DNA from: Thiorhodovibrio winogradskyi
GTDB taxonomy: Bacteria > Pseudomonadota > Gammaproteobacteria > Chromatiales > Chromatiaceae
Direction of reading: 5' to 3'
DNA: 64,000 nucleotides
Assembly: GCF_036208045.1 (NCBI RefSeq)
Contig: NZ_CP121472.1
Coordinates: 1-64,000 of the forward strand
Position numbers and translations under genes: made by a program. Shown here piece after piece: positions 1 to 64,000 of this stretch (position 1 is its first letter; every line of letters starts with the position of its first letter). The notes under the pieces are model-generated. The model was not told the origin of the DNA. It saw only the letters and a list, made by a program, of their open reading frames with translations, and searched no databases.

Positions 1-1362
1 TTGTCGAACGTCTGGAAGGATTGTGTCAACCAACTGAGAGAAACATTGAGTCCGCAGGAGTTTTCCACCTGGATTCTGCCATTGCAGGCCGGACTAGAAG
101 GTACCTCGCTTCAACTCCTTGCGCCAAACCGGTTCGTACGCGATTGGGTAATTACCCATTATGGGGAAATTATTCTTGAACTGAGCAAATCTCTTAGTCA
201 CGGAGAAATAGAAAATGTTCAGTTTGAAATCGGCGCCCGGGGGGACGATCATTCAAGACCACATAACTCTGTTGGAGTACAGGCTCGCTCAAACCAAAAA
301 TCAAGCCCGGGGAAAAGTAGTCCGCTTGAAGAACGGAGGCGCTTGGCAAACTTGTCTGCTGAGTTTCGATTCGATACCTTTGTGGAAGGTAAATCAAATC
401 AAATTGCGCGAGCTGCATCAATGCAAATTGCTTGTCATCCTGGAACTACTTATAACCCGCTTTATATTTATGGGGGAGTTGGCCTTGGAAAAACACATCT
501 TATGCAGGCTGTAGGTAACACAATTCTTGAAAGGAATAGCGAGGCATCTATTGTTTACGTTCATTCAGAACGTTTTGTTTCAGATATGATTAAATGCCTT
601 CAGCATAATCGAATGGATGACTTCAAGGCAAAATATCGGGCAGTCAATGCCCTTCTAATTGATGATGTGCAATTTTTTGCTGGCAAGGATCGTTCACAAG
701 AAGAATTTTTTCATACCTTCAATGCTTTGTTTGAAACTGGTCAGCAAATTATTCTTTCCAGTGATCGGTTTCCAAAAGAAGTTAACGGCCTTGAGGAACG
801 ACTAAAATCTCGGTTTGGTTGGGGTTTAACCGTTGCAATTGAACCTCCTGATCTTGAAACGCGAGTGGCAATCCTTCAAAGTAAGGCGAATTTATTTGGT
901 ATCCATCTCCCGGAGGATGTCGCTTTTTTCGTAGCAAAACGTCTTCGTTCCAACGTTCGAGAACTTGAAGGGGCACTTCGGCGCTTAGGTGCGAACTCTA
1001 GCTTTACTGGTGTTCCAATAAATTTGGAATTCGCAAGATCCGCATTGCACGACATGCTTATTGCCCAGGATAAGCAAGTGACGATTAATAATATTCAAAA
1101 AATGGTAGCTGAATATTTCAAGATTAGAACTTCGGATTTACTCTCAGCCAAGCGCACTCGGTCCATTACCCGTCCACGACAGATTGCTATGGCACTGGCA
1201 AAAGAACTAACCAAAAACAGCCTACCTGAAATTGGTAAAGCATTTGGTGGGCGAGATCACAGCACAGTGATACATGCAGCTAAAAAAGTTCAGGAATTGA
1301 GAAGTCAAGATTCACTCTTTGACGAAGATTTTAAGAACCTGTTGAGAATTATGACATCATAG
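1..1362 (+). CDS. dnaA: Chromosomal replication initiator DnaA
   Basis: DnaA binds DnaA boxes at oriC, melts the origin and loads the replicative helicase. The 453-residue protein shows the full family layout: N-terminal helicase-loading domain (about 1-75), a short variable linker, AAA+ domain with Walker A GGVGLGKT at 158-165 and Walker B LLIDDVQF at 218-225, and the C-terminal DNA-binding domain with the signature GGRDHSTVIHA at 416-426. The start is the TTG at base 1; the N-terminus MSNVWKDC aligns with the usual DnaA start, so the gene is probably complete. A DnaA box lies 1 base after the stop codon, which suggests autoregulation or origin function just downstream. The linker domain is short compared with enterobacterial DnaA. 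Base composition is AT-rich like the following genes. Confidence 0.97.
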   Translation: MSNVWKDCVNQLRETLSPQEFSTWILPLQAGLEGTSLQLLAPNRFVRDWVITHYGEIILELSKSLSHGEIENVQFEIGARGDDHSRPHNSVGVQARSNQKSSPGKSSPLEERRRLANLSAEFRFDTFVEGKSNQIARAASMQIACHPGTTYNPLYIYGGVGLGKTHLMQAVGNTILERNSEASIVYVHSERFVSDMIKCLQHNRMDDFKAKYRAVNALLIDDVQFFAGKDRSQEEFFHTFNALFETGQQIILSSDRFPKEVNGLEERLKSRFGWGLTVAIEPPDLETRVAILQSKANLFGIHLPEDVAFFVAKRLRSNVRELEGALRRLGANSSFTGVPINLEFARSALHDMLIAQDKQVTINNIQKMVAEYFKIRTSDLLSAKRTRSITRPRQIAMALAKELTKNSLPEIGKAFGGRDHSTVIHAAKKVQELRSQDSLFDEDFKNLLRIMTS

Positions 1363-1363
1363 T

Positions 1364-1372
1364 TGTGGATAA
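1364..1372 (-). promoter_or_regulatory. DnaA box (perfect consensus)
   Basis: The plus strand reads TGTGGATAA, the exact reverse complement of the consensus DnaA box TTATCCACA. It follows the dnaA stop codon directly, in the dnaA-dnaN gap where DnaA boxes commonly sit in bacterial origin regions. Confidence 0.75.
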
Positions 1373-1408
1373 CTACGGTATAAAGTGAGGAATCAATTCA
1401 TGCACATT

Positions 1409-1417
1409 TTATTCACA
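1409..1417 (+). promoter_or_regulatory. DnaA box (TTATTCACA)
   Basis: TTATTCACA fits the relaxed consensus TTATNCACA. It is 36 bp from the perfect box and in opposite orientation. The rest of the 177-bp dnaA-dnaN gap is AT-rich. Two boxes fit either part of oriC or a dnaN/dnaA regulatory region; the main origin could also lie left of dnaA, outside the window. Confidence 0.6.
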
Positions 1418-1539
1418 GTTTATTTGTTACTTCTTGCACGATGTTTTGAGGAGCTTAAAATATTGAAATTACGTATAATTCTTGATTAATATGAGATATG
1501 CCAAGGCATCTACTATAACTACTAGGTATTAATATTATT

Positions 1540-2649
1540 ATGAAGATAGAAGTATATCGTGACCATCTGATTCCAGCTCTGATCAGCGTTGCCTCTGTAG
1601 TGGAACGGCGGCAAACCCTTCCAATTCTAAGTAATTTGCTGGTTAAGACTTTGGAAAATAGTTTAGTTTTGACGGCAACGGATCTGGAATTACAGATTTC
1701 ATGCAATGTTGAGGGAACGATTGATGTGCCAGGTGCGATTACTTTGCCGGCAAAAAAACTTGCAGATATATGTAAAGCGCTTCCAGACAATAGTGTTATC
1801 AAGCTTGAAGTCGCTGATAAACGCGCAATAATACGTTGCGGACCTAGTCGTTTTATGTTAAGCACGATGCCTGCTGAAGATTATCCTGGACTGGAGGGAG
1901 ATTCAGTCCATCAAAGTTTTGAAATTGATACAGAACTATTATGTAGGATGTTTGAGTGTACCAGTTTCGCAATGGCACATCAGGATGTACGTTATTATTT
2001 AAATGGTTTGTTGGTGCAAATTCATTCTGGGAAGCTTGTTTTGGTGGCTACTGATGGCCACAGATTGGCAAAATCAGAACTATTAATGCCGGCCTTGGAT
2101 GCTTGGGAACAGGAGAAGCAATTGATATTCCCGGCTAAAACGGTTTCTGAACTAAAACGCATGCTAGGGGGAAAATTTGGAGCAACAACAATATTTGAAA
2201 TTGGTGATCGTTCTGTTGTTATTCGAATTGGTAAAAATGTTTTAACTACCAAACTAATCGATGGTCGATATCCTGATTATGAACGCGTTATTCCATATTC
2301 ACTTAAGTATACAACTACTATTGATAGAGAGACTCTCAGAAATGCTTTGACAAGAACCGCGGTTCTTTCTTATGAAAAGCAAAAAGGAGTTCGTATGACC
2401 TTTGCGGATGGATCTTTGAAGTTAGAGGTTAGCAATCCTGAGCATGAGGAGGCACAAGAAGATATACCGATTGTATTTAATGGTGATGATACAACCATAG
2501 GCTTCAATGTTAGTTATTGGCTCGATGTTTTAAATGCCATGACCGGGAATTTGGTAGAGGTTCGATTTTCAGATTCTGAAGTCAGTTCAATATTAGTTGA
2601 CCCTGAATCAGATGGAGAACTTTATGTAGTAATGCCAATGCGGATTTAA
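1540..2649 (+). CDS. dnaN: DNA polymerase III beta sliding clamp
   Basis: The beta clamp encircles DNA and tethers DNA polymerase III and other clamp-binding proteins. The 369-residue product has the expected length (366 in E. coli) and three repeated clamp domains. It carries the family sequences TLPILSNLL near residue 27, ATDGHRLA near 169, and the C-terminal YVVMPMRI that forms part of the partner-binding pocket. It follows dnaA by 177 bp in the standard dnaA-dnaN-recF-gyrB order. The start ATG lies after an AT-rich stretch with no strong Shine-Dalgarno sequence. GC content is among the lowest in the window. Confidence 0.97.
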   Translation: MKIEVYRDHLIPALISVASVVERRQTLPILSNLLVKTLENSLVLTATDLELQISCNVEGTIDVPGAITLPAKKLADICKALPDNSVIKLEVADKRAIIRCGPSRFMLSTMPAEDYPGLEGDSVHQSFEIDTELLCRMFECTSFAMAHQDVRYYLNGLLVQIHSGKLVLVATDGHRLAKSELLMPALDAWEQEKQLIFPAKTVSELKRMLGGKFGATTIFEIGDRSVVIRIGKNVLTTKLIDGRYPDYERVIPYSLKYTTTIDRETLRNALTRTAVLSYEKQKGVRMTFADGSLKLEVSNPEHEEAQEDIPIVFNGDDTTIGFNVSYWLDVLNAMTGNLVEVRFSDSEVSSILVDPESDGELYVVMPMRI

Positions 2650-2714
2650 CCTATCAGGGGAAAATTTTTTTATTGATTTTGATGAACTTTTCTGTTGTTT
2701 GTCATGGTTGTTTC

Positions 2715-3109
2715 ATGTGGCTTGAGATCCTTCAAGGTGAGGGGATTCGCAATTTAGCACCATTTAATATAGAGTCGAAAAAGGGAGTCAATCTTGTTCT
2801 TAGTAATAATGGGGCATGTAAGACAACCTTCCTTGAGGCAGTTTGTTTTTTAACCCATGGAGGAACTTTTCGAGGAAAAAAGTATGGACAGATGCTGAAT
2901 ACCAATGTAAGTGATAGGAAACGTGGTTTTACTTTTTTGGGGCCTGATCGATCTGATCTACAGATCTGGCATAAAAGTCATACTAAGCTGGTTCTCGAGG
3001 AGAAAAGGCTCACGTTTTTTTTACTGCATTGGATGATCCTGAGATTGAGTGCGATAAGGTGTTTCACGTGGAACAAGGTCGTATCCGTAGTGCTGATGGC
3101 AAGCTTTGA
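2715..3109 (+). pseudogene. recF: recF remnant with internal deletions and a frameshift
   Basis: RecF is a roughly 360-residue ATP-binding recombination mediator of the RecFOR pathway. Only about 395 bp remain here, in the usual place between dnaN and gyrB. The N-terminus from ATG 2715 aligns with RecF (IRNLAPFN, then NNGACKT where the Walker A NGSGKT is expected, then FLEAVCFLTHGGTFRG). The frame then jumps to the later RecF block GFTFLGPDRSDL, so the region between is deleted. The signature and Walker B region is also missing. The true C-terminus FFTALDDPEIECDKVFHVEQ survives in another frame (from about 3017) and ends at the TGA 3107-3109. The Walker A glycine before lysine is changed to cysteine. 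An open frame of 170 codons from 2673 to 3185 spans this region but switches family register, so a functional RecF is very unlikely. Confidence 0.88.
3060..3075. promoter_or_regulatory. Candidate parS centromere site 1
   Basis: TGTTTCACGTGGAACA matches the conserved bacterial ParB-binding parS 16-mer TGTTTCACGTGAAACA at 15 of 16 positions. It lies in the retained 3' end of the recF remnant, where it encodes VFHVEQ. ParB clamps loaded at parS sites organise and segregate the origin. parA and parB are not in the window and would be expected left of dnaA. Confidence 0.75.
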
Positions 3110-3181
3110 CTTTGTGCACAATCATAAAAAATACTCGATGTTTGGCAGCGATTGCTGCGTTTTTAGCGTTATAATGTTTAA

Positions 3182-5620
<2,439 letters not shown>

Positions 5621-5709
5621 TTTTACTTAGCAATCATTATTATTATAATGTTTTAGTAAAACAAGACTAGTTCAGATTTACATCAGAATCCATAATTGCG
5701 TACATTTTG

Positions 5710-7959
5710 TTAATCGACGACTAAACGATCAACACGTCGAAAGCCGCGCGGTAGCAATGCACCGCGACGGCCACGCTCCCCTTGATAGTGCAATTGGTCT
5801 GATGGTTTAAGACGGAATTGCCGTTGGTTCGCTTCAATAATAAGAGTTTGATCATTCTGGACTACGGCAAGACCACTTACGCGCTCACCCTCGTTGTTTA
5901 GGTTAGGTGACGGGATAGTGATCATACGATTACCCTTTCCCTTAGCGAGCCCAGGTAAATGTGAAACTTTGAATATAAGTAAATGTCCAGAGTTAGTAGC
6001 AACGGCTATCCAAGCATTTTTGGCATTTAAAACTTGAACTGGTCTGAGAAGTTGGGCGCCATCTGGCAAATGGATAACTAATTTCCCTGATTTTGTCTTG
6101 GCGATTAGGTTTTCTGTCGAGCAGATAAATCCATAACCTTGGTCTGACGCCAAAACATAGTATATTTGAGGTTCTCCGCTTATAACCGCCTTAAATATTG
6201 CACCAGCTGGTGGTTCTAAACGTCCGGTCAATGGCTCTCCTTGCCCTCGTGCTGAAGGTAGGCTGTTTGCTGGTAATGAGTAGGCACGTCCAGTTGAATC
6301 AAGGAAAACAGCATTCTGTTGACTTCGCAAATGTGCTGCCATTGCAAAGCCATCTCCACTTTTGTATGTCAGTGCAAGGGGATCTATCTCATGGCCTTTG
6401 GCTGCTCTCACCCACCCTTTTTCTGAGAGTACGACAGTCAGGGGTTCGCTTGGCATGACTTCAATGTCTGTAAGTGCGGTGCCTGCATCTCTTTCTGCGA
6501 TAGGTGAACGTCGCGAATCCCCAAATTTCTCAGCGTCTTGTGTGATTTCTTCAATAATCAATTGCGTCAACGCTTGCTGATTTCCAAGTAAGAGTGAGAT
6601 CTCTGCTTGCTCTTTTTTGTGCTGATGTTCTTCAGCGCGGATATTAACTTCTTCGAGTCTAGCAAGTTGACGTAATCTGGTATTTAAAACGTAGTCTGTC
6701 TGTGCTTCGCTCAGGTTAAACCTATCCATGATGATAGGTTTTGGCTCATCTTCGTTGCGGATAATACGTATAACTTCATCAATGTTGAGAAGTGCGACCA
6801 GCAAACCCGCTAGCAAATGTAGGCGATCCTCAACTTTTGTAAGACGATGTGTGAGTCGGCGTCGGACTGTTCCTCTGCGGTATCTGAGCCACTCGTGCAA
6901 GATCTCGAGAAGGCCCATGACATGAGGTCGTCCGTCAAGGGCAATTAAATTCATATTGACGCGATAGCTTTTCTCAAGTTCTGTTGTCGCAAAAAGATGT
7001 GACATCAGCCGTTCAAGGTCGACGCGATTCGATCTAGGACTGATGACTATTCTGGTCGCGCATTGATGGTCGGATTCATCACGAAGATCTTCGACCATGG
7101 GGAGTTTTTTCGCCTGCATTTGTGCTGCAATCTGTTCCATGATTCGGTTTCCGGATACCTGGTGTGGCAAAGCAGAAATAACAATGTCTCCTTGTTCTAT
7201 TGAGTAGCGGGCACGCTGTCTGATGGAGCCGATTCCGCATTCATAAATGCGCTTGAGTTCATTGGATGAACTAACAATTTCCGCTCCTGTCGGATAATCA
7301 GGAGCGGGCACTAGTGACATGATGTCATCTAGTGCGGCCTTTGGGTGTTTAAGTATATGAATACAGGCACTTGCGACTTCGCGCAAATTGTGTGGTGGGA
7401 TATCAGTCGCCATACCAACTGCGATGCCAGATCCACCATTTAAAAGTAGGTTTGGCAAACGAGCGGGCAGTTGGGAGGGTTCTTCAAGGGTGCCATCAAA
7501 GTTTGGCTGCCAGTTTACGGTTCCCTGTGCAACCTCGGAAAGAAGCAACTCTGCATAGGCCGCTAAACGGGCCTCGGTATACCGCATTGCAGCAAAGGAC
7601 TTGGGATCATCAGGTGCGCCCCAGTTTCCTTGACCATCTATGAGAGGATAACGGTAGCTAAAGTCTTGTGCCATTAAGACCATGGCTTCGTAGCAGGCGC
7701 TATCACCGTGAGGATGGAACTTACCAAGGACGTCGCCAACTGTGCGTGCTGATTTCTTAAACTTGGAACTAGCAGCAAGTCCAAGTTCTGACATTGCGTA
7801 TAGAATACGCCTTTGCACAGGTTTAAGTCCGTCAGCTAACTGCGGTAAAGCCCGGTCAAGAATAACGTACATGGAATAGTCTAGATAGGCCTTCTCACTG
7901 AACAGATGCAGAGCAAGTTGCTCAAGGCCTTCGGAGTTTTCAGTCAGCATTTCACTCAT
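5710..7959 (-). CDS. parC: DNA topoisomerase IV subunit A
   Basis: ParC is the DNA-cleaving subunit of topoisomerase IV, which decatenates daughter chromosomes. The 749-residue protein carries the winged-helix/tower core with [16 protein letters not shown] near 79-94 and the catalytic tyrosine Y127 in [10 protein letters not shown], then a C-terminal beta-propeller from about residue 490. Its length (E. coli ParC 752) and the short C-terminal domain favour ParC over GyrA (about 850-880). It is alone on the minus strand, convergent with gyrB. The partner parE is not in the window. parC next to gyrB is not the usual gammaproteobacterial arrangement. GC content is about 45%, like its neighbours. 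Confidence 0.93.
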
Positions 7960-8077
7960 TAGGATGTGCTAGAAAATGTATTAGATAAGAGGGATATAGC
8001 CCCAAAGAGGTAATTGATTTCCGGGGTTTGCGTGATCAAAATCCTGGCGTCAATTGCAAGGAACAATTAGAGTTTAG

Positions 8078-9088
8078 TCAATGACTGGAAAAGTGATCGA
8101 ACCCTGGTGTCGCGGCTATTTTATTGCCTGCAGTTATGACTTTTCCGTTTGATTGTTTTAGTCGTATGCCAGTTGTTTCGGTGATATGGCCAATGACTGT
8201 GGCCTGACAGCAAGACTCATGGGCTGACTTCTGAACTTTTTGTAAATGAACCTCAGGGATTGTGAAACAAAGTTCATAATCATCTCCAGAGCAGAGCGGG
8301 ATTGTCCAATCAAATTCCTGATTGACAACTGCAGAAACCTGTGAGCTGAGCGGTATATGGGCTAATTCGATATTTGCGCCACAAGCACTTTGGGTCAGGA
8401 GATGGCCGAGGTCAGCCACGAGTCCATCAGAGATATCAATGGCAGCGCTTGCTATACCAGGCAAAGAGCAGCCAAATTGGACACGAGGTTGTGGCCATTC
8501 AAGTCGCTGGCGAAGTTCCGGGTCTAAGTCTGTGGCAATAATATTTTGTTTTTTACATGCGAGTAGGTGTCGCAGTGCAAGACCTGCATCACCGAGTACT
8601 CCAGTGACAAGAATTAGATCTCCCGGTTTTGCACCAGAACGGCGTACTGCCATACCTGTGCGAACCAGACCCATGACTTGAATGGATATTGTCAGTGGAC
8701 CGCGGGTCAGGTCTCCACCTACGACGCGTAAGCCGTGTTTTAAGGAAAGCTCATGGATTCCTGTTGCAAAGGATTTTAACCAGATTGAATCTGACTCTGG
8801 TAAGGTCAATGCCAGTGTGGCCCAGGCTGGCATAGCACCAACGGCAGCTAGATCACTGAGACCTACTGCGAGTGATTTATGTCCTAACGCCTGTGGGTTG
8901 CAGTCAGGGAAGAAATGAACGCCACTAACTAATGTATCAATGCTAAAGGCGAGCTCGTATCCTGGTGGAATTGCAGTCAGCGCACAATCGTCCCCGATAT
9001 CCAGTACCACATCTTGGCGGGTGGCGCCCAATCCTGTCAGGTAGTCATGGATCAGAGAGAACTCGCTCAATGATGCGTTATTGCTCAA
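8078..9088 (-). CDS. thiL: Thiamine-monophosphate kinase
   Basis: ThiL phosphorylates thiamine monophosphate with ATP to give thiamine diphosphate, the last step of cofactor synthesis. The 336-residue product belongs to the AIR synthase/ThiL superfamily. It shows the N-terminal metal-binding DIGDDCA near residues 30-36, the GGDLTRGP block near the middle, and AAIDISDGLVADLGHL and CSGDDYELCFT in the C-terminal half. Its start codon overlaps the nusB stop by 4 bp (ATGA), so the two are translationally coupled. It ends the minus-strand ribE-ribBX-ribH-nusB-thiL operon. Confidence 0.95.
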   Translation of the reverse strand: MSNNASLSEFSLIHDYLTGLGATRQDVVLDIGDDCALTAIPPGYELAFSIDTLVSGVHFFPDCNPQALGHKSLAVGLSDLAAVGAMPAWATLALTLPESDSIWLKSFATGIHELSLKHGLRVVGGDLTRGPLTISIQVMGLVRTGMAVRRSGAKPGDLILVTGVLGDAGLALRHLLACKKQNIIATDLDPELRQRLEWPQPRVQFGCSLPGIASAAIDISDGLVADLGHLLTQSACGANIELAHIPLSSQVSAVVNQEFDWTIPLCSGDDYELCFTIPEVHLQKVQKSAHESCCQATVIGHITETTGIRLKQSNGKVITAGNKIAATPGFDHFSSH

Positions 9089-9576
9089 GATTGTTTGGAC
9101 CTTTCCTCTTCATTTGACCGATGGCGCGCGAGTTTATCGAGAACACCATTGACAAACTTGTGTCCTTTTTCGGCACCAAAGGTTTTCGCTAAATCAATCG
9201 CCTCGTCTAGGATTACAGGGCTAGGCAACTGTGGACTATGCTGTAGTTCAAAGGCGGCAAGCCGCAGGATCGCACGTTCAACCGGATCGACGCTTGACAG
9301 TGATCGATCAAGGAAGGGTCGCAAGCTATCATCAAGCTCATCGATCTGTTCCGTGACTCCACGGAAGAGTTGATCGAATAGTTGAAGATCGAAACCCCCA
9401 CCTGTAGGTAGTGCTTGATCTTCAGTACGATCTGCCAATCCTCTCGCAATCGCATCCATCCACGCTGGATCATCATAAAAATTTCGCGCGATCTCAGCTG
9501 CGGTATGTTTACCAAATTGCCATTGATAAAGTGCTAAAAGCGCGTAATGACGCGCTCGACTGCGTGGACCGGACAT
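9085..9576 (-). CDS. nusB: Transcription antitermination protein NusB
   Basis: NusB binds boxA RNA with NusE (S10) in rRNA antitermination complexes. The 163-residue all-helical protein starts SRARHYALLALYQWQ, the RNA-binding helix typical of the family, and ends with the conserved VILDEAIDLAKTFGAEKGHK and FVNGVLDKLA blocks. The ribH-nusB-thiL order is conserved across many proteobacteria, linking riboflavin and thiamine synthesis with this factor. It overlaps thiL by 4 bp and lies 50 bp after ribH. Confidence 0.95.
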   Translation of the reverse strand: MSGPRSRARHYALLALYQWQFGKHTAAEIARNFYDDPAWMDAIARGLADRTEDQALPTGGGFDLQLFDQLFRGVTEQIDELDDSLRPFLDRSLSSVDPVERAILRLAAFELQHSPQLPSPVILDEAIDLAKTFGAEKGHKFVNGVLDKLARHRSNEEERSKQS

Positions 9577-9626
9577 GTATTATTTACCAGAGCGCTAAGG
9601 AATACGCCGATGAATGAATCTACAGC

Positions 9627-10094
9627 TTAGCTGATCTGTGTTAGCAGGTTAGCCATTTCTAGAGCAGAGAGCGCGGCCTCAGCTCCCTTGTTACCTGCTT
9701 TTGTTCCAGCACGCTCAATTGCTTGCTCAATGGTGTCTGTCGTGAGTACGCCAAAACCAATTGGAACACCATGGCTGAGACTCACTTGGGCGATCCCTTT
9801 GACACATTCCCCTGCAACAAAGTCAAAATGAGGTGTACCGCCGCGTATGACGGCACCAAGGGCAATGATGGCGTCGTGATCATGTTGTTTGGCGATTTTG
9901 TCAATGATAAGGGGTATCTCGAATGAGCCTGGAACTCGGATAATTGTAATGTTTTGTTCCTCAACGCCGTGGCGAGTCAATGCATCCAAGGCACCGCGTT
10001 CAAGATGATCGACGATAAAACTGTTCCAACGGGATACAACCAGGCAAAAACGAACTGAGCCAGGTCGAAAGCCACCTTCGTGTGTTTTGATCAT
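9627..10094 (-). CDS. ribH: 6,7-dimethyl-8-ribityllumazine synthase
   Basis: RibH condenses 5-amino-6-ribitylamino-uracil with 3,4-dihydroxy-2-butanone 4-phosphate to form lumazine, the penultimate step of riboflavin synthesis, and usually assembles as a pentamer or 60-mer capsid. The 155-residue product shows the substrate-binding VSRWNSFI near residue 20, VPGSFEIP near 54, [16 protein letters not shown] near 79 and the C-terminal [10 protein letters not shown] and [14 protein letters not shown] blocks. It lies 101 bp after ribBX and 50 bp before nusB in the same operon. Confidence 0.96.
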
Positions 10095-10195
10095 GGTGAA
10101 TTAGCTGATACCGAGAAAAATAAATGATTAGACCAGGCTTAAAGGTAGTAGGGCTCTAAGGATGGTCAGTGTATTAGGGAGGGCCTATACATCAG

Positions 10196-11344
10196 TTATG
10201 ACTGAACTGAATGGCTGTTTGCAAGGTTATCATCGCCACCTACGTATTCAACGACTTCCAAATCAAACCCAGAGATTCCGTGCAGTGCCTTTGGTGCGCT
10301 CATTACTCGCATCTGGCGGACACCGAGGTCAGCAAGGATTTGAGCGCCGATGCCATAAGTACGAAGTTCATTTTGATCACTGCGATGTGATAGTACTTCT
10401 TCGGTTTCCTTTGACGCCATCATTTGGCGCATCTTGGCAAGAATGTCTTCGCTACTGTCACGGTTACGAAGCACGACTATCACACCTTCCCCTTGAGTGA
10501 CGATTTGGCGCATGACATCCCCAAGCGGCCAGCCACAGCCTGGATGAGAGCCTGCAAATAGATCGCAAAGGCTATTTTGGAGATGCACTCGAACAAGAGT
10601 TGGACGTTCCTTTGAGATGTTCCCGTATGTGAGCGCGAGATGAAGTCCGTCATCTATGGTATCGCGATAGGTTGTGAGCTGAAATGTACCAAACTTCGTG
10701 GGTAGTTGGCAGCGGTCAAGGCGCACCACAGCTTTTTCGTTTGCGACGCGATAATGGATTAAATCGGCAATTGTGCCAATTTTGAGTCCATGCTTTTTAG
10801 CGAAGCTCTCCAAGTCAGGCCGTCGTGCCATGGATCCGTCGTCGTTAAGGATCTCCACAATCACTGCTGCAGGCTCGAAACCTGCCAAACGGGCAAGATC
10901 ACAACCAGCTTCAGTGTGACCAGCACGAACTAAGACACCTCCTGGTTGAGCAATCAGCGGGAAAACATGACCGGGCTGTACTAGATCAGTGGGGCGAGCG
11001 TTAGGTGAAACAGCGGCCTGAATGGTCCGAGCACGGTCAGCCGCAGAGATGCCGGTAGTAACCCCCTCAGCGGCTTCGATCGAGACTGTAAAAGCAGTGG
11101 AATATGGGGCATGGTTTTTGTCGACCATCAGCGGCAGTCGAAGGCGTTCTGATCGTTCTTTGCTCAAAGTTAGGCAGATCAGGCCGCGTCCATATTTTGC
11201 CATGAAATTGATGGCCTCTGGGGTGACGCATGACGCTGCTAAAAGGATGTCGCCTTCGTTCTCGCGGTCTTCATCGTCCATGATGATAACCATGTTCCCC
11301 TTGCGTAAATCCTCGATAATGTCTTCGGTGGAATTATGAGTCAT
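10196..11344 (-). CDS. ribBX: 3,4-DHBP synthase with degenerate GTP cyclohydrolase II-like domain (RibBX type)
   Basis: The N-terminal half (about 1-200) is a RibB 3,4-dihydroxy-2-butanone 4-phosphate synthase, with the acidic loop [10 protein letters not shown] at 23-32 and [14 protein letters not shown] further on, so it should convert ribulose 5-phosphate for riboflavin synthesis. The C-terminal half has the GTP cyclohydrolase II fold signature [21 protein letters not shown], but the zinc-binding block is degenerate: where RibA has GDVxGSxRCDCGxQL, this has [14 protein letters not shown], with only one of the clustered cysteines. This fits the RibBX hybrids known in proteobacteria, in which the second domain lacks cyclohydrolase activity. 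If so, a separate ribA must exist elsewhere. The gene lies 39 bp after ribE. Confidence 0.9.
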
Positions 11345-11383
11345 GTACAGGTGGCAGTATTGAAAGAGATGGAATCATTGACG

Positions 11384-12040
11384 TCATAGAAAACCATGGC
11401 GAGCAAGAAGTTCCTTGCTTACCGAGGCATATTCATCGCTTTTACTTGGTTTCCCAATTATCAGCCGTTCAAGATAACGCGCTATTAAATCAACCTCAAT
11501 ATTGACGCGTGTGGTGCTTCGATAGTTTTGGATATTTGTTACTACTCGTGTATGGGGTACTACATTCAAATAGAATAGGCTTCCAGTGATGTCGTTGACC
11601 GTAAGACTGATTCCATCAACTGCTATGGAGCCTTTACAGGAAATATAGCGGGTGAGTTCGTTTGGGACTTCAATGCTTAATTGAAGTGAGCGAGCTTCCT
11701 CGCGTATGTCTAGCACAGTGCCGATGCCGTCGACATGTCCACTTACCAAGTGACCTCCGAGGGGAGTTGCGAGCGTCAGAGCGCTCTCAAGATTCACCAA
11801 AGTTCCTGGTCTGATCTCTGCGAGGGTGGTCAGCGATAAGGTTTCACGTGAAACATCGGCACTAAAACCGTCAGGAAGAAAACCCACTACTGTCAGGCAA
11901 ACACCGTTGACGGCGATACTGTCGCCAATCTTGGCCAGCTGTAAATCGAATTCAGGACATTGAATTGATAAGCGAGCGTCGGACCCGAACCTTTTAATTT
12001 GGGCAACATGCCCCGCAGCCTGGATAATGCCAGTAAACAC
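11384..12040 (-). CDS. ribE: Riboflavin synthase alpha subunit
   Basis: RibE dismutates two lumazine molecules to riboflavin and a pyrimidine. The 218-residue protein starts MFTGII and contains two lumazine-binding repeats (about 1-97 and 98-195), with AVNGVCLTV in the first and SGHVDGIG plus AVDGISLTVND in the second, which is the family's internal duplication. It is first in the ribE-ribBX-ribH-nusB-thiL operon. ribD is not adjacent: the next upstream gene is prk, 261 bp away. No FMN riboswitch was recognised upstream. A 14-bp perfect palindrome matching parS lies inside the gene. Confidence 0.95.
   Translation of the reverse strand: MFTGIIQAAGHVAQIKRFGSDARLSIQCPEFDLQLAKIGDSIAVNGVCLTVVGFLPDGFSADVSRETLSLTTLAEIRPGTLVNLESALTLATPLGGHLVSGHVDGIGTVLDIREEARSLQLSIEVPNELTRYISCKGSIAVDGISLTVNDITGSLFYLNVVPHTRVVTNIQNYRSTTRVNIEVDLIARYLERLIIGKPSKSDEYASVSKELLARHGFL
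11840..11855. promoter_or_regulatory. Candidate parS centromere site 2
   Basis: GGTTTCACGTGAAACA matches parS (TGTTTCACGTGAAACA) at 15 of 16 positions and contains the perfect palindrome GTTTCACGTGAAAC at 11841-11854. It lies inside ribE, 8.8 kb from the first candidate. Scattered parS sites inside genes around the origin are normal for chromosomal ParABS systems. Confidence 0.75.
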
Positions 12041-12215
12041 TCAGTAGATTTCCCTTAAGAAGCGCATCTTCTGGGAAGTTCCATGCCAGTGGAGATGCCG
12101 AAAACGCGGTGAGTTGAAGGTCGAAGTAAGTTGCAAGGATTCAGTGGATATCGAGTTTCACACCCCAGAGAGCGATTTTAGATTCTCTTTCATCCACTTT
12201 CGATGAGAAACTCAA

Positions 12216-12236
12216 TGGGGCGGAAATTCCGCCCCA
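12216..12236 (-). terminator. Possible terminator hairpin downstream of prk
   Basis: The arms TGGGGCGGAA and TTCCGCCCCA are perfect inverted repeats of 10 bp separated by one base. In an RNA this would fold as a GC-rich stem with a small AT loop. It lies 66 bp beyond the prk stop on the minus strand, followed there by TTGAGTTTCTC, which is only weakly U-rich. It could instead be a protein-binding palindrome upstream of ribE. The rest of the 12041-12301 gap shows no gene or recognised riboswitch. Confidence 0.45.
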
Positions 12237-12301
12237 GAAGTTTATGTCACGAACATCGTCTTTACCCGTGCTTATCAACCAGACCGAGCATGAAAACGAT
12301 A

Positions 12302-13192
12302 CTAAACATTACGCGAATCCATCATGCGCTCGATGATTGGCTGTAGGACCACCTCCATCGCAAAGCCCATCTTGCCCCCCGGCACCACCATGGTATTGCG
12401 ACGACTCATGAATGAGTCGTGTATCATGCTGAGTAGGTACGGAAAATCGATATTGAGTTTTTCGGGCTCGCGAAAGCGAATAATCACAAAGCTCTCATCA
12501 GGCAAAGGAATATCGCGGGCAATAAAAGGATTGGAAGTGTCAACAGTCGGGACTCTCTGGAAATTGATGTCCGTCAAGGAAAACTGAGGAGTAATGTGAC
12601 GAATATAGTCGGGCATTCGCCGCATGATGGTATCGACGATAGCTTCCGCCGAGTAGCCGCGCTCAAGATTATCGCGGTGGATTTTCTGAATCCATTCCAG
12701 GTTGACGATAGGGACGACGCCAACACCTAAATCGACATGCTGGGCAACATTGTCCTCTTCGGAGACAACGAGTCCATGAAGGCCCTCATAAAAAAGAACA
12801 TCAGTCCCCTCTTCAAGGTCTTCCCAGGGCGTAAATTCTCCAGGTTTTAAGTCAGTTCCAAGCCGTTGATTATGCTCGGCCGCTTCCCCCTCACTATGAA
12901 GATAATAGCGACGTTTGCCCTTGCCGGTGTCTCCATAGGTCTGAAAAAGGTCAGCAAGCGAGTCAAAACGGTTTGCTTCCGGTCCAAAGTGGCTTAAATT
13001 TCGGTGAACTTCCGCAGCCTTGGCCATTTCGCTTTTCATCTCCACCCGGTTGTAGCGATGAAAGCTGTCGCCCTCGATAACGGCGGCTTTGATACCGTCG
13101 CGGTAGAAAATGTGCTCGAATGCGCGTTTAACAGTGGTTGTGCCGGCGCCAGATGAGCCCGTGACAGCGACAATTGGATGCTTTTTCGACAT
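12302..13192 (-). CDS. prk: Phosphoribulokinase
   Basis: PRK phosphorylates ribulose 5-phosphate to ribulose 1,5-bisphosphate, the RuBisCO substrate, in the Calvin-Benson cycle. The 296-residue product is the octameric proteobacterial type. It has the P-loop GSSGAGTTT at residues 12-20, the conserved IEGDSFHRYNR block at 39-49 and the HLGVGVVP-type core. The start MSKKHPIVAVTG at 13192 is chosen over an in-frame ATG 30 bp upstream because it matches the family and is preceded by GGGAG 7 bases away. The gene stands alone on the minus strand, divergent from yjbQ and the RuBisCO-like gene. True RuBisCO genes are not in the window. Confidence 0.95.
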   Translation of the reverse strand: MSKKHPIVAVTGSSGAGTTTVKRAFEHIFYRDGIKAAVIEGDSFHRYNRVEMKSEMAKAAEVHRNLSHFGPEANRFDSLADLFQTYGDTGKGKRRYYLHSEGEAAEHNQRLGTDLKPGEFTPWEDLEEGTDVLFYEGLHGLVVSEEDNVAQHVDLGVGVVPIVNLEWIQKIHRDNLERGYSAEAIVDTIMRRMPDYIRHITPQFSLTDINFQRVPTVDTSNPFIARDIPLPDESFVIIRFREPEKLNIDFPYLLSMIHDSFMSRRNTMVVPGGKMGFAMEVVLQPIIERMMDSRNV

Positions 13193-13304
13193 AGTTGACT
13201 CCCGTCGTTGTGCTAGTTCCAAATCAGGAAGGTGAATCGGTGCGCGCCCAGATGGTTGAGGCGTCGCGTTGGCACGGACCAGCGCCCGAACCCCTGACTA
13301 TATC

Positions 13305-13317
13305 ATGAGAGACTCAT
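13305..13317. promoter_or_regulatory. Short palindrome in the prk/yjbQ divergent region
   Basis: ATGAG-AGA-CTCAT is a small interrupted palindrome in the 286-bp divergent region between prk and yjbQ. A LysR-type regulator such as CbbR often controls prk, but the sequence does not clearly fit its TNA-N7-TNA pattern, so binding is speculative. Nothing else clear was seen in this gap. Confidence 0.2.
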
Positions 13318-13478
13318 ATTGAGCCTGATGTTATAAAACGTGCAGAAATCGGGAGATGCGTCTGGCATGCTCAAGCCGACCTCAGGTGAAGCCGGAAACC
13401 ACAATGAGTTGGCTCTAACTGCAGGCCCTGGGGTCGGCGAAGACAGTCTAAGAGATGGAATCCGGAGGATGACAGCGA

Positions 13479-13907
13479 ATGAAAATGGTAGTGGTTGAAC
13501 TCAGGCTTGCGACACAGCAACCGATCGAGATAATTGATATTACCGAGCAGGTGCGCAAGCACTGCAGGGATTCCGGCATTCGCTCTGGACTGGCGACACT
13601 CATTTCCCGGCACACCACAGCCTACGTCAACTTTAACGAGCGCGAACCACAACTCCAACTAGACATGTTGACCTTCCTCAAGCGCTTAGTCCCGCGCGAT
13701 GGTGACTACCGCCATAACCTTGCCCCGGTTGATGGTCGAGACAATGCGCACGCACACTTGCTCGGGTTGTTTATGAATGCCTCGGAGAGCATCCCGATCG
13801 AGGATGGGGCACTGTTGCTTGGTGAATGGCAGTCCATATTCTTTGTCGAGCTCGATGGTCCGCGCACATCGCGCGCCCTGACACTCCAGTTTCTCGGTGA
13901 GGGTTAA
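13479..13907 (+). CDS. yjbQ: YjbQ/UPF0047 family protein
   Basis: The 142-residue protein is a typical small single-domain YjbQ (UPF0047). It has the conserved SRHTTAYVNFNE near residue 44, NAHAHLLGLF near 91 and GEWQSIFFVELDGPRTSR at the C-terminus. Family members form trimers, and some have been reported with weak thiamine-phosphate synthase activity; the physiological role is not settled. It is separated from the following RuBisCO-like gene by only 3 bp, so the two are almost certainly co-transcribed and may act together. The start ATG follows GGATGACAGCGA, a modest ribosome-binding site. Confidence 0.9.
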   Translation: MKMVVVELRLATQQPIEIIDITEQVRKHCRDSGIRSGLATLISRHTTAYVNFNEREPQLQLDMLTFLKRLVPRDGDYRHNLAPVDGRDNAHAHLLGLFMNASESIPIEDGALLLGEWQSIFFVELDGPRTSRALTLQFLGEG

Positions 13908-13910
13908 GCG

Positions 13911-15206
13911 ATGAAAGCAGTCGACGCTCGTGGTTTTTTTTCTTCGGCCAATGCTCTTGAGTTCGAGGACTATCTGCTACTGGACTACGTCTTCGAGTGC
14001 CAAGGCGATCCAGAGTTGGCTGCAGCCCATCTTTGCAGCGAACAATCCACGGCGCAATGGAAGCGAGTGAATGTCAGCGAGGACTACCGGCCTCGCTTTG
14101 CCGCGAAAGTCTTGTCACTCGACACTCAAGCTTGTCCTTCAGGATTTTCAAGCCCAGTTGTAGAGCTTGGAGATGGCGAGGTTTATCGCTGTAAGGTTCG
14201 CATCGCCCACCCTCATGCCAATTTTGGTCCGCGCTTGCCCAACTTGCTCAGTGCGGTACTGGGTGAAGGTGCATTTTTCGCGCCCGGCATCCCCCTGATC
14301 AAGCTGCTCGATATTCAGTTCCCGGACTCCTTTCTGAGCGCATTTCAAGGACCGCGCTTCGGCATTCAGGGCCTACGTGAGCGCCTCCAGGTTGAGAATC
14401 GACCCATTTTTTTTGGTGTGATCAAGCCAAATATTGGTCTTCCTCCTGAACCTTTCGCCGAGCTTGGTTATCAAGCCTGGACTGGAGGTCTCGACATTGC
14501 CAAGGACGATGAAATGCTGGCTGATGTCCAATGGTCACCGCTAGCAGAGCGGGCCCGCCTGCTAGGCGCCGCGCGTATGCGTGCCGAGCAGGAAACTGGC
14601 GTGCCGAAAATCTATTTGGCCAATATCACCGATGAATTGGATCGTTTGATCGATCTGCACGATACCGCGGTCGCCGCCGGTGCTGGAGCGGTCATGCTGA
14701 ATGCCTGGCCCATGGGTTTGAGTGCCGCGCGCATGCTGAGCGCTTACACCAAGGTGCCAATGGTGGCGCATTTCCCTGTCATTGCGGGTATGAGTCGGCT
14801 GCCGTTTTTTGGTGTGCATACCCGCGTCATGACCAAGCTACAACGCCTTGCTGGCTTTGATGTCATCATCATGCCGGGATTTGGTGCGCGCATGATGACC
14901 CCGGCAGCAGAGGTTCAAGCTTGTATCGATGCTTGTCTTGATCCAACCTTCGGCAACATTAAACCCAGTTTGCCGGTTCCTGGTGGCAGCGATTCGGCTG
15001 CTACGCTTGAGGCTGTCTATAACCTGGTAGGCAGTGCGGATTTCGGTTTTGTGCCTGGTCGAGGTGTTTTCAGCCACCCACAAGGTCCAGCGGCAGGAGC
15101 AAGAAGCCTGCACCAGGCCTGGGCGGCCATTTCCGCCGGGGTGCCGATGGCGGAAGCTGCCAAGGATCGACCGGAGTTGAAAGCGGCTCTCGAGACCTTC
15201 GGTTGA
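13911..15206 (+). CDS. RuBisCO-like protein (form IV)
   Basis: The 431-residue protein has the RuBisCO large-subunit fold but belongs to the form IV RuBisCO-like proteins. It keeps GVIKPNIGLP (K172, equivalent to spinach K175) and GGLDIAKDDE at 192-201 (K198, D200 and E201, the carbamylation and magnesium site). It has MVAHFPVIAGM (H287). It has no lysine in loop 6: the region reads IMPGFGARMMTP instead of a GKLEG-type loop. Without the loop-6 lysine it should not fix CO2. RLPs in phototrophic sulfur bacteria have been linked to sulfur oxidation and stress, and others to methionine salvage enolase or isomerase reactions. The exact substrate cannot be told from the sequence. It pairs with yjbQ. 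Confidence 0.92.
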   Translation: MKAVDARGFFSSANALEFEDYLLLDYVFECQGDPELAAAHLCSEQSTAQWKRVNVSEDYRPRFAAKVLSLDTQACPSGFSSPVVELGDGEVYRCKVRIAHPHANFGPRLPNLLSAVLGEGAFFAPGIPLIKLLDIQFPDSFLSAFQGPRFGIQGLRERLQVENRPIFFGVIKPNIGLPPEPFAELGYQAWTGGLDIAKDDEMLADVQWSPLAERARLLGAARMRAEQETGVPKIYLANITDELDRLIDLHDTAVAAGAGAVMLNAWPMGLSAARMLSAYTKVPMVAHFPVIAGMSRLPFFGVHTRVMTKLQRLAGFDVIIMPGFGARMMTPAAEVQACIDACLDPTFGNIKPSLPVPGGSDSAATLEAVYNLVGSADFGFVPGRGVFSHPQGPAAGARSLHQAWAAISAGVPMAEAAKDRPELKAALETFG

Positions 15207-15301
15207 GCAAATTTATCCAAGATTGCCAAGATATAACTAGCGCCCTGGTTGCGTGGATCTGGATAAAACCTTTTTGTATCAGTGCCTTGATATGAAACCA
15301 A

Positions 15302-15574
15302 TCAGTTTTTGGGTGGTACGTATCCCTCTGGCACCTCGGCGCCCTCGCCAAAGAAATATTGCTCCATCTGATCCTCGAGAAATTTTCGTGCCTTGGGGTC
15401 CATCGGGCTCAGGCGATTTTCGTTGATGAGCATCGTTTGATGCTTTAGCCAATCGCCCCAGGCGGGCTTGGATACTTGCTCGAAGATCCGCTCACCAAGC
15501 GGGCCAGGATAGGGTAGGCGCTCAAGGCCCTCGGCTTCATGTCCGAGTTTGATGCATTTGACCATGCGGGACAT
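15302..15574 (-). CDS. yggX: Probable Fe(2+)-trafficking protein YggX
   Basis: YggX is a small protein that protects iron-sulfur proteins and lowers oxidative damage. The 90-residue product matches the family over its whole length (E. coli 91), with the N-terminal cysteine C7, [29 protein letters not shown] and the C-terminal EGYVPP. It follows mutY on the minus strand by 58 bp, the same order as in E. coli, so DNA repair of oxidative lesions and iron handling are co-expressed. It is convergent with the RuBisCO-like gene, 95 bp away. Confidence 0.94.
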
Positions 15575-15632
15575 AGGACGTCTCCATGTACACTAAGTAA
15601 TTGATAGAAAAGAATTTCTCTGGAATGAGGTT

Positions 15633-16790
15633 CTAAGCTGGCCTGTGGGAACAACAGTCCAGGAGTTGATTCTTGGATGCTTTAGCCATGGCCAGTAACT
15701 CCAGCAAGATCGCCTTGACGGGCGCGGGGACAGCCATGGTGGAAGCGCGCTTCAGCGCCACCCAGAGATGCCGGTCGCTATCTCGAAGCTGACTTATTGC
15801 TGACTTGAGCAAGAGTCGTTCAGGATAAATGTCCAAGTGAAAGTGGGAAAATGAATGCTGCCTGTCTGGCAGCTTTTCAACCCGAGGCGCCGTCTGGTAA
15901 AGATGCAACTCGCACCAATGCGCGCTGCTTTCCTGCAGCGAAACCTCGGGGAAAGTCCAGAGCCCACCCCAGAGTCCGCTTGGCGGTCGTTGCTCAAGCA
16001 AAATTCTGCCATCGGGGTCTTGCACTAGGAGCCAGCGAGTCGCGCGTCTAGGCAAGGGTCGTTTGGGTTTGGGTTGGGGATACTGGTGAATGCTGTTCGT
16101 CATGAGAGCCAGGCAATGCCGGCTGAGCGGGCAATGGTTGCAATCCGGCGCGGCTCGAGTGCAGACAGTGGCACCCAGGTCCATCATCGCTTGATTGTAG
16201 GTGCCTGGCCAATTCGGATGCTTAAGGTGCAGCTCCTGCAAACCAGCTCGGGCGGCAGCGGATAAAAGCTCATCGGCCAAAGCCCACAGGTGCTTTTGTA
16301 TCCGGCTCTCCCCGGGCCAGCCCGCAACCGCGAAACAGCGTGCCAGCACTCGTTTGACATTGCCATCAAGGATTGCATGAGCCTGCCCGTAGGCAAGCGA
16401 GAGAATGGCGCCCGCCGTGGAACGCCCGATGCCTGGCAGTGCGATCAGCCACTCAAGCTGCTCGGGCAATTCGCCGCCATGCTGTTCAAGAACGATCCTG
16501 GCGGAGCGGTGCAGATTGCGTGCCCGAGCATAGTAACCAAGCCCGGACCAGTGTTGCAGCACCTCATCTTCAGTGGCTGTCGCGAGCGCGCCGAGATTGG
16601 GAAAGCACCCAATAAAGCGCTCGAAATACGGAATAACAACAGCAACCTGCGTCTGTTGCAGCATGATCTCGGAGACCCAGACCCGATACGGCGTGGGCGC
16701 GAGTTGCCAGGGAAGATCCTTACGTCCATGACAGGCAAACCATTGCAGCACGCAGTCTGCGAAGGCATCAGGCAACCAAGCCTGGTTCAT
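15633..16790 (-). CDS. mutY: Adenine DNA glycosylase MutY
   Basis: MutY removes adenine mispaired with 8-oxoguanine. The 385-residue protein has SEIMLQQTQV with catalytic E41, the helix-hairpin-helix LPGIGRSTAGAI, catalytic D142 in AILDGNVKRV, and the [4Fe-4S] cysteines C210, C217, C220 and C226 in the spacing C-X6-C-X2-C-X5-C. A C-terminal NUDIX-like domain (from about 245, LLEQRPPSGLWGGLWTFPE) recognises 8-oxoguanine. It starts 15 bp after the AsmA-family gene and precedes yggX. Confidence 0.96.
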   Translation of the reverse strand: MNQAWLPDAFADCVLQWFACHGRKDLPWQLAPTPYRVWVSEIMLQQTQVAVVIPYFERFIGCFPNLGALATATEDEVLQHWSGLGYYARARNLHRSARIVLEQHGGELPEQLEWLIALPGIGRSTAGAILSLAYGQAHAILDGNVKRVLARCFAVAGWPGESRIQKHLWALADELLSAAARAGLQELHLKHPNWPGTYNQAMMDLGATVCTRAAPDCNHCPLSRHCLALMTNSIHQYPQPKPKRPLPRRATRWLLVQDPDGRILLEQRPPSGLWGGLWTFPEVSLQESSAHWCELHLYQTAPRVEKLPDRQHSFSHFHLDIYPERLLLKSAISQLRDSDRHLWVALKRASTMAVPAPVKAILLELLAMAKASKNQLLDCCSHRPA

Positions 16791-16805
16791 GGCGCCATTC
16801 CTGGC

Positions 16806-18404
16806 CTAATTGGTGCCAAGTAGTTTACGCAGACCTTGCTCCAGCCCCTTGATGCCGGTGCGCTCCTCAAGCGCGCGGAGCTTGTCCTGGTGCTGGTCTG
16901 CCTTGCGCTTGAGAGCGCGAGCGGCGGCCTCGCGCAGAGCCGGCCTCGGGTCGATGCGAACCCGCGGCGTCTGCCAGGCGCCCTGAATGCGAACAGGCAT
17001 CGGCAGTCCATTAAGCTCAGCGATGGTCTCGCCATTTGGGTTGTCCTGCACTATGGCGGTCAAATCAAAATCGACATTCTCTGCTGGCAGTTCCACCAGA
17101 CCCGTGCCGGTGACCAATACCCCGGGTAAGCGGGCAATCACATCCTGGCTGCGAAAGCGGCCCAAATCCCCATGAAAGCTGGCGCTGATCTCACGAAAGG
17201 CATGGAGCCGTGGCAATTCAAGTCCAGCCGCCTTGAGACCCGGCCCAGTCGCTGCAAGCATGTCGGTGAAGGAAAGCCCTTGTGGTTGGACATCGCGCAA
17301 GAGCACAGCGGCCTCGCCGGCAAGACTTTCGCTGATGCCCTCCCAATTGCCACCACTGGCGCTCAGCTCAAGCGCGATCTTGGCCACACCGCTGGCTGAC
17401 AGCTTGGCCTGCAGATCGCTCAGGATGGGGCCAATCTGCAAGCTTTCACCTTGCGCCGATAGCTGGAACCTGGGCGCCCCGCGATCACCAGGTCTTACCT
17501 TAAGCTGACCGTCAACTCGCCCGCCATAAAATTTTGGTAATGAAAAAAATATATTGGTCGAAAAAGGCTGATCCGCGAAAGCCTGGGTGTCGAGTTGAAA
17601 GTCAATACCAGCGGCAAAGGAGCCCATGCCCTCCTTGCTGATGAGCCTCTGCCCGGCAGAGGTTGGCGCACGCTCAAGGCTTTCCAGCCAGGCGTGCAGA
17701 TCCAGTGCGTCCACGGCCAGGTGCCCGGATGCCATGAGCGCTTCTTCCGTGAGATTGGCATGGATGTCGCCGCCAAAGCGCAAACCTTGGATAAGCAGCT
17801 GCAGATTGCCAAGGCTCAGTGAGCGGGCATTCTCCTGGGTGCTCAGATCCGCGGTCAGTTCGGCTGCTGGCCAATGCCAGCTCTGATCCTTCCGACTCCA
17901 GGTGATAGGCCCAAGTCCGAGGCGCATATCCGGAAGTTCGAGACCTTCCGCGGTGGCCAGTGGCAGGCGCGCGGAGCCAAGCTGCAGGTCCACCTTGGCC
18001 AGGTCAAAGGTGAGCGGAACCGGATTGACCTGGGAGGTGGCGTCCGAGCTCTTGGTGAAGGCGCCACTGAGGTGCCAGGCCTGAATACGTGCGGGCCGCG
18101 GCTGGCCAGTGAACAGGGAATTCCAGCGGTATGTGATCACCACTTCCTCGGCATGTAGAGGAGGCCGCTCGCGCGCCAGCATTACAACTTGCCACAGGTG
18201 GATTTGAGGCTGGGGTAGCCAGTGGACTCGCGGGCCCCCGCCGATGCGCCAGTGCGAGCTGGTTGCATCCTCAACCTGAGCCCTCAGCAGATCACGGACC
18301 CGCGGACGGTCCAGCAAAGAATCGCCCGCGACAATGACAAAAAGCCCGAGTCCGGCAAAGATCATGAAGAACCACAGCAAGCCCGTTGTCAGAGGCCGCA
18401 TCAT
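16806..18404 (-). CDS. AsmA family protein
   Basis: The 532-residue protein has one N-terminal membrane segment (about 8-28, LLWFFMIFAGLGLFVIVAGD) followed by a long periplasmic beta-rich region. It carries the AsmA-like N-terminal block (ATSSHWRIGGGPRVHWLPQPQ) and the C-terminal AsmA block with LAATGPGLKAAG and VELPAENVDFDLTAIV. AsmA-like proteins are bridge-like lipid transfer or envelope assembly proteins of the inner membrane. It is probably the first gene of the AsmA-mutY-yggX operon; in other gammaproteobacteria an AsmA gene also precedes mutY. GC content is about 60%, the first strongly GC-rich gene from the origin. Confidence 0.88.
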   Translation of the reverse strand: MMRPLTTGLLWFFMIFAGLGLFVIVAGDSLLDRPRVRDLLRAQVEDATSSHWRIGGGPRVHWLPQPQIHLWQVVMLARERPPLHAEEVVITYRWNSLFTGQPRPARIQAWHLSGAFTKSSDATSQVNPVPLTFDLAKVDLQLGSARLPLATAEGLELPDMRLGLGPITWSRKDQSWHWPAAELTADLSTQENARSLSLGNLQLLIQGLRFGGDIHANLTEEALMASGHLAVDALDLHAWLESLERAPTSAGQRLISKEGMGSFAAGIDFQLDTQAFADQPFSTNIFFSLPKFYGGRVDGQLKVRPGDRGAPRFQLSAQGESLQIGPILSDLQAKLSASGVAKIALELSASGGNWEGISESLAGEAAVLLRDVQPQGLSFTDMLAATGPGLKAAGLELPRLHAFREISASFHGDLGRFRSQDVIARLPGVLVTGTGLVELPAENVDFDLTAIVQDNPNGETIAELNGLPMPVRIQGAWQTPRVRIDPRPALREAAARALKRKADQHQDKLRALEERTGIKGLEQGLRKLLGTN

Positions 18405-18478
18405 CGCTCTACATGACCTTGATCATCGCGGGAAGAGAGCATCGGGGGAGAAAGCAGGAGATCAAGAGAGGCGGGAAG

Positions 18479-18552
18479 TGGAGCGGGCGATGGGAATCGA
18501 ACCCACATTGGAGGCTTGGGAAGCCCCTGTTCTACCATTGAACTACGCCCGC
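18479..18552 (-). tRNA. tRNA-Gly (anticodon CCC)
   Basis: Read on the minus strand the sequence folds as a cloverleaf: acceptor GCGGGCG/CGCCCGC, D-loop AATGGTA, anticodon stem GGGGC/GCCTC with loop TTCCCAA, T-loop TTCGATT, discriminator T and encoded CCA at 18481-18479. It closely resembles E. coli tRNA-Gly(CCC). The total is 74 nt including CCA. It lies between the AsmA gene and the acyl-CoA ligase gene. Confidence 0.95.
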
Positions 18553-18777
18553 GATAAGAATGGGTGTTGCCGCTGTTAACCGTCCGCCCAAGCCAAACTG
18601 AGGGCGCAAGCTAGAGGTCATGCATGCCTTGCTTGCCAACTGACCCAGCTTCAAGGACTCGGGTTGGCATCACCTGGGCCGATTGTAGGTCCGCGCGAGC
18701 GGATCGGCAAGACGCGATCACGCTCGGGCAAGAGAACGCCAAAGAAACCAAGAATCGCCCATGCACGGAGGTCTCAT

Positions 18778-20598
18778 TCAGCCATCCAGGGCATACATGC
18801 GCTCAATGGCGTTACGGTGCTGGTGGACAACCTGATGTCGCTTGACCTTCATCGTTGGGGTCAGCAAACCGTTGTCGATCGACCAAGGCTCAAGCACCAG
18901 GGTGACGCGGCGAATTTTTGCATATCCGGGAAAGTCCGCCAGCGCCTCGCGGACGCGCGCCAGCATGGTCTTGATCAAGCCTTGATCCTGAAGGCTCGTC
19001 GGATCCCGCGGGTCAAGTTGATGCTCGCGCGCCAGGCTCGGCCAGAGCTCGGTATTGAGCACCAGTAGGGCGCTCAGAAAGGGTTTGCCCTCGCCCAGAA
19101 CCATGGCCTGTTCGAACAGAGGATCGAGCCCGATGGCCATCTCCATATCCGCCGGCGGCACCTTCTCGCCATTGGAGAGCACCAGAATGTCCTTCAGCCG
19201 CCCGGTGATCTGAAGATGGCGGCCGATGAGTCGCGCCTGATCCCCAGTGCGGAACCAACCGTCCTCGCCCAGGACCTGGGCGGTGGCGGCCGGGTTGTTC
19301 CAGTACCCGCGCATGACCCCGGGGCCGCTGACCTGAAGCTCGTCCTGCTCGCCAATGCGCACCAGCACGCCCCGCAGCGGAATGCCAACGGTCTCCGGCT
19401 GATTATCCTCAAGCGGATTGACACTGACCACCGGGCTAGTTTCGGTCAGACCATAGCCCTGAATCAAGGGCAATCCCAGGCTAATAAACATCCGCGCCAC
19501 ATCCAGCGGCAGGGGTGCGCCGCCGCTCACGGCTGCCCGAATACGTCCGCCAAGGCGTTCGAGCACCTTGTTTGCGATGAGACGCTTGAGCATGGGCCAG
19601 AGCAGCAGCAGAGGATGCCAACGCCGCCGTCCTTGAGTATGCTCGAAGGCGATCCAACCAATGCGCGTGGCCAGACCAAACAGCCAGCGTGCCGGAGCTG
19701 GGCGATGCTGAATTTGTTCCCGCAGACGCTGGTAGACGCGCTCGAACACTCGGGGTACGGCGATGATCACCGTCGGGCGAACGTTTTTAAGATCATCGGC
19801 GAGTTGGCCGACCGAGCGCGCGTAGGCCAGGGTGGCGCCGGCCATCATGGGCAGGTAATAGCTGGCCGTGCGCTCTAGCATATGCGACAAGGGCAGGAAG
19901 GACAGAAAAACGTCTTCCCGATAGACATCCAGTAGCGCCACGGCCCCATGCACGTTGCTCAGAATATTGCCGTGCGTCAGCATGACGCCTTTGGGCTTGC
20001 CGGTGGTGCCAGAGGTGTAAACGATGCTGGCCAACTCATCGGAGTCGGCGGTGCGCTGCCGCCAAGTCGCGCCCTGGCTCGGCAGCCAGTCGCGAGCCGC
20101 CACCACCCGAGGCTCTCCGGCAGCCAGTGAGGGGGTGTCTTTAGGAGTATCAAGCAGCACCACTGTCGCCGGCCAGGGTTGATCGCTCATCACCTCGGCC
20201 AGGCGGTTCCAGCGATTCGCATCCTGCACCAGCAAGGCCTTGGCAGCTGTTTCGCGCAGGATGTAGGCGGCATTCTCGGCGCGGTCGTCCGTATACAAGG
20301 GCACTGTTACCAACCCAAGCGAAAGTGCCGCTTGATCGAACATGACCCATTCCGGACAATTGCGCAACAACAGAGCGACACGATCTCCAGGCTCAAGCCC
20401 CTCGCCGGCTAATGCGTCGCGCCAGCGTGCGACCTGCGTGCAAATCTCGACCCAGGTGAGAGATCGCCAGGCGCTGCTGGAGCGATCGAACCAGCGGTAC
20501 GCCTCGTGCTCCGGGGAACGGCTTACCCGCTGCAGAAAAAGCCCGTCGAGCGTGACTGCCTGTTCAAGCGGAATCAGATCTTTTGACCATCGCTCCAT
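18778..20598 (-). CDS. Long-chain fatty acid--CoA ligase (AMP-binding)
   Basis: The 606-residue enzyme belongs to the ANL adenylating superfamily, FadD15/long-chain acyl-CoA synthetase branch. It activates fatty acids with ATP and CoA. The P-loop-like motif YTSGTTGKPKG lies at 194-204, followed by LPLSHMLERTASYY, the GYGLTETSPV motif, and the C-terminal GWFRTGDQARL and GRLKDILVLSNGEKV motifs. The gene stands alone between the tRNA and thiS, with 225 bp of gene-free sequence on the tRNA side. Substrate chain length cannot be told from sequence. Confidence 0.92.
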   Translation of the reverse strand: MERWSKDLIPLEQAVTLDGLFLQRVSRSPEHEAYRWFDRSSSAWRSLTWVEICTQVARWRDALAGEGLEPGDRVALLLRNCPEWVMFDQAALSLGLVTVPLYTDDRAENAAYILRETAAKALLVQDANRWNRLAEVMSDQPWPATVVLLDTPKDTPSLAAGEPRVVAARDWLPSQGATWRQRTADSDELASIVYTSGTTGKPKGVMLTHGNILSNVHGAVALLDVYREDVFLSFLPLSHMLERTASYYLPMMAGATLAYARSVGQLADDLKNVRPTVIIAVPRVFERVYQRLREQIQHRPAPARWLFGLATRIGWIAFEHTQGRRRWHPLLLLWPMLKRLIANKVLERLGGRIRAAVSGGAPLPLDVARMFISLGLPLIQGYGLTETSPVVSVNPLEDNQPETVGIPLRGVLVRIGEQDELQVSGPGVMRGYWNNPAATAQVLGEDGWFRTGDQARLIGRHLQITGRLKDILVLSNGEKVPPADMEMAIGLDPLFEQAMVLGEGKPFLSALLVLNTELWPSLAREHQLDPRDPTSLQDQGLIKTMLARVREALADFPGYAKIRRVTLVLEPWSIDNGLLTPTMKVKRHQVVHQHRNAIERMYALDG

Positions 20599-20771
20599 GA
20601 GCTACTCCCGGCTTGTTGATCAGGGATCTTGATGAGGGATCCTTGTTGATTAGGGAGATGGCTGCGACACGGTCAGGATGGCACAAGCGCAGCGGCTTTC
20701 CAAAACGGATCTTAAGGCGATTAACGCCGGTGATCCAGGGCAAAACAATAGCAAACACAAGGAAATTGGCG

Positions 20772-20972
20772 ATGCAGATCTTTCTAAATGGTGAAACCCT
20801 TGACCTCAATCCTGGTGCCACGGTGCTGGATCTGATTCACCAACAAGGACTCGCCAAACAGCGCCTGGCGGTCGAAGTCAACCAACATCTCGTCCCCCGA
20901 AGCCAGTTCGCGGCAAGTCCACTTGCACCGGGCGACCGTGTAGAAATCATTCACGCGGTTGGCGGCGGCTAA
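20772..20972 (+). CDS. thiS: Sulfur carrier protein ThiS
   Basis: ThiS is a ubiquitin-like sulfur carrier for the thiazole moiety of thiamine. It is adenylated by ThiF and thiocarboxylated at its C-terminal glycine. The 66-residue product starts MQIFLNGETLDL and ends VEIIHAVGGG, the Gly-Gly tail needed for thiocarboxylate formation, with GDRVEI shortly before. The start at 20772 is the only methionine matching the family; the frame is open for another 159 bases upstream. thiG, which normally follows thiS, is absent: the next gene is a globin on the other strand. Confidence 0.9.
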   Translation: MQIFLNGETLDLNPGATVLDLIHQQGLAKQRLAVEVNQHLVPRSQFAASPLAPGDRVEIIHAVGGG

Positions 20973-21041
20973 GAGTTCCAGTCAGGATTTGGGTTCCATT
21001 TGGGACTCCCTGGGGCAAGCCTTGGGGGTCCGCTAAGACGC

Positions 21042-21449
21042 TCAGCTCGCTCCTCCTTCCATCATCAGCTGGGCAAGTTCGTCATAGACTTGATTCCAAG
21101 CATGACGGGTTTCCGGGCCAAAATCACTACCAAGATGCGCGTCCAGGGTTGCGATCAGGGCATCACGCATCTTTGGGTAATCCTCATCTTCCACCCCATA
21201 GCCGCTGTGGCGAGCACCCATCATGGTAATGACCCGATCCAAGGACGCCAGATCATCCAGGGTATCGACCGTGCGATTGATCATGCGCATCAGCTTGTGC
21301 GCTTGCTCGTCCATCTCGCCCTTGAACAGATGGCGAAGCTCCGGGTGGTCGTTGAACATGCGCTGATAAAGCGCTGCTCCAGCCTGCTCGGCCTGTGGTT
21401 GCAACCGCGCCCAGGAAGCGCGCACAAGGGCAATATCGTCTGATGTCAT
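21042..21449 (-). CDS. Single-domain globin (bacterial hemoglobin)
   Basis: The 135-residue protein is a single-domain globin related to Vitreoscilla hemoglobin and the globin part of flavohemoglobins. The proximal heme ligand is H81 in GARHSGYGV, followed by EDYPKMRDALIATL as in the family. The N-terminus IALVRASWARLQP and the helix LYQRMFNDHPELRHLF also match. No reductase domain is attached. Such proteins bind O2 or NO and support respiration or NO detoxification at low oxygen. It is convergent with thiS. Confidence 0.88.
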   Translation of the reverse strand: MTSDDIALVRASWARLQPQAEQAGAALYQRMFNDHPELRHLFKGEMDEQAHKLMRMINRTVDTLDDLASLDRVITMMGARHSGYGVEDEDYPKMRDALIATLDAHLGSDFGPETRHAWNQVYDELAQLMMEGGAS

Positions 21450-21577
21450 AATAACGGAGTCTCCCGTGAGTTTGGGTCAGCGCGGACCAGGGGATAGTTT
21501 GGCAGTTTATACCTGACTCGGCGCGAAATTGCCCACTCTGGGTTCGGGGCGGCAGGGAATCATCAGGATGCAAGTCC

Positions 21578-22414
21578 ATGGGCTGGATAGGTAAAGTAAT
21601 CGGCGGCATCGCCGGGCTGTTGCTAGCGGAAGCGCCCGGTGCCGTACTTGGGGCGATTTTGGGGCATGGTTTCGACCATGGTCTGCGTGCGTTCAGGCGC
21701 GATGGCTCACTCTCACGACAGGAGCGCGAGCGCGTGCAAGCGGCCTTTCGTGCCGTGACCTTCAGCACCATGGGCCATATCGCCAAGGCGGACGGTCGAG
21801 TGTCCGAGGCTGAAATCGCCATGGCAGAGGCGGCGATGGCTCGCCTGCGCTTCTCCGCCGAGAAACGGCGTCAGGCCATTGCTGAGTTCAAGCGCGGCAA
21901 GGCGCCAGACTTTGTGCTGGCCGAAGCGCTCACCACCTTCTGGCGCGATTGTCGCGGTAACGCCGGCTTGCTGGAGATGTTCCTGCGCCTTCAACTACAG
22001 GCCGCCTATGCCGATGGAGTGCCTTCCCCAGCGCAGCGCCAGTTGTTGAACCAGGTGCGCCGAGCGCTGCGCATCCCGGAGTCGGAATTCGATCAGCTCG
22101 AGCAAATGATTCGCGTCGAACGAGAGAACACCTCGGAAAAAGCCGGCGCGCGCGGTAAAAAGAAATCCCGCCGAGCGGGTCAGCAGCCAGATTCCGGGGT
22201 TCTCACGCTCGCCCAGGCCTATGCGCTGCTGGGTGTCAAACCCAATGACTCAGATGCTGTGATCAAGCGCGCCTACCGTCGCCTGCGCAGCCAGCACCAT
22301 CCCGACAAGCTTGTCGCACGCGGACTGCCGGAAGAAATGCTGAAACTCGCCACGGAGAAAACCCAACAGATTCGCCAAGCTTACGAGCGCATTCAACAGG
22401 CGCGGGCAGCTTGA
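21578..22414 (+). CDS. djlA: DnaJ-like co-chaperone DjlA
   Basis: The 278-residue protein matches DjlA: an N-terminal glycine-rich membrane segment (about 4-31), a TerB-like helical domain (about 50-170, MGHIAKADGRVSEAEI), a charged linker (KKKSRR) and a C-terminal J domain with the HPD tripeptide in RSQHHPDKLVARGLPEE. DjlA stimulates DnaK ATPase at the inner membrane. Its stop is 24 bp from the stop of the convergent argA. Confidence 0.93.
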   Translation: MGWIGKVIGGIAGLLLAEAPGAVLGAILGHGFDHGLRAFRRDGSLSRQERERVQAAFRAVTFSTMGHIAKADGRVSEAEIAMAEAAMARLRFSAEKRRQAIAEFKRGKAPDFVLAEALTTFWRDCRGNAGLLEMFLRLQLQAAYADGVPSPAQRQLLNQVRRALRIPESEFDQLEQMIRVERENTSEKAGARGKKKSRRAGQQPDSGVLTLAQAYALLGVKPNDSDAVIKRAYRRLRSQHHPDKLVARGLPEEMLKLATEKTQQIRQAYERIQQARAA

Positions 22415-22438
22415 CAGTGACTGGCGCATGTTTCTGCT

Positions 22439-23822
22439 TCAGGGAATTGTGCTCTCATCCGCAAGCCACTTGAGATAAACCTGCGAATTGCGCTCGGGTC
22501 TGTAGCTCGCGCGCTTCGCCTCGGGCAGCACTTCCAGCCCAGCGGGCTCGAAGCCACGTTCACGAAACCAGTGCGCGGTTTGGGTGGTGAGCACGAACAA
22601 GCCTCTGAGACCCATGCGGCGGGCAAGCTGTTCCATGTGCGCGAGCATCCGATCGCCGCGACCGGTGCCGCGATACTCCGGATGCACGGCCACGCAGGCA
22701 AGCTCGGCCAAACCGGCATCCGCATGGGGAAACAGCGCGGCACAGGATAATATGGTGCCGTCGCGCTCGGTGACTTGAAACTGCCCAATGTCGCTTTCCA
22801 GCCGTTCGCGCGAGCGACTGATCAATAGGCCTTTTTGTTCAAGTGGCGCTAGAAATTCCAGAATGCCCGCCACATCATCCAAACGCGCCGGTCGGAGTTC
22901 CTCGAAAGGTTCGCTGGAGATCAGAGTACCGCTGCCGTCGCGGGTGAAGAGTTCACGCAGTAGCGCGCCGTCCCGGGCGCGATTAATCAGATGGACTCGG
23001 CGAATACCGCGTCGGCAGGCTTCCGTGCTCGCGCGCAACACGGCGGCGGTTTCTTCCGTTAGCGCCGTCTCGCCAACCAGTAGCTGGTCCACGTCACTTA
23101 GCAAGAGTTGGGGCCCAAGCACCGGGTTGAATCCACCGGGCTCGAGAAGAAAAATCAGCTTATCCGCGCCCAAGGCCACGGCGGTGGAACAGGCAACATC
23201 GGCCGCGCTCAGGTTAAAGACCTCGCCGGTTGGCGAATAGCCCAAGGGTGGAATCAGCGCGACCGCCTTGGCCTCCAGGCGCTGGCGCAGGGCAGCGCGG
23301 TCGATGCGCCGTACCGCGCCTGTGTGCTGATAATCGACCCCATCAAGAACGCCAAGCGGGCGTGCGGTGACAAAGTTGCCAGACGCGACCGGGATGCGCA
23401 CCCCGGCCATGGGCGAATTGGCCAGACCAAGCGAGAGCAGCGCCTCGATCTCGACCCGCGCGACCCCGGCCGCCTCTTTGACGCAGGCCAGCGCCGGTTT
23501 GTCAGTCACACGCAGGCCTTTGACATAACGCATCTCGGCGCTCTGACGGGCCAGGCGCTGCTCGATTTGTGGGCGTGCGCCATGCACCAGCACCAGGCGA
23601 ATGCCAAGACCGTGCAGCAGGGCGAAATCATGCACCAGATTGGGAAACCCAGGGTCGGTGATGGCCTCACCACCGAAGCAAATGACAAAGGTGCGGTCGC
23701 GATGGGCGTGCACATATGGCGTACACTGGCGGAACCAGGCGACGAAAGGGTCGCTTGGTTTGCCGTCACCCTGATCGCCAGCAGCAGAGATGGCATTATC
23801 AATGGTGGTGATGTCGAGGGCC

Positions 23823-23848
<26 letters not shown>
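22439..23848 (-). CDS. argA: N-acetylglutamate synthase
   Basis: ArgA acetylates glutamate with acetyl-CoA, the first step of arginine synthesis. The 469-residue protein has an amino-acid-kinase-like regulatory domain (about 45-300, VICFGGEAITDP, LVLVHGARPQIEQRL, IPPLGYSPTGEVFNL) and a C-terminal GNAT domain with the acetyl-CoA loop VHPEYRGTGRGDRMLAHME. The length fits the bacterial ArgA type. It overlaps the 3' end of the upstream response regulator gene by 26 bp, so the two are probably co-transcribed. Confidence 0.94.
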
Positions 23849-25241
<1,393 letters not shown>

Positions 25242-25566
25242 CGGGCGGGTAACTTCTCAATTTCTCATGGCACAGCGCCCGCCACAGCGGCACGCTCACA
25301 AATGATATCAGGCAATGGCGGGATGGTGTGATGTCCTCCGATAGTGTGATGTCCTCCGATACGGTCGCCGAGGTAATCCCAGAAAAAGATGCCGATGTCG
25401 GAAGCGTAGCAGGCATGAGACAGCAGTAATGGTTTGTTGTGGTGCCCAACCGCGGTGCTTGCCTCATGGTCGACGACTTCATCTATCGCCATGGCCTGGA
25501 ACTGCTTGGCGGGGCGGGACCGTCGACCTAGACGAAGTGCAAAAAGTTTAGTTTGATGGCAAGCCC
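25242..25566. other. Gene-free stretch, start of a decayed region
   Basis: No convincing gene is seen. A minus-strand open frame of 75 codons (25265-25492) and an overlapping one contain nothing I recognise. The stretch carries a perfect 18-bp tandem duplication (25326-25361). It is the region where a PilS-like kinase gene would be expected if the adjacent regulator were in its ancestral context. Confidence 0.5.
25326..25361. repeat. Perfect 18-bp tandem duplication
   Basis: The unit GTGTGATGTCCTCCGATA occurs twice with no gap and no mismatch. It lies in non-coding, decayed sequence and looks like a recent slippage or unequal-crossover event. Confidence 0.9.
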
Positions 25567-25623
25567 ATGCACACTGTCAACATCCATGAAGCAAAAACCC
25601 ATCTCTCCCATCTTGTCGAAAAG
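25567..25623 (+). pseudogene. Phd/YefM-type antitoxin fragment
   Basis: Nineteen codons from the ATG read MHTVNIHEAKTHLSHLVEK, which is the DNA-binding N-terminus of Phd/YefM-family antitoxins of type II toxin-antitoxin systems. The family resemblance ends there: the next codons are unrelated, and the continuing frame stops at 25758. No toxin gene (VapC, Doc or RelE type) follows. It is a truncated remnant of a toxin-antitoxin locus. Confidence 0.6.
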
Positions 25624-25631
25624 CGGCCGGC

Positions 25632-25760
25632 GGCGATCTCTTCTTGCTCTGGCTTATCGGCACGGTGGCGGAACACGCCGGTTTGCATGAGAAAATGCGT
25701 CCTGGCTGCCGCAAACGACGGGATTATTCGCGGGTTTTTCTGGCGCGCCTGCTGGTGACA
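25632..25760 (+). pseudogene. Possible transposase C-terminal remnant (IS4-like)
   Basis: In the frame starting GDLFLLWLIG the translation continues VAEHAGLHEKM and RRDYSRVFLARLL. This pattern of a hydrophobic block, AAE-like tripeptide and an arginine-rich stretch recalls the C-terminus of IS4-family transposases. There is no start, no catalytic DDE region and no terminal inverted repeat nearby. It directly follows the antitoxin fragment, so an insertion may have disrupted that locus. The assignment is from memory of the family and is weak. Confidence 0.35.
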
Positions 25761-25983
25761 TTAACAAAGACTGCTGGCGTAGCGGCCTGGCGAGGCAAAA
25801 GTTTGTGGGGATACCTCAGGGTCTGTCCCCTATTATCACTGCCTATTATCTAATGAGCGAGCCATTGATCGGCTAGCTGGTGCTGGAGAAAATTGACCTG
25901 GTCATCGACAGTGCGCGCCCAACGCTTGGGCCGCGCCTGGAACTGCCGAATATGCCGCTGCTCAAACACAAATCCGCGCGCCA

Positions 25984-26380
25984 GTGACCAAGATTGGCAA
26001 GAGTATCGAGATAGCCACGAACTTGGACAAGACACTAATACATATTATCGCCTCAACGGACACCTGGATTGAAGGCGATGCCGTACGCCAAGTGAAGCAG
26101 ACCGCCGCGCTGCCCGACAGCACCCCGAGGACTTGCGCCAGACGGCCCTCGGTGGCCAGATCATCTGCGAGGACAAGGAACTGCTCTATGACGAAGCCCC
26201 GAAGCATACAAAGCCGTCGGCCGCGTCATCGCTGATCTGGTCGATGCCGGCCTGTGCCGCATCATAGCCACCGTGTGACCGGTACTGACCTACAAGGTTC
26301 GTCGCCTCGAAAGCAATCGGGAGCGCCAGCGGGCACAGAAGTCGCCTCGCACAACTAAGCCTAAGCGGAACCGCCGATGA
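25984..26380 (+). pseudogene. rtcB: rtcB (RtcB2-type RNA ligase) remnant
   Basis: RtcB ligases join RNA ends with 2',3'-cyclic phosphate. The RtcB2 branch is typically encoded just upstream of prfH. Two ends of the gene survive. The N-terminal part (about 26026-26118) reads IHIIASTDTWIEGDAVRQ and KQTAALP. The C-terminal part (from about 26121) reads PEDLRQTALGGQIICEDKE and LLYDEAPKH, then shifts frame to AYKAVGRVIADLVDAGLCRI. An in-frame TGA follows IIATV, after which PVLTYKVRRLE continues. Most of the roughly 380-codon gene, including the metal-binding catalytic core, is deleted. The final TGA (26378-26380) overlaps the prfH start in an ATGA, which shows the ancestral coupling. Confidence 0.85.
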
Positions 26381-27006
26381 GTACCCCAACCCTGTGGCTA
26401 CAAGTCTCCGCCGGCCGCTGCCCGGCGGAATGCGAATGGGTGGTCGGTCAACTTGCCCCGCGCCTGACCGCCGAGTTGCAAGCGCGCGGGCTGGCGGTGG
26501 AGGAGATCGACCGCACCCCCGGCCATCACCCCGGAGATGCGCGCTCCGTGTTGCTGCGGGTCAGTGGTCCGGAGGTACAGACCCAGGTCGCCGACTGGCT
26601 CGGCACCATCCAATGGATCGGCGCCAGTCCATATCGGCCCCACCACAAGCGCAAGAACTGGTTCGTCAGCGTTGCTGCCTTCACGGAACCGGTGGTCTCT
26701 ACTTGGAGCGAGCACGAAGTGCGCATTGAAACCCAGCGCGCCTCCGGTCCAGGAGGGCAGCATGTCAACCGCACCGAAAGCGCGGTACGTGTCACCCATC
26801 TGCCGACCGGGATGAGCACCCTGGCCCAAGAGGAACGCTCCCAGCACCTGAACCGTCGCCTAGCGCTGGCCAGGCTCTCTGCGCTGCTGTTCGAACAGAC
26901 CGAGGATCGGCTTCGAGCGGCGGAAGATCGGCGCTGGCGGCAGCATACCCAGTTGGAACGAGGGAATGCTGTACGGGTTTATCGGGGCAGCGATTTCCGT
27001 CGTTAG
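26377..27006 (+). CDS. prfH: Peptide chain release factor homolog PrfH
   Basis: PrfH is a class-I release factor homologue that lacks stop-codon reading and releases peptides from ribosomes damaged in the decoding centre; in linked systems RtcB2 then reseals the rRNA. The 209-residue product has the catalytic GGQ at 126-128 in [18 protein letters not shown], and an N-terminal part matching PrfH ([14 protein letters not shown]). It is full length with no disruption. Its start overlaps the stop of the decayed rtcB, so this genome seems to keep the rescue factor without its adjacent repair ligase. Confidence 0.92.
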
Positions 27007-27269
27007 AAGAGTCCGAATATTCCACATGTGCGAGTTAGATTCAGTTTTTTCATTGTGCCCGCATTGATAGCGCTCCGTGTTATGCTTGAGCAGGTGTCGG
27101 ACAGATGGCGGTAGAAAGTGCGTAGTGGCCCACGGCTGGAAAAGAGGTGTTAGGGCCAGTCGGGCTCGAGCCGGGAGTCCTGAAACTCGGCCTCCAACTG
27201 CCTGATCAAATCAGCGGTCTGAACGCGAAGAGGGCCTGACCGCGGGATCTGGTCAAGCGTGAACGTCCG
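27007..27269. other. Gene-free stretch
   Basis: No gene, hairpin or repeat is convincing here. On the minus strand a 37-codon reading frame without start (ending near 27150) contains ADLIRQLEAEFQDSRLEPDW, which looks protein-like but matches no family I know. Confidence 0.4.
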
Positions 27270-27518
27270 TCAGTGGATCTTCCCGATCTCTCCTTCAAGC
27301 ACATAGACTGCGCCGCAGTAAGGGCAGACAGTGCGGCGGTCGGGTGCCTTGTCGATCGGGAGATAGACGCGCGGGTGCATATTCCAGAGCTCCTCGCCGG
27401 GTCTGGGGCAGCTCAGGGGGAGTTTGGACGCCTGGATTTTAATGGGCCCTGGCGCCGCGGCTGGACTGACTGGGGGGGCCGGTTTGTCGGTGCTGAATGG
27501 AAGTGCGGAATGTTCCAT
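27270..27518 (-). CDS. CHCC zinc-finger domain protein
   Basis: The 82-residue protein has a proline/alanine-rich N-terminal half and a C-terminal zf-CHCC domain. The presumed zinc ligands are C37, H48, C65 and C68 in CPRPGEELWNMHPRV and CPYCGAVYVL. The domain is the one found in the mitochondrial complex I subunit NDUFS6 and in small bacterial proteins of unknown function. It lies 39 bp after ilvE on the same strand, an association common in gammaproteobacteria. Confidence 0.85.
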   Translation of the reverse strand: MEHSALPFSTDKPAPPVSPAAAPGPIKIQASKLPLSCPRPGEELWNMHPRVYLPIDKAPDRRTVCPYCGAVYVLEGEIGKIH

Positions 27519-27557
27519 GACGAATCTTCCTGTTAGGTGCCGAGTGAGGAGAGGGGT

Positions 27558-28478
27558 TTACACCAGATCAAGCCATTGGCGGTGGCCTGGGTCGCGGCCA
27601 TGGACCACGTCGAAGTAGTGGCTTTGCAGCTTCTCGGTAATGGGCCCGCGACCACCGTTGCCAATCACGCGCCCGTCGACTTCGCGGATGGGTGTGACCT
27701 CGGCGGCGGTGCCGGTGAAGAAGGCCTCGTCGGCGATGTAGACCTCATCGCGGGTGATGCGTTTTTCATGGACCTTCAAGCCCATGTCCTCGGCGAGGGC
27801 GATCACTGTCTTGCGGGTGATGCCGTCGAGCGCCGAGGTTAGGTCCGGGGTATGGAGCTGTCCGTCGCGCACCAGGAAGATATTTTCGCCGCTGCCTTCC
27901 ATCACATAGCCCTGGGCGTCGAGCAAAATAGCCTCGTCGTAGCCGTCGCGCAGGGCCTCCTGCAGGGCCATCATGGAGTTCATGTAGTTGCCGTTGGCCT
28001 TGGCGCGGCACATGGTGACATTGACATGATGGCGGGTGAAGGAGGACACCCGCACGCGAATGCCGCGGTTCATATTGTCCTCGCCGAGGTAGGAGCCCCA
28101 GTGCCAGGCGGCGACAATGACATGCACTTGCAGGTTGTCGGCGCGCAGACCCATGCCCTCGGAGCCGTAAAAGGCCATGGGGCGGATGTAAGCGGAGGCG
28201 AGCTTGTTCTCGCGCACCGCGAGGCGTTGGGCCTGATTGAGGGTGTCGCGGTCGTAGGGGATCTTCATGCCCAGGATGTGCGCGGAATTAAACAGCCGCT
28301 CGGTGTGCTCCGGCAGGCGGAATATGGCCGCGCCGCGGTCGGTCTCATAGGCGCGCACGCCCTCGAAGACGCCCATGCCGTAGTGCAGGGTATGGGTCAG
28401 CACATGGGTTTGGGCGTCGCGCCAGGGGACGAGTTCGCCGTTGTACCAAATCACGCCGTCGCGGTCGGCCATGCTCAT
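27558..28478 (-). CDS. ilvE: Branched-chain amino acid aminotransferase
   Basis: IlvE transfers the amino group from glutamate to 2-oxo acids in the last step of leucine, isoleucine and valine synthesis. The 306-residue product is a fold-IV PLP enzyme with THTLHYGMGVFEGVRAY near 28-44, the PLP lysine K160 in CRAKANGNYMNS, and GYVMEGSGENIF. The ATG at 28478 is preferred because GGAG lies 10 bases upstream and the N-terminus MSMADRDGVIWYNGE matches the family; a longer frame reaches 28514. It lies 83 bp after glnE. Confidence 0.95.
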   Translation of the reverse strand: MSMADRDGVIWYNGELVPWRDAQTHVLTHTLHYGMGVFEGVRAYETDRGAAIFRLPEHTERLFNSAHILGMKIPYDRDTLNQAQRLAVRENKLASAYIRPMAFYGSEGMGLRADNLQVHVIVAAWHWGSYLGEDNMNRGIRVRVSSFTRHHVNVTMCRAKANGNYMNSMMALQEALRDGYDEAILLDAQGYVMEGSGENIFLVRDGQLHTPDLTSALDGITRKTVIALAEDMGLKVHEKRITRDEVYIADEAFFTGTAAEVTPIREVDGRVIGNGGRGPITEKLQSHYFDVVHGRDPGHRQWLDLV

Positions 28479-28561
28479 GTTTCGATGTCTCCAGGTTATA
28501 ATTCGTGCCCGCATCCGGGCCTATTTCCGGGCCAATTTTTGGTTTGGTTTTCGAGCTGGAC

Positions 28562-31456
28562 CTAGGAGTCGATATCCGACTGGGCATCGTCCATTAGGCT
28601 GTGCCAGAGTTGCTCGACACGCTCGCGCTCGGTGAGAAGTTGGTCGTTGGCCACGCGCCCAGGTGCGTCTCTTAGGGCATTGCGATGATAGGCCGCGCGC
28701 AGGGACTTGTAGGCCGCCGTCAGCACCTCGGCGCTATCTCCGGGTAGCAGATCGAGCCGTTTGAGGCTTTCGAGCAGGCGGATATTATCGGTCCAGTCGG
28801 TCAGCTCGGGGTATTGCGCCGCCCAGCGCAGCACGGCGTATTGAACCATAAACTCGATGTCGGCAATACCGCCGCGACCCTGCTTGAGATCGAATTGCCG
28901 CGCGTTGCTCTTGTCGAGGTTGGCGCGCATTTTCGCGCGCATCTCGCGCACCTCGGCGCGCAGTTTCTCGGGGTCGCGTTCCAATTGCAGGATGGCGCGG
29001 CGGACTTCGGCGAAGCCTTGCCCCAACTTGGGGTCGCCGGCCACAGGACGAGCGCGCACCAGGGCTTGATGCTCCCAGGTCCAGGCCTCTTCGCGCTGGT
29101 AAGCGGCAAAGGAGTCGAGCGAGCGCGCGATCATGCCTTTCTGGCCATCGGGGCGCAGGCGCATGTCGATCTCATAGAGCACGCCGGAGTAAGTGGGCGT
29201 GGTCATGATATGAATGAGACGCTGGCCCAGGCGAATGTAGAATTGCGCGGCGGTGACCGGGCGCTCGCCCTCGGTGGCATCCATGGCGCCCTCGCCGTCG
29301 TACAGGAACACCAGGTCAAGGTCGGAGTGGTAGCCCAGCTCAATGCCGCCGAGCTTGCCGTAGCCCAGCACCAGAAAGCCATTGTGCTGCCGGTCGCGCC
29401 CGGCCGGGACGCCATGGCGGGGGCTGAGGCCATCCCAGGCTAGATTTAGGCTGCGCGCGACCGCGGCCTCGGCGATCTCGCTCAGGTAGTCGCTGACCAC
29501 CATCAGCGGGATGGCGCCGGTGATGTCGGCGGCGGCCACTCGCAGTTGATTGCCCTGGGCGAACTGACGCAGGCGCTCCATGGGTTGTTCGAGGTCGTCG
29601 CTTGCGAGTGGACCGAGCAGGGAGTCCAATTCGGCGTCGAGGTCGGCGCGATGCAGAGGCGCGAACAGCCGGCGGGCGTCGAGCAGTTCATCAAGCAGCA
29701 GGGGCGCGCGCGCGGTGCGTTCGCTGAACCAGGGGCTCATGGCGCACAGACGTACCAGCATATCGAGCGCATCGGGCCGCTCGACCAGCAGCGACAGATA
29801 GGCGGTACGCCCAAGAATGGCATCGAGCACATGGAGTACCCGCTTGAGGGTCAGATCAGGCGAGACCTCGGCATCGGTGGCGCTGGCCTCGCAACGGGCG
29901 ATCTGCTCGAGCAGGCATGGCATCAGGGATTTCAGGCGCTGTAGCGCGGTTTGCCCGAGACCCTTGCGTTGCGCGCTCTGACGAAATTGCTCCAGGCGCT
30001 CCCAGGCGCTCTCGGGGTCGTGAAAACCGGCCTGGCGCAGCTGACCGATGGCCATGGCCTCCTCGGGCGGATCAGTCCATAGCCGGCTCAGCCCGGCCTC
30101 GTCGGCGGGCGCCGCGCTGGCGGGATCGGCAAACACCTGGTCGAAGTGCTGTTGCACCAGGCTGCGATGATGACCGAGCCGCGCGAGAAAGCTTGGCCAG
30201 TCGGCAAAGTCGAGTGAGCGGGCGAGACGCTCGCGCTCGGCTTCGCGCGTTGGCAGGCTGTGGGTTTGGCGGTCGGCCCAGGCTTGCAGGCGATTCTCGG
30301 TCAGGCGCAGAAAGTGATAAGCCTCGCTCAGATCCGCCACGACCTCGGGTGCGAGCAGGCCCTTTTCGCGCAGGTATCGCAGTACCTGCAAAATGGGGCG
30401 CACCTGCAACTCGGGTTCGCGTCCGCCGCGAATCAGCTGGAAGGACTGGCCGATGAATTCGATCTCGCGAATACCGCCGGGGCCGAGCTTGATGTTGTCC
30501 GCCATGCCCTTGCGCCGCACCTCCTGATCAATCAGGCTCTTGAGATGGCGCAGGGAGTCGATGGCGCCAAAATCCAGGTAGCGCCGATAGACAAAGGGCC
30601 TGAGCATGTCCATCAGCCCGGCCCCGGCCTGGGGCGGCCCGGCGATTGGACGCGCCTTGATCATGGCGTAGCGTTCCCACTCGCGCGCGTGGGCCTCGTA
30701 ATAGGTCTCGAGCGCGTCGAAGTGCATGGCCAGCGGGCCGGCATCGCCGAAGGGGCGCAGGCGGGTATCCACCCGAAACACATAGCCCTCGGGCGTCTGC
30801 ATTTCCAGCAGCTTGACCAGGCGCTGGCACAGGCGGGTGAAAAATTGCTCGTTGGTCAGCGCGCGCGGGCCGCCTTGCACCTGGCCACGGCTTGGATAGG
30901 CAAAGATCAGGTCGATATCCGAGGACAGATTCAGCTCCTCGGCGCCGAGCTTGCCCATGGCCAGCACGACCAGGCGCTGCGGGCTGCCATCCTCGCCCAT
31001 GGGTTCGCCTAGCTCGGCATGCAGCCAGGGCTCAAGCAGAGCCAGGGACTCGCGCACACAGACATCGCCCAAGGCGCTCAAGTCCGCCAGGGTTTCCTCC
31101 AGGCTGGCCCAGTCGGCCAGGTCACGCCAGATGATGCGCAGCATCTGGGCGCGACGGAAGTGACGCAGCGCGCTGGTCAAGGCGGCTTCGTCGTTCACGT
31201 CAGCCAGCGCCTGGCGCAATGCGGCGGTCATGGTCGCGGCGCCATCGGCGCGCTTGAGATCGCCGCTGGCGAGCAGGCCGGCAAAGATGCGCGGATGGCG
31301 CGCGGCGCTTAGGGCGACATACTCGCTGCCGGCCCAGACCCGCTCGCGCGCGCGGCGGAACTCGGCGTCCTGCGGTAACTGGATGCCGGCCTCGGCCGCC
31401 CAGGCGAGCCAGTCCTGCCAATGGTTGTCGTTGGGACTTGGGGTGGAGTGATGCAT
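28562..31456 (-). CDS. glnE: Glutamine synthetase adenylyltransferase/adenylyl-removing enzyme
   Basis: GlnE adds or removes AMP on glutamine synthetase in response to PII and glutamine, controlling ammonium assimilation. The 964-residue protein has the two nucleotidyltransferase domains of the family, with SSDIDLIFAY in the N-terminal (deadenylylating) half and GYHSDLDLVFLYD in the C-terminal (adenylylating) half, plus the linker PLMVVSDYLSEIAE and the C-terminal GRGGIADIEFMVQ. Length is close to E. coli GlnE (946). It starts 17 bp after the symporter gene. DraT encoded at the other end of the window would respond to the same nitrogen status. Confidence 0.96.
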   Translation of the reverse strand: MHHSTPSPNDNHWQDWLAWAAEAGIQLPQDAEFRRARERVWAGSEYVALSAARHPRIFAGLLASGDLKRADGAATMTAALRQALADVNDEAALTSALRHFRRAQMLRIIWRDLADWASLEETLADLSALGDVCVRESLALLEPWLHAELGEPMGEDGSPQRLVVLAMGKLGAEELNLSSDIDLIFAYPSRGQVQGGPRALTNEQFFTRLCQRLVKLLEMQTPEGYVFRVDTRLRPFGDAGPLAMHFDALETYYEAHAREWERYAMIKARPIAGPPQAGAGLMDMLRPFVYRRYLDFGAIDSLRHLKSLIDQEVRRKGMADNIKLGPGGIREIEFIGQSFQLIRGGREPELQVRPILQVLRYLREKGLLAPEVVADLSEAYHFLRLTENRLQAWADRQTHSLPTREAERERLARSLDFADWPSFLARLGHHRSLVQQHFDQVFADPASAAPADEAGLSRLWTDPPEEAMAIGQLRQAGFHDPESAWERLEQFRQSAQRKGLGQTALQRLKSLMPCLLEQIARCEASATDAEVSPDLTLKRVLHVLDAILGRTAYLSLLVERPDALDMLVRLCAMSPWFSERTARAPLLLDELLDARRLFAPLHRADLDAELDSLLGPLASDDLEQPMERLRQFAQGNQLRVAAADITGAIPLMVVSDYLSEIAEAAVARSLNLAWDGLSPRHGVPAGRDRQHNGFLVLGYGKLGGIELGYHSDLDLVFLYDGEGAMDATEGERPVTAAQFYIRLGQRLIHIMTTPTYSGVLYEIDMRLRPDGQKGMIARSLDSFAAYQREEAWTWEHQALVRARPVAGDPKLGQGFAEVRRAILQLERDPEKLRAEVREMRAKMRANLDKSNARQFDLKQGRGGIADIEFMVQYAVLRWAAQYPELTDWTDNIRLLESLKRLDLLPGDSAEVLTAAYKSLRAAYHRNALRDAPGRVANDQLLTERERVEQLWHSLMDDAQSDIDS

Positions 31457-31473
31457 GGCGATGGCCTATTGCG

Positions 31474-32991
31474 TCAACGATTGGCCATCTCGGGCGCATC
31501 GCCGGCGCCGCGAAAGCGGGCGAAGCGCGCAAGAATCGCGGGCGGGGTCGGTGCGCTCAAGCGACTACCGATCACAATCGCCAGGGTCGCGGCGAGGATA
31601 CCGGGGACGATCTCATAGAGTTCAAACAAACCGCCCCCGAGGGCTTTCCAGACCACCACGGTGAACCCGCCCGCGATAATCCCGGCCAGGGCGCCGATGC
31701 GCGTCATGCCGCGCCAGTAGAGCGAGAGCACCAGCACCGGGCCGAAGGCGGCGCCGAAGCCGGCCCAGGCGTAGGCGACCAGGCCAAGCACTGTGTTGTC
31801 GGGTTCCAGCGCCAGCAACAGCGCGATCACGGCGAGCAGCACCACGGCAAGGCGTCCAATCAGGACAATCTCCTTCGAACTGGCTTGGCGGCGAAACAGC
31901 TGGCGATAAAGGTCTTCGGTCAGGGCCGAGGAGGACACCAGCAACTGCGAGTCCGCCGTGCTCATGATGGCCGCCAGAATAGCCGCCAGTAGCACACCGG
32001 CGATAAGCGGATGGAAGAGTGCCTCGACCAGCACCATGAAGATGGTCTCGGCATCGGCCAGCTCGCCGCCCAGATGGCCGTCCACCCAGACCAGGCCTGC
32101 CAGCCCGACCAACACGGCACCGGCCAGGCTAAGCGCGGTCCAGATCACAGCGATGCGCCGCGCCGCTGGCACTGCCTGCTGATCGCGAATGCCGGCAAAA
32201 CGCGCCAGTATGTGCGGTTGGCCAAAATACCCCAGCCCCCAGGCCGCGAGCGACACAATGGCGATGAGACCAAGCGGCTCGCCTTCATCGTTGCTCCAGA
32301 GCGACATCAGCCTGGGATGATCAGCGTTCAGACTGGCTTGCATGGCGAAAAAGCCGCCATCGGCCTGCATGGCGATGACGGGCACCAGCAGCAGGGCGGC
32401 GAGCATGAGCAGACCCTGCACCAGGTCGGTCCAGGACACCGCCAGGAAGCCACCGGTGAGGGTATAGGACATAATGACCAGGGCGCCGATGGTGGTGGCG
32501 AGGCGCGCGTCCAGCCCGAACAGCGTCTCGAACAGTTTGCCGCCAGCGACCAGGCCGGAGCTGGTATAAAACAGAAAAAACAGCAAAATAAAGAGCGCGG
32601 CGATGGCCTGCAAGGCATGATTTGGGTCGCCAAAGCGATTGGCCAGGTACTCAGGGATGGTCAGGGCATCATTGGCCTCGGCGGTGAACTGCCGCAAGGG
32701 TTGCGCGACAATGCGCCAGTTAAGATAGGTACCGAGCAGCAGCCCGCCAGCCAGCCACAGGGATTGCAGGCCGGAGGTGAAGGCAAAGCCTGGTAGGCCG
32801 AGCAGTAGCCAGCCGCTCATGTCCGAGGCCCCGGCCGAGAGTGCCGCCGGCCAAGGCCCGAGACGGCGCCCGCCAAGAAAGTAATCGGCCGAGTCATGGG
32901 TCCGGCGCCAGGCCCAAAGCCCGATGCCAAGCATCACTAGCAAGTAGAGGAAAAAGGTCGCGGCGACGGACAATGAGATGGCATTTTGCAT
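31474..32991 (-). CDS. putP: Sodium/proline symporter-type transporter
   Basis: The 505-residue product belongs to the sodium:solute symporter family, PutP branch, which imports proline with Na+. About 13 membrane segments are visible. Diagnostic sequences are SADYFLGGRRLGPWPAALSA after the first helix, ASDMSGWLLLGLPG, GFLAVSWTDLVQG and STADSQLLVSSSALTEDLYR near the sodium site. The start at 32991 (MQNAISLSV) places the first membrane helix at the N-terminus as in the family; the frame is open to 33117 and no clear ribosome-binding site was seen for either. It is followed by glnE after 17 bp. Confidence 0.88.
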   Translation of the reverse strand: MQNAISLSVAATFFLYLLVMLGIGLWAWRRTHDSADYFLGGRRLGPWPAALSAGASDMSGWLLLGLPGFAFTSGLQSLWLAGGLLLGTYLNWRIVAQPLRQFTAEANDALTIPEYLANRFGDPNHALQAIAALFILLFFLFYTSSGLVAGGKLFETLFGLDARLATTIGALVIMSYTLTGGFLAVSWTDLVQGLLMLAALLLVPVIAMQADGGFFAMQASLNADHPRLMSLWSNDEGEPLGLIAIVSLAAWGLGYFGQPHILARFAGIRDQQAVPAARRIAVIWTALSLAGAVLVGLAGLVWVDGHLGGELADAETIFMVLVEALFHPLIAGVLLAAILAAIMSTADSQLLVSSSALTEDLYRQLFRRQASSKEIVLIGRLAVVLLAVIALLLALEPDNTVLGLVAYAWAGFGAAFGPVLVLSLYWRGMTRIGALAGIIAGGFTVVVWKALGGGLFELYEIVPGILAATLAIVIGSRLSAPTPPAILARFARFRGAGDAPEMANR

Positions 32992-33253
32992 GGAGAAATG
33001 GATGGTGCTTGTGCGGCTTGGTCGCGCGGCGGATTGGCACGGCCAGGTAGACCGAGCGGGAAGCATGCCCCGTTCGGCGCCTTTCTGGCAAGTCAGCCAA
33101 GGGTTCCGGGCGTGCAAAACAACTATGGCACGGCCATGAATAGGACACCATGAATAGGAAATGGAATAGCCAATCCATCAGCAGCCCATGCGACCCGAAG
33201 AGCAACATCCTGTTGGCGAGCAATATGGAGCATAGGTGGGCCAAGAGAAGCCG

Positions 33254-36200
33254 ATGACCGACAAGCCTTCCAATGGCATGGCGCAAACAATCGCCAGCGC
33301 CAAGAACTTTCGCCAGGAAGTGCTGAACCCGGCGGACGGGGTCTTTCTGTTCCATGCGCGCGCCATCGAGCGGTTGATTGAGGAGCAGCTTGGCGCCGCT
33401 CAGCATGGGGTGTCGATTCCCGAGCTGCCCTACTACCTGATGCGGCGCGAGGATTTTCTGTTCGGGCTCGAGACCGAGAATCCCGAGGCCCTGTCGGTGA
33501 TCGAGGGGCTGAAGCTGCCGCCCTATGTGGTGCTGCTGCCATCGCCGCGCGCCCAGGGTGCCGATGGCGCGGCGTTCAGCCGGCTGCGTCACGACTATTG
33601 GGCGCGCGCCTTCGAGGCCGAAGTCGCCCGGGCTTGGCAGATGGCGCGCGACCAAGCGGGTGACGATGAGGATTTTGGAGCCCGGGCGCTGCGCGACCTG
33701 GTGGGTGAACATGGCTTTGCTGAGTTGCGCGATGTTCTCGAACGCGACGGCTTGACCTTGCCCATCTGGGACGAGGCCCTGCTCTGTCGCAGCTTTGTCG
33801 CCCGGGTGGCGCGGCTGCGCTATTTCGCCCCCGGCGCGCGTGGGTTTTATTTTCCCGCCGTGCATGACTGGGCGCGCATCGACGCCTGGTTGCTGGCCAG
33901 CGGCCTTGAGTTGCCGCCACCGCTGCCCGCCCTGGCAGGAGCGGACCCCCTGCCCCCGCTGTTGCAAAAAACCCGGCCCGGTCCCGGCGAGTTGTCCCCC
34001 GAGCCGCTGCCGCTGCTGCCCGGTGGCCTGACGCGCGGCGCTCGCGACCCGGATTACCGGCCAGCCCAGCGGGCGGTGCGTGCGCTGGCCGCGCATGCGC
34101 CACCGACCGCTGCGGCGCGCCTCTCCGAACCCGAATTGATTGAGTCTTTCGATGCGCTGTTCGAGGTACGTTGTCTCGATGCGCTGCACGAGGCCTCGCG
34201 GCTGAAACCCAAACGGGATGTCATGGCGCGCCTGTGGGACAGTCTGAGCGCGCGCCTAAGCCGCCTGTTCGGGCGACTGCTGTTCGCTCCCAGTTTCGAG
34301 CGGCTACAGAATCGCCCGCGCCGTTCGCCCTCGGGTGCCTGGCTCGGCGCCGGACTGAGGTTGTTCCGCCATGCCGTGGCGGCGGCCAATCGCAGCGAGA
34401 TGCGCGGACGCTTCGCCACCGCGCTGGTGCATCTGGCCGATGCCCGGCGGCTGCTGCTTCGCCTGATGCAGTTTTGCGGTGGGTCCGCTGGGAATCTGTG
34501 TCAGCGATTGGCCGTGCTCGAGGCCGACTGCGAACAAAGCCTGGCCGCGGAACTAGCGGCAAGAGTGGGCCTGCGTCCAGCGGCAGCCAGGCAGCTTGAC
34601 GCTCTGGTGGAGCGCCTGGCGGCCGAGGACCGTGGCGCCAGCGCCTCGCCAGTCGCGCGCGCCTTGTTAAGCCAGCTGGAGAAAGTCCTGTGTGAAACAC
34701 GTGACGACTACTATCGTCTGCGCCTTTGGGGTTGGCTGGTCAGCTTCGGGCGTATCCGCCTGCGCGAGATATTGCCCTTTCAGGCACACTTGCATTGTTT
34801 GCGGTCGTTACAAATCGCGCGCGCGCGCCTGGATGACCTCGACTGGCCGCTGCATGAACTCGAGCGCTTTGGAAGTCTGCTCGAGCAGATGCACGAGTCC
34901 TTTAGTCAGCGACTCGAAGCCCAACTGACGCCACGGCTGACCCAGGCGCTGCGCGAGGCGGACTTTGTGCCGCGCAACCACCGCGAGCGCGTGGCCGAGC
35001 ACAAAATGCGCGGCGAATTGCTGGATGTGATCAAACGGCGCCGGCACCTGAAGTTTACCGATGTACGCGACATCGTGGCGCGCAACGTGCTTCGCCTGCC
35101 AGACCCAAGTTTCGAGGAATTCTTCCGCGGTGATCGCCTGCGCCGCTTTGATCGTACCGCCGCGCGCGCCCTGCCCGGGGTTTATCGTCCGGGTGAGTTG
35201 TACATCAAAGGGTTGCAGCAACTCTCCGCGCCCCTGTTCGGCACCCGCTCGGGGCGCACCCTTCTGCGTCATCTGGTGGTGCCCTTCGGCGCCACCTACC
35301 TGGCGCTCAAGAGTGTCGACCTGCTGCTACATCTGCTGCCGGACGTCGAACCTGGCCTGCATTTCGCCACCGCGCTCACGGTCACCGCCGGCGGCACTCT
35401 GACCAATCTGGTGCTCTACACCGACATCGGCCGCCATGTGCTTCTGGCCATCTGGCACGGCAGCCGTACCTTGTTTGATCTGCTGCTGATTCAGGCGCCC
35501 CGGCGGCTCCTGCAATGGCCGCCGCTGGCCGAGATGCTTGGCACCGGTCTATTCCGCGGCATGGCGCGCAATCTGATCCAGCCCATGTTGTTTGGCATTC
35601 TGCCGCTCACGCCCATCATCGCGCTGGCCGTGCTGGTGGAGGAAATTCCCATCGAGCCTGGCTTCTGGCTGCTTGGGCTGGCCTTCGCGCTCGGTACCCT
35701 GGCGCGCAACACCCCGGCTGGGCGCCGTTTCATCGACAATTTGGTGACCTACCTGGTCCAGATGCAAAGGCGCATCAACCAGACCTTGGTGCTGGGGCTG
35801 ATCCAGCAACTGCAGTATTCCTTCAAGGAAGCCACGCGACGCATCGCCCAGGCCCTGCACCGGGTGGAAGAGGGGCTGATGCACCATCTGCACGAACCCA
35901 TCGGCGGCTTCCTGATCAAGGCCCTGGCCGCTCCCCTGTGGACCTTGGCCGAGTCACTGCTGCAGTTTTATATCACGGTGCTGGTGGAGCCTCAGGTCAA
36001 CCCGGTTAAGCACTTTCCCATTGTCACGATCGGGCACAAGCTGATGCTGCCTTTTCTCCCCGCCACCACCGGCTTCATGCTCGAGCTGACAGGCTCGGTC
36101 CTGCCTGGTGTCATCGCCATTCCACTGGTCACCCTGACCATTGTGCTGCTGCCGGGGCTTTTTGGTTTCGTGGTTTGGGAGCTCAAGGAAAATTGGAAAC

Positions 36201-36841
36201 TCTATCAGGCCAATCATGGTGTCGCCCTGCGCGGGGCCGACGCGCCGCATATCGAACAGACGCTTGAGCCAGCGGTGATTGGCAGTCACGGCGAGACCAT
36301 GCGCGGGATTTTGTATCGTGGCTTTCACAGCGGCGCGCTGCCGAAAGCCTATGACCGGGTGCGTCAGGCAATTGAAAAGCAATTGCGTGATCAGGCGCTT
36401 TATCCGCGACGAGTGCGTGCCTGCGAACGACGCCTGCGCACTATCGAGCAGGCCATCGGTGTTTTTGTTGAACGCGAACTCTCGTTCGCCTTGCGCGAAC
36501 GCTGCCGCACCCCGGGCTGCGTGCTGAGTCGGGTCGAACCCCGGATGTTAGAACTCGCGACCAATCTGATCGAAATCAGATTGGCGCTCCATGTCCGTCC
36601 AAGTCATGGTCGCCAGGCGCGGCCGCAAGGGGCTGATGAGGAGCCCAATCCGGTGGAAATCGCCCTGGACATCTCGCGCCAGCGCGAAGGCATTCTGATG
36701 CGACTGCGCCTCGAGGGCGACACCGGGCTCATCGGCCCGCGCTGTTGGGAAATGATCTTCGAGGATCTGCGTGTCTTTGCCGGGCGCGCCGATGCGCGTT
36801 TGCAGATCGATTGGAGCCCCTTGGACGAGCGCCTCAGGTGA
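33254..36841 (+). CDS. Large membrane protein of unknown function
   Basis: I do not recognise this 1,195-residue protein. It has a soluble N-terminal region of about 680 residues rich in Arg, Leu and Glu, with predicted helices (RLIEEQLGA, LRRFDRTAARALPGVYRPGE). A central region (about 680-980) has seven or eight hydrophobic segments such as GGTLTNLVLYTDIG, LIQPMLFGILPLTPIIALAV and ALVTLTIVLLPGLFGFVVWE-like helices, and a soluble C-terminal region of about 200 residues follows. No signal peptide or catalytic motif is evident. The ATG at 33254 follows GAGAAG; an in-frame GTG lies at 33236. It is a single plus-strand gene flanked by minus-strand operons, and its end overlaps the convergent PAP2 gene by 8 bp. 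Intact over 3.6 kb, so it must be expressed and selected. Confidence 0.85.
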   Translation: MTDKPSNGMAQTIASAKNFRQEVLNPADGVFLFHARAIERLIEEQLGAAQHGVSIPELPYYLMRREDFLFGLETENPEALSVIEGLKLPPYVVLLPSPRAQGADGAAFSRLRHDYWARAFEAEVARAWQMARDQAGDDEDFGARALRDLVGEHGFAELRDVLERDGLTLPIWDEALLCRSFVARVARLRYFAPGARGFYFPAVHDWARIDAWLLASGLELPPPLPALAGADPLPPLLQKTRPGPGELSPEPLPLLPGGLTRGARDPDYRPAQRAVRALAAHAPPTAAARLSEPELIESFDALFEVRCLDALHEASRLKPKRDVMARLWDSLSARLSRLFGRLLFAPSFERLQNRPRRSPSGAWLGAGLRLFRHAVAAANRSEMRGRFATALVHLADARRLLLRLMQFCGGSAGNLCQRLAVLEADCEQSLAAELAARVGLRPAAARQLDALVERLAAEDRGASASPVARALLSQLEKVLCETRDDYYRLRLWGWLVSFGRIRLREILPFQAHLHCLRSLQIARARLDDLDWPLHELERFGSLLEQMHESFSQRLEAQLTPRLTQALREADFVPRNHRERVAEHKMRGELLDVIKRRRHLKFTDVRDIVARNVLRLPDPSFEEFFRGDRLRRFDRTAARALPGVYRPGELYIKGLQQLSAPLFGTRSGRTLLRHLVVPFGATYLALKSVDLLLHLLPDVEPGLHFATALTVTAGGTLTNLVLYTDIGRHVLLAIWHGSRTLFDLLLIQAPRRLLQWPPLAEMLGTGLFRGMARNLIQPMLFGILPLTPIIALAVLVEEIPIEPGFWLLGLAFALGTLARNTPAGRRFIDNLVTYLVQMQRRINQTLVLGLIQQLQYSFKEATRRIAQALHRVEEGLMHHLHEPIGGFLIKALAAPLWTLAESLLQFYITVLVEPQVNPVKHFPIVTIGHKLMLPFLPATTGFMLELTGSVLPGVIAIPLVTLTIVLLPGLFGFVVWELKENWKLYQANHGVALRGADAPHIEQTLEPAVIGSHGETMRGILYRGFHSGALPKAYDRVRQAIEKQLRDQALYPRRVRACERRLRTIEQAIGVFVERELSFALRERCRTPGCVLSRVEPRMLELATNLIEIRLALHVRPSHGRQARPQGADEEPNPVEIALDISRQREGILMRLRLEGDTGLIGPRCWEMIFEDLRVFAGRADARLQIDWSPLDERLR

Positions 36842-37364
36842 AGAGCTTCAGGCTCCCATAGCCAAGGCCGAGCCCGAGGCCGGAGGCGACGATGACATCG
36901 CTTGGATAATGCAGGCCAAGGACGACGCGCGAGGCGGCAATGAGCAGGGTGAATGGGACCAGCAGCCAGGCCAGATGAGGGTAGTGGAAAAGTGCCACGG
37001 TCGAGAAGGCTACCGCATGCAGGGTATGGCCCGAGGGAAAGCTGTAGCGATCCAGGGGGGCAACCACGGCATGGATGCCAATGCCGGCATTGCATGGGCG
37101 CTCGCGCTTGGTTCCGTGTTTGAGTGACTTGTACAGCGCTAGGCCAACCACGCTGGTCGCCAGCATGTGCAGGCCCGCGCGTGTTCCATCAAGGCCGTCG
37201 AACAGCACGAAGAAGGCGATCAGGGCGTACCAGAAGATCCCGTCGCCAAGCCGGCTGATGATGGCAAAACCGCGTTGCATCAACCAATACTGGCTGGAGC
37301 GCCGGTGCCAGTTCTGGCACCAGAAGGCGTCGAACTTAGTCAGACGTTGCCACAAGGCGCGCAT
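36834..37364 (-). CDS. PAP2-family lipid phosphatase
   Basis: The 176-residue membrane protein has all three PAP2 phosphatase motifs: KHGTKRERP (KX6RP), PSGH, and SRVVLGLHYPSD (SRX5HX3D), with five or six hydrophobic helices. Such enzymes remove phosphate from phosphatidic acid, undecaprenyl diphosphate or similar lipids. The ATG at 37364 is chosen because GGAG lies 7 bases upstream; the frame extends to 37424. The start lies inside the 3' end of the glycosyltransferase gene (29-bp overlap), which implies translational coupling in the lipid cluster. Diacylglycerol made from phosphatidic acid could feed the neighbouring glycosyltransferase. Confidence 0.9.
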   Translation of the reverse strand: MRALWQRLTKFDAFWCQNWHRRSSQYWLMQRGFAIISRLGDGIFWYALIAFFVLFDGLDGTRAGLHMLATSVVGLALYKSLKHGTKRERPCNAGIGIHAVVAPLDRYSFPSGHTLHAVAFSTVALFHYPHLAWLLVPFTLLIAASRVVLGLHYPSDVIVASGLGLGLGYGSLKLFT

Positions 37365-38556
37365 CGGTTTTCTCCGCGGTCGCTTTCTGCTCCACCAAAG
37401 CAAGAATGTCCTGCTCCAGATCACTGATCACATGGCCCCAGTCCATGGCGGCGGCGCTGCGTCGGGCGGCTTGCCCAAGTTCACGCAGTCGCGGCGGGTT
37501 TCGGGCCAGATCAACGGCTTGTTCAATAAAAGCATCCCGGTCACCTTGGGTCACGGCAATGCCATTTTGGCCTGAGCGAAGATGCTGTCCGGCCGCGGCA
37601 TAGTTGAAAGCGATCACCGGCAATCCGCTGGCCATGGCCTCCGGCACCACGTTGCCAAAGGTTTCGGTCAAGCTCGGGAACAGAAACAAATCCGCCGAGG
37701 CATAGTGCGTGGCCAATGCCGGACCCACGCGGGCGCCGGTAAAAACATAATCCGGATGCTTGCGGGTGAGACGTTCGCGCTCGGGACCATCGCCCACCAG
37801 AATGAATTTGCAGTCGCGATTGGTCGCGGCAATGGCCGCGAAGGCCGCGAAAGCCAGGTCGATATTCTTCTCCGCCGCTAGGCGCCCAACATAGAGCACC
37901 GCGATGCTCCGCTCGCCGCAGCCCCAGGCTTGGCGCAGCGCGTGGCAGCGGCGCTCGGGGGAGAAGAGTTCGGTATCCACCCCGCGGCTGAATACCCGCA
38001 GATTCTTGAACCCTGCTCGTGCGAGTTCCGCTTTCAGTGCCGCGGTTGGCACCATGGTCGCGTCGGCTCGATTATGGAAGCGACGCAGCGACTTGACAAT
38101 GGGCCGCATTAGCAGTCCAAGCCCATAGTAGCGGCTGTATTGATGAAACTGGGTATGAAAACCAGTGAGCGCCGGAAGACCAAGCCTGCGGGCGCTGTTT
38201 AGCGCCGCCCGCCCAAGCGGACCCTGGGTGGCGATATAGACTGCCTGTGGGTTCCACTGCTGCCAGTGCGACAGCAGTCGTCCGCCTACCGGCAGGCCAA
38301 AGCGCAGGCCCTGGTACCCTGGGATGGGCAGGCCGGGCACCAAATACTCCGCTGTGCCGGCGCGCGGGTGGGATTGAGGCCGCGACAATCCAAGGGGTTC
38401 CCCCGACTGGCGCGGGCGTACCAGGAGGATCTGGTGGCCCAGCCGCTCGAGCCCGGTGACGAGCTGATACATGGTGTTGGCCACACCGTTAATTTCTGGT
38501 GGGTAGGTCTCGGTCACCACGACCAGCCGGCAGGAATGCTTGCGGCTTGCTGTCAT
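37336..38556 (-). CDS. Glycosyltransferase family 4, probable lipid glycosyltransferase
   Basis: The 406-residue protein has two Rossmann domains: the N-terminal part RLVVVTETYPPEINGVANT and the donor-binding part VGRLAAEKN with the E-X7-E motif ETFGNVVPE in PSLTETFGN. It resembles GT4 enzymes acting on mannosyl lipids and diacylglycerol (MgtA/SqdX type). The start ATG 38556 fits the family start; upstream codons (to 38820) overlap the acyltransferase and do not. It follows the OlsA-like gene by 7 bp and precedes the PAP2 gene, so a role in making a glycolipid from diacylglycerol is plausible but inferred. Confidence 0.85.
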   Translation of the reverse strand: MTASRKHSCRLVVVTETYPPEINGVANTMYQLVTGLERLGHQILLVRPRQSGEPLGLSRPQSHPRAGTAEYLVPGLPIPGYQGLRFGLPVGGRLLSHWQQWNPQAVYIATQGPLGRAALNSARRLGLPALTGFHTQFHQYSRYYGLGLLMRPIVKSLRRFHNRADATMVPTAALKAELARAGFKNLRVFSRGVDTELFSPERRCHALRQAWGCGERSIAVLYVGRLAAEKNIDLAFAAFAAIAATNRDCKFILVGDGPERERLTRKHPDYVFTGARVGPALATHYASADLFLFPSLTETFGNVVPEAMASGLPVIAFNYAAAGQHLRSGQNGIAVTQGDRDAFIEQAVDLARNPPRLRELGQAARRSAAAMDWGHVISDLEQDILALVEQKATAEKTDARLVATSD

Positions 38557-38563
38557 CAGTGGC

Positions 38564-39367
38564 TTACTCCGCGCCCAGACCGGCCTGATCGGTCTTGCTG
38601 CCCATTTCGGGCGTGAGAGCATGGAGCCTGAGCGCGTCAAGAATGGCCGCGCGTGCCTGATCAGCCAAGTGGCGACGATCTTGACCTCGGCCATCGATCT
38701 GTGGCAGGAAGCTGACGTGCACCCTGATGCCAGGGTGCTGCAGCACGCGCCACAGATGGCGAACCAGGGTGTCGTCGTCAATGAAGGGCGCAACGGCATC
38801 CGGCCGCGGCCCCTGACCATAGCGCAGCGCCACGGGCTGCAGTTGAATTGGCCCGGCTAAGCTGCTGCCAAGCTCTGACGCGGGTTGTACCACGGCGAAA
38901 AGCCGTGGCAGAAAGCGCCGTACCCCAGATCCATCGCTGGTGGTGCCCTCGGCAAAGACCACCACGGCGAAACCCGCGCTAATGCGCTCGCGCACGGCGG
39001 CAATGGCCTCGGCAAAGCGATTCGCGCCGCGCTCAATGAAGAGCGTGCCGGCAACGGCAGCCATCCAACCGACAACCGGCCAGCGACGGACCTCTGCCTT
39101 GGACAGAAAGCCAACCGATCCCTGTGCGCCCAGGACTGGGATATCGAGCCAGGAGATGTGGTTGGCGACCAGTAGCGCCCCTTCGCGAAGCTGGCCCGAG
39201 ACGCTGAGCTCAAGCGCCAGAATGCGACACAGCCGAGCATGCCACCAGCGCACCACTTCCAGGTGCCAGGCGGGCGGGCGGCCCAAGAGGCGCAGACCTG
39301 CCACGACCAGGCTGATCAGGGCGCCTGTCAGCAGATGTTCGATTGCGCGCAGCGCTCGCCAGATCAT
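38564..39367 (-). CDS. olsA: PlsC-type 1-acyl-glycerol/lyso-ornithine lipid acyltransferase
   Basis: The 267-residue protein is a PlsC-family acyltransferase with the catalytic HX4D motif NHISWLD (H70, D75), the acceptor motif FIERG-like GTLFIERGANRF near 108-118 and FAEGTTSDG at 138-146. It has an N-terminal membrane segment (about 12-28). PlsC and OlsA cannot be separated by motifs alone. The adjacent OlsB-like gene, 6 bp upstream, favours OlsA, which esterifies lyso-ornithine lipid to ornithine lipid. The gene symbol rests on this context. Confidence 0.8.
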   Translation of the reverse strand: MIWRALRAIEHLLTGALISLVVAGLRLLGRPPAWHLEVVRWWHARLCRILALELSVSGQLREGALLVANHISWLDIPVLGAQGSVGFLSKAEVRRWPVVGWMAAVAGTLFIERGANRFAEAIAAVRERISAGFAVVVFAEGTTSDGSGVRRFLPRLFAVVQPASELGSSLAGPIQLQPVALRYGQGPRPDAVAPFIDDDTLVRHLWRVLQHPGIRVHVSFLPQIDGRGQDRRHLADQARAAILDALRLHALTPEMGSKTDQAGLGAE

Positions 39368-39373
39368 CAGCCG

Positions 39374-40153
39374 TCAGAAGTGTCCGCGATGGTCGTTCGA
39401 GCGGTGGATAAAATGGCGCGAGTAGCTGGGATTGAGTTCGCGCACATCAAGGAGCATGAGCACATCGGCAACCTGGAAGTCCGGGTCGCGGCAGGGCTCG
39501 CCACAGGCCTTGGCGCCAGCGCGAACATAGGCCTTGAGCAGCGGAGGCAGTGGAGCGTCGAGCTTGGGCTCGTCTCGCCCTTCGACCCGCAGTGGCAGGC
39601 GCGGGGTGACGCGCAGGTGCTCTGGCGCCATGGCTTGGCGACGCAAGCGGTTCATGATACCAGCGGCTTGGGCGTCGTCCTCGCCAAGCGGAATGCTGGC
39701 GCAGCCGAACAAATAATTGATGCGATGCATTGAGATATAACTTGCCACGCCAGACCAGAGAACCGCAATGGCGGAGCCTTGACGATATTCACGCGCCACG
39801 CAGGTGCGGCCAAGCTCGAGCAGGCGTCCGTCGAGCGCTCGAATTGGGTCCAGGTCGAATTCCCCCTCGGAGTAAAAGCGCCCAAGTTCGCGCGCGCCAC
39901 CTTGATCGAGCAGGCGGGTGCAGGCCACCACCTGCCCGCTGCCGGTCTCGCGCACCAGAAGATGTTGGCAGTGATGATCGAATTCGTCATAGTCGAGTTG
40001 TTCGGCATCGGTTTTGAGCTTGGCGCCCAGTTCCAGGCCAAAAATCCGGTAGCGCAGTGCCAGTGCCTCGCGCGCGGCGGCCTGGCCGTCGGCGAATTCA
40101 GGGCGCAGGCGCTCAATGCGCGCGGACGATAAGACAGTTGCGGTGGCTCCCAT
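39374..40153 (-). CDS. olsB: OlsB-like N-acyltransferase (GNAT fold)
   Basis: The protein (259 residues from ATG 40153; a TTG at 40195 is an alternative) belongs to the hemolysin-like OlsB family. OlsB transfers a 3-hydroxyacyl group from ACP to the alpha-amino group of ornithine, giving lyso-ornithine lipid. Conserved stretches are LRYRIFGLELGAKL, DEFDHHCQHLLVRE, LELGRTCVAREYR and LFGCASIPLGED, followed by the proline-rich LPPLLKAYVRAGAKACGEP typical of the family. With the OlsA-like gene this would allow phosphorus-free ornithine lipid synthesis. A possible Pho box lies 76 bp upstream of the ATG. Confidence 0.85.
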   Translation of the reverse strand: MGATATVLSSARIERLRPEFADGQAAAREALALRYRIFGLELGAKLKTDAEQLDYDEFDHHCQHLLVRETGSGQVVACTRLLDQGGARELGRFYSEGEFDLDPIRALDGRLLELGRTCVAREYRQGSAIAVLWSGVASYISMHRINYLFGCASIPLGEDDAQAAGIMNRLRRQAMAPEHLRVTPRLPLRVEGRDEPKLDAPLPPLLKAYVRAGAKACGEPCRDPDFQVADVLMLLDVRELNPSYSRHFIHRSNDHRGHF

Positions 40154-40228
40154 GACGAAAATACCTGATTTGACGGGTGCAAAATGGCAGGCCAACCCGA
40201 AAATCTAACAGCCAATTGTTGCGATACC

Positions 40229-40246
40229 ATGAGCTTCATATGACAA
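40229..40246 (-). promoter_or_regulatory. Weak candidate Pho box upstream of olsB
   Basis: On the minus strand TTGTCAT-ATGA-AGCTCAT matches two CTGTCAT heptamers spaced by 4 bp at 10 of 14 positions. PhoB commonly controls ornithine-lipid and glycolipid genes. The second half-site matches only 4 of 7, and no convincing -10 sequence was found, so this is tentative. Confidence 0.3.
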
Positions 40247-40312
40247 CTCGATGACTCCTGTGTTGGCCCGGGTACTTGGGCGCGGAGCGGCAGGCGGCGC
40301 GCTGCCATGGGG

Positions 40313-40981
40313 CTAGCTTGACCGCTGCCCGCGAAGGGAGAGTATCGGCCAGCCACGGTCGTGGGCAATAGCGGCGAGTTGCAGGTCTGGGTTCACCGCC
40401 ACCGGATGACTGACCGCGCTGAGCAACGGTAGGTCGTTGATGGAGTCGCTGTAAAAGTGGCTTTCAGCGAGCGTGAGCCCCTGTTCGCGCAGCCATTGAT
40501 GCAGGCGTTCCACCTTGCCCTGCTGAAAGGCGGGCGTTCCGGCAACCCGTCCGGTATAACGACCATCAAGGAATTCTGGATCAGTCGCGATCAAATCCGC
40601 AATGCCCAGGCGTTCGGCGATGGGTTCAGTGACAAAACGGTTGGTGGCGGTGATGATCAAGAGTCGGTCACCGGCGTCGCGGTGTTTTTCGATCAGTGCG
40701 CGAGCCTCTGGCAGGATGATGGGCTCGATTTTGTCGCGCACAAAAGCGTCCCGCCAGGCCTGTAAAATGGCCAGCGGGTGCTCGCTCAAGGGTTTTAGCG
40801 AAAAGCCGAGAAAAGCGTCGATATCCAAGCAGCCATTGCGGTAATCGGCATAAAAGGTGCTGTTTTTGCACTCGTAATCGACGCCATCGACGACGCCTTG
40901 CTCAATAAGATGGCGTCCCCAGAGATAATCCGAGTCTCCGTCGAGCAAGGTGTTGTCGAGATCAAAAATTGTCAGGCGCAA
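40313..40981 (-). CDS. HAD-superfamily phosphatase, subfamily IB
   Basis: The 222-residue protein has the HAD motif [14 protein letters not shown] with nucleophile D7 and general acid D9, motif II IITATN, the lysine of motif III in QQGKVERL, and motif [13 protein letters not shown]. This pattern is that of subfamily IB (SerB/CicA-like) phosphatases. The substrate could be phosphoserine or another small phosphate ester and cannot be fixed from sequence. Its 5' end is divergent from rppH; the intervening 131 bp contain the rppH translation signals. Confidence 0.88.
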
Positions 40982-41112
40982 GGTGGGCCTCCCTTCAGTC
41001 CGAGCAGAATCTTGAACAACAAAGGGCGAGTATCGCCGATCTCGGCATCAATTTGCCGCTGTTGCTCGAAATATGGAAAAATGCCATTGAGATACTCACG
41101 AGGTGGCCTGGC

Positions 41113-41799
41113 TTGATCGACCGCGACGGCTTCAGACCCAATGTCGGCATAATTCTGTGCAACGGCGAGCGCCGCCTGTTCTGGGGGCGGCGTGTCGGGC
41201 AGAATGCCTGGCAGTTTCCGCAGGGCGGCATTCAGGCCGATGAGACCCCGCGGGAAGCCATGTTTCGCGAACTTGAGGAAGAAGTCGGTCTGGTTCAGCG
41301 ACAGGTAACCGTGCTCGGCGCCACCCGTGGCTGGCTCAGGTATCGTTTGCCCAAGCGCTTTATCCGCCGCCATTGCTGCGGGCCGACCTGCATCGGGCAG
41401 AAGCAGATCTGGTTCATGCTGCGGGTTGATTGTGGTGAGGATGCCTTCTGTCTCGACCATTCCCCCAAGCCCGAGTTCGATGCCTGGCGCTGGGTACGTT
41501 ACTGGAGTCCGCTGCGCGAGGTGGTGTATTTCAAGCGCAGGGTTTATGAACAGGCGCTGATCGAGTTGCAGCCCCTGCTTTACCCGGAGTTGTGCGGTGA
41601 CCGTCAAGCCCGCTCGCCCGATGGGCTCACGCGCCAGTCCCAGCCCACTTTGCAAGCCAATTTGCAAGCCAATTTGCAAGCCAATTTGCAAGCAAGCTTG
41701 CAACCAAACTCCCCGCGGGCACAGCCCGGGCCAGTCGAATGGGCGGCTGCCGAGCCCACTGGGTCGGGACAGATACCTCTCATCTGCCGGCGCCGCTAG
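41113..41799 (+). CDS. rppH: RNA pyrophosphohydrolase RppH with repeat-containing tail
   Basis: RppH removes pyrophosphate from the 5' end of mRNA and starts RNase E-dependent decay. The family N-terminus [13 protein letters not shown] begins at a TTG codon at 41113, preceded by GAGG 9 bases upstream; the frame is open to 40969 but the extra part does not fit the family. The Nudix box lies at residues 38-60 (G38, E44, R52, E53, E56, E57). The usual domain ends near residue 160. A further 70 residues hold the repeat LQAN (four or five times), encoded by a 12-bp tandem repeat, and a low-complexity end. ptsP follows after 79 bp, as in many proteobacteria. Confidence 0.9.
41649..41708 (+). repeat. 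12-bp tandem repeat in rppH
   Basis: The unit TTTGCAAGCCAA occurs three times exactly (41649-41684), followed by two altered copies to 41708. It encodes the LQAN repeats in the C-terminal tail of RppH. Because the unit is a multiple of three, slippage changes tail length without a frameshift. Confidence 0.9.
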
Positions 41800-41878
41800 G
41801 TGGCCCTGATGCAAGCCTCGCGAGCCCATATTCATAACCCGCCTCCAGTCGCGGCCGAACCAGAGCGGAGCCCAAGGC

Positions 41879-44110
41879 ATGCTTGAGTCGCTGCGTCGCA
41901 TTGTCCAGGAGGTCAATCGCGCCCTGTCGCTCGACGATGCCCTGCGCATCATTGTCAGTCGTGTCAAGGAAGCCATTGGCGCTGATGTCTGCTCGGTGTA
42001 TCTGACTGATCAAAGCAACCGCGAGCATGTCCTGCTGGCCACCGATGGACTGCGTCCCGAGGCTGTGGGGCGGGTGCGCATCCCGCTCAATCGTGGCCTG
42101 GTAGGCTGGGTCGCGGAAAAGGCCGATCTGGTCAGCCTAAGCGATGCCTCTACTCACTCGCGCTATTTGAGCATCACCGAGACTGGCGAGAACCGTTTTC
42201 GCGGTTTTCTTGGTGTGCCCATTGTGCAAAACCGCCGTGTGCTTGGCGTGCTGGTGCTGCGTCAGCGTGAATCGCGCTGCTTCGGCGATGATGAAGTCAC
42301 CTTTGTCATTACCCTGGCCGCGCAATTGGCCGGCGCCATTGAGCTTGGGCGCATGCATCAGCAGGATCTGATGCCGAGCCGCTTTCTTTCCGGCATGGCG
42401 GCCTCACCCGGCATCGGCTTTGGTACCACGGTGGTGGTCTATCCGCCAGCCAATCTGGAAGCGGTGCCTGACAAGCTCATTGAGGATGCCGAGGGCGAAG
42501 TGGTCGCTTTTCGGGCCGCGCTCAAGGATGTCGGGGCCGAGATTGATCGCATCGGTGATCGTTTCAGCCAAGAGGACCGCGCGCTCTTCGATGCCTGGCG
42601 CATGATGTTGGAAAGCGATTCCCTGGTCGATGGCGCGCTCAAGCGTATTGGCGACGGGAACTGGGCCCAGGCAGCGCTGCGCGACACCATTGCCGAGCAC
42701 ACTTCCGTGTTCGATCAGATGGAAGATCCCTATCTGCGCGAGCGTGCCTCGGATGTCCGCGATCTCGGTCGCTGGATTCTGACCCGCCTGCAAAACCAGC
42801 ACGCACCGGCGCTGAAGTATCCACCGCAGACTATTCTGGTCGGCGATGAGATCAGCGTGATGCAGTTGAGCGCGGTGCCGAGCGAGTCCCTGGCCGGAAT
42901 CGTCAGCAGCGGCGGCTCGGCTTCCTCGCACATCGCGATTCTGGCGCGCGGCATGGGCTTGCCGGCGGCCATGGGCGTGAGCGACCTGCCGGTCAGCCGC
43001 ATGAACGGGCTGGAGACCATTGTCGATGGCTATCGCGGGCGCGTTTATATTGACCCCAGCGCCAGTATTCGAAACGAATACGAGCGATTGGCCGATGAGG
43101 AGCAGGCCTTCGCGGCTGAGCTCGACGCCCTGCGTGGTCTGCCGTCGGAAACCACGGATGGCTACTCGCTGCCGCTATATCTGAACACCGGTCTAGTGTC
43201 CGAGCAGCGTCCGGCCGGCAGCGACGAGGCCGCTGGCGTTGGGCTCTACCGCACCGAACTCCCCTTCCTAGTGCGGGATCGCTTTCCCGGCGAGGGCGCG
43301 CAATACAACAATTATCGCCGTATCCTCGAGGTGTTCGCGCCCCGTACCGTCACCATCCGCACCCTGGATATTGGCGGCGACAAACCACTGTCCTATTTTC
43401 CCATCGAGGAATCCAACCCCTTTCTTGGTTGGCGTGGCATTCGGGTCGCATTGGATCATCCGCAGATTTTCATGACCCAGGTGCGCGCCATGCTCTCGGC
43501 CTCGGTTGGACTCGACAATCTGCAATTGCTCTTGCCCATGATCACCACCCTGGGCGAACTCGACGAAGCCCAGCGCATGATCAGTCGCGCGCTCGAGGAA
43601 CTCCTCGACGAAGGCCATGCCGTGAGCATGCCGCCCATCGGGGCCATGATCGAGGTTCCAGCGGCGGTCTATCAAGCCGAGAGCTTCGCCGGTCGGGTGG
43701 ATTTTCTCTCCGTCGGCACTAACGACCTGACCCAGTATCTGCTGGCGGTGGATCGCAACAACCCGCGTGTCGCAGCCCTCTACGATGACCTGCATCCAGC
43801 GGTGCTGCTGGCGCTAACCACGGTAGTGGCTGGTGCCCGCGCCCATGGCAAAGAGGTAAGTGTGTGCGGTGAGCTGGCCGGTGATCCCCTTGGTGCCGTG
43901 CTCCTGCTTGGTGCGGGGGTGCACAGCCTCAGCATGAGTGCCGCCAGTCTGCTGCGCGTTAAAGGTGTCATCCGCAGTCTCAGTCGCGGGCGGGCGCGCG
44001 AACTGCTCAACGATGCGCTGCGCTGCGAGACCGGCGCTGCGGTGCGCAAACTACTGACCGGGGCGCTTGAGGACATCGGCCTCGGCGGACTGGTGCGTCC
44101 GGGGCGCTGA
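41879..44110 (+). CDS. ptsP: Phosphoenolpyruvate-protein phosphotransferase PtsP (enzyme I-Ntr)
   Basis: PtsP autophosphorylates from PEP and starts the nitrogen-related phosphotransfer chain to NPr and EIIA-Ntr. The 743-residue product has an N-terminal GAF domain (about 18-155), the swivelling phosphohistidine domain with H351 in GGSASSHIAIL, and the C-terminal PEP-binding TIM barrel with GIGLYRTE-like VGLYRTELPFL, RTLDIGGDKPLSYF and VGTNDLTQYLLAVDRNN. The usual phosphohistidine motif GGxTSHxAI is changed to GGSASSHIAI, keeping the histidine. It follows rppH. Other PTS-Ntr genes are not in the window. Confidence 0.95.
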   Translation: MLESLRRIVQEVNRALSLDDALRIIVSRVKEAIGADVCSVYLTDQSNREHVLLATDGLRPEAVGRVRIPLNRGLVGWVAEKADLVSLSDASTHSRYLSITETGENRFRGFLGVPIVQNRRVLGVLVLRQRESRCFGDDEVTFVITLAAQLAGAIELGRMHQQDLMPSRFLSGMAASPGIGFGTTVVVYPPANLEAVPDKLIEDAEGEVVAFRAALKDVGAEIDRIGDRFSQEDRALFDAWRMMLESDSLVDGALKRIGDGNWAQAALRDTIAEHTSVFDQMEDPYLRERASDVRDLGRWILTRLQNQHAPALKYPPQTILVGDEISVMQLSAVPSESLAGIVSSGGSASSHIAILARGMGLPAAMGVSDLPVSRMNGLETIVDGYRGRVYIDPSASIRNEYERLADEEQAFAAELDALRGLPSETTDGYSLPLYLNTGLVSEQRPAGSDEAAGVGLYRTELPFLVRDRFPGEGAQYNNYRRILEVFAPRTVTIRTLDIGGDKPLSYFPIEESNPFLGWRGIRVALDHPQIFMTQVRAMLSASVGLDNLQLLLPMITTLGELDEAQRMISRALEELLDEGHAVSMPPIGAMIEVPAAVYQAESFAGRVDFLSVGTNDLTQYLLAVDRNNPRVAALYDDLHPAVLLALTTVVAGARAHGKEVSVCGELAGDPLGAVLLLGAGVHSLSMSAASLLRVKGVIRSLSRGRARELLNDALRCETGAAVRKLLTGALEDIGLGGLVRPGR

Positions 44111-44137
44111 GCGCGGCTGGGTGGCTGACATTTCAGT

Positions 44138-45262
44138 GTGGATAATGCTATGGATGAAACACCGGATTTCAGCCCGGCCGGGCGTTTTCTGATTATGGCG
44201 GGCGCCTTGGTGGTGCTGGTCGCGGGTTTGCGCGCCGCTTCACACCTGGTCATGCCCTTTCTGTTGTCGATCTTCATTGCCGTGCTGGCGGCGGGCCCGC
44301 TGCGCTATCTGCGTAGCCATGGATTGCCGCGTTGGGCAGCCATGCTTGTGATTGCCGGCGTGCTCACCGGGGTTGGCCTGGTTGTGGGCACCCTGTTCAC
44401 TGATTCACTCAACACCTTCAACCAGCGTCTGCCGAGCTATCAGGTGCGCTTGCTGAGTGCCGCGAGCGAACTGCAGACTTGGATCGAAGGCCATGGCGTG
44501 GAGCTGCCGGAAAATGCATTGAGTTCGCTGATTGATCCGCCGCGCATGATGGCGATGATGCGCGCCATGGTGACCGGCTTTAGCAGCATTTTGGCCAATA
44601 CCATGCTGGTGCTGGTGACAGTGATTTTCATCCTGCTTGAAGCCGACGGCCTGCCCAACAAAGTGCGCCTGGCGCTGCGCACACCAGAAGAGTCCATTGA
44701 CCAGGCGCAACAGGTGATGCGGGCCATTAACCGCTACATGGCGCTCAAGGCCAGCACCAGTCTGCTCACTGGCGTGCTGGTGTGGATTCTGCTGAGCATC
44801 GTCGGCGTGGATTTCGCGCCCATGTGGGGCACCATTGCCTTTTTGCTCAATTTCGTGCCCACCATTGGTTCCATCATCGCCGCCATTCCGCCAGTATTGT
44901 TGGCACTGGTGCAGATCGACCTCGGCGCCGCGCTTATGACCATGATTGGCTTTGCCGCCATCAATCTTGGCATTGGCAATATCCTGGAACCCAAGATCAT
45001 GGGTCGGGGTGTGGGGCTTTCCACCCTGGTGGTCTTCCTGTCTCTGGTATTCTGGGGCTATGTTCTGGGAGTCGGTGGCATGTTCCTGTCGGTTCCCCTG
45101 ACCATGGCGCTGAAAATTGCTCTGGGTGCCAATCCGCAGACGCGCCCCATCGCCATTTTGCTGGGACCCGAGAATCAGGTCGCCGTGGTCGGGGAAGCCG
45201 GTGCTTCAGCAGAAGGCAGCCTGTGGGTCGAACCCTTGCGGAGCATGGAGTCCGGAAGCTGA
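44138..45262 (+). CDS. AI-2E family transporter
   Basis: The 374-residue integral membrane protein belongs to the AI-2E (PerM/TqsA/YdiK) family, with about eight membrane segments. The family signature block is in the C-terminal half: FLLNFVPTIGSIIAAIPPVLLAL, IGFAAINLGIGNILEPKIMG and STLVVFLSLVFWGYVLGVGGMF-type segments. Members export small molecules or act as Na+/H+ antiporters; the substrate is not known here. The start is GTG 44138 or ATG 44150. The GTG lies in a sequence matching a DnaA box. It lies 27 bp after ptsP on the same strand. Confidence 0.9.
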   Translation: MDNAMDETPDFSPAGRFLIMAGALVVLVAGLRAASHLVMPFLLSIFIAVLAAGPLRYLRSHGLPRWAAMLVIAGVLTGVGLVVGTLFTDSLNTFNQRLPSYQVRLLSAASELQTWIEGHGVELPENALSSLIDPPRMMAMMRAMVTGFSSILANTMLVLVTVIFILLEADGLPNKVRLALRTPEESIDQAQQVMRAINRYMALKASTSLLTGVLVWILLSIVGVDFAPMWGTIAFLLNFVPTIGSIIAAIPPVLLALVQIDLGAALMTMIGFAAINLGIGNILEPKIMGRGVGLSTLVVFLSLVFWGYVLGVGGMFLSVPLTMALKIALGANPQTRPIAILLGPENQVAVVGEAGASAEGSLWVEPLRSMESGS

Positions 45263-45316
45263 GCTAGCGAATACGGCTGCCGCCCTGTCATTTTCGATTG
45301 TTTTCAGGAGACGACC

Positions 45317-46705
45317 ATGCGTGATCTGACTCTTCGCCACGGCGCCCTGGTGCTGGCCTGCCTGCTATCGATGGCCCCGACCTTGGCCGGGACGGATGCT
45401 GCGGATGCGAGCAATCAGGCCAGCCAGCCGCCGCTCCCACCCGCCAAGGCCTATGGCAAGTTCACCCAGGCGCGCATTGAGCATGGGCGCTATCTGACCC
45501 TGGCCGGAGACTGTCTGGGCTGCCACCTGCGTCCTGGCGGCAAGCCATTTGAGGGTGGGCTGGCGCTGAACACGCCTTTCGGCACGATTTATTCGCCCAA
45601 CATCACCCCGCACAAGGCCTGGGGTATAGGGTCGTTCTCCGATCAAGACTTCCTGCGCGCGCTCCAGCAGGGTATCCGCCCGGATGGCAAGCCTTATTAT
45701 CCGGCTCTGCCCTATCCTTCTTTCACCAAGGTCAAGGACGATGACCTGCTCGCCATCAAGGATTATCTGTTCTCACTCGAGCCCTCGGACTATCGCCCAC
45801 CAGAAACCCAACTGCGCTGGCCCTTCGATCTGCGCGATCTGCTGTTTGGCTGGCAGGAACTCTACCTCAGCGACCAGCGCTTCGAGCCCGACCCGAGCAA
45901 AAGCGAGGAATGGAACCGCGGGGCCTATTTGGTCGAGGGCCTGGGTCACTGCGGCGCCTGCCATACGCCGCGCAATCTGGCCGGTGCCACCGAGGCCCAT
46001 GAAGCGCTGACGGGCGCCCTGATTGATGGCTGGTACGCGCCCAATCTGACCTCCGAGTTGGGTGACGGCTTGGGCGACTGGAGGCTCCATGAACTCATCA
46101 CATATATGCGCAGCGGCGAGGCCACGCCCGCCAAGGACGCGGCCAGCGGGCAGACCAACACCAGCGCGCCGCATGGCCCCCAAGCTGGTTCCCACAATGG
46201 TTCCCAAAATGGCCCCGTAACCGCCGCGCTCGGTCCCATGGCCGAGGTGGTGCATCTCAGCCTGTCGCGACTGGCTGATTCGGACCTGCGTGCCATTGCG
46301 GTCTATCTTAAAGACCGGCCGGCAATAGAAACCCCGCGCCAAGCGCCATCAAGACCGCATCAGCTCAGCGAGCAGGACGATATCCAAGGCCGGCGCCTGT
46401 ACCGGCATTACTGTTCGGGCTGCCACCAGAGCCATGGGCAGGGACTCGCGCCCTACTTCCCCGCTCTGCGCGGCAATGAAGTGGTGACCCTGCCTGATCC
46501 GAAGGATGTCGTCAGCGCGCTGCTGCTCGGCGCGCCGGCCGACCCAACCCAGGCATTCTCCGCGCATGTGGTCATGCCATCCTTTGGTAGCCTGCTCAAT
46601 GATCGCCAGATCGCCATTCTGGCCAGCTATATTCGCGCCAACTGGGGCAATGATGCCGCACCCGTCACGCCCGAGCAGGTCAGCCAGCTACGCCGGGGGG
46701 ACTAG
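45317..46705 (+). CDS. Three-heme cytochrome c
   Basis: The 462-residue protein has an N-terminal signal peptide (LVLACLLSMAPTLAG) and three CXXCH heme sites: CLGCH near residue 70, CGACH near 214 and CSGCH near 370. This three-domain layout matches the cytochrome subunit of periplasmic alcohol, aldehyde or gluconate dehydrogenases, which passes electrons to quinone. No dehydrogenase subunit is adjacent. A small low-complexity insert (APHGPQAGSHNGSQNG) lies between hemes 2 and 3. AGGAG stands 7 bases before the ATG. A small unknown gene follows. Confidence 0.9.
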   Translation: MRDLTLRHGALVLACLLSMAPTLAGTDAADASNQASQPPLPPAKAYGKFTQARIEHGRYLTLAGDCLGCHLRPGGKPFEGGLALNTPFGTIYSPNITPHKAWGIGSFSDQDFLRALQQGIRPDGKPYYPALPYPSFTKVKDDDLLAIKDYLFSLEPSDYRPPETQLRWPFDLRDLLFGWQELYLSDQRFEPDPSKSEEWNRGAYLVEGLGHCGACHTPRNLAGATEAHEALTGALIDGWYAPNLTSELGDGLGDWRLHELITYMRSGEATPAKDAASGQTNTSAPHGPQAGSHNGSQNGPVTAALGPMAEVVHLSLSRLADSDLRAIAVYLKDRPAIETPRQAPSRPHQLSEQDDIQGRRLYRHYCSGCHQSHGQGLAPYFPALRGNEVVTLPDPKDVVSALLLGAPADPTQAFSAHVVMPSFGSLLNDRQIAILASYIRANWGNDAAPVTPEQVSQLRRGD

Positions 46706-46757
46706 CTCAGCGGTGGTTGCGATTCGCGGCCATCTTAACCCTAGGAAACACAAGCCC

Positions 46758-47044
46758 ATGACTGTCAGTCAAGAGCAGCAAGGCGTGACCATCGCCTTTC
46801 TGGAGCGTTTTGAGAAGTTTCGTCTGCCGCGTGCCTTGGAGATCAAGGAACGGGTCGATCAGGGCGCGACCCTGGAGACCTTTGATATGGATTTTCTCGC
46901 ACGGGTGTTCGAGGACGCGCAGCGCATCAAGCCCTTGGTGGATCAACGCCCGGATCTGCAGTCGCTCTACAGCCGCGCCATTGATCTATACCATGGGATC
47001 ACCGAACGGGCGCTGGCCAACGAGGAGCGCGCGAGCGGATCGGG

Positions 47045-47048
<4 letters not shown>
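46758..47048 (+). CDS. Small conserved-looking protein of unknown function
   Basis: The 96-residue acidic, helical protein (VTIAFLERFEKFRLPRALEI, FDMDFLARVFEDAQRIKPLV) has no signal peptide, membrane segment or motif I recognise. The frame is open upstream into the cytochrome gene, but the ATG at 46758 gives a natural start. It follows the cytochrome c gene by 52 bp on the same strand and overlaps the end of the convergent cardiolipin synthase gene by 4 bp. Its composition is coherent with a folded helical protein, so it is probably real. Confidence 0.65.
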
Positions 47049-48616
<1,568 letters not shown>

Positions 48617-48620
48617 GGGG

Positions 48621-50102
48621 TCAGGCGTTCGAAGTTGGAGGTTGGAAGTCAGGGCTGGGGGACAGGGCTGGGGGACAGGGCTGGGGGAGGCCCTTGTTCG
48701 GGTTAAGAATGCCAGCCGGGTCGAATTGCCGCTTGATGGCATGCATCAGCCGCAAGGCCGCCGGGTCGAGTTCGCGGCTGACGAAATCACGCTTCTCCAG
48801 GCCCACGCCATGCTCGCCGGACAGGGTGCCGCCCAAGCGCACCACCAAGTCAAACACCGCATTGAGGCATTCCTGGGCGCGGCGCAGTTCGTCGGCATCA
48901 TCCGGGTCGACCAGCAGGTTGACATGGATGTTGCCATTGCCAGCGTGACCAAAATTAACAATTCGAATGCCAGTGCGTCGCGAAAGCTGGTCGAGCCCGT
49001 CGATGAAAGTCGCCATGTGGGAGACGGGCACCACCACATCCTCGTTGATTTTTTTCGGCGCCACGTGACGCAGCGCGGGCGACAGTGCCTTGCGCGTTTT
49101 CCATAGCGCCGCCACATCCGCCGGATCGGCGGCGGTGCGCAGCTCCAGCAGGCCCGGCACGCGCGCGGCGGCGCTGACAGCGGCGGCGGATTTGTCCACA
49201 CAATCGGCCGGTCCGTCGACCTCGATCATCAGCATGGCGCCGGTCTCGGGCGCGAGGCCAAGGTCGGAGAATTCGCGCACCATCTCGATGGCGGCCGCGT
49301 CCATGAACTCCAATGCGCAGGGCGTGACCGGCTGTGCCATGATGGCGGCGACCGCGGTGGCGGCGGCATGAATATCCCGGTAGGTTGCGGCCAGGGTGCG
49401 GCGATCCTCGGTCAGGGGGGTGAGCTTCAGGGTGGCGCCGACAATCAGCCCCAGGGTGCCCTCGGAGCCGATCAATAGCCGGGTCAAGTCATAGCCGACC
49501 ACGCCCTTGGTGGTGTTCACGCCCGTGCGGATGAGTTCGCCGGTCCCTGTCACCGCCGTCAATCCCAGGGTGTTCTCGCGTGGGGTGCCGTACTTCACCG
49601 CGCGCGGTCCGGCGGAGTTATAGGCGAGATTGCCGCCGATGGTGCAGACCGCCGCGCTGGTCGGGTCCGGCGGCCAGAAAAACCCCTGTGCCGCCAGCGC
49701 TTGCTGCAACCGTTGATTGGTCAGCCCGGGTTCGACACGGGCCAGGCGATTGGCGCCATCGATCTCGAGCAGGCGATTCATGCGCTCGAAAGCAATGACC
49801 AGACCGCCGCGCTCGGGCACTGTCGCACCCGTGGTGCCTGTGCCCAGACCGCGCGCAGTGACTGGCAGCTGCTCGTTCGCACAGAGTCGGACCAATTGCC
49901 GCACCTGCTCGGCATCATGCACAAAAACCACGGCACCCGGCTGACCCTGACGGCGGCTGTTGTCATAGCCATAGGCCCAGCAGTCGGCGGGATCGGTCAG
50001 TAGCGCATCGGTGCCGACGATGTCCGCCAGCGCGCGCCTAAGCCGATCAGGAAGCCGATCAGGTGCTGGGTGGGGATACTGTGTTTGTTGCACTGATGAC
50101 AT
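48621..50102 (-). CDS. FAD-linked oxidase (GlcD/D-lactate dehydrogenase type)
   Basis: The protein (493 residues from ATG 50102; a GTG at 50129 is also possible) has a PCMH-type FAD-binding domain (TARGLGTGTTGATVPERGG, CTIGGNLAYNSAGPRAVKYG, LLIGSEGTLGLI) and the FAD-oxidase C-terminal domain (NFGHAGNGNIHVNLL, GTLSGEHGVGLEKR). It resembles glycolate oxidase subunit GlcD and bacterial D-lactate dehydrogenase. The substrate is a 2-hydroxy acid by family; glycolate is attractive in an autotroph but not proven. No glcE or glcF is adjacent. The tail after residue 470 is repeat-derived. The 5' end overlaps the BON lipoprotein gene. Confidence 0.88.
   Translation of the reverse strand: MSSVQQTQYPHPAPDRLPDRLRRALADIVGTDALLTDPADCWAYGYDNSRRQGQPGAVVFVHDAEQVRQLVRLCANEQLPVTARGLGTGTTGATVPERGGLVIAFERMNRLLEIDGANRLARVEPGLTNQRLQQALAAQGFFWPPDPTSAAVCTIGGNLAYNSAGPRAVKYGTPRENTLGLTAVTGTGELIRTGVNTTKGVVGYDLTRLLIGSEGTLGLIVGATLKLTPLTEDRRTLAATYRDIHAAATAVAAIMAQPVTPCALEFMDAAAIEMVREFSDLGLAPETGAMLMIEVDGPADCVDKSAAAVSAAARVPGLLELRTAADPADVAALWKTRKALSPALRHVAPKKINEDVVVPVSHMATFIDGLDQLSRRTGIRIVNFGHAGNGNIHVNLLVDPDDADELRRAQECLNAVFDLVVRLGGTLSGEHGVGLEKRDFVSRELDPAALRLMHAIKRQFDPAGILNPNKGLPQPCPPALSPSPDFQPPTSNA
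48651..48689. repeat. 13-bp G-rich tandem repeat, potential G-quadruplex
   Basis: The unit AGGGCTGGGGGAC occurs three times (the last one base different). On the plus strand this gives six runs of three to five guanines with loops of 2-3 bases, a strong G-quadruplex pattern. It lies in the last codons of the FAD oxidase gene, just upstream of cls. Since 13 is not a multiple of three, slippage would change the C-terminus of the oxidase. Confidence 0.85.
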
Positions 50103-50682
50103 TGAAAATACGTACCACGCGCACGACACCTGGAATGCGTCGCACCTTTTCCACCGTGGCCTCGGCCTCCTCCGGAGTGACCAGACCCATCAGGTAGATC
50201 ACGCCATTTTCGGCCACTACTTTCACCCGCAGCGGGTCGAAATCCGGGATCTTGATGTCGGCCAGTGCCAGCTTGGCGCGCGAACCAAGATAGGTATCCT
50301 GACTCTTGCGCGTCAGGCTGATGTTCGGACCGATTTCGACCTCATTGTAAACCTTGGTCACCTTGGGCAGTCGGGCGATGAGCTCGGCGAAGCGACGCGA
50401 AACAGCGGCGCTCTCGGCCTGGCCGGTCAGCAGTGCCTCATAGTTGTAGCTGGTGACCGAAATGCTGCTGTGTTCGCTAATATCCGGATTTTGGTGATAG
50501 TAATGAATGGCTTGCAGTTCAATGGTCTCATCACCCAGCACGGTCTGCGCGGAGCGGCGTTCATGCAGGACGGCGCCGCCCAAGGCCACGCCTCCGACGA
50601 CCATGGGAGCGCAAGCGGACAGCAAGGTCAGGCTCATGATCAGGGTCAGCAGGATAACCAAAGGTTTCATCTGCGTGCGCAT
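50059..50682 (-). CDS. dolP: Outer-membrane lipoprotein with two BON domains (DolP/YraP)
   Basis: The protein starts at ATG 50682 (or 50670) with a lipoprotein signal peptide and lipobox LTLLSAC. Two BON domains follow (SSISVTSYNYEALLTGQAES and DPLRVKVVAENGVIYLMGLV), as in E. coli DolP, which supports outer-membrane integrity and assembly. The order lpoA-yraN-dolP matches E. coli, except that diaA between yraN and dolP is missing here. The reading frame extends to 50754 without a plausible leader. A GAGGA sequence sits directly before the 50682 start. Confidence 0.9.
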   Translation of the reverse strand: MRTQMKPLVILLTLIMSLTLLSACAPMVVGGVALGGAVLHERRSAQTVLGDETIELQAIHYYHQNPDISEHSSISVTSYNYEALLTGQAESAAVSRRFAELIARLPKVTKVYNEVEIGPNISLTRKSQDTYLGSRAKLALADIKIPDFDPLRVKVVAENGVIYLMGLVTPEEAEATVEKVRRIPGVVRVVRIFNVISATNTVSPPST

Positions 50683-50737
50683 CTTCCTCAAGTACCGGAT
50701 CCAGATGTCTTGGGCTGGGATTGAAGCAGCTGTGGAT

Positions 50738-51154
50738 TTATTGCTCGGACGCATCGAAAGCTCCCTTGATCCAATGAATCACTTCCTGACCCTCGATGGC
50801 CACCACATCGAAACGGCAGGCGCTGTCAGTCGGATGGTGGCTCAGATAGTGCCGCGCGGTCATGATGAGCTTGCGCTGCTTGCGCGTATCCACGCTGGCG
50901 CCGGCGCCGCCAAAGCGCTGCGACCGGCGGTAGCGGACCTCGACAAATGCCAGCACCTGGCGGTCGCGCATGATGAGATCAATCTCACCGAAGCGGCACC
51001 TGTGATTGGAGGCAATCCACTCAAGTCCCTGTGTTTGTAGATATTGCCGCGCCAGAGTTTCGTAGCCCTGGCCTCGTGCCAGCGCTGTCTCGGATCCGAG
51101 GCGCGGGCTCTTAGCACCCGCGCGATGGATTTGCCTCCCGCCAGACGCCGTCAT
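50738..51154 (-). CDS. yraN: YraN/UPF0102 family protein (endonuclease-like)
   Basis: The 138-residue product matches UPF0102, with a restriction-endonuclease-like fold: G-X-YETLARQYLQTQGL, RFGEIDLIMRD with the acidic active-site-like residues, and LAFVEVRYRRSQRFGGA. The function is not established; a role in DNA metabolism is suspected. Its ATG overlaps the lpoA stop by 4 bp (ATGA), so the two are translationally coupled, as in other gammaproteobacteria. Confidence 0.93.
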   Translation of the reverse strand: MTASGGRQIHRAGAKSPRLGSETALARGQGYETLARQYLQTQGLEWIASNHRCRFGEIDLIMRDRQVLAFVEVRYRRSQRFGGAGASVDTRKQRKLIMTARHYLSHHPTDSACRFDVVAIEGQEVIHWIKGAFDASEQ

Positions 51155-53037
51155 CTTTGGGCAATGAGCGACTTGGACATTGTGGAATCTGCGCTCTTGG
51201 AGGCAGGTGGGCGCGCCGCTTCGATGTGCGTGACCGGGACGGGTCCAGCCGCCTCGAAGCGCGCCAAGGCCAGTGTTCTCAGCACGCGTCCGCTGCCATC
51301 GACGCTGAGTCCGCCGCTGACGCCGGGCAGGAAATGCCCAGGATGCAGACTCATCGCGTGGGCGCGCGGCGCCAGTCGGTAGCTGTCAATGCCCATGGCG
51401 GCCAGGCGGGTCAGCGTCGCGTTGGAGCCCCCCGCGCCTGGTGGGAGTCGCGGCATCGCGCGAGCCGGGCCGCTGGAACCAATGAGCCAGGGAATGTCAA
51501 CGAAATAGAGCCCGGTCAGGGCGAGAGAATCCGTTCCACTGCCATTGTAAACATGGGAGGTGGCGAGGACCGGGAGGTTGCGCTGGTTGGCCAGTTTGAG
51601 CTTGGCCCACAGGCTTTGGGCATTGTCATCGGTCGCGATCAGGAAAATCAGATCGCCCTTGCCGGGTGCGAGCAAGGTCTCGGCCCCCGTGCCCATGCTT
51701 GCCGGCGTGGCGCCATAGACAGTCTCTCCGGCAAGGTTGCCGCCGAGGGATCGCCAGTGCTCACGAAAGGCTTTGGCCAGACGATTGCCCCAGGGGCCTT
51801 GAGGGTACAGCAGCAGAGCCGAGCGCAGCCCGGAGTCCCAGGCATAATTGGCGGCGCTGATGGCTTCATCCTCCGGAGCCAGGGTAAACTGATAGAGCGT
51901 CCCGGGCAGAGAGCGCCCCTTGTTGTCACGATTCAGCGCCAGCGTTGGCACGGGCAGTTGCTGGCGGCTGCTCAGCACGTTAACGGCGGTTTTTTGCAGT
52001 GGCCCGATCACCAGGTCGGCGCCATTTGACACGGCTCGCTCATAGGCGGCTTCGGCATCATCGGTGCTGTTGGCGGTCTTGACGCGGGGACGATTCCCGC
52101 TGGCCTGGGCCTCATCGGCATGGCGCAGGCCCCTGTCGATGGCCATGCTGGCGCCGCTGAAGTGACCACTGCGGGGTAGCAGCACCCAGACGTCCGTGCC
52201 GGGCGCATAGTCGCCGTGCAGGGCGGCATAGTAGGCGCGGGGCAATTCCTCGGTGACTGGCAAGCTGCCGTGGCGCGAACGCCAGCCGCGATACTTGCCA
52301 AGGACGGTGGCATCGGCCTGGTTGGCAGTGGAGAGCAGTTCCGCAAGACCGGCCCAGGCGCGCAGGCGTCCGCTGCCTTTTTGGCTGAGCTCTCGCAATT
52401 GCGCTGCGTCCAGGACCGACAAGGTCAATAGCAGCGAGACTTGGTTGTCGAGACGCTGCTGCGAGCCGCCGAGCATGCGATCAATTTCATCGAGCTTGGC
52501 CGCTGCCTGGACGGGATCACCACTCTGGCGGTAAGCTGCGGCCATCATGCCCAGGCGCTCGATGCGACTCTCCGGTGGCAGGCCGAAAGCGCCGAGCCGG
52601 TTGAGCTCCGTTAGAGTGCGCTCGGGCAGGGCGCTCTGCAGGGCCGCGCGGGCGGCGATCAGTTGCTCCTGGTGGCGCAGACCAGCAGTGAGGCGGCCGC
52701 TATCAATGGCACCCAGGGTGCGTAGGGCGCGCTGGGATTGGCCGCCCAGGTAGAAGGCCTCGGCCGCGCGCAACTCGAGCGCCTGGCGCGCGGGTGCGTT
52801 GGACTCCTTGGCAAGCTTGAGGTAGGCCTCGGCCGCATTCACGGCATCGCCCGCCGCCGCGGTTGACTCGATTTCCGCCAGTGCATTCGCGGGCACTCCG
52901 GTTAATAATGGCCGGTCATCTCCGCCTGGCACGGTCGCGCAGCCGGTCAGCACAATGAAGATCGCACCCACGGCCAGCCTGGGCAGGGCCGCGCGTGGTT
53001 TGGGAATGGATCGGGGAACGGACAGGGTAGGATTCAT
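51151..53037 (-). CDS. lpoA: Penicillin-binding protein activator LpoA
   Basis: LpoA is an outer-membrane lipoprotein that activates the peptidoglycan synthase PBP1A. The 628-residue product has a lipobox LTGC (C33), an N-terminal TPR-like helical domain (about 60-270, AEAYLKLAKESNAPARQ) and a C-terminal periplasmic-binding-protein-like domain (about 285-600, WVLLPRSGHFSGASMAID, NGADLVIGPLQKTAVNVL, LALNRD). A strong GGAG ribosome-binding site precedes the ATG. The start codon overlaps that of rsmI on the other strand. Confidence 0.93.
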   Translation of the reverse strand: MNPTLSVPRSIPKPRAALPRLAVGAIFIVLTGCATVPGGDDRPLLTGVPANALAEIESTAAAGDAVNAAEAYLKLAKESNAPARQALELRAAEAFYLGGQSQRALRTLGAIDSGRLTAGLRHQEQLIAARAALQSALPERTLTELNRLGAFGLPPESRIERLGMMAAAYRQSGDPVQAAAKLDEIDRMLGGSQQRLDNQVSLLLTLSVLDAAQLRELSQKGSGRLRAWAGLAELLSTANQADATVLGKYRGWRSRHGSLPVTEELPRAYYAALHGDYAPGTDVWVLLPRSGHFSGASMAIDRGLRHADEAQASGNRPRVKTANSTDDAEAAYERAVSNGADLVIGPLQKTAVNVLSSRQQLPVPTLALNRDNKGRSLPGTLYQFTLAPEDEAISAANYAWDSGLRSALLLYPQGPWGNRLAKAFREHWRSLGGNLAGETVYGATPASMGTGAETLLAPGKGDLIFLIATDDNAQSLWAKLKLANQRNLPVLATSHVYNGSGTDSLALTGLYFVDIPWLIGSSGPARAMPRLPPGAGGSNATLTRLAAMGIDSYRLAPRAHAMSLHPGHFLPGVSGGLSVDGSGRVLRTLALARFEAAGPVPVTHIEAARPPASKSADSTMSKSLIAQR

Positions 53038-53941
53038 GGTCTCTCCGCCAAATCAGTTGGATGCGGCCGTTCGGTCTGGCGTACTATACGTGGTGGCCAC
53101 GCCTATCGGCAATCTTGGCGACCTTGGTGCCCGCGCCGCCGCGATACTGGCCGGGGTGGATCTGATCGCCTGCGAGGACACACGCCACAGCCGTCGCCTG
53201 CTCGACCACCTGGGTCTCCGCAAGCCGCTGTGCGCCTATCATGATCATAACGAGGCACAGACCTATCCGCGCCTGCTCGCGCGTCTGCGGGCAGGGGAGA
53301 GCATTGCGCTGATCAGCGACGCTGGTACTCCGCTGATTAGCGATCCCGGCTTCAGTCTGGTGCGCGCAGCTCGTGCGCAAGGCGTCGATGTGGTTCCGAT
53401 CCCGGGGCCAAGCGCGCTGATCTGTGCCCTCTCGGCCGCGGGTTTGCCAAGCGATCGTTTTTTGTTCCTCGGCTTTGCGCCACGTACCAGCGCCGCAAGG
53501 CGTGCTTTTTTTGACCAGCTTGCCGAGGAGCCGGGTACTCTGCTCTTCTACGAGACTGGCAAACGTCTAGTCGCAACCCTGGAGGACAGCCGCGCCATGC
53601 TCGGCGAGAGGCGCCAGGCTGTGATCGCGCGTGAGCTGACCAAACGCTTCGAGACGTTTTTAACCGGCTCGCTCGGCGACCTGCATGCGCGTGTCAGCGC
53701 GGACAGCGAACAGCAGCTCGGGGAGTTCGTGCTCCTGATCGAAGGGGCCGGTGGCGGTGAGGGCGCGCGGCAGGAGCGCGAGGAGGCGCGCATCCTCGAT
53801 ATCCTCTGTCGCGAGCTGCCCACCCGCCAGGCGGCTGCCTTAACCGCGCGCATCACGGGTGGTCAGCGCAACCGACTCTATCGCGCGGCCCTGACGCGCC
53901 AGCGGTCAGAGTCGCAAGCTGACGACTCTTCTTATCCCTGA
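53036..53941 (+). CDS. rsmI: 16S rRNA (cytidine(1402)-2'-O)-methyltransferase
   Basis: RsmI methylates the 2'-O of C1402 in 16S rRNA with SAM. The 301-residue protein has the tetrapyrrole-methylase fold with GVLYVVATPIGNLGDLG at the start, CEDTRHSRRLLDHLG, SDAGTPLISDPGFSLV (SAM site) and VPIPGPSALICALSAAGL. The ATG at 53036 gives the family N-terminus. That ATG and the lpoA ATG share the tetranucleotide CATG, so the promoter and ribosome-binding site of rsmI must lie inside lpoA. In E. coli the same two genes are divergent but separated. Confidence 0.93.
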   Translation: MVSPPNQLDAAVRSGVLYVVATPIGNLGDLGARAAAILAGVDLIACEDTRHSRRLLDHLGLRKPLCAYHDHNEAQTYPRLLARLRAGESIALISDAGTPLISDPGFSLVRAARAQGVDVVPIPGPSALICALSAAGLPSDRFLFLGFAPRTSAARRAFFDQLAEEPGTLLFYETGKRLVATLEDSRAMLGERRQAVIARELTKRFETFLTGSLGDLHARVSADSEQQLGEFVLLIEGAGGGEGARQEREEARILDILCRELPTRQAAALTARITGGQRNRLYRAALTRQRSESQADDSSYP

Positions 53942-53946
53942 CTCCC

Positions 53947-54990
53947 GTGAAGAAATGGATGGTGTCGATCATGTTTCAAGCAGTGACTCTTGCAACCAAT
54001 GGCAGGCCAATGGCGATGCTGCCGCTGGTGTTTTGCACGCTAGCCGCGCTACCCATCTCCGCCCAGAGTGCCAGCTTCGATTGCCGCAAGGCAACCACCA
54101 AGGTCGAGCATTTGATCTGCGCCGATGCAGAGCTTGGCTCGCTTGACGGGACCCTGGGCGACCTCTATCGACGCGCGCTTGGCGATGCCGGCGCGGCCGC
54201 CGAGGCGCTGCGAACGCAGCAGCGCGACTGGCTGGCCGAACGCAACGGCTGCGACACGAACTCGTGCCTGGTGGACGCCTATCGCCAGCGCATCGCCGCT
54301 CTCAGTCTGCGTGTCGATGGACCCTTGGGGCCGATCGCGGAGCGCGAGTTGCCGGACGGTGTTGAAATTGTCCAACGCGGGCCACTCGTCGAGCTAAAGG
54401 CCAAGTATCCCCGGCTCGCAGGCGAGGACAGCGCCACCCGGAAGGCGAATCGCCAGATCGCCGCCAGCGTGCGCGAGCAGTTGCAGGATTTCAGGCAAAA
54501 CTATCTGGACTTTCTCGATGGCAACCAGGGCGAGCATTTTGGTCCGCCCTGGGCGATTGAGATTGATGTTGCACAAACCTACACCGGGCAGCGCTTCTGG
54601 ACCATCGATCTGACACTCTACAGCTATACCGGTGGCGCCCACGGTGCCTTTATGCATCAGGCGCTGGTGTTTAGCCGTGATCAGGGTGAGTCAATTCCGC
54701 CAGCCGGATTATTCCGCCCGGATAGCCCCTGGTTGTCACGGCTCGCGGAGCTAAGCCATGCCGACCTCTCCGAGCGCGAGCCATTCAATGCAGACAGCGA
54801 CGACGATTGGCTCCGCAATGGCACCGCGCCTGAAGCAGAAAACTACCAGGTGTTGCTGCCACTGGCCGATGGGCTCAAGATCATTTTTGGTCAGTATCAG
54901 ATCGGCCCCTATGCCCTTGGCATTGTTGATGTGCTGCTTGGCTATGATGAGCTGGCCGGGGTGCTGAATCCGCGCTGGTTCGGCGACTAG
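53947..54990 (+). CDS. Secreted protein with LprI-like and DUF3298-type domains
   Basis: The 347-residue protein has a signal peptide (LPLVFCTLAALPISAQSA), a DUF1311/LprI-like domain (SFDCRKATTKVEHLICADAELGSLD, with the cysteine pattern of lysozyme-inhibitor-like proteins, then LRTQQRDWLAERNGC) and a C-terminal DUF3298-type domain (YTGGAHGAFMHQALVFSRDQG). The pair of domains occurs in periplasmic proteins of unclear function; binding to lysozyme or peptidoglycan is suspected. The GTG start lies 5 bp after the rsmI stop, so the two are likely co-transcribed. Confidence 0.82.
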   Translation: MKKWMVSIMFQAVTLATNGRPMAMLPLVFCTLAALPISAQSASFDCRKATTKVEHLICADAELGSLDGTLGDLYRRALGDAGAAAEALRTQQRDWLAERNGCDTNSCLVDAYRQRIAALSLRVDGPLGPIAERELPDGVEIVQRGPLVELKAKYPRLAGEDSATRKANRQIAASVREQLQDFRQNYLDFLDGNQGEHFGPPWAIEIDVAQTYTGQRFWTIDLTLYSYTGGAHGAFMHQALVFSRDQGESIPPAGLFRPDSPWLSRLAELSHADLSEREPFNADSDDDWLRNGTAPEAENYQVLLPLADGLKIIFGQYQIGPYALGIVDVLLGYDELAGVLNPRWFGD

Positions 54991-55060
54991 CAATGCCGAG
55001 CCTTGGCCTGGCTGTCAGCTGGATGCCAGTTTGAAGCCAGTTTGATGTCGGACTCGCTGC

Positions 55061-55120
55061 CAAGTCTCGCCCAGTCTCGCCCAGTCTCGCTTAGTCTCGC
55101 TTAGTCTCGCCCAGTCTCAT
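55061..55120. repeat. 10-bp tandem repeat (six units)
   Basis: Six decamers of the form (CC/TT)AGTCTCGC run head to tail; the first and last are slightly altered. The array spans the stop codon of the minus-strand antiporter-like gene (55117-55119) and the convergent intergenic region. Slippage could alter the 3' end of that gene or its termination. Confidence 0.9.
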
Positions 55121-56946
55121 GGATACGACAGCAGCAAGGCCGCGAGTCCCCCGGCCAGGGCAAGCAACAGCATGGCAAGCTGGCGGCGCAGCCAGCCCTC
55201 GGCACGAATCAGCTGATCGAGCGCGGCTAGCATGGCTTGCTCACGCGCGACCCAGAAGGTCACCCAGGCCGCTTGCATGTTGGCCAGCGCCTGGGCCGTC
55301 CAGCGGCCAGCGCGCAGCAGACCGCGCGCGCACCAGGCCAGGGGCCACCAGAGATCGCCCGCCGGCAGCCAACGGCTTAACTGAAGCGCGATCTGGGGGG
55401 CAAAGCGGCAGAGGCTCCAGCCCAGCACCAGGGACAACAGCAGGCCCAGCGCCAGGGGCCACAGCAGAGCGGGCAGGGCTGTGAGTGGCGGCAAGTCGGG
55501 CGCGACCGCGTGCCAACCAATCCACAGCGGCAGGCTGAGTCCGGCCAGCACGCAGATCAGCCAGGCAAGTGGCATGGCGGCGGGCGGATTCCGCCGCGGC
55601 TCCTGGCGCTCCTGCCATTGGAGCCACAGTGTCCGTGCCATCAGCGCCGTCGTCCCCACTGCCGCCAGGCCCGACCAGAACAGCAGCCTCTTGTCACCCG
55701 CGCTATCGAGCGCGGATTTGTACGCCCATTTCGCCACCAGCCCGGAACCCAGGGCACCGGCCAGGGAGAGCGCCGGTAGCGCCATCAGCGTCCACAGCAG
55801 CCAGCTCGGCCAGGGCGGTGGCCGCCGGCTGATCTCGACTCCGAGAAAGAGCGCGCCCTTGTTCAAGCCATGATGGGCGGTGAACAGGATCACCGCCGCG
55901 CTAAGCATCGGCCAGTGTTGTGGCTGCAACAGCCCGAGGGACACCAGCACCGCCAGCAGGCCCATCTGGCTGACACTGGAGTAGGCTAGCACCGTCTTGG
56001 GCTGGCGCTGCACCACGCCGACCAAGGCGGCGGCGAAGGCCCCGGCCAGACCGGCGCCGAGCATCGCCAGCCCCAGTCCGCGAAAGGCCGGATCGGCGGT
56101 GGTGAGCCCCAGCGGCAAGGTGCTCAACCAGCCGACCAGACCGGCCTTGATCATGGCGCCGCTCAGCACCGCGCTGGCCGGCGTCGGGGCGACCGGATGG
56201 GCCAATGGCAGCCAAGTGTGCAGGCCGATGACCCCGGCCTTGACGCCAAAGCCGAGCCACAGCAACAGCCCGATCCAGACCCCCGACTCGGCCCGCGCCA
56301 ATGTCAGGCGCAACTCGGTCAGTGTGATCGCCAGACTGTTGCCATGGCCGCTGCCGGCGCCCCACAGCAGACCGGCCAGAATCAGGGCCTCGCCCACTAG
56401 CGCCATGATCAGATAGGCGAAACCACCACGGCGCGCCACGCGACTGCCATTGTGGATCACCAGCGGATAGGCCGCGAAGGTCATGAGCGCGAAGCCCAGG
56501 TAGAAGCTGGCGATATCCTCGGCCACCAGCAGCAGCAGATTGCCGCACAGGGTCAGTGGCCAGAAGGCGCCAAAGCGCAGCAGCCGCGCGCGACTGGTCG
56601 CATCGCCGGCGCGTGCCTGTTGCTGCTCGGCGCGCAAATAACCCCGCGCGTACCAGGCGGCCAGCGCCCACAGCAAGGCGGTCAAGGCCAGCAACAGGCG
56701 GCGTTGCCCATCCAGTTCCCAGCGTCCGCCCGTCAGCCAGGCATCGAGCCGCAAACCGCCGTCGGCGCCGAAGACAACCAGCGCGAGCGCCGGCCAGGCC
56801 GCGGTGAGCCATGGCCAATCGAGCTGTTGAAGTTTCCAACGCCCAACGTCGACCAACAGCGGCCGCAGTCCCAGCAGCAGCGGCCACAAGAGCGTGATCA
56901 GCAACAAGGGCGCCAGCGGCAGGGAGGCGAGCGGCAAGCTGGTCAT
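55117..56946 (-). CDS. Mrp/complex I antiporter-like subunit (NuoL/MnhD-type), third copy in cluster
   Basis: The 609-residue protein is a multi-spanning (about 14-16 helices) proton-conducting membrane subunit. It keeps the broken-helix lysine segment WLGFGVKAGVIGLHTWLPLAH and the proton-channel segments SGAMIKAGLVGW and SQMGLLAVLVSLGLLQ. The glutamate expected in helix 5 (FELM-type) is replaced: the segment reads FYLGFALMTFAAYPLV. Residues 470-609 form an additional helical C-terminal part. The ATG at 56946 overlaps the stop of the upstream gene (ATGA). It is the last gene of a four-gene cluster. Confidence 0.85.
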   Translation of the reverse strand: MTSLPLASLPLAPLLLITLLWPLLLGLRPLLVDVGRWKLQQLDWPWLTAAWPALALVVFGADGGLRLDAWLTGGRWELDGQRRLLLALTALLWALAAWYARGYLRAEQQQARAGDATSRARLLRFGAFWPLTLCGNLLLLVAEDIASFYLGFALMTFAAYPLVIHNGSRVARRGGFAYLIMALVGEALILAGLLWGAGSGHGNSLAITLTELRLTLARAESGVWIGLLLWLGFGVKAGVIGLHTWLPLAHPVAPTPASAVLSGAMIKAGLVGWLSTLPLGLTTADPAFRGLGLAMLGAGLAGAFAAALVGVVQRQPKTVLAYSSVSQMGLLAVLVSLGLLQPQHWPMLSAAVILFTAHHGLNKGALFLGVEISRRPPPWPSWLLWTLMALPALSLAGALGSGLVAKWAYKSALDSAGDKRLLFWSGLAAVGTTALMARTLWLQWQERQEPRRNPPAAMPLAWLICVLAGLSLPLWIGWHAVAPDLPPLTALPALLWPLALGLLLSLVLGWSLCRFAPQIALQLSRWLPAGDLWWPLAWCARGLLRAGRWTAQALANMQAAWVTFWVAREQAMLAALDQLIRAEGWLRRQLAMLLLALAGGLAALLLSYP

Positions 56947-58454
56947 GGCAGCAGATACTCCTGTCGGACCACCAGGGTCGCCCATTGCAACGGGCTGAAG
57001 GGCAAGCCCGCCAGCATCCCGGCCATGAGGCTGAGCAGCGCCGTGGCCAGTGCCGGTAGCAGCAGCCAGGCACTGGTTTCCAGTCCTCCGGGCTTGCGCT
57101 CGCCGGGCCAGTCGCCCAGGCCCCGCGCGGGACCGGGGCGGAACCACAGCCGATGGAGAATGGGCAGAAAATAGGCCATGTTCAGCAGGGTGCTGGTGAC
57201 CAGCACCGCGATCACCCAGGGCTTGCCGGCCTGCACCGCCCCCAGACCCAGCAGCCATTTGCTGATGAAGCCTACCACCGGCGGCAGGCCGATCATCCCC
57301 AGTGCGCCCAGGGTGAAGGCCAGGCTGCTCAGTGGCATGCGCCGGCCGACGCCGTCGAGTTCATCGATGCGGTGAATGCCCAGTTCCTCGGCATAATTGC
57401 CGGCGCAGAAAAACAGCGTGACCTTCATCAGCCCCTGGTGAATGAGATGCGCCAGCGCGGCGATGGTGCCCAGTGGCCCGAACAGGCCGATGCCGAGCAC
57501 AATATAGGACACCTGACTGACGGTGGAAAACGCCAGGCGCGGCTTGAGTTCCTGTTGCGTCAAGGCGCGCACCGAGCCATAGACAATGGTGACCGAGGCG
57601 ATGACCACCAGACCATCGAGCACCCCGAGCGACTGGGCGAAGCCGATACCGTACACATCATAGACCAAGCGCACAATGCCAAAGGCCCCCGCCTTGACCA
57701 CGGCCACCGCGTGCAGCAGGGCGCTGACCGGCGCCGGCGCGACCATGGCGCGCGGCAGCCAGCCATGCAGCGGCACCAGCGCCGCCTTGACGCCAAAACC
57801 AAGAATCAGCAGCCAAAACAGGCCAATGAGCAGCGGGCGTTTGGCCGGATCCAGGCCGGAGAGCAGGGTCCGCTCCCCAAAACGCCAGTCCCCGCCCAGC
57901 ACCTGCAGGGCCACCATGCCGAGCAGCAGCGCCAGGCCAGCACTCAGTGTGTAACGCAGATAGACGCTCGCCGCCGCCAGGGCCTGTGGTGTGCCGCGAT
58001 GAGCCACCAGGGGATAGGTGGAGACGGTCAGCAGCTCATAGAAAATCAGCAGGGTAAAGAGATTCCCGGCCAGGCTCACGCCCATGGTGCTGGCGACGCA
58101 CAGACTGAAAAACCCAAAAAAGCGCCGGCGATTGGGCGAACCTTCCAGATAGCCGATGGCATAAATGGTGGTGAACAGCCACAGCAGCGATGACAGCCCG
58201 GCGAAGGCGAGACCAAGCTTGTCAACCTGCAACACAAAGCTCAGACCATCAACGACGGGAAAGGACAGTCCGTAGTGCTGTCCGGCGGTCAAACCCAACG
58301 CCATCCAGGCGACCAGGACGATTTTCACTACCGCCGCGGCCAGATTCAGCAGGGTGCGCGTGCGCACCGCCTGCTCGGGCAGCAGGAAGATCAGCACCGC
58401 CGTCATTAGCGAGCTGCCCAGGGTGGCGAGGGGGAGCAGGGCGGTGGCGGTCAT
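56943..58454 (-). CDS. Mrp/complex I antiporter-like subunit (MnhD/NuoM-type), second copy
   Basis: The 503-residue, 14-helix protein carries the full proton-translocation motif set: glutamate in IFYELLTVSTYPLVAH (helix 5), the lysine in GFGVKAALVPLHGWLPRAM (helix 7) and VSALLHAVAVVKAGAFG, and the helix-12 region HQGLMKVTLFFCAGNYAEEL. It therefore looks active in ion translocation. The start ATG 58454 overlaps the previous stop by 4 bp, and the longer open frame to 58709 is not needed. H+ or Na+ specificity cannot be told. Confidence 0.9.
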   Translation of the reverse strand: MTATALLPLATLGSSLMTAVLIFLLPEQAVRTRTLLNLAAAVVKIVLVAWMALGLTAGQHYGLSFPVVDGLSFVLQVDKLGLAFAGLSSLLWLFTTIYAIGYLEGSPNRRRFFGFFSLCVASTMGVSLAGNLFTLLIFYELLTVSTYPLVAHRGTPQALAAASVYLRYTLSAGLALLLGMVALQVLGGDWRFGERTLLSGLDPAKRPLLIGLFWLLILGFGVKAALVPLHGWLPRAMVAPAPVSALLHAVAVVKAGAFGIVRLVYDVYGIGFAQSLGVLDGLVVIASVTIVYGSVRALTQQELKPRLAFSTVSQVSYIVLGIGLFGPLGTIAALAHLIHQGLMKVTLFFCAGNYAEELGIHRIDELDGVGRRMPLSSLAFTLGALGMIGLPPVVGFISKWLLGLGAVQAGKPWVIAVLVTSTLLNMAYFLPILHRLWFRPGPARGLGDWPGERKPGGLETSAWLLLPALATALLSLMAGMLAGLPFSPLQWATLVVRQEYLLP

Positions 58455-59896
58455 GGCAGCGCGCTCAGTCGCACCAGGGCGAGCGGCAACTCCGCCGCCA
58501 GGCCCAGCGCAATGGCCGCGAGCGCCAGCGCCAGGGCGATCAGCTCCATGCCAAGTGGCAAGGCGCGAAAGGGGGTGGCGGGCGCATCCTCGACAAAGGA
58601 GCAGCGCAACACCCGAAACACATAGGTGGCGCTCAGTAGGGTGCCCAGGGCCAACACCAGCGCCCAGATCCACTGGCCGGAGGCGAAGGAGGCCTGCAAC
58701 AGCAACCACTTGGCGGTAAAGCCAGCGCTTGGCGGCAGTCCGATCAGGGTCAGGGCCGCGAGTCCGAAGGTCAGCAGCGACAGCGGCAATCGCCGGCTGG
58801 TTCCGGTCAGTCCCTCAAGCCGCGTCGCCCCAGTGGAGAGCAGCAGGTTGCCGGCGGCCATGAACATGGCCGCTTTCGCCAGCGCATGCCCGGCCAGTTG
58901 CAGCCAGGTTGCTTGCCAGACCAGGGTCGCGACCCCCTCGCCGGCACCGGCCAGCAGGGGAAAGGCCAGCATCAGGTAACCCAACTGGCCGACCGTGGAC
59001 CAGGCCACCACCTGCTTGAGCCCGGCCGCGCGCCAGGCTTGCACCCCGCCCCAGAGCACAGCCAGACTGCCCAGGGCACCGAGCGCCCAGGCGCCGACCA
59101 CGACATCGGGTAACAGCAGCCGCCAGAGCAGCAGCAGGATGAAAAAAGACACCTTGACCACCAGCGCGCCATGCACCGCGCTCACGGGCGTCCAGGCGCT
59201 GCCATGCACCGGCGCGAGCCAGGCGTGCAGGGGAAAAATCGCCGCTTTCAGCAGTAGGCCACTGCTCAGCAGCGCCATGGCGATGCGGGTGACGGTGTTC
59301 GGCTCGGCCACGGCGGCCAGTCCGGCCAGATCAAGCCGCCCCCAGGCTCCCAACAGCAAGGCGATGCCCAACAGCCAGGCGAGCGAGCCAACCAGCGCAT
59401 AGAGCAAATAACGCAGGCTGGCCATGAGTGCGTCGACCTTGCCCGGCAGCAGCATCAGGCCCACCGCGCAGAGTCCCATCAACTCCAAACCCAGGTAGAG
59501 CAGCACCAGATCGGCCGCCAGCCAAATCAGCCCCAGCCCTAGGGCGAGACCACCGAGCAGCGGCCACAACCAGGCGCCCGAGCGCGGCGGAAGACCGCTC
59601 ACACGCGCGTTGCCCACCGCATGGACGGCGCTGCCGAGCAACAGCACCTGCGTCAGCAGCCACAGGAGCGCGGTCAAGCCATTGAGTCGCCAGTGCAGCT
59701 CCAGCCCACCCAGGGTCAGGCAGCCCGCCATGGGTTCGCTCGCGCTGGCCAGGACCAGCCACAAGGCCACCAGCGGCAAGGGCAAGCCGAACAGCAGGAG
59801 CCAGAACTCCCGGCGCGGCGGGCGCCAGCCGGCCAGCAACCCAAGGGCCGGCGGCGCGAACAGCAGCCACAGCAAATGATAGGGCGTCGCGTTCAC
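58451..59896 (-). CDS. Mrp/complex I antiporter-like subunit (MnhD/NuoN-type), first copy
   Basis: The 481-residue membrane protein has about 14 helices, the helix-5 glutamate in LGLELMGLCAVGLML, the lysine in LLLKAAIFPLHAWLAPVHG and SAVHGALVVKVSFFILL, and a helix-12 equivalent GHALAKAAMFMAAGNLLL. It belongs to the Proton_antipo_M family. It overlaps both neighbours by 4 bp. Three such subunits in a row, without NuoH/NuoB/C/D/E/F/G/I or MrpE/F/G, make a minimal antiporter-type membrane arm. Confidence 0.88.
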   Translation of the reverse strand: MNATPYHLLWLLFAPPALGLLAGWRPPRREFWLLLFGLPLPLVALWLVLASASEPMAGCLTLGGLELHWRLNGLTALLWLLTQVLLLGSAVHAVGNARVSGLPPRSGAWLWPLLGGLALGLGLIWLAADLVLLYLGLELMGLCAVGLMLLPGKVDALMASLRYLLYALVGSLAWLLGIALLLGAWGRLDLAGLAAVAEPNTVTRIAMALLSSGLLLKAAIFPLHAWLAPVHGSAWTPVSAVHGALVVKVSFFILLLLWRLLLPDVVVGAWALGALGSLAVLWGGVQAWRAAGLKQVVAWSTVGQLGYLMLAFPLLAGAGEGVATLVWQATWLQLAGHALAKAAMFMAAGNLLLSTGATRLEGLTGTSRRLPLSLLTFGLAALTLIGLPPSAGFTAKWLLLQASFASGQWIWALVLALGTLLSATYVFRVLRCSFVEDAPATPFRALPLGMELIALALALAAIALGLAAELPLALVRLSALP

Positions 59897-60564
59897 GCGG
59901 AGGCTTTGGGGGGCGTCATCAGACTGACCTGGCCGGTGAGCGCATGCAGGCGCAGTAGCACAGCGGCGCCCAGCACCGAGCCGAGCAGGCCGACGGTCAG
60001 CCCAATCAGAATCAGCGCCCGCACCTCGGCTCTGGGTACGGCGACACTAGCAAGCAACAGAAACACCCCGGAGCCGATCAGATTAAAGGCCAGCAAGAGG
60101 CGCAACAGATGGCGTTGCGCGGCGAAGGCCCAAAGCCCTAAGCTCATCACCAGCAAGCCGGTGAGCGCGAACAGGGTATCGACCGACAGCGGATGCATGC
60201 GCGCATCAAGACCCTGCAGCTGGCCGATCGCCAGGCTGGTCAGGCCCAGCCAGGTCAGGGTCATCAGCCAGCGCAGGTGCGCGGTCAAGCGTCGTCGGCG
60301 CGGCGTCCTATCCAGCGGCGCCAGTCGCGGTCGCTTACCTCGTCCGCGCAGCGTCCAAAGCAGCGTGCCGCCGGTGAGACCGGCGCCCAATACGGCCTCG
60401 GCCAGCGCCAGCCAAGGCTCGCCAAGCATGAGCCAGATGAGCGCCATAACCATGGCAAAGGCGATGAACACCCAGCAGGCGCGAAACAGATCGCGATCCA
60501 TAAGGCAGGCAGCGGCCAGCAGGATCAGCGCTCCCACCAGGACCCAGACGGTGATGGAGACCAT
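59893..60564 (-). CDS. Fused MbhD-like (DUF4040) and NuoK/MnhC-like membrane subunit
   Basis: The 223-residue protein has two parts. The N-terminal part (about 1-72, FRACWVFIAFAMVMALIWLM and EPWLALAEAVLGAGLTGGTLL) resembles MbhD/DUF4040 and MrpB-type subunits. The C-terminal part (about 100-215, LFALTGLLVMSLGLWAFAAQ and LIGSGVFLLL) resembles MnhC/NuoK with three helices and the acidic or small residues of that family only partly kept. A basic linker (RGRGKRPR, TPRRRR) joins them. It is first in the cluster and overlaps the next gene by 4 bp. The fusion call is from hydrophobic pattern and family memory. Confidence 0.7.
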   Translation of the reverse strand: MVSITVWVLVGALILLAAACLMDRDLFRACWVFIAFAMVMALIWLMLGEPWLALAEAVLGAGLTGGTLLWTLRGRGKRPRLAPLDRTPRRRRLTAHLRWLMTLTWLGLTSLAIGQLQGLDARMHPLSVDTLFALTGLLVMSLGLWAFAAQRHLLRLLLAFNLIGSGVFLLLASVAVPRAEVRALILIGLTVGLLGSVLGAAVLLRLHALTGQVSLMTPPKASA

Positions 60565-61043
60565 GTGTCAGTTCTGAGACTCACATCTGATGACGAAAGC
60601 TTATCTGGACGAGTTGCTCGAGCCTTGCCCGCCATCGTGCACTCTCGAAGGACCTTAATAGCTACGGACGGAAATATTTCGTGTATGCGGCCTGGGTTTT
60701 TTGTCAAGCGACCGCAGCGATGAGACATAGCGACAACCCGGGTGGCAGTAAAATTGACGTGGCTACCGCTGTCAACCAGCAAGCGCAAGGAGCAGGCGGC
60801 TTCCTCAGCAATTCCAAATTTAGGTGTTTCATCTGGTGTAGAAGCGGCTTTCAGCCGTTTCATGATGCGCCAAGATGGCGCTATTACTGATAAACGGGCC
60901 AACAATCGGGCGCTGGATAACGAAATTTGGAATTGCTGTGGCTTCCTGCCGTTTCACAACGTGCCTGGATGGTGCGTCTACTGTGCTCGGGCACGACAGC
61001 TAGGCGCTGTAACGCGAAATTTGTAATTCTTTGCTTGGGCCAA
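60565..61043. other. 479-bp gene-free stretch with inverted repeat
   Basis: No convincing coding sequence is present; short open frames on both strands contain no family signature. The stretch contains a perfect 16-bp inverted repeat and related AAATTTG-containing segments. It must hold the promoter of the four-gene antiporter-like cluster and the 3' end of the draT transcript. Confidence 0.6.
60806..60938. repeat. Perfect 16-bp inverted repeat, 101-bp spacer
   Basis: CAGCAATTCCAAATTT at 60806-60821 and its exact reverse complement at 60923-60938 enclose 101 bp. The spacer holds a small hairpin (CGGCT-TTC-AGCCG). A related segment CGAAATTTGTAATTC occurs again at 61014-61028. The structure resembles a non-autonomous miniature inverted-repeat element, but no target-site duplication was recognised. 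Confidence 0.6.
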
Positions 61044-61982
61044 TCAAAAGGTGCTGATGCCCACCTCGTAGAGTCCGCCCACCACCACATATTCATCCTC
61101 GCCCTTGAGCATGCCGGGCAGCAGGCGGTTGTAGAAGAAGATCTTGGCCAGCGGCACCTGGGTTTCCAGAATATAGTCGCCGAACTCATCGGCGCGCTCG
61201 CGCTCGCTGGTAAAGCTGTTTAGGTTGTTCAGCAACACCTGGTAGCGCTGTCCGGGATGGGTGGCGAGCACTTCATGCTCATCAATGCGGTTGATGCCGC
61301 GATAGAGCCTCAGGTGCGACTGGCCGGGATGGGCCAGCTCCAGCTCGTATTGGCAATAGGTGTAGAGCAGATCGAGCTGAGCCTCGAGCGCGTTGGTGGC
61401 ATAGAGTCCGCGACTGCCCTGCACCAGATAGGCGTGGTAGGCGTCGCTGTCGCGCCCATCGAGGGGCCCGCCGTGGTGGCGCGCCAGTAGCCCAAAGCGC
61501 GTCTCCACCCAATGCTTGAGCACCGCGCCTTCGCGCCCGTCGGAGTCAAACGACCAGCCGCGCACCATGCGCAGATAATTGGCGTTGCAGCGATACTTTT
61601 TGCGCGGCCCGGGGGTGAAGCCCGCCTCCTCGAGGTCCTCCAGGCAGAAATGCACCGTCATGTAATCGACAAAATAAGCCGAGCGCTCGTCACGGCGGCT
61701 AAGCGGTGCCAGGGTCGCGAACAGAGCCTGGTGAAAATTCCGCACTCCGTCGAGCTGCAAAGGCACCGGGTGCTGCTGGTAGGTCAGCCCGCCGAGAATG
61801 TCCGCCGGCAAATTGCAACGGTTGATTGGCAAACGGGCGGAAGCCGGCAAACGCGGAGCAGCGCTCAGGGTGGGATCGGGCGGGGTCGCATCCTCGGTCA
61901 AGAGCAGGGGTTCTCCAGAGTGCAACAAAAACCGGAGATCATAACGGGTTTTTGTCTCCCGGTCGGCGAAAACCCTGGTCAA
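61044..61982 (-). CDS. draT: NAD+--dinitrogen-reductase ADP-ribosyltransferase DraT
   Basis: DraT ADP-ribosylates an arginine of nitrogenase reductase NifH and switches off nitrogen fixation in response to ammonium or darkness. The 312-residue product has the family N-terminal block LPINRCNLPADILGG, TYQQHPVPLQLDGVRNFH, and the ADP-ribosyltransferase motifs: R228 in RLYRGIN, NSFTS at 255-259, and the E-X-E pair E295/E297 in GEDEYVV. The first 50 residues are extra compared with the family and are coded partly inside pabB (44-bp overlap). draG and nif genes are not in the window. Its presence implies a diazotroph. Confidence 0.93.
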   Translation of the reverse strand: MTRVFADRETKTRYDLRFLLHSGEPLLLTEDATPPDPTLSAAPRLPASARLPINRCNLPADILGGLTYQQHPVPLQLDGVRNFHQALFATLAPLSRRDERSAYFVDYMTVHFCLEDLEEAGFTPGPRKKYRCNANYLRMVRGWSFDSDGREGAVLKHWVETRFGLLARHHGGPLDGRDSDAYHAYLVQGSRGLYATNALEAQLDLLYTYCQYELELAHPGQSHLRLYRGINRIDEHEVLATHPGQRYQVLLNNLNSFTSERERADEFGDYILETQVPLAKIFFYNRLLPGMLKGEDEYVVVGGLYEVGISTF

Positions 61983-63846
61983 GAGAGGGCGCCGTCACGA
62001 CCCGGCAGGGCATCATGCCGCGCACCGAGTTAATCGCCCAGACCGAGGTCGCGCGCCCAAGATCAGCCAGCCTCAGGCGGCGTTCGCTGATGCGGCCGGC
62101 AGCGAGCAACTCCGCGCGGTAGCAGCCGGGCAGCAGGCCGGCGGAGACGGGTGGGGTGTAGCAAGCTCCGTCCAACTGAAGGACGATGTTGGTGAAGCTG
62201 CCCTCGGTCAGTTCATGGCGCTCGTTGAACAGGAAAATCTCTTCACCGCTACCTGGAAATCCCCCGGCGGCCAGTTGGTAGGCCCGGCGATCCGTGGTCT
62301 TGTGGCGCAGCAGGACATCGTGCGAGTCAATGGGCCGGTCCGCCAGGCGCACCCGCAGCGGTGTCGGCATCGGGCGCTCTTGCAGTGCGCTGGCGGAGAC
62401 CGAGACCGCGCCGGTCGCGGATAAAACCAGCCTCAGGATGTGGGCCTCCTCGGGCCTTGCGCGCCGGCTGGCCTCAATGGCCGCCTTCAGGTGCTGCAAG
62501 ATGAGCGCCTGGTCGCGGGGAAAGCCAAACACCCGCGCGCTCGCGCGCAGCCGTCGCAGATGCCGCTGTTGCAGAAACACCTGGCCATCCGGCTGGAGCA
62601 GCATGGTTTCCAGCAACCCGAAGCGGGGCGCGGTATCGGCAAGCAGGCTCGCTTTCAGTCGCAGCTCGGCCAGTTCCCGATCCACCTGGCTGTCCCAGAC
62701 GATGCCGCCACCGCTGCCATATTCGGCCATGCCAGAGCGGCGATGAACCACCAGGGTGCGGATCAGGACGCTCCAAAAGGCGCGTCCGGATTCCAACCGG
62801 GTGCCAATGGTACCGGTGTAGAAGCCACGCGGAGAGGCTTCCAGTTCGGCAATGATGGCCGTGGCCGCCACCTTGGGCGCGCCCGTGATGGAGGCCGCTG
62901 GAAAGAGCGCGGCCAAAGCCGCATCCTCGCTGGCGTCGGTTTCGGCGGTAACCTCGCTGATCATCTGATGCACCGTGGGATAGTGCTCGAGCGCGAACAG
63001 CCTCGGCACCCGCACCTGTCCGATGCGCGCGATCCGCCCGAGGTCGTTGCGCACCATATCGACGATCATGCGATTCTCGGCGCGTTCTTTCTCGCACGCG
63101 TGCAGGCGTCGCGCGGCGTCCCGGTCGGCTGCCTCGGTCTCGCCACGCGCGGCGGTGCCCTTCATCGGGCGGCAGCAGAGCCGATGGTGATCGCGCTCGA
63201 AAAAGGTCTCTGGGCTCAAGGAGAGCAGGGCAAAATCGCCGGTGTCGATGAAGGCTGCATGAGGGCAGCGATGCCGTGCGACGAGCCGCAGAAAAAGCCG
63301 GCGTAGCCCGGCGTGGCTCGGCGGCTCCAGCAGGCGCGCGCGATAGCGCTGGGTCAGATTGATCTGGTAGGCATTTCCAGCGGCCAGATGCGTCTTGACC
63401 GCGGCGAAGGCGCGGGCATAGTCCTGCTCGCTCATCTCAGGTTGCCAGGGGCCGAATAGCGGCTCGCGCGTCTCGGCATTGCCATCGCCATCGCCATCGG
63501 AGTCGTACTCAGCCAAGAGCGCGTCACCTTCGACAAGCGTCAGAGTCTGAAAACCGGCCATCCATAGCAGAGGCTGGGACGGGTTCTGTTGGCCGCGCAG
63601 AGAGGAATCAAAGGCGGTGCCGGCTTCATACGCCAAGCAGCAGAGACTTGCCGGGGTGTCGGTATGTGCGAGTCCTTCGGCCAGCAACGGGCGGACCTCG
63701 TCGGGCGCATTCGTGCGCAAAACCCAGGCTGGATCCCGCAGCTGCAGCCAAGCCGCGCAAGCGGGATCATGGATCAGTGCGGAAGCCGGCCGGGGATCAG
63801 GCGGGAAATCGGACTGGGGCAGTGCGACTAGCAAAGTTTGGTCCAT
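61939..63846 (-). CDS. pabB: Aminodeoxychorismate synthase component I fused to 4-amino-4-deoxychorismate lyase
   Basis: The N-terminal two thirds (about 1-400) form a chorismate-binding enzyme of the PabB type, with MSEQDYARAFAAVKTHLAAG, CRPMKGTAARG, ITGAPKVAA and YGSGGGIVWDS. The C-terminal part (about 410-635) is a fold-IV PLP protein of the PabC type, with the PLP lysine in LLRHKTTDRRAY and ELTEGSFTNIVLQ. Together they would convert chorismate to 4-aminobenzoate for folate, given an amidotransferase PabA elsewhere. The ATG at 63846 fits the family; the frame is open to 63993. The 3' end overlaps draT by 44 bp on the same strand. Confidence 0.92.
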   Translation of the reverse strand: MDQTLLVALPQSDFPPDPRPASALIHDPACAAWLQLRDPAWVLRTNAPDEVRPLLAEGLAHTDTPASLCCLAYEAGTAFDSSLRGQQNPSQPLLWMAGFQTLTLVEGDALLAEYDSDGDGDGNAETREPLFGPWQPEMSEQDYARAFAAVKTHLAAGNAYQINLTQRYRARLLEPPSHAGLRRLFLRLVARHRCPHAAFIDTGDFALLSLSPETFFERDHHRLCCRPMKGTAARGETEAADRDAARRLHACEKERAENRMIVDMVRNDLGRIARIGQVRVPRLFALEHYPTVHQMISEVTAETDASEDAALAALFPAASITGAPKVAATAIIAELEASPRGFYTGTIGTRLESGRAFWSVLIRTLVVHRRSGMAEYGSGGGIVWDSQVDRELAELRLKASLLADTAPRFGLLETMLLQPDGQVFLQQRHLRRLRASARVFGFPRDQALILQHLKAAIEASRRARPEEAHILRLVLSATGAVSVSASALQERPMPTPLRVRLADRPIDSHDVLLRHKTTDRRAYQLAAGGFPGSGEEIFLFNERHELTEGSFTNIVLQLDGACYTPPVSAGLLPGCYRAELLAAGRISERRLRLADLGRATSVWAINSVRGMMPCRVVTAPSLDQGFRRPGDKNPL

Positions 63847-64000
63847 TGAACGAATGTTGCGACAATCCCGCGATGAGACAATCAGGATTCTTGAATAACT
63901 CGTGACCTTGAACCGTCCATCATCCCATGACAACCCATCAATCCCTATCCCCTCAATTTGAAGGATGCCGGTACCAAAGCACTCTGCTTTCATGCCGCAT
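63847..64000. other. Gene-free window end
   Basis: The 154 bp upstream of pabB show no gene or strong motif. They probably contain the pabB promoter. The window ends here. Confidence 0.4.

Follow-up and report, generated by a model that had tools for sequence, protein, structure and literature searches.

The way in which complex I and Mrp antiporters couple long-range events to the movement of protons is disputed, and a natural unit that contains proton channels but neither a redox engine nor an E/F/G/B module would allow such a membrane arm to be studied alone. A candidate for such a unit is found in a 64,000 nucleotide stretch of DNA from Thiorhodovibrio winogradskyi, which we refer to at its full length as the window. 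There, four genes on the reverse strand, arranged in the order F-O3-O2-O1, extend from position 60564 to 55117 (Table 1). A preliminary description had proposed that the cluster is neither a classical Mrp antiporter nor complex I and that it could be a new ion-translocating module paired with a so far unknown partner, which raises the question of what its products are, where they come from and whether they act on their own.

Table 1. Genes of the cluster, with window positions and the lines of evidence used for their assignment.
Gene	Position	Strand	Description
F	59893..60564	-	223 aa; fused MbhD - linker helix - NuoK/MrpC-like subunit
O3	58451..59896	-	481 aa; antiporter-like subunit, long-cluster D1 group (Pfam, BLAST, tree, residues)
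O2	56943..58454	-	503 aa; antiporter-like subunit, long-cluster D2 group (Pfam, BLAST, tree, residues)
O1	55117..56946	-	609 aa; antiporter-like, long-cluster D3/D4 group (Pfam, BLAST, tree, residues, AlphaFold2, Foldseek)

Coordinates and overlap words (GTGA, ATGA and ATGA, in the order of the genes) agree with the four genes being joined by overlaps of 4 bp, as initially described. Pfam likewise supports the proposed composition of three Proton_antipo_M proteins (O1 at an E-value of 2e-28, O2 at 2e-54, together with a Proton_antipo_N match, and O3 at 7e-42) and a fused subunit, whose MbhD part is matched at 3e-9 and whose Oxidored_q2/NuoK part is matched at 2e-5, the latter with 24.8 bits being slightly below the Pfam cut-off of 26.1. 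The claimed lack of MrpE/F/G, NuoH and of hydrogenase or dehydrogenase subunits holds for the four flanking proteins of the window scanned with Pfam, and tblastn queries with MrpE, F, G and MnhB found no match between positions 48001 and 64000.

The same four genes are present in 27 other neighbourhoods, and their shared order indicates that the arrangement did not arise by chance. Across these 28 loci, including the window, a 4-bp overlap is possible at 81 of 84 internal junctions, as counted by a script that gave preference to a start producing this overlap whenever a start codon in frame permitted it. Exceptions are found in L126 (a gap), L178 (8 bp) and L175, which contains 229 N and whose O1, being interrupted by an N run, was excluded from trees and residue readings. 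Comparison with four relatives yields dN/dS values of 0.11-0.45 at a pS of 0.47-0.69, which places this comparison near saturation. The operon is patchily distributed among related, salt-loving bacteria, many of which carry it; the fused gene F was detected in 104 of 275 genomes of the family of genome G365, which includes Halomonas, and the copies of the window family (Chromatiaceae) nest among those of the Halomonas family. One further locus (L130 of genome G423), fetched for a partial match to F, showed no match to the cluster at E<=1e-10 and stands outside all counts. In searches of the open-licence PMC literature, we recognised no paper in which a homologous four-gene cluster had been characterised.

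The origin of the unit emerges from the phylogeny of its large subunits, a classification which the preliminary description had proposed. In a FastTree phylogeny of 202 rows, for which the program warns of long branches, O1, O2 and O3 of the four-gene loci each occupy one side of a branch (support 99, 99 and 100) and are joined to D3/D4, D2 and D1 of longer Mrp-type clusters, respectively, each with a support of 100. Long D1 and D3/D4 are paraphyletic to the four-gene copies in this tree; for O2, the well-supported branches do not require nesting inside long D2. Long clusters have the order MrpE-F-G-MbhD-MbhE/MnhB-MrpC-D1-D2-D3, in some cases followed by D4, as exemplified by the full E-F-G-MbhD-MbhE/MnhB-C-D1-D2-D3 clusters L193 (from the G365 family) and L194. 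In BLAST comparisons, F-O3-O2-O1 is collinear in similarity with the long cluster of the host genome (L009), whose D2 is 61% identical to O2. In tblastn searches, MrpE, F, G and MnhB were detected in 45, 44, 46 and 48 of 48 named long loci, respectively, and in none of the 28 four-gene loci. Since each large subunit belongs to a family of the long Mrp-type cluster carried by the same genome, the four-gene unit is, at the level of sequence, best read as a reduced derivative of such a cluster, in which MbhD and MrpC have become fused. The opposite view of an ancestral minimal module is disfavoured by the nesting in the tree. As initially proposed, the cluster thus qualifies neither as complex I nor as a complete Mrp antiporter: MrpE, F, G and MnhB were found in none of the 28 loci, and NuoH was absent among the four scanned flank proteins of the window. 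The suggestion of a new ion-translocating module stands with respect to a defined and conserved unit, but not with respect to an unplaced system, since its subunits fall into the families of long Mrp-type clusters.

Subunit F combines an MbhD (NuoJ-like) part (residues ~4-73) with a linker helix (~92-117) and a NuoK/MrpC-like part (~128-212), which weakly matches MbhG (6cfw_G, E 0.005). Its AlphaFold2 model has a mean pLDDT of 85, and a Foldseek search with this model returned no match at E<=0.001 and 272 at E<=10, the top two of which by E-value are unrelated proteins (ZnT1, PnuC), whereas MbsD/MbhD were assigned a probability of 1.00 but E-values of 0.3-0.9, with NuoK also found among the weak matches. 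In PDB profile alignments, Glu 56 of F is aligned to Glu 69 of MbhD, and this residue is invariant in 27 of 27 rows, as are Asn 161, Gly 164 and Phe 168. The columns of the two NuoK glutamates (E36 and E72 in E. coli), which are occupied by Glu in both NuoK references, contain Asn and Gly in all 27 rows of F, and the C-like half carries N, G and F at positions where MbhG has N34, D37 and H41. In three long clusters equipped with E/F/G, the C subunits carry the same N-G-F residues, and we thus rejected the idea that the lost cation ligands in F are a hallmark of a proton-only system. Equally rejected was the linker helix as a remnant of MbhE/MnhB, as it showed no similarity to the corresponding part of three long clusters.

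Residues of the ion pair and the proton wire are retained in O3 (TM5 Glu 138, TM7 Lys 217, TM8 Lys 248 and TM12 Lys 396) and in O2 (Glu 140, Lys 223, His 248, Lys 254 and Lys 399), and the EKKK pattern at TM5/TM7/TM8/TM12 is found in 60 of 60 O2/O3 rows. The multi-row residue alignment displaces the TM8 column for NuoN, which reads I there and K247 in the other reading, and its TM8 readings are thus less safe. In O1, the position of the TM5 glutamate is occupied by Ala 153, and a glutamate on TM6 (Glu 186) is present together with Lys 236, Lys 267 and Lys 406. This combination of a missing TM5 Glu and a present TM6 Glu is shared by all 64 readable rows of O1 and D3/D4 homologues, comprising 57 rows and seven concordant long D3/D4 rows below 150 bits, which were initially dropped, later read and are absent from the tree. 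The AlphaFold2 model of O1 (mean pLDDT 83), whose Foldseek matches include MrpD, NuoL and MrpA, predicts with low confidence a long C-terminal helix at residues 534-607. As the TM5 glutamate is also missing in long clusters that have kept E/F/G, neither this loss nor that of the C-subunit ligands is a special adaptation of the four-gene unit.

If the unit worked with a partner, as suggested in the preliminary description, and this partner were linked to it, a travelling gene would be expected in its vicinity, yet a comparison of 28 four-gene neighbourhoods and two long ones identified no gene that recurs beside both window-family and Halomonas-type copies, except for scattered common domains. 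Recurrent neighbours in Halomonas-type loci are a CitMHS/TrkA-C permease, a carboxylesterase, BrkB and PIN-PhoH (Pfam), and those in the window family are common to up to four loci. Betaine genes, named from the appearance of their sequence alone, also recur on the Halomonas side. Matches between ORFs of both sides, picked by a procedure that may miss genes in GC-rich DNA, are scattered. A LysR regulator in L128 resembles ORFs at 11 of 19 Halomonas-type loci (~30% identity), L183 contains one ORF that matches a GGDEF protein of L122 and L126, and L191 and L192 contain counterparts of an unnamed ORF in L123; the flanks of the window showed no such match in the unfiltered comparison. A DRAT gene adjoins the cluster in the window, and no homologue was found near the other 27 copies. 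Hydrogenase subunits were absent among 17 flank proteins from nine loci analysed with Pfam; four of these proteins lack any family assignment. Known enzyme partners fare no better: DabA (PF10070) has no match in the host genome and shows no association with the unit in 275 genomes, being present in 16 of 104 carriers and 35 of 171 non-carriers. A complex-I-type NuoH is missing from 99 of the 104 carriers in the G365 family and present in five, and 11 further carriers contain a weaker PF00146 homologue. Fisher's test assigns this contrast a value of 1e-15, which ignores phylogeny, includes incomplete genomes and reflects a contrast largely between genera. We thus reject DabA as partner, as well as complex I for most carriers, and a linked form of the partner initially envisaged finds no support in any of these comparisons.

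As our main reading, to which we assign a rough probability of 0.48, the cluster would encode a secondary transporter that is self-contained and powered by the proton-motive force. Protons would pass through the O subunits in cation exchange or pH homeostasis, with no need for a redox enzyme or DabA. The HL helix of NuoL and MrpA runs back along the other subunits. By analogy, the products would be arranged in a line as F-O3-O2-O1 within one membrane arm, where O1 would occupy the distal end and its long C-terminal helix may extend back in a similar manner. Each O subunit appears to retain a proton wire of lysines on TM7, TM8 and TM12. With its TM5 glutamate absent, the TM7 lysine of O1 would pair only with the glutamate on TM6, and O1 should thus reside in a permissive 'open' ion-pair state, as proposed for DabB2, for which an Ile at the Glu site, a retained Lys/Asp pair and a halved growth yield upon restoration of the glutamate are reported (PMC13144422). 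The cation route proposed for Mrp comprises MrpE/G/F, E706a, H37c/H40c and E137d (PMC7419157). Its MrpE/F/G/B part, proposed to bring in sodium, would be gone in the unit, leaving Glu 56 of F and the TM5 glutamate of the neighbouring subunit as ionisable residues at the coupling site. Protons might be exchanged for a monovalent cation bound in a cavity between Glu 56 of F and Glu 138 of O3 or, alternatively, be admitted for pH homeostasis. Of this proposal, the coupling to protons is the safer part, and the identity of the counter-ion is a guess. A Bacillus Mrp ABCD subcomplex lacking EFG is reported not to be catalytically active, and antiport is lost upon either of the changes MrpA-E140A and MrpD-E137A (PMC5703873). 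These results speak against cation exchange by a unit without EFG and with one subunit devoid of the TM5 glutamate. A bolder, rather doubtful version would regard the unit as a naturally dissected proton-only arm, which has lost redox engine and E/F/G/B to become a three-channel conductor with one permanently 'open' subunit. It would then represent a new class of proton-driven machines, whose work step could be gating, a direct counter-ion or an unlinked partner.

Several other explanations have to be weighed against these proposals. Somewhat less probable still is a proton-driven coupling arm that powers an enzyme of the cytoplasm or the membrane whose gene lies elsewhere, in the manner of DabB-DabA or of complex I in reverse, with O1 as distal, partner-facing subunit. 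It would account for the ion-pair arrangement of O1, which resembles that of DabB2 (PMC13144422), and for the purifying selection on the operon. Complex I and DAB both lack the cation module of Mrp and both have enzyme partners. The shortage of shared neighbours, the distribution of DabA and the scarcity of complex-I-type NuoH all speak against such an arm. A hybrid antiporter, which would borrow the MrpE/F/G and MrpB products of another Mrp cluster in the same cell for ordinary Na+/H+ or K+/H+ exchange, appears improbable. Although MrpF was found somewhere in 12 of 12 genomes tested, Glu 56 of F and the TM5 glutamates of O2 and O3 are retained and F shares its N-G-F residues with C subunits of E/F/G-bearing clusters, both MrpF genes of genome G000 and of G365 adjoin other Mrp-type clusters, leaving no spare copy, and the MbhE/MnhB contact layer is missing.

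We consider it even less plausible that the unit has no counter-ion at all and acts as a regulated channel for protons or as an uncoupler, which lowers an excessive proton-motive force or acidifies the cytoplasm at high pH. The absent E/F/G/B part of the cation route and the missing TM5 glutamate gate in O1 would fit this role, as would the faster proton conduction of Nqo12/Nqo13 upon replacement of Glu by Gln (PMC11496545), whereas the TM5 Glu and TM7 Lys kept in every O2/O3 row would be needless for a simple leak, which if unregulated would be costly. Finally, the reduced and patchily distributed cluster could be a decaying, non-functional remnant of a long one, but this is very improbable in light of four open genes in order at 27 of 28 loci (the exception being the O1 of L175 cut by N), its invariant charged residues and dN/dS values of 0.11-0.45. 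The unit, which is present in many Halomonas-type bacteria, would help to clarify the role of MrpE/F/G and MnhB, and with its TM5 glutamate replaced and its TM6 glutamate present, O1 would offer a ready case in nature on which the model of ion-pair gating can be tested.

Compared to known systems, the unit is related in all its parts to long Mrp clusters, which we label as group 3 type: its O subunits are homologues of D1, D2 and D3/D4, and the two parts of F are homologues of MbhD and MrpC. It differs in that MrpE, F, G and MnhB are lacking, MbhE was not found and MbhD forms one protein with the MrpC-like part. For 'Ca. Nitrospira alkalitolerans', an Mrp locus of group 3 is reported to include two additional genes resembling NuoM/NuoL (PMC7784846). 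With Mrp antiporters of the CPA3 type, the unit shares two core subunits containing the TM5 Glu and TM7 Lys (O2 and O3) and the MrpC-like half of F, whereas it differs in its third core subunit O1 without TM5 Glu and in the incomplete C-terminal domain of MrpA (MbhD+MbhE), of which only MbhD is found in F. The types of module are those found in the complex I membrane arm (NuoJ, K, L, M, N), with one J-like, one K-like and three antiporter-like parts, including one subunit (O1) with a predicted NuoL-like long C-terminal helix, but there is no NuoA/H or peripheral arm, the NuoK glutamates are replaced in F and the sequence affinity is to Mrp-type clusters. Among solved structures, F is closest to MbhD/MbsD and MbhG from MBH and MBS of Pyrococcus, and MbhH is the top match for the O1 and O2 profiles, although the four-gene cluster contains no hydrogenase, sulfane reductase or MbhA-C-like (MrpE-G) subunits. 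DabB2 of the carbon concentrator DAB2 resembles O1 in its absent TM5 Glu, its TM6 acid and its TM7 Lys (PMC13144422), but combines one antiporter-like subunit with DabA in place of four subunits. Isolated Nqo12 and Nqo13, which are reported to conduct protons without the rest of complex I (PMC11496545), are engineered single subunits that contain the TM5 Glu in their wild type, and this operon may be a natural counterpart of these laboratory constructs.

The genes for the fused MbhD–NuoK/MrpC-like protein F and the Proton_antipo_M proteins O3, O2 and O1 overlap successively in the sequences GTGA, ATGA and ATGA, and the same four-gene unit was found in 27 of 30 compared neighbourhoods, with two others containing long Mrp-type clusters (L193, L194) and one no cluster (L130). 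The arrangement of four overlapping genes noted in the preliminary description is borne out, and the operon is real and conserved.

Genes of the F-O3-O2-O1 operon and their positions in the window
Gene	Coordinates	Strand	Basis
F	60564-59893	-	gene call, overlaps, Pfam
O3	59896-58451	-	gene call, overlaps, Pfam
O2	58454-56943	-	gene call, overlaps, Pfam
O1	56946-55117	-	gene call, overlaps, Pfam

The window, with a GC content of 59.0%, forms the opening 64 kb of a single contig of 5,478,625 bases, and its first gene, named from its sequence, is dnaA-like. Thiorhodovibrio genomes are reported as single circular chromosomes of 5.41-5.47 Mb starting with dnaA, with a GC content of 60.2-61.4% and draGT genes (PMC10609205). 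A gene for a dinitrogenase reductase ADP-ribosyltransferase (DRAT, 61044-61982) lies upstream of the operon at a distance of about 480 bp, and no homologue was found adjoining the other 27 copies of the mini cluster. The start of its ORF is overlapped by a single ORF (61939-63993) combining a chorismate-binding (PabB-like) domain with a class IV aminotransferase domain.

O1-O3 are assigned to the Proton_antipo_M superfamily by Pfam and NCBIfam, with none of the best 25 matches listed for each protein reaching the NCBIfam cut-off and the highest score among these matches being 423 bits against a cut-off of 718 (PRK07234.1-1 on O2). F combines an MbhD domain with a NuoK-like one that scores slightly below the Pfam cut-off. 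Modelled with AlphaFold2 from 27 sequences (mean pLDDT 85), it shows helices at residues 4-22, 26-46, 50-73, 92-117, 128-149, 153-174 and 179-212. In Foldseek the model matched MbsD/MbhD and NuoK with probabilities of 1.00 and 0.98, at E-values of 0.3-0.9 and outranked by two unrelated transporters. A comparison of the linker helix with the MbhE/MnhB part of three long clusters, of which it might be a remnant, gave no similarity. The O1 model (pLDDT 83) resembles MrpD, NuoL and MrpA and ends in a helix of low confidence (534-607).

The fused F gene is present in 2 of 369 genomes drawn from the class, 3 of 398 from the phylum and 9 of 210 from the order, including that of the window, with one additional partial match (G423). 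The other two genomes of the genus gave just separate MbhD and NuoK matches. In the family including Halomonas, it is found in 104 of 275 genomes, after exclusion of three from 107 matching rows whose halves lie apart (G1083, G1084, G1088); the match is fragmented in G1047, G1048, G1169 and G1211. Among 72,556 plasmid records, the sole match was a protein of Halomonas sp. PA16-9, 84.7% identical to F of G365, a genome of the same family.

The window's genome contains 14 PF00361 matches, which comprise O1-O3, three in the Nuo set, two in the Mrp set, two near HypC/HypD/HypE-like genes and four in a long cluster (L009) at about 1405-1415.5 kb. Latter is ordered MNHE, MrpF, MnhG, MbhD, MbhE/MnhB, MrpC, D1, D2, D3, D4, with MbhE scoring under the Pfam cut-off, and the mini cluster follows the same gene order at identities of 44% (O3-D1), 61% (O2-D2) and 41-42% (O1-D4/D3). 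An odd combination is found in its D4 (L009:6006-8612, minus strand, about 1405.0-1407.6 kb), an antiporter-like subunit with an additional C-terminal peptidoglycan-binding domain (PF01471, residues 802-855). The pair near the Hyp genes (L010:7396-11090, plus strand, about 1311-1315 kb) is divergent (55 and 64 bits) and adjoins genes for HypC, HypD and a HypE-like protein of the AIR-synthase type, with the second protein containing Arg in the TM7 and TM8 lysine columns.

Elsewhere, Pfam identifies MNHE, MrpF and MnhG in both L193 and L194, followed in L193 by a single ORF containing MbhD, MbhE (weak) and MnhB and by a separate MrpC, and in L194 by MbhD and MbhE/MnhB. Of 48 named long loci, some of them truncated at contig ends, tblastn queries with MrpE, MrpF, MrpG and MnhB matched 45, 44, 46 and 48, respectively, and each query matched none of 28 mini loci. 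These long clusters (L044-L091) differ in the antiporter-like subunits found, with D1, D2 and D3/D4 in Marinobacter and Halospina, and D1 and D3/D4 but no D2 match in several loci of Rhizobiales and Contendobacter.

The phylogenetic classification proposed in the preliminary description placed mini O1, O2 and O3 with long D3/D4, D2 and D1, respectively (FastTree, 202 antiporter-like rows with a long-branch warning; support 100 each). Each of the mini groups (27, 28 and 28 rows) falls on one side of a branch, with supports of 99, 99 and 100, and paraphyly of long D1 and D3/D4, but not of D2, follows from well-supported branches. On the simplest reading of these sequences, the operon would have originated in a single reduction, in which MrpE/F/G, MbhE and MnhB were lost and MbhD became fused to MrpC. 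In a rapid IQ-TREE analysis of joined O3, O2 and O1, whose outgroup branches are long, the nine Chromatiaceae-type copies form one clade (100) nested within Halomonas-type copies (nodes 100, 99, 95), and from this nesting they were probably acquired from the Halomonas-type side.

For the residue comparison, we used as references E. coli NuoL/M/N and HyfB/D/F and the Nuo and Mrp proteins of the window's genome. For O2 and O3, each taken from 28 mini and two long loci, the TM5 Glu and the lysines of TM7, TM8 and TM12 are retained in 60/60 rows. In O1 the three lysines are kept and the TM5 position is Ala (or Ile, Val, Ser). This Glu, found in all references, is missing in the 57 readable O1/D3/D4 rows (27 mini, 30 long), and seven long D3/D4 rows first dropped for low score contain Ala or Gly. 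All 57 and the seven low-scoring rows have a TM6 Glu at the position of NuoL D178, which is neutral in D1, D2, O2, O3 and all references except NuoL. In the O1/D3/D4 type, the acidic residue close to the TM7 lysine therefore resides in TM6 instead of TM5. In DabB2, Ile151 is reported to replace the TM5 Glu with Lys235/Asp185 retained, an arrangement that the authors suggest maintains the 'open' state, and I151E halved growth yield (PMC13144422). Proton conduction of isolated Nqo13/Nqo12 was increased by E123Q/E132Q (PMC11496545), and antiport of Bacillus Mrp was abolished by MrpA-E140A and by MrpD-E137A (PMC5703873).

In F, E56 (invariant, 27/27) aligns with MbhD E69, described as homologue of MrpA E706 in a study naming N34, D37 and H41 as MbhG ligands (PMC7419157). 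Latter align with the invariant N161, G164 and F168, and the columns of E. coli NuoK E36 and E72 hold Asn and Gly in 27/27 rows. As the Asn-Gly-Phe pattern also occurs in the C subunits of the genome's own long cluster and of L193 and L194, we rejected it as an outcome of MrpE/F/G loss, and it is a family trait.

Based on these residues and the cited experiments on relatives, we infer a mechanism where protons would pass through three channels of O3, O2 and O1, with O1 in a permissive state and E56 of F as a putative simplified coupling site. The Bacillus MrpABCD subcomplex is reported to be inactive (PMC5703873), and of all the evidence this weighs most against plain cation exchange by F-O3-O2-O1. 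For this reason we leave the counter-ion unspecified and consider it conceivable, if rather unlikely, that the arm works with an enzyme encoded elsewhere. The unknown partner envisaged in the preliminary description did not emerge among linked genes, as none recurs beside both Halomonas-type and Chromatiaceae-type copies except for sporadic matches involving LysR and GGDEF proteins and one unnamed ORF. Halomonas-type loci (L121, L175-L192) have a convergent PIN-PhoH-type gene downstream (19/19) and a CitMHS/TrkA-C-type permease upstream (16/19), with domain identities checked in L121 only.

Within the family of G365, complex-I-type NuoH, scored at 378 bits or above and including one broken case (G1137), was found in 5/104 genomes with the fused gene and 82/171 without, a contrast that ignores phylogeny and does not show that the module replaces complex I. 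DabA exceeds its cut-off in 16/104 and 35/171, respectively. G365 itself, where neither complex-I-type NuoH nor DabA was found, contains eight PF00361 matches, the six listed being O2, O3 and four adjoining its two MrpF genes. The NuoH counts show that the module is independent of complex I. H. elongata is reported to lack NDH-1 and to use NQR and NDH-2 (PMC9006882). No characterised counterpart of the four-gene architecture was recognised among the open-licence PMC papers listed by the searches, and the operon is a distinct reduced architecture inside a known superfamily.
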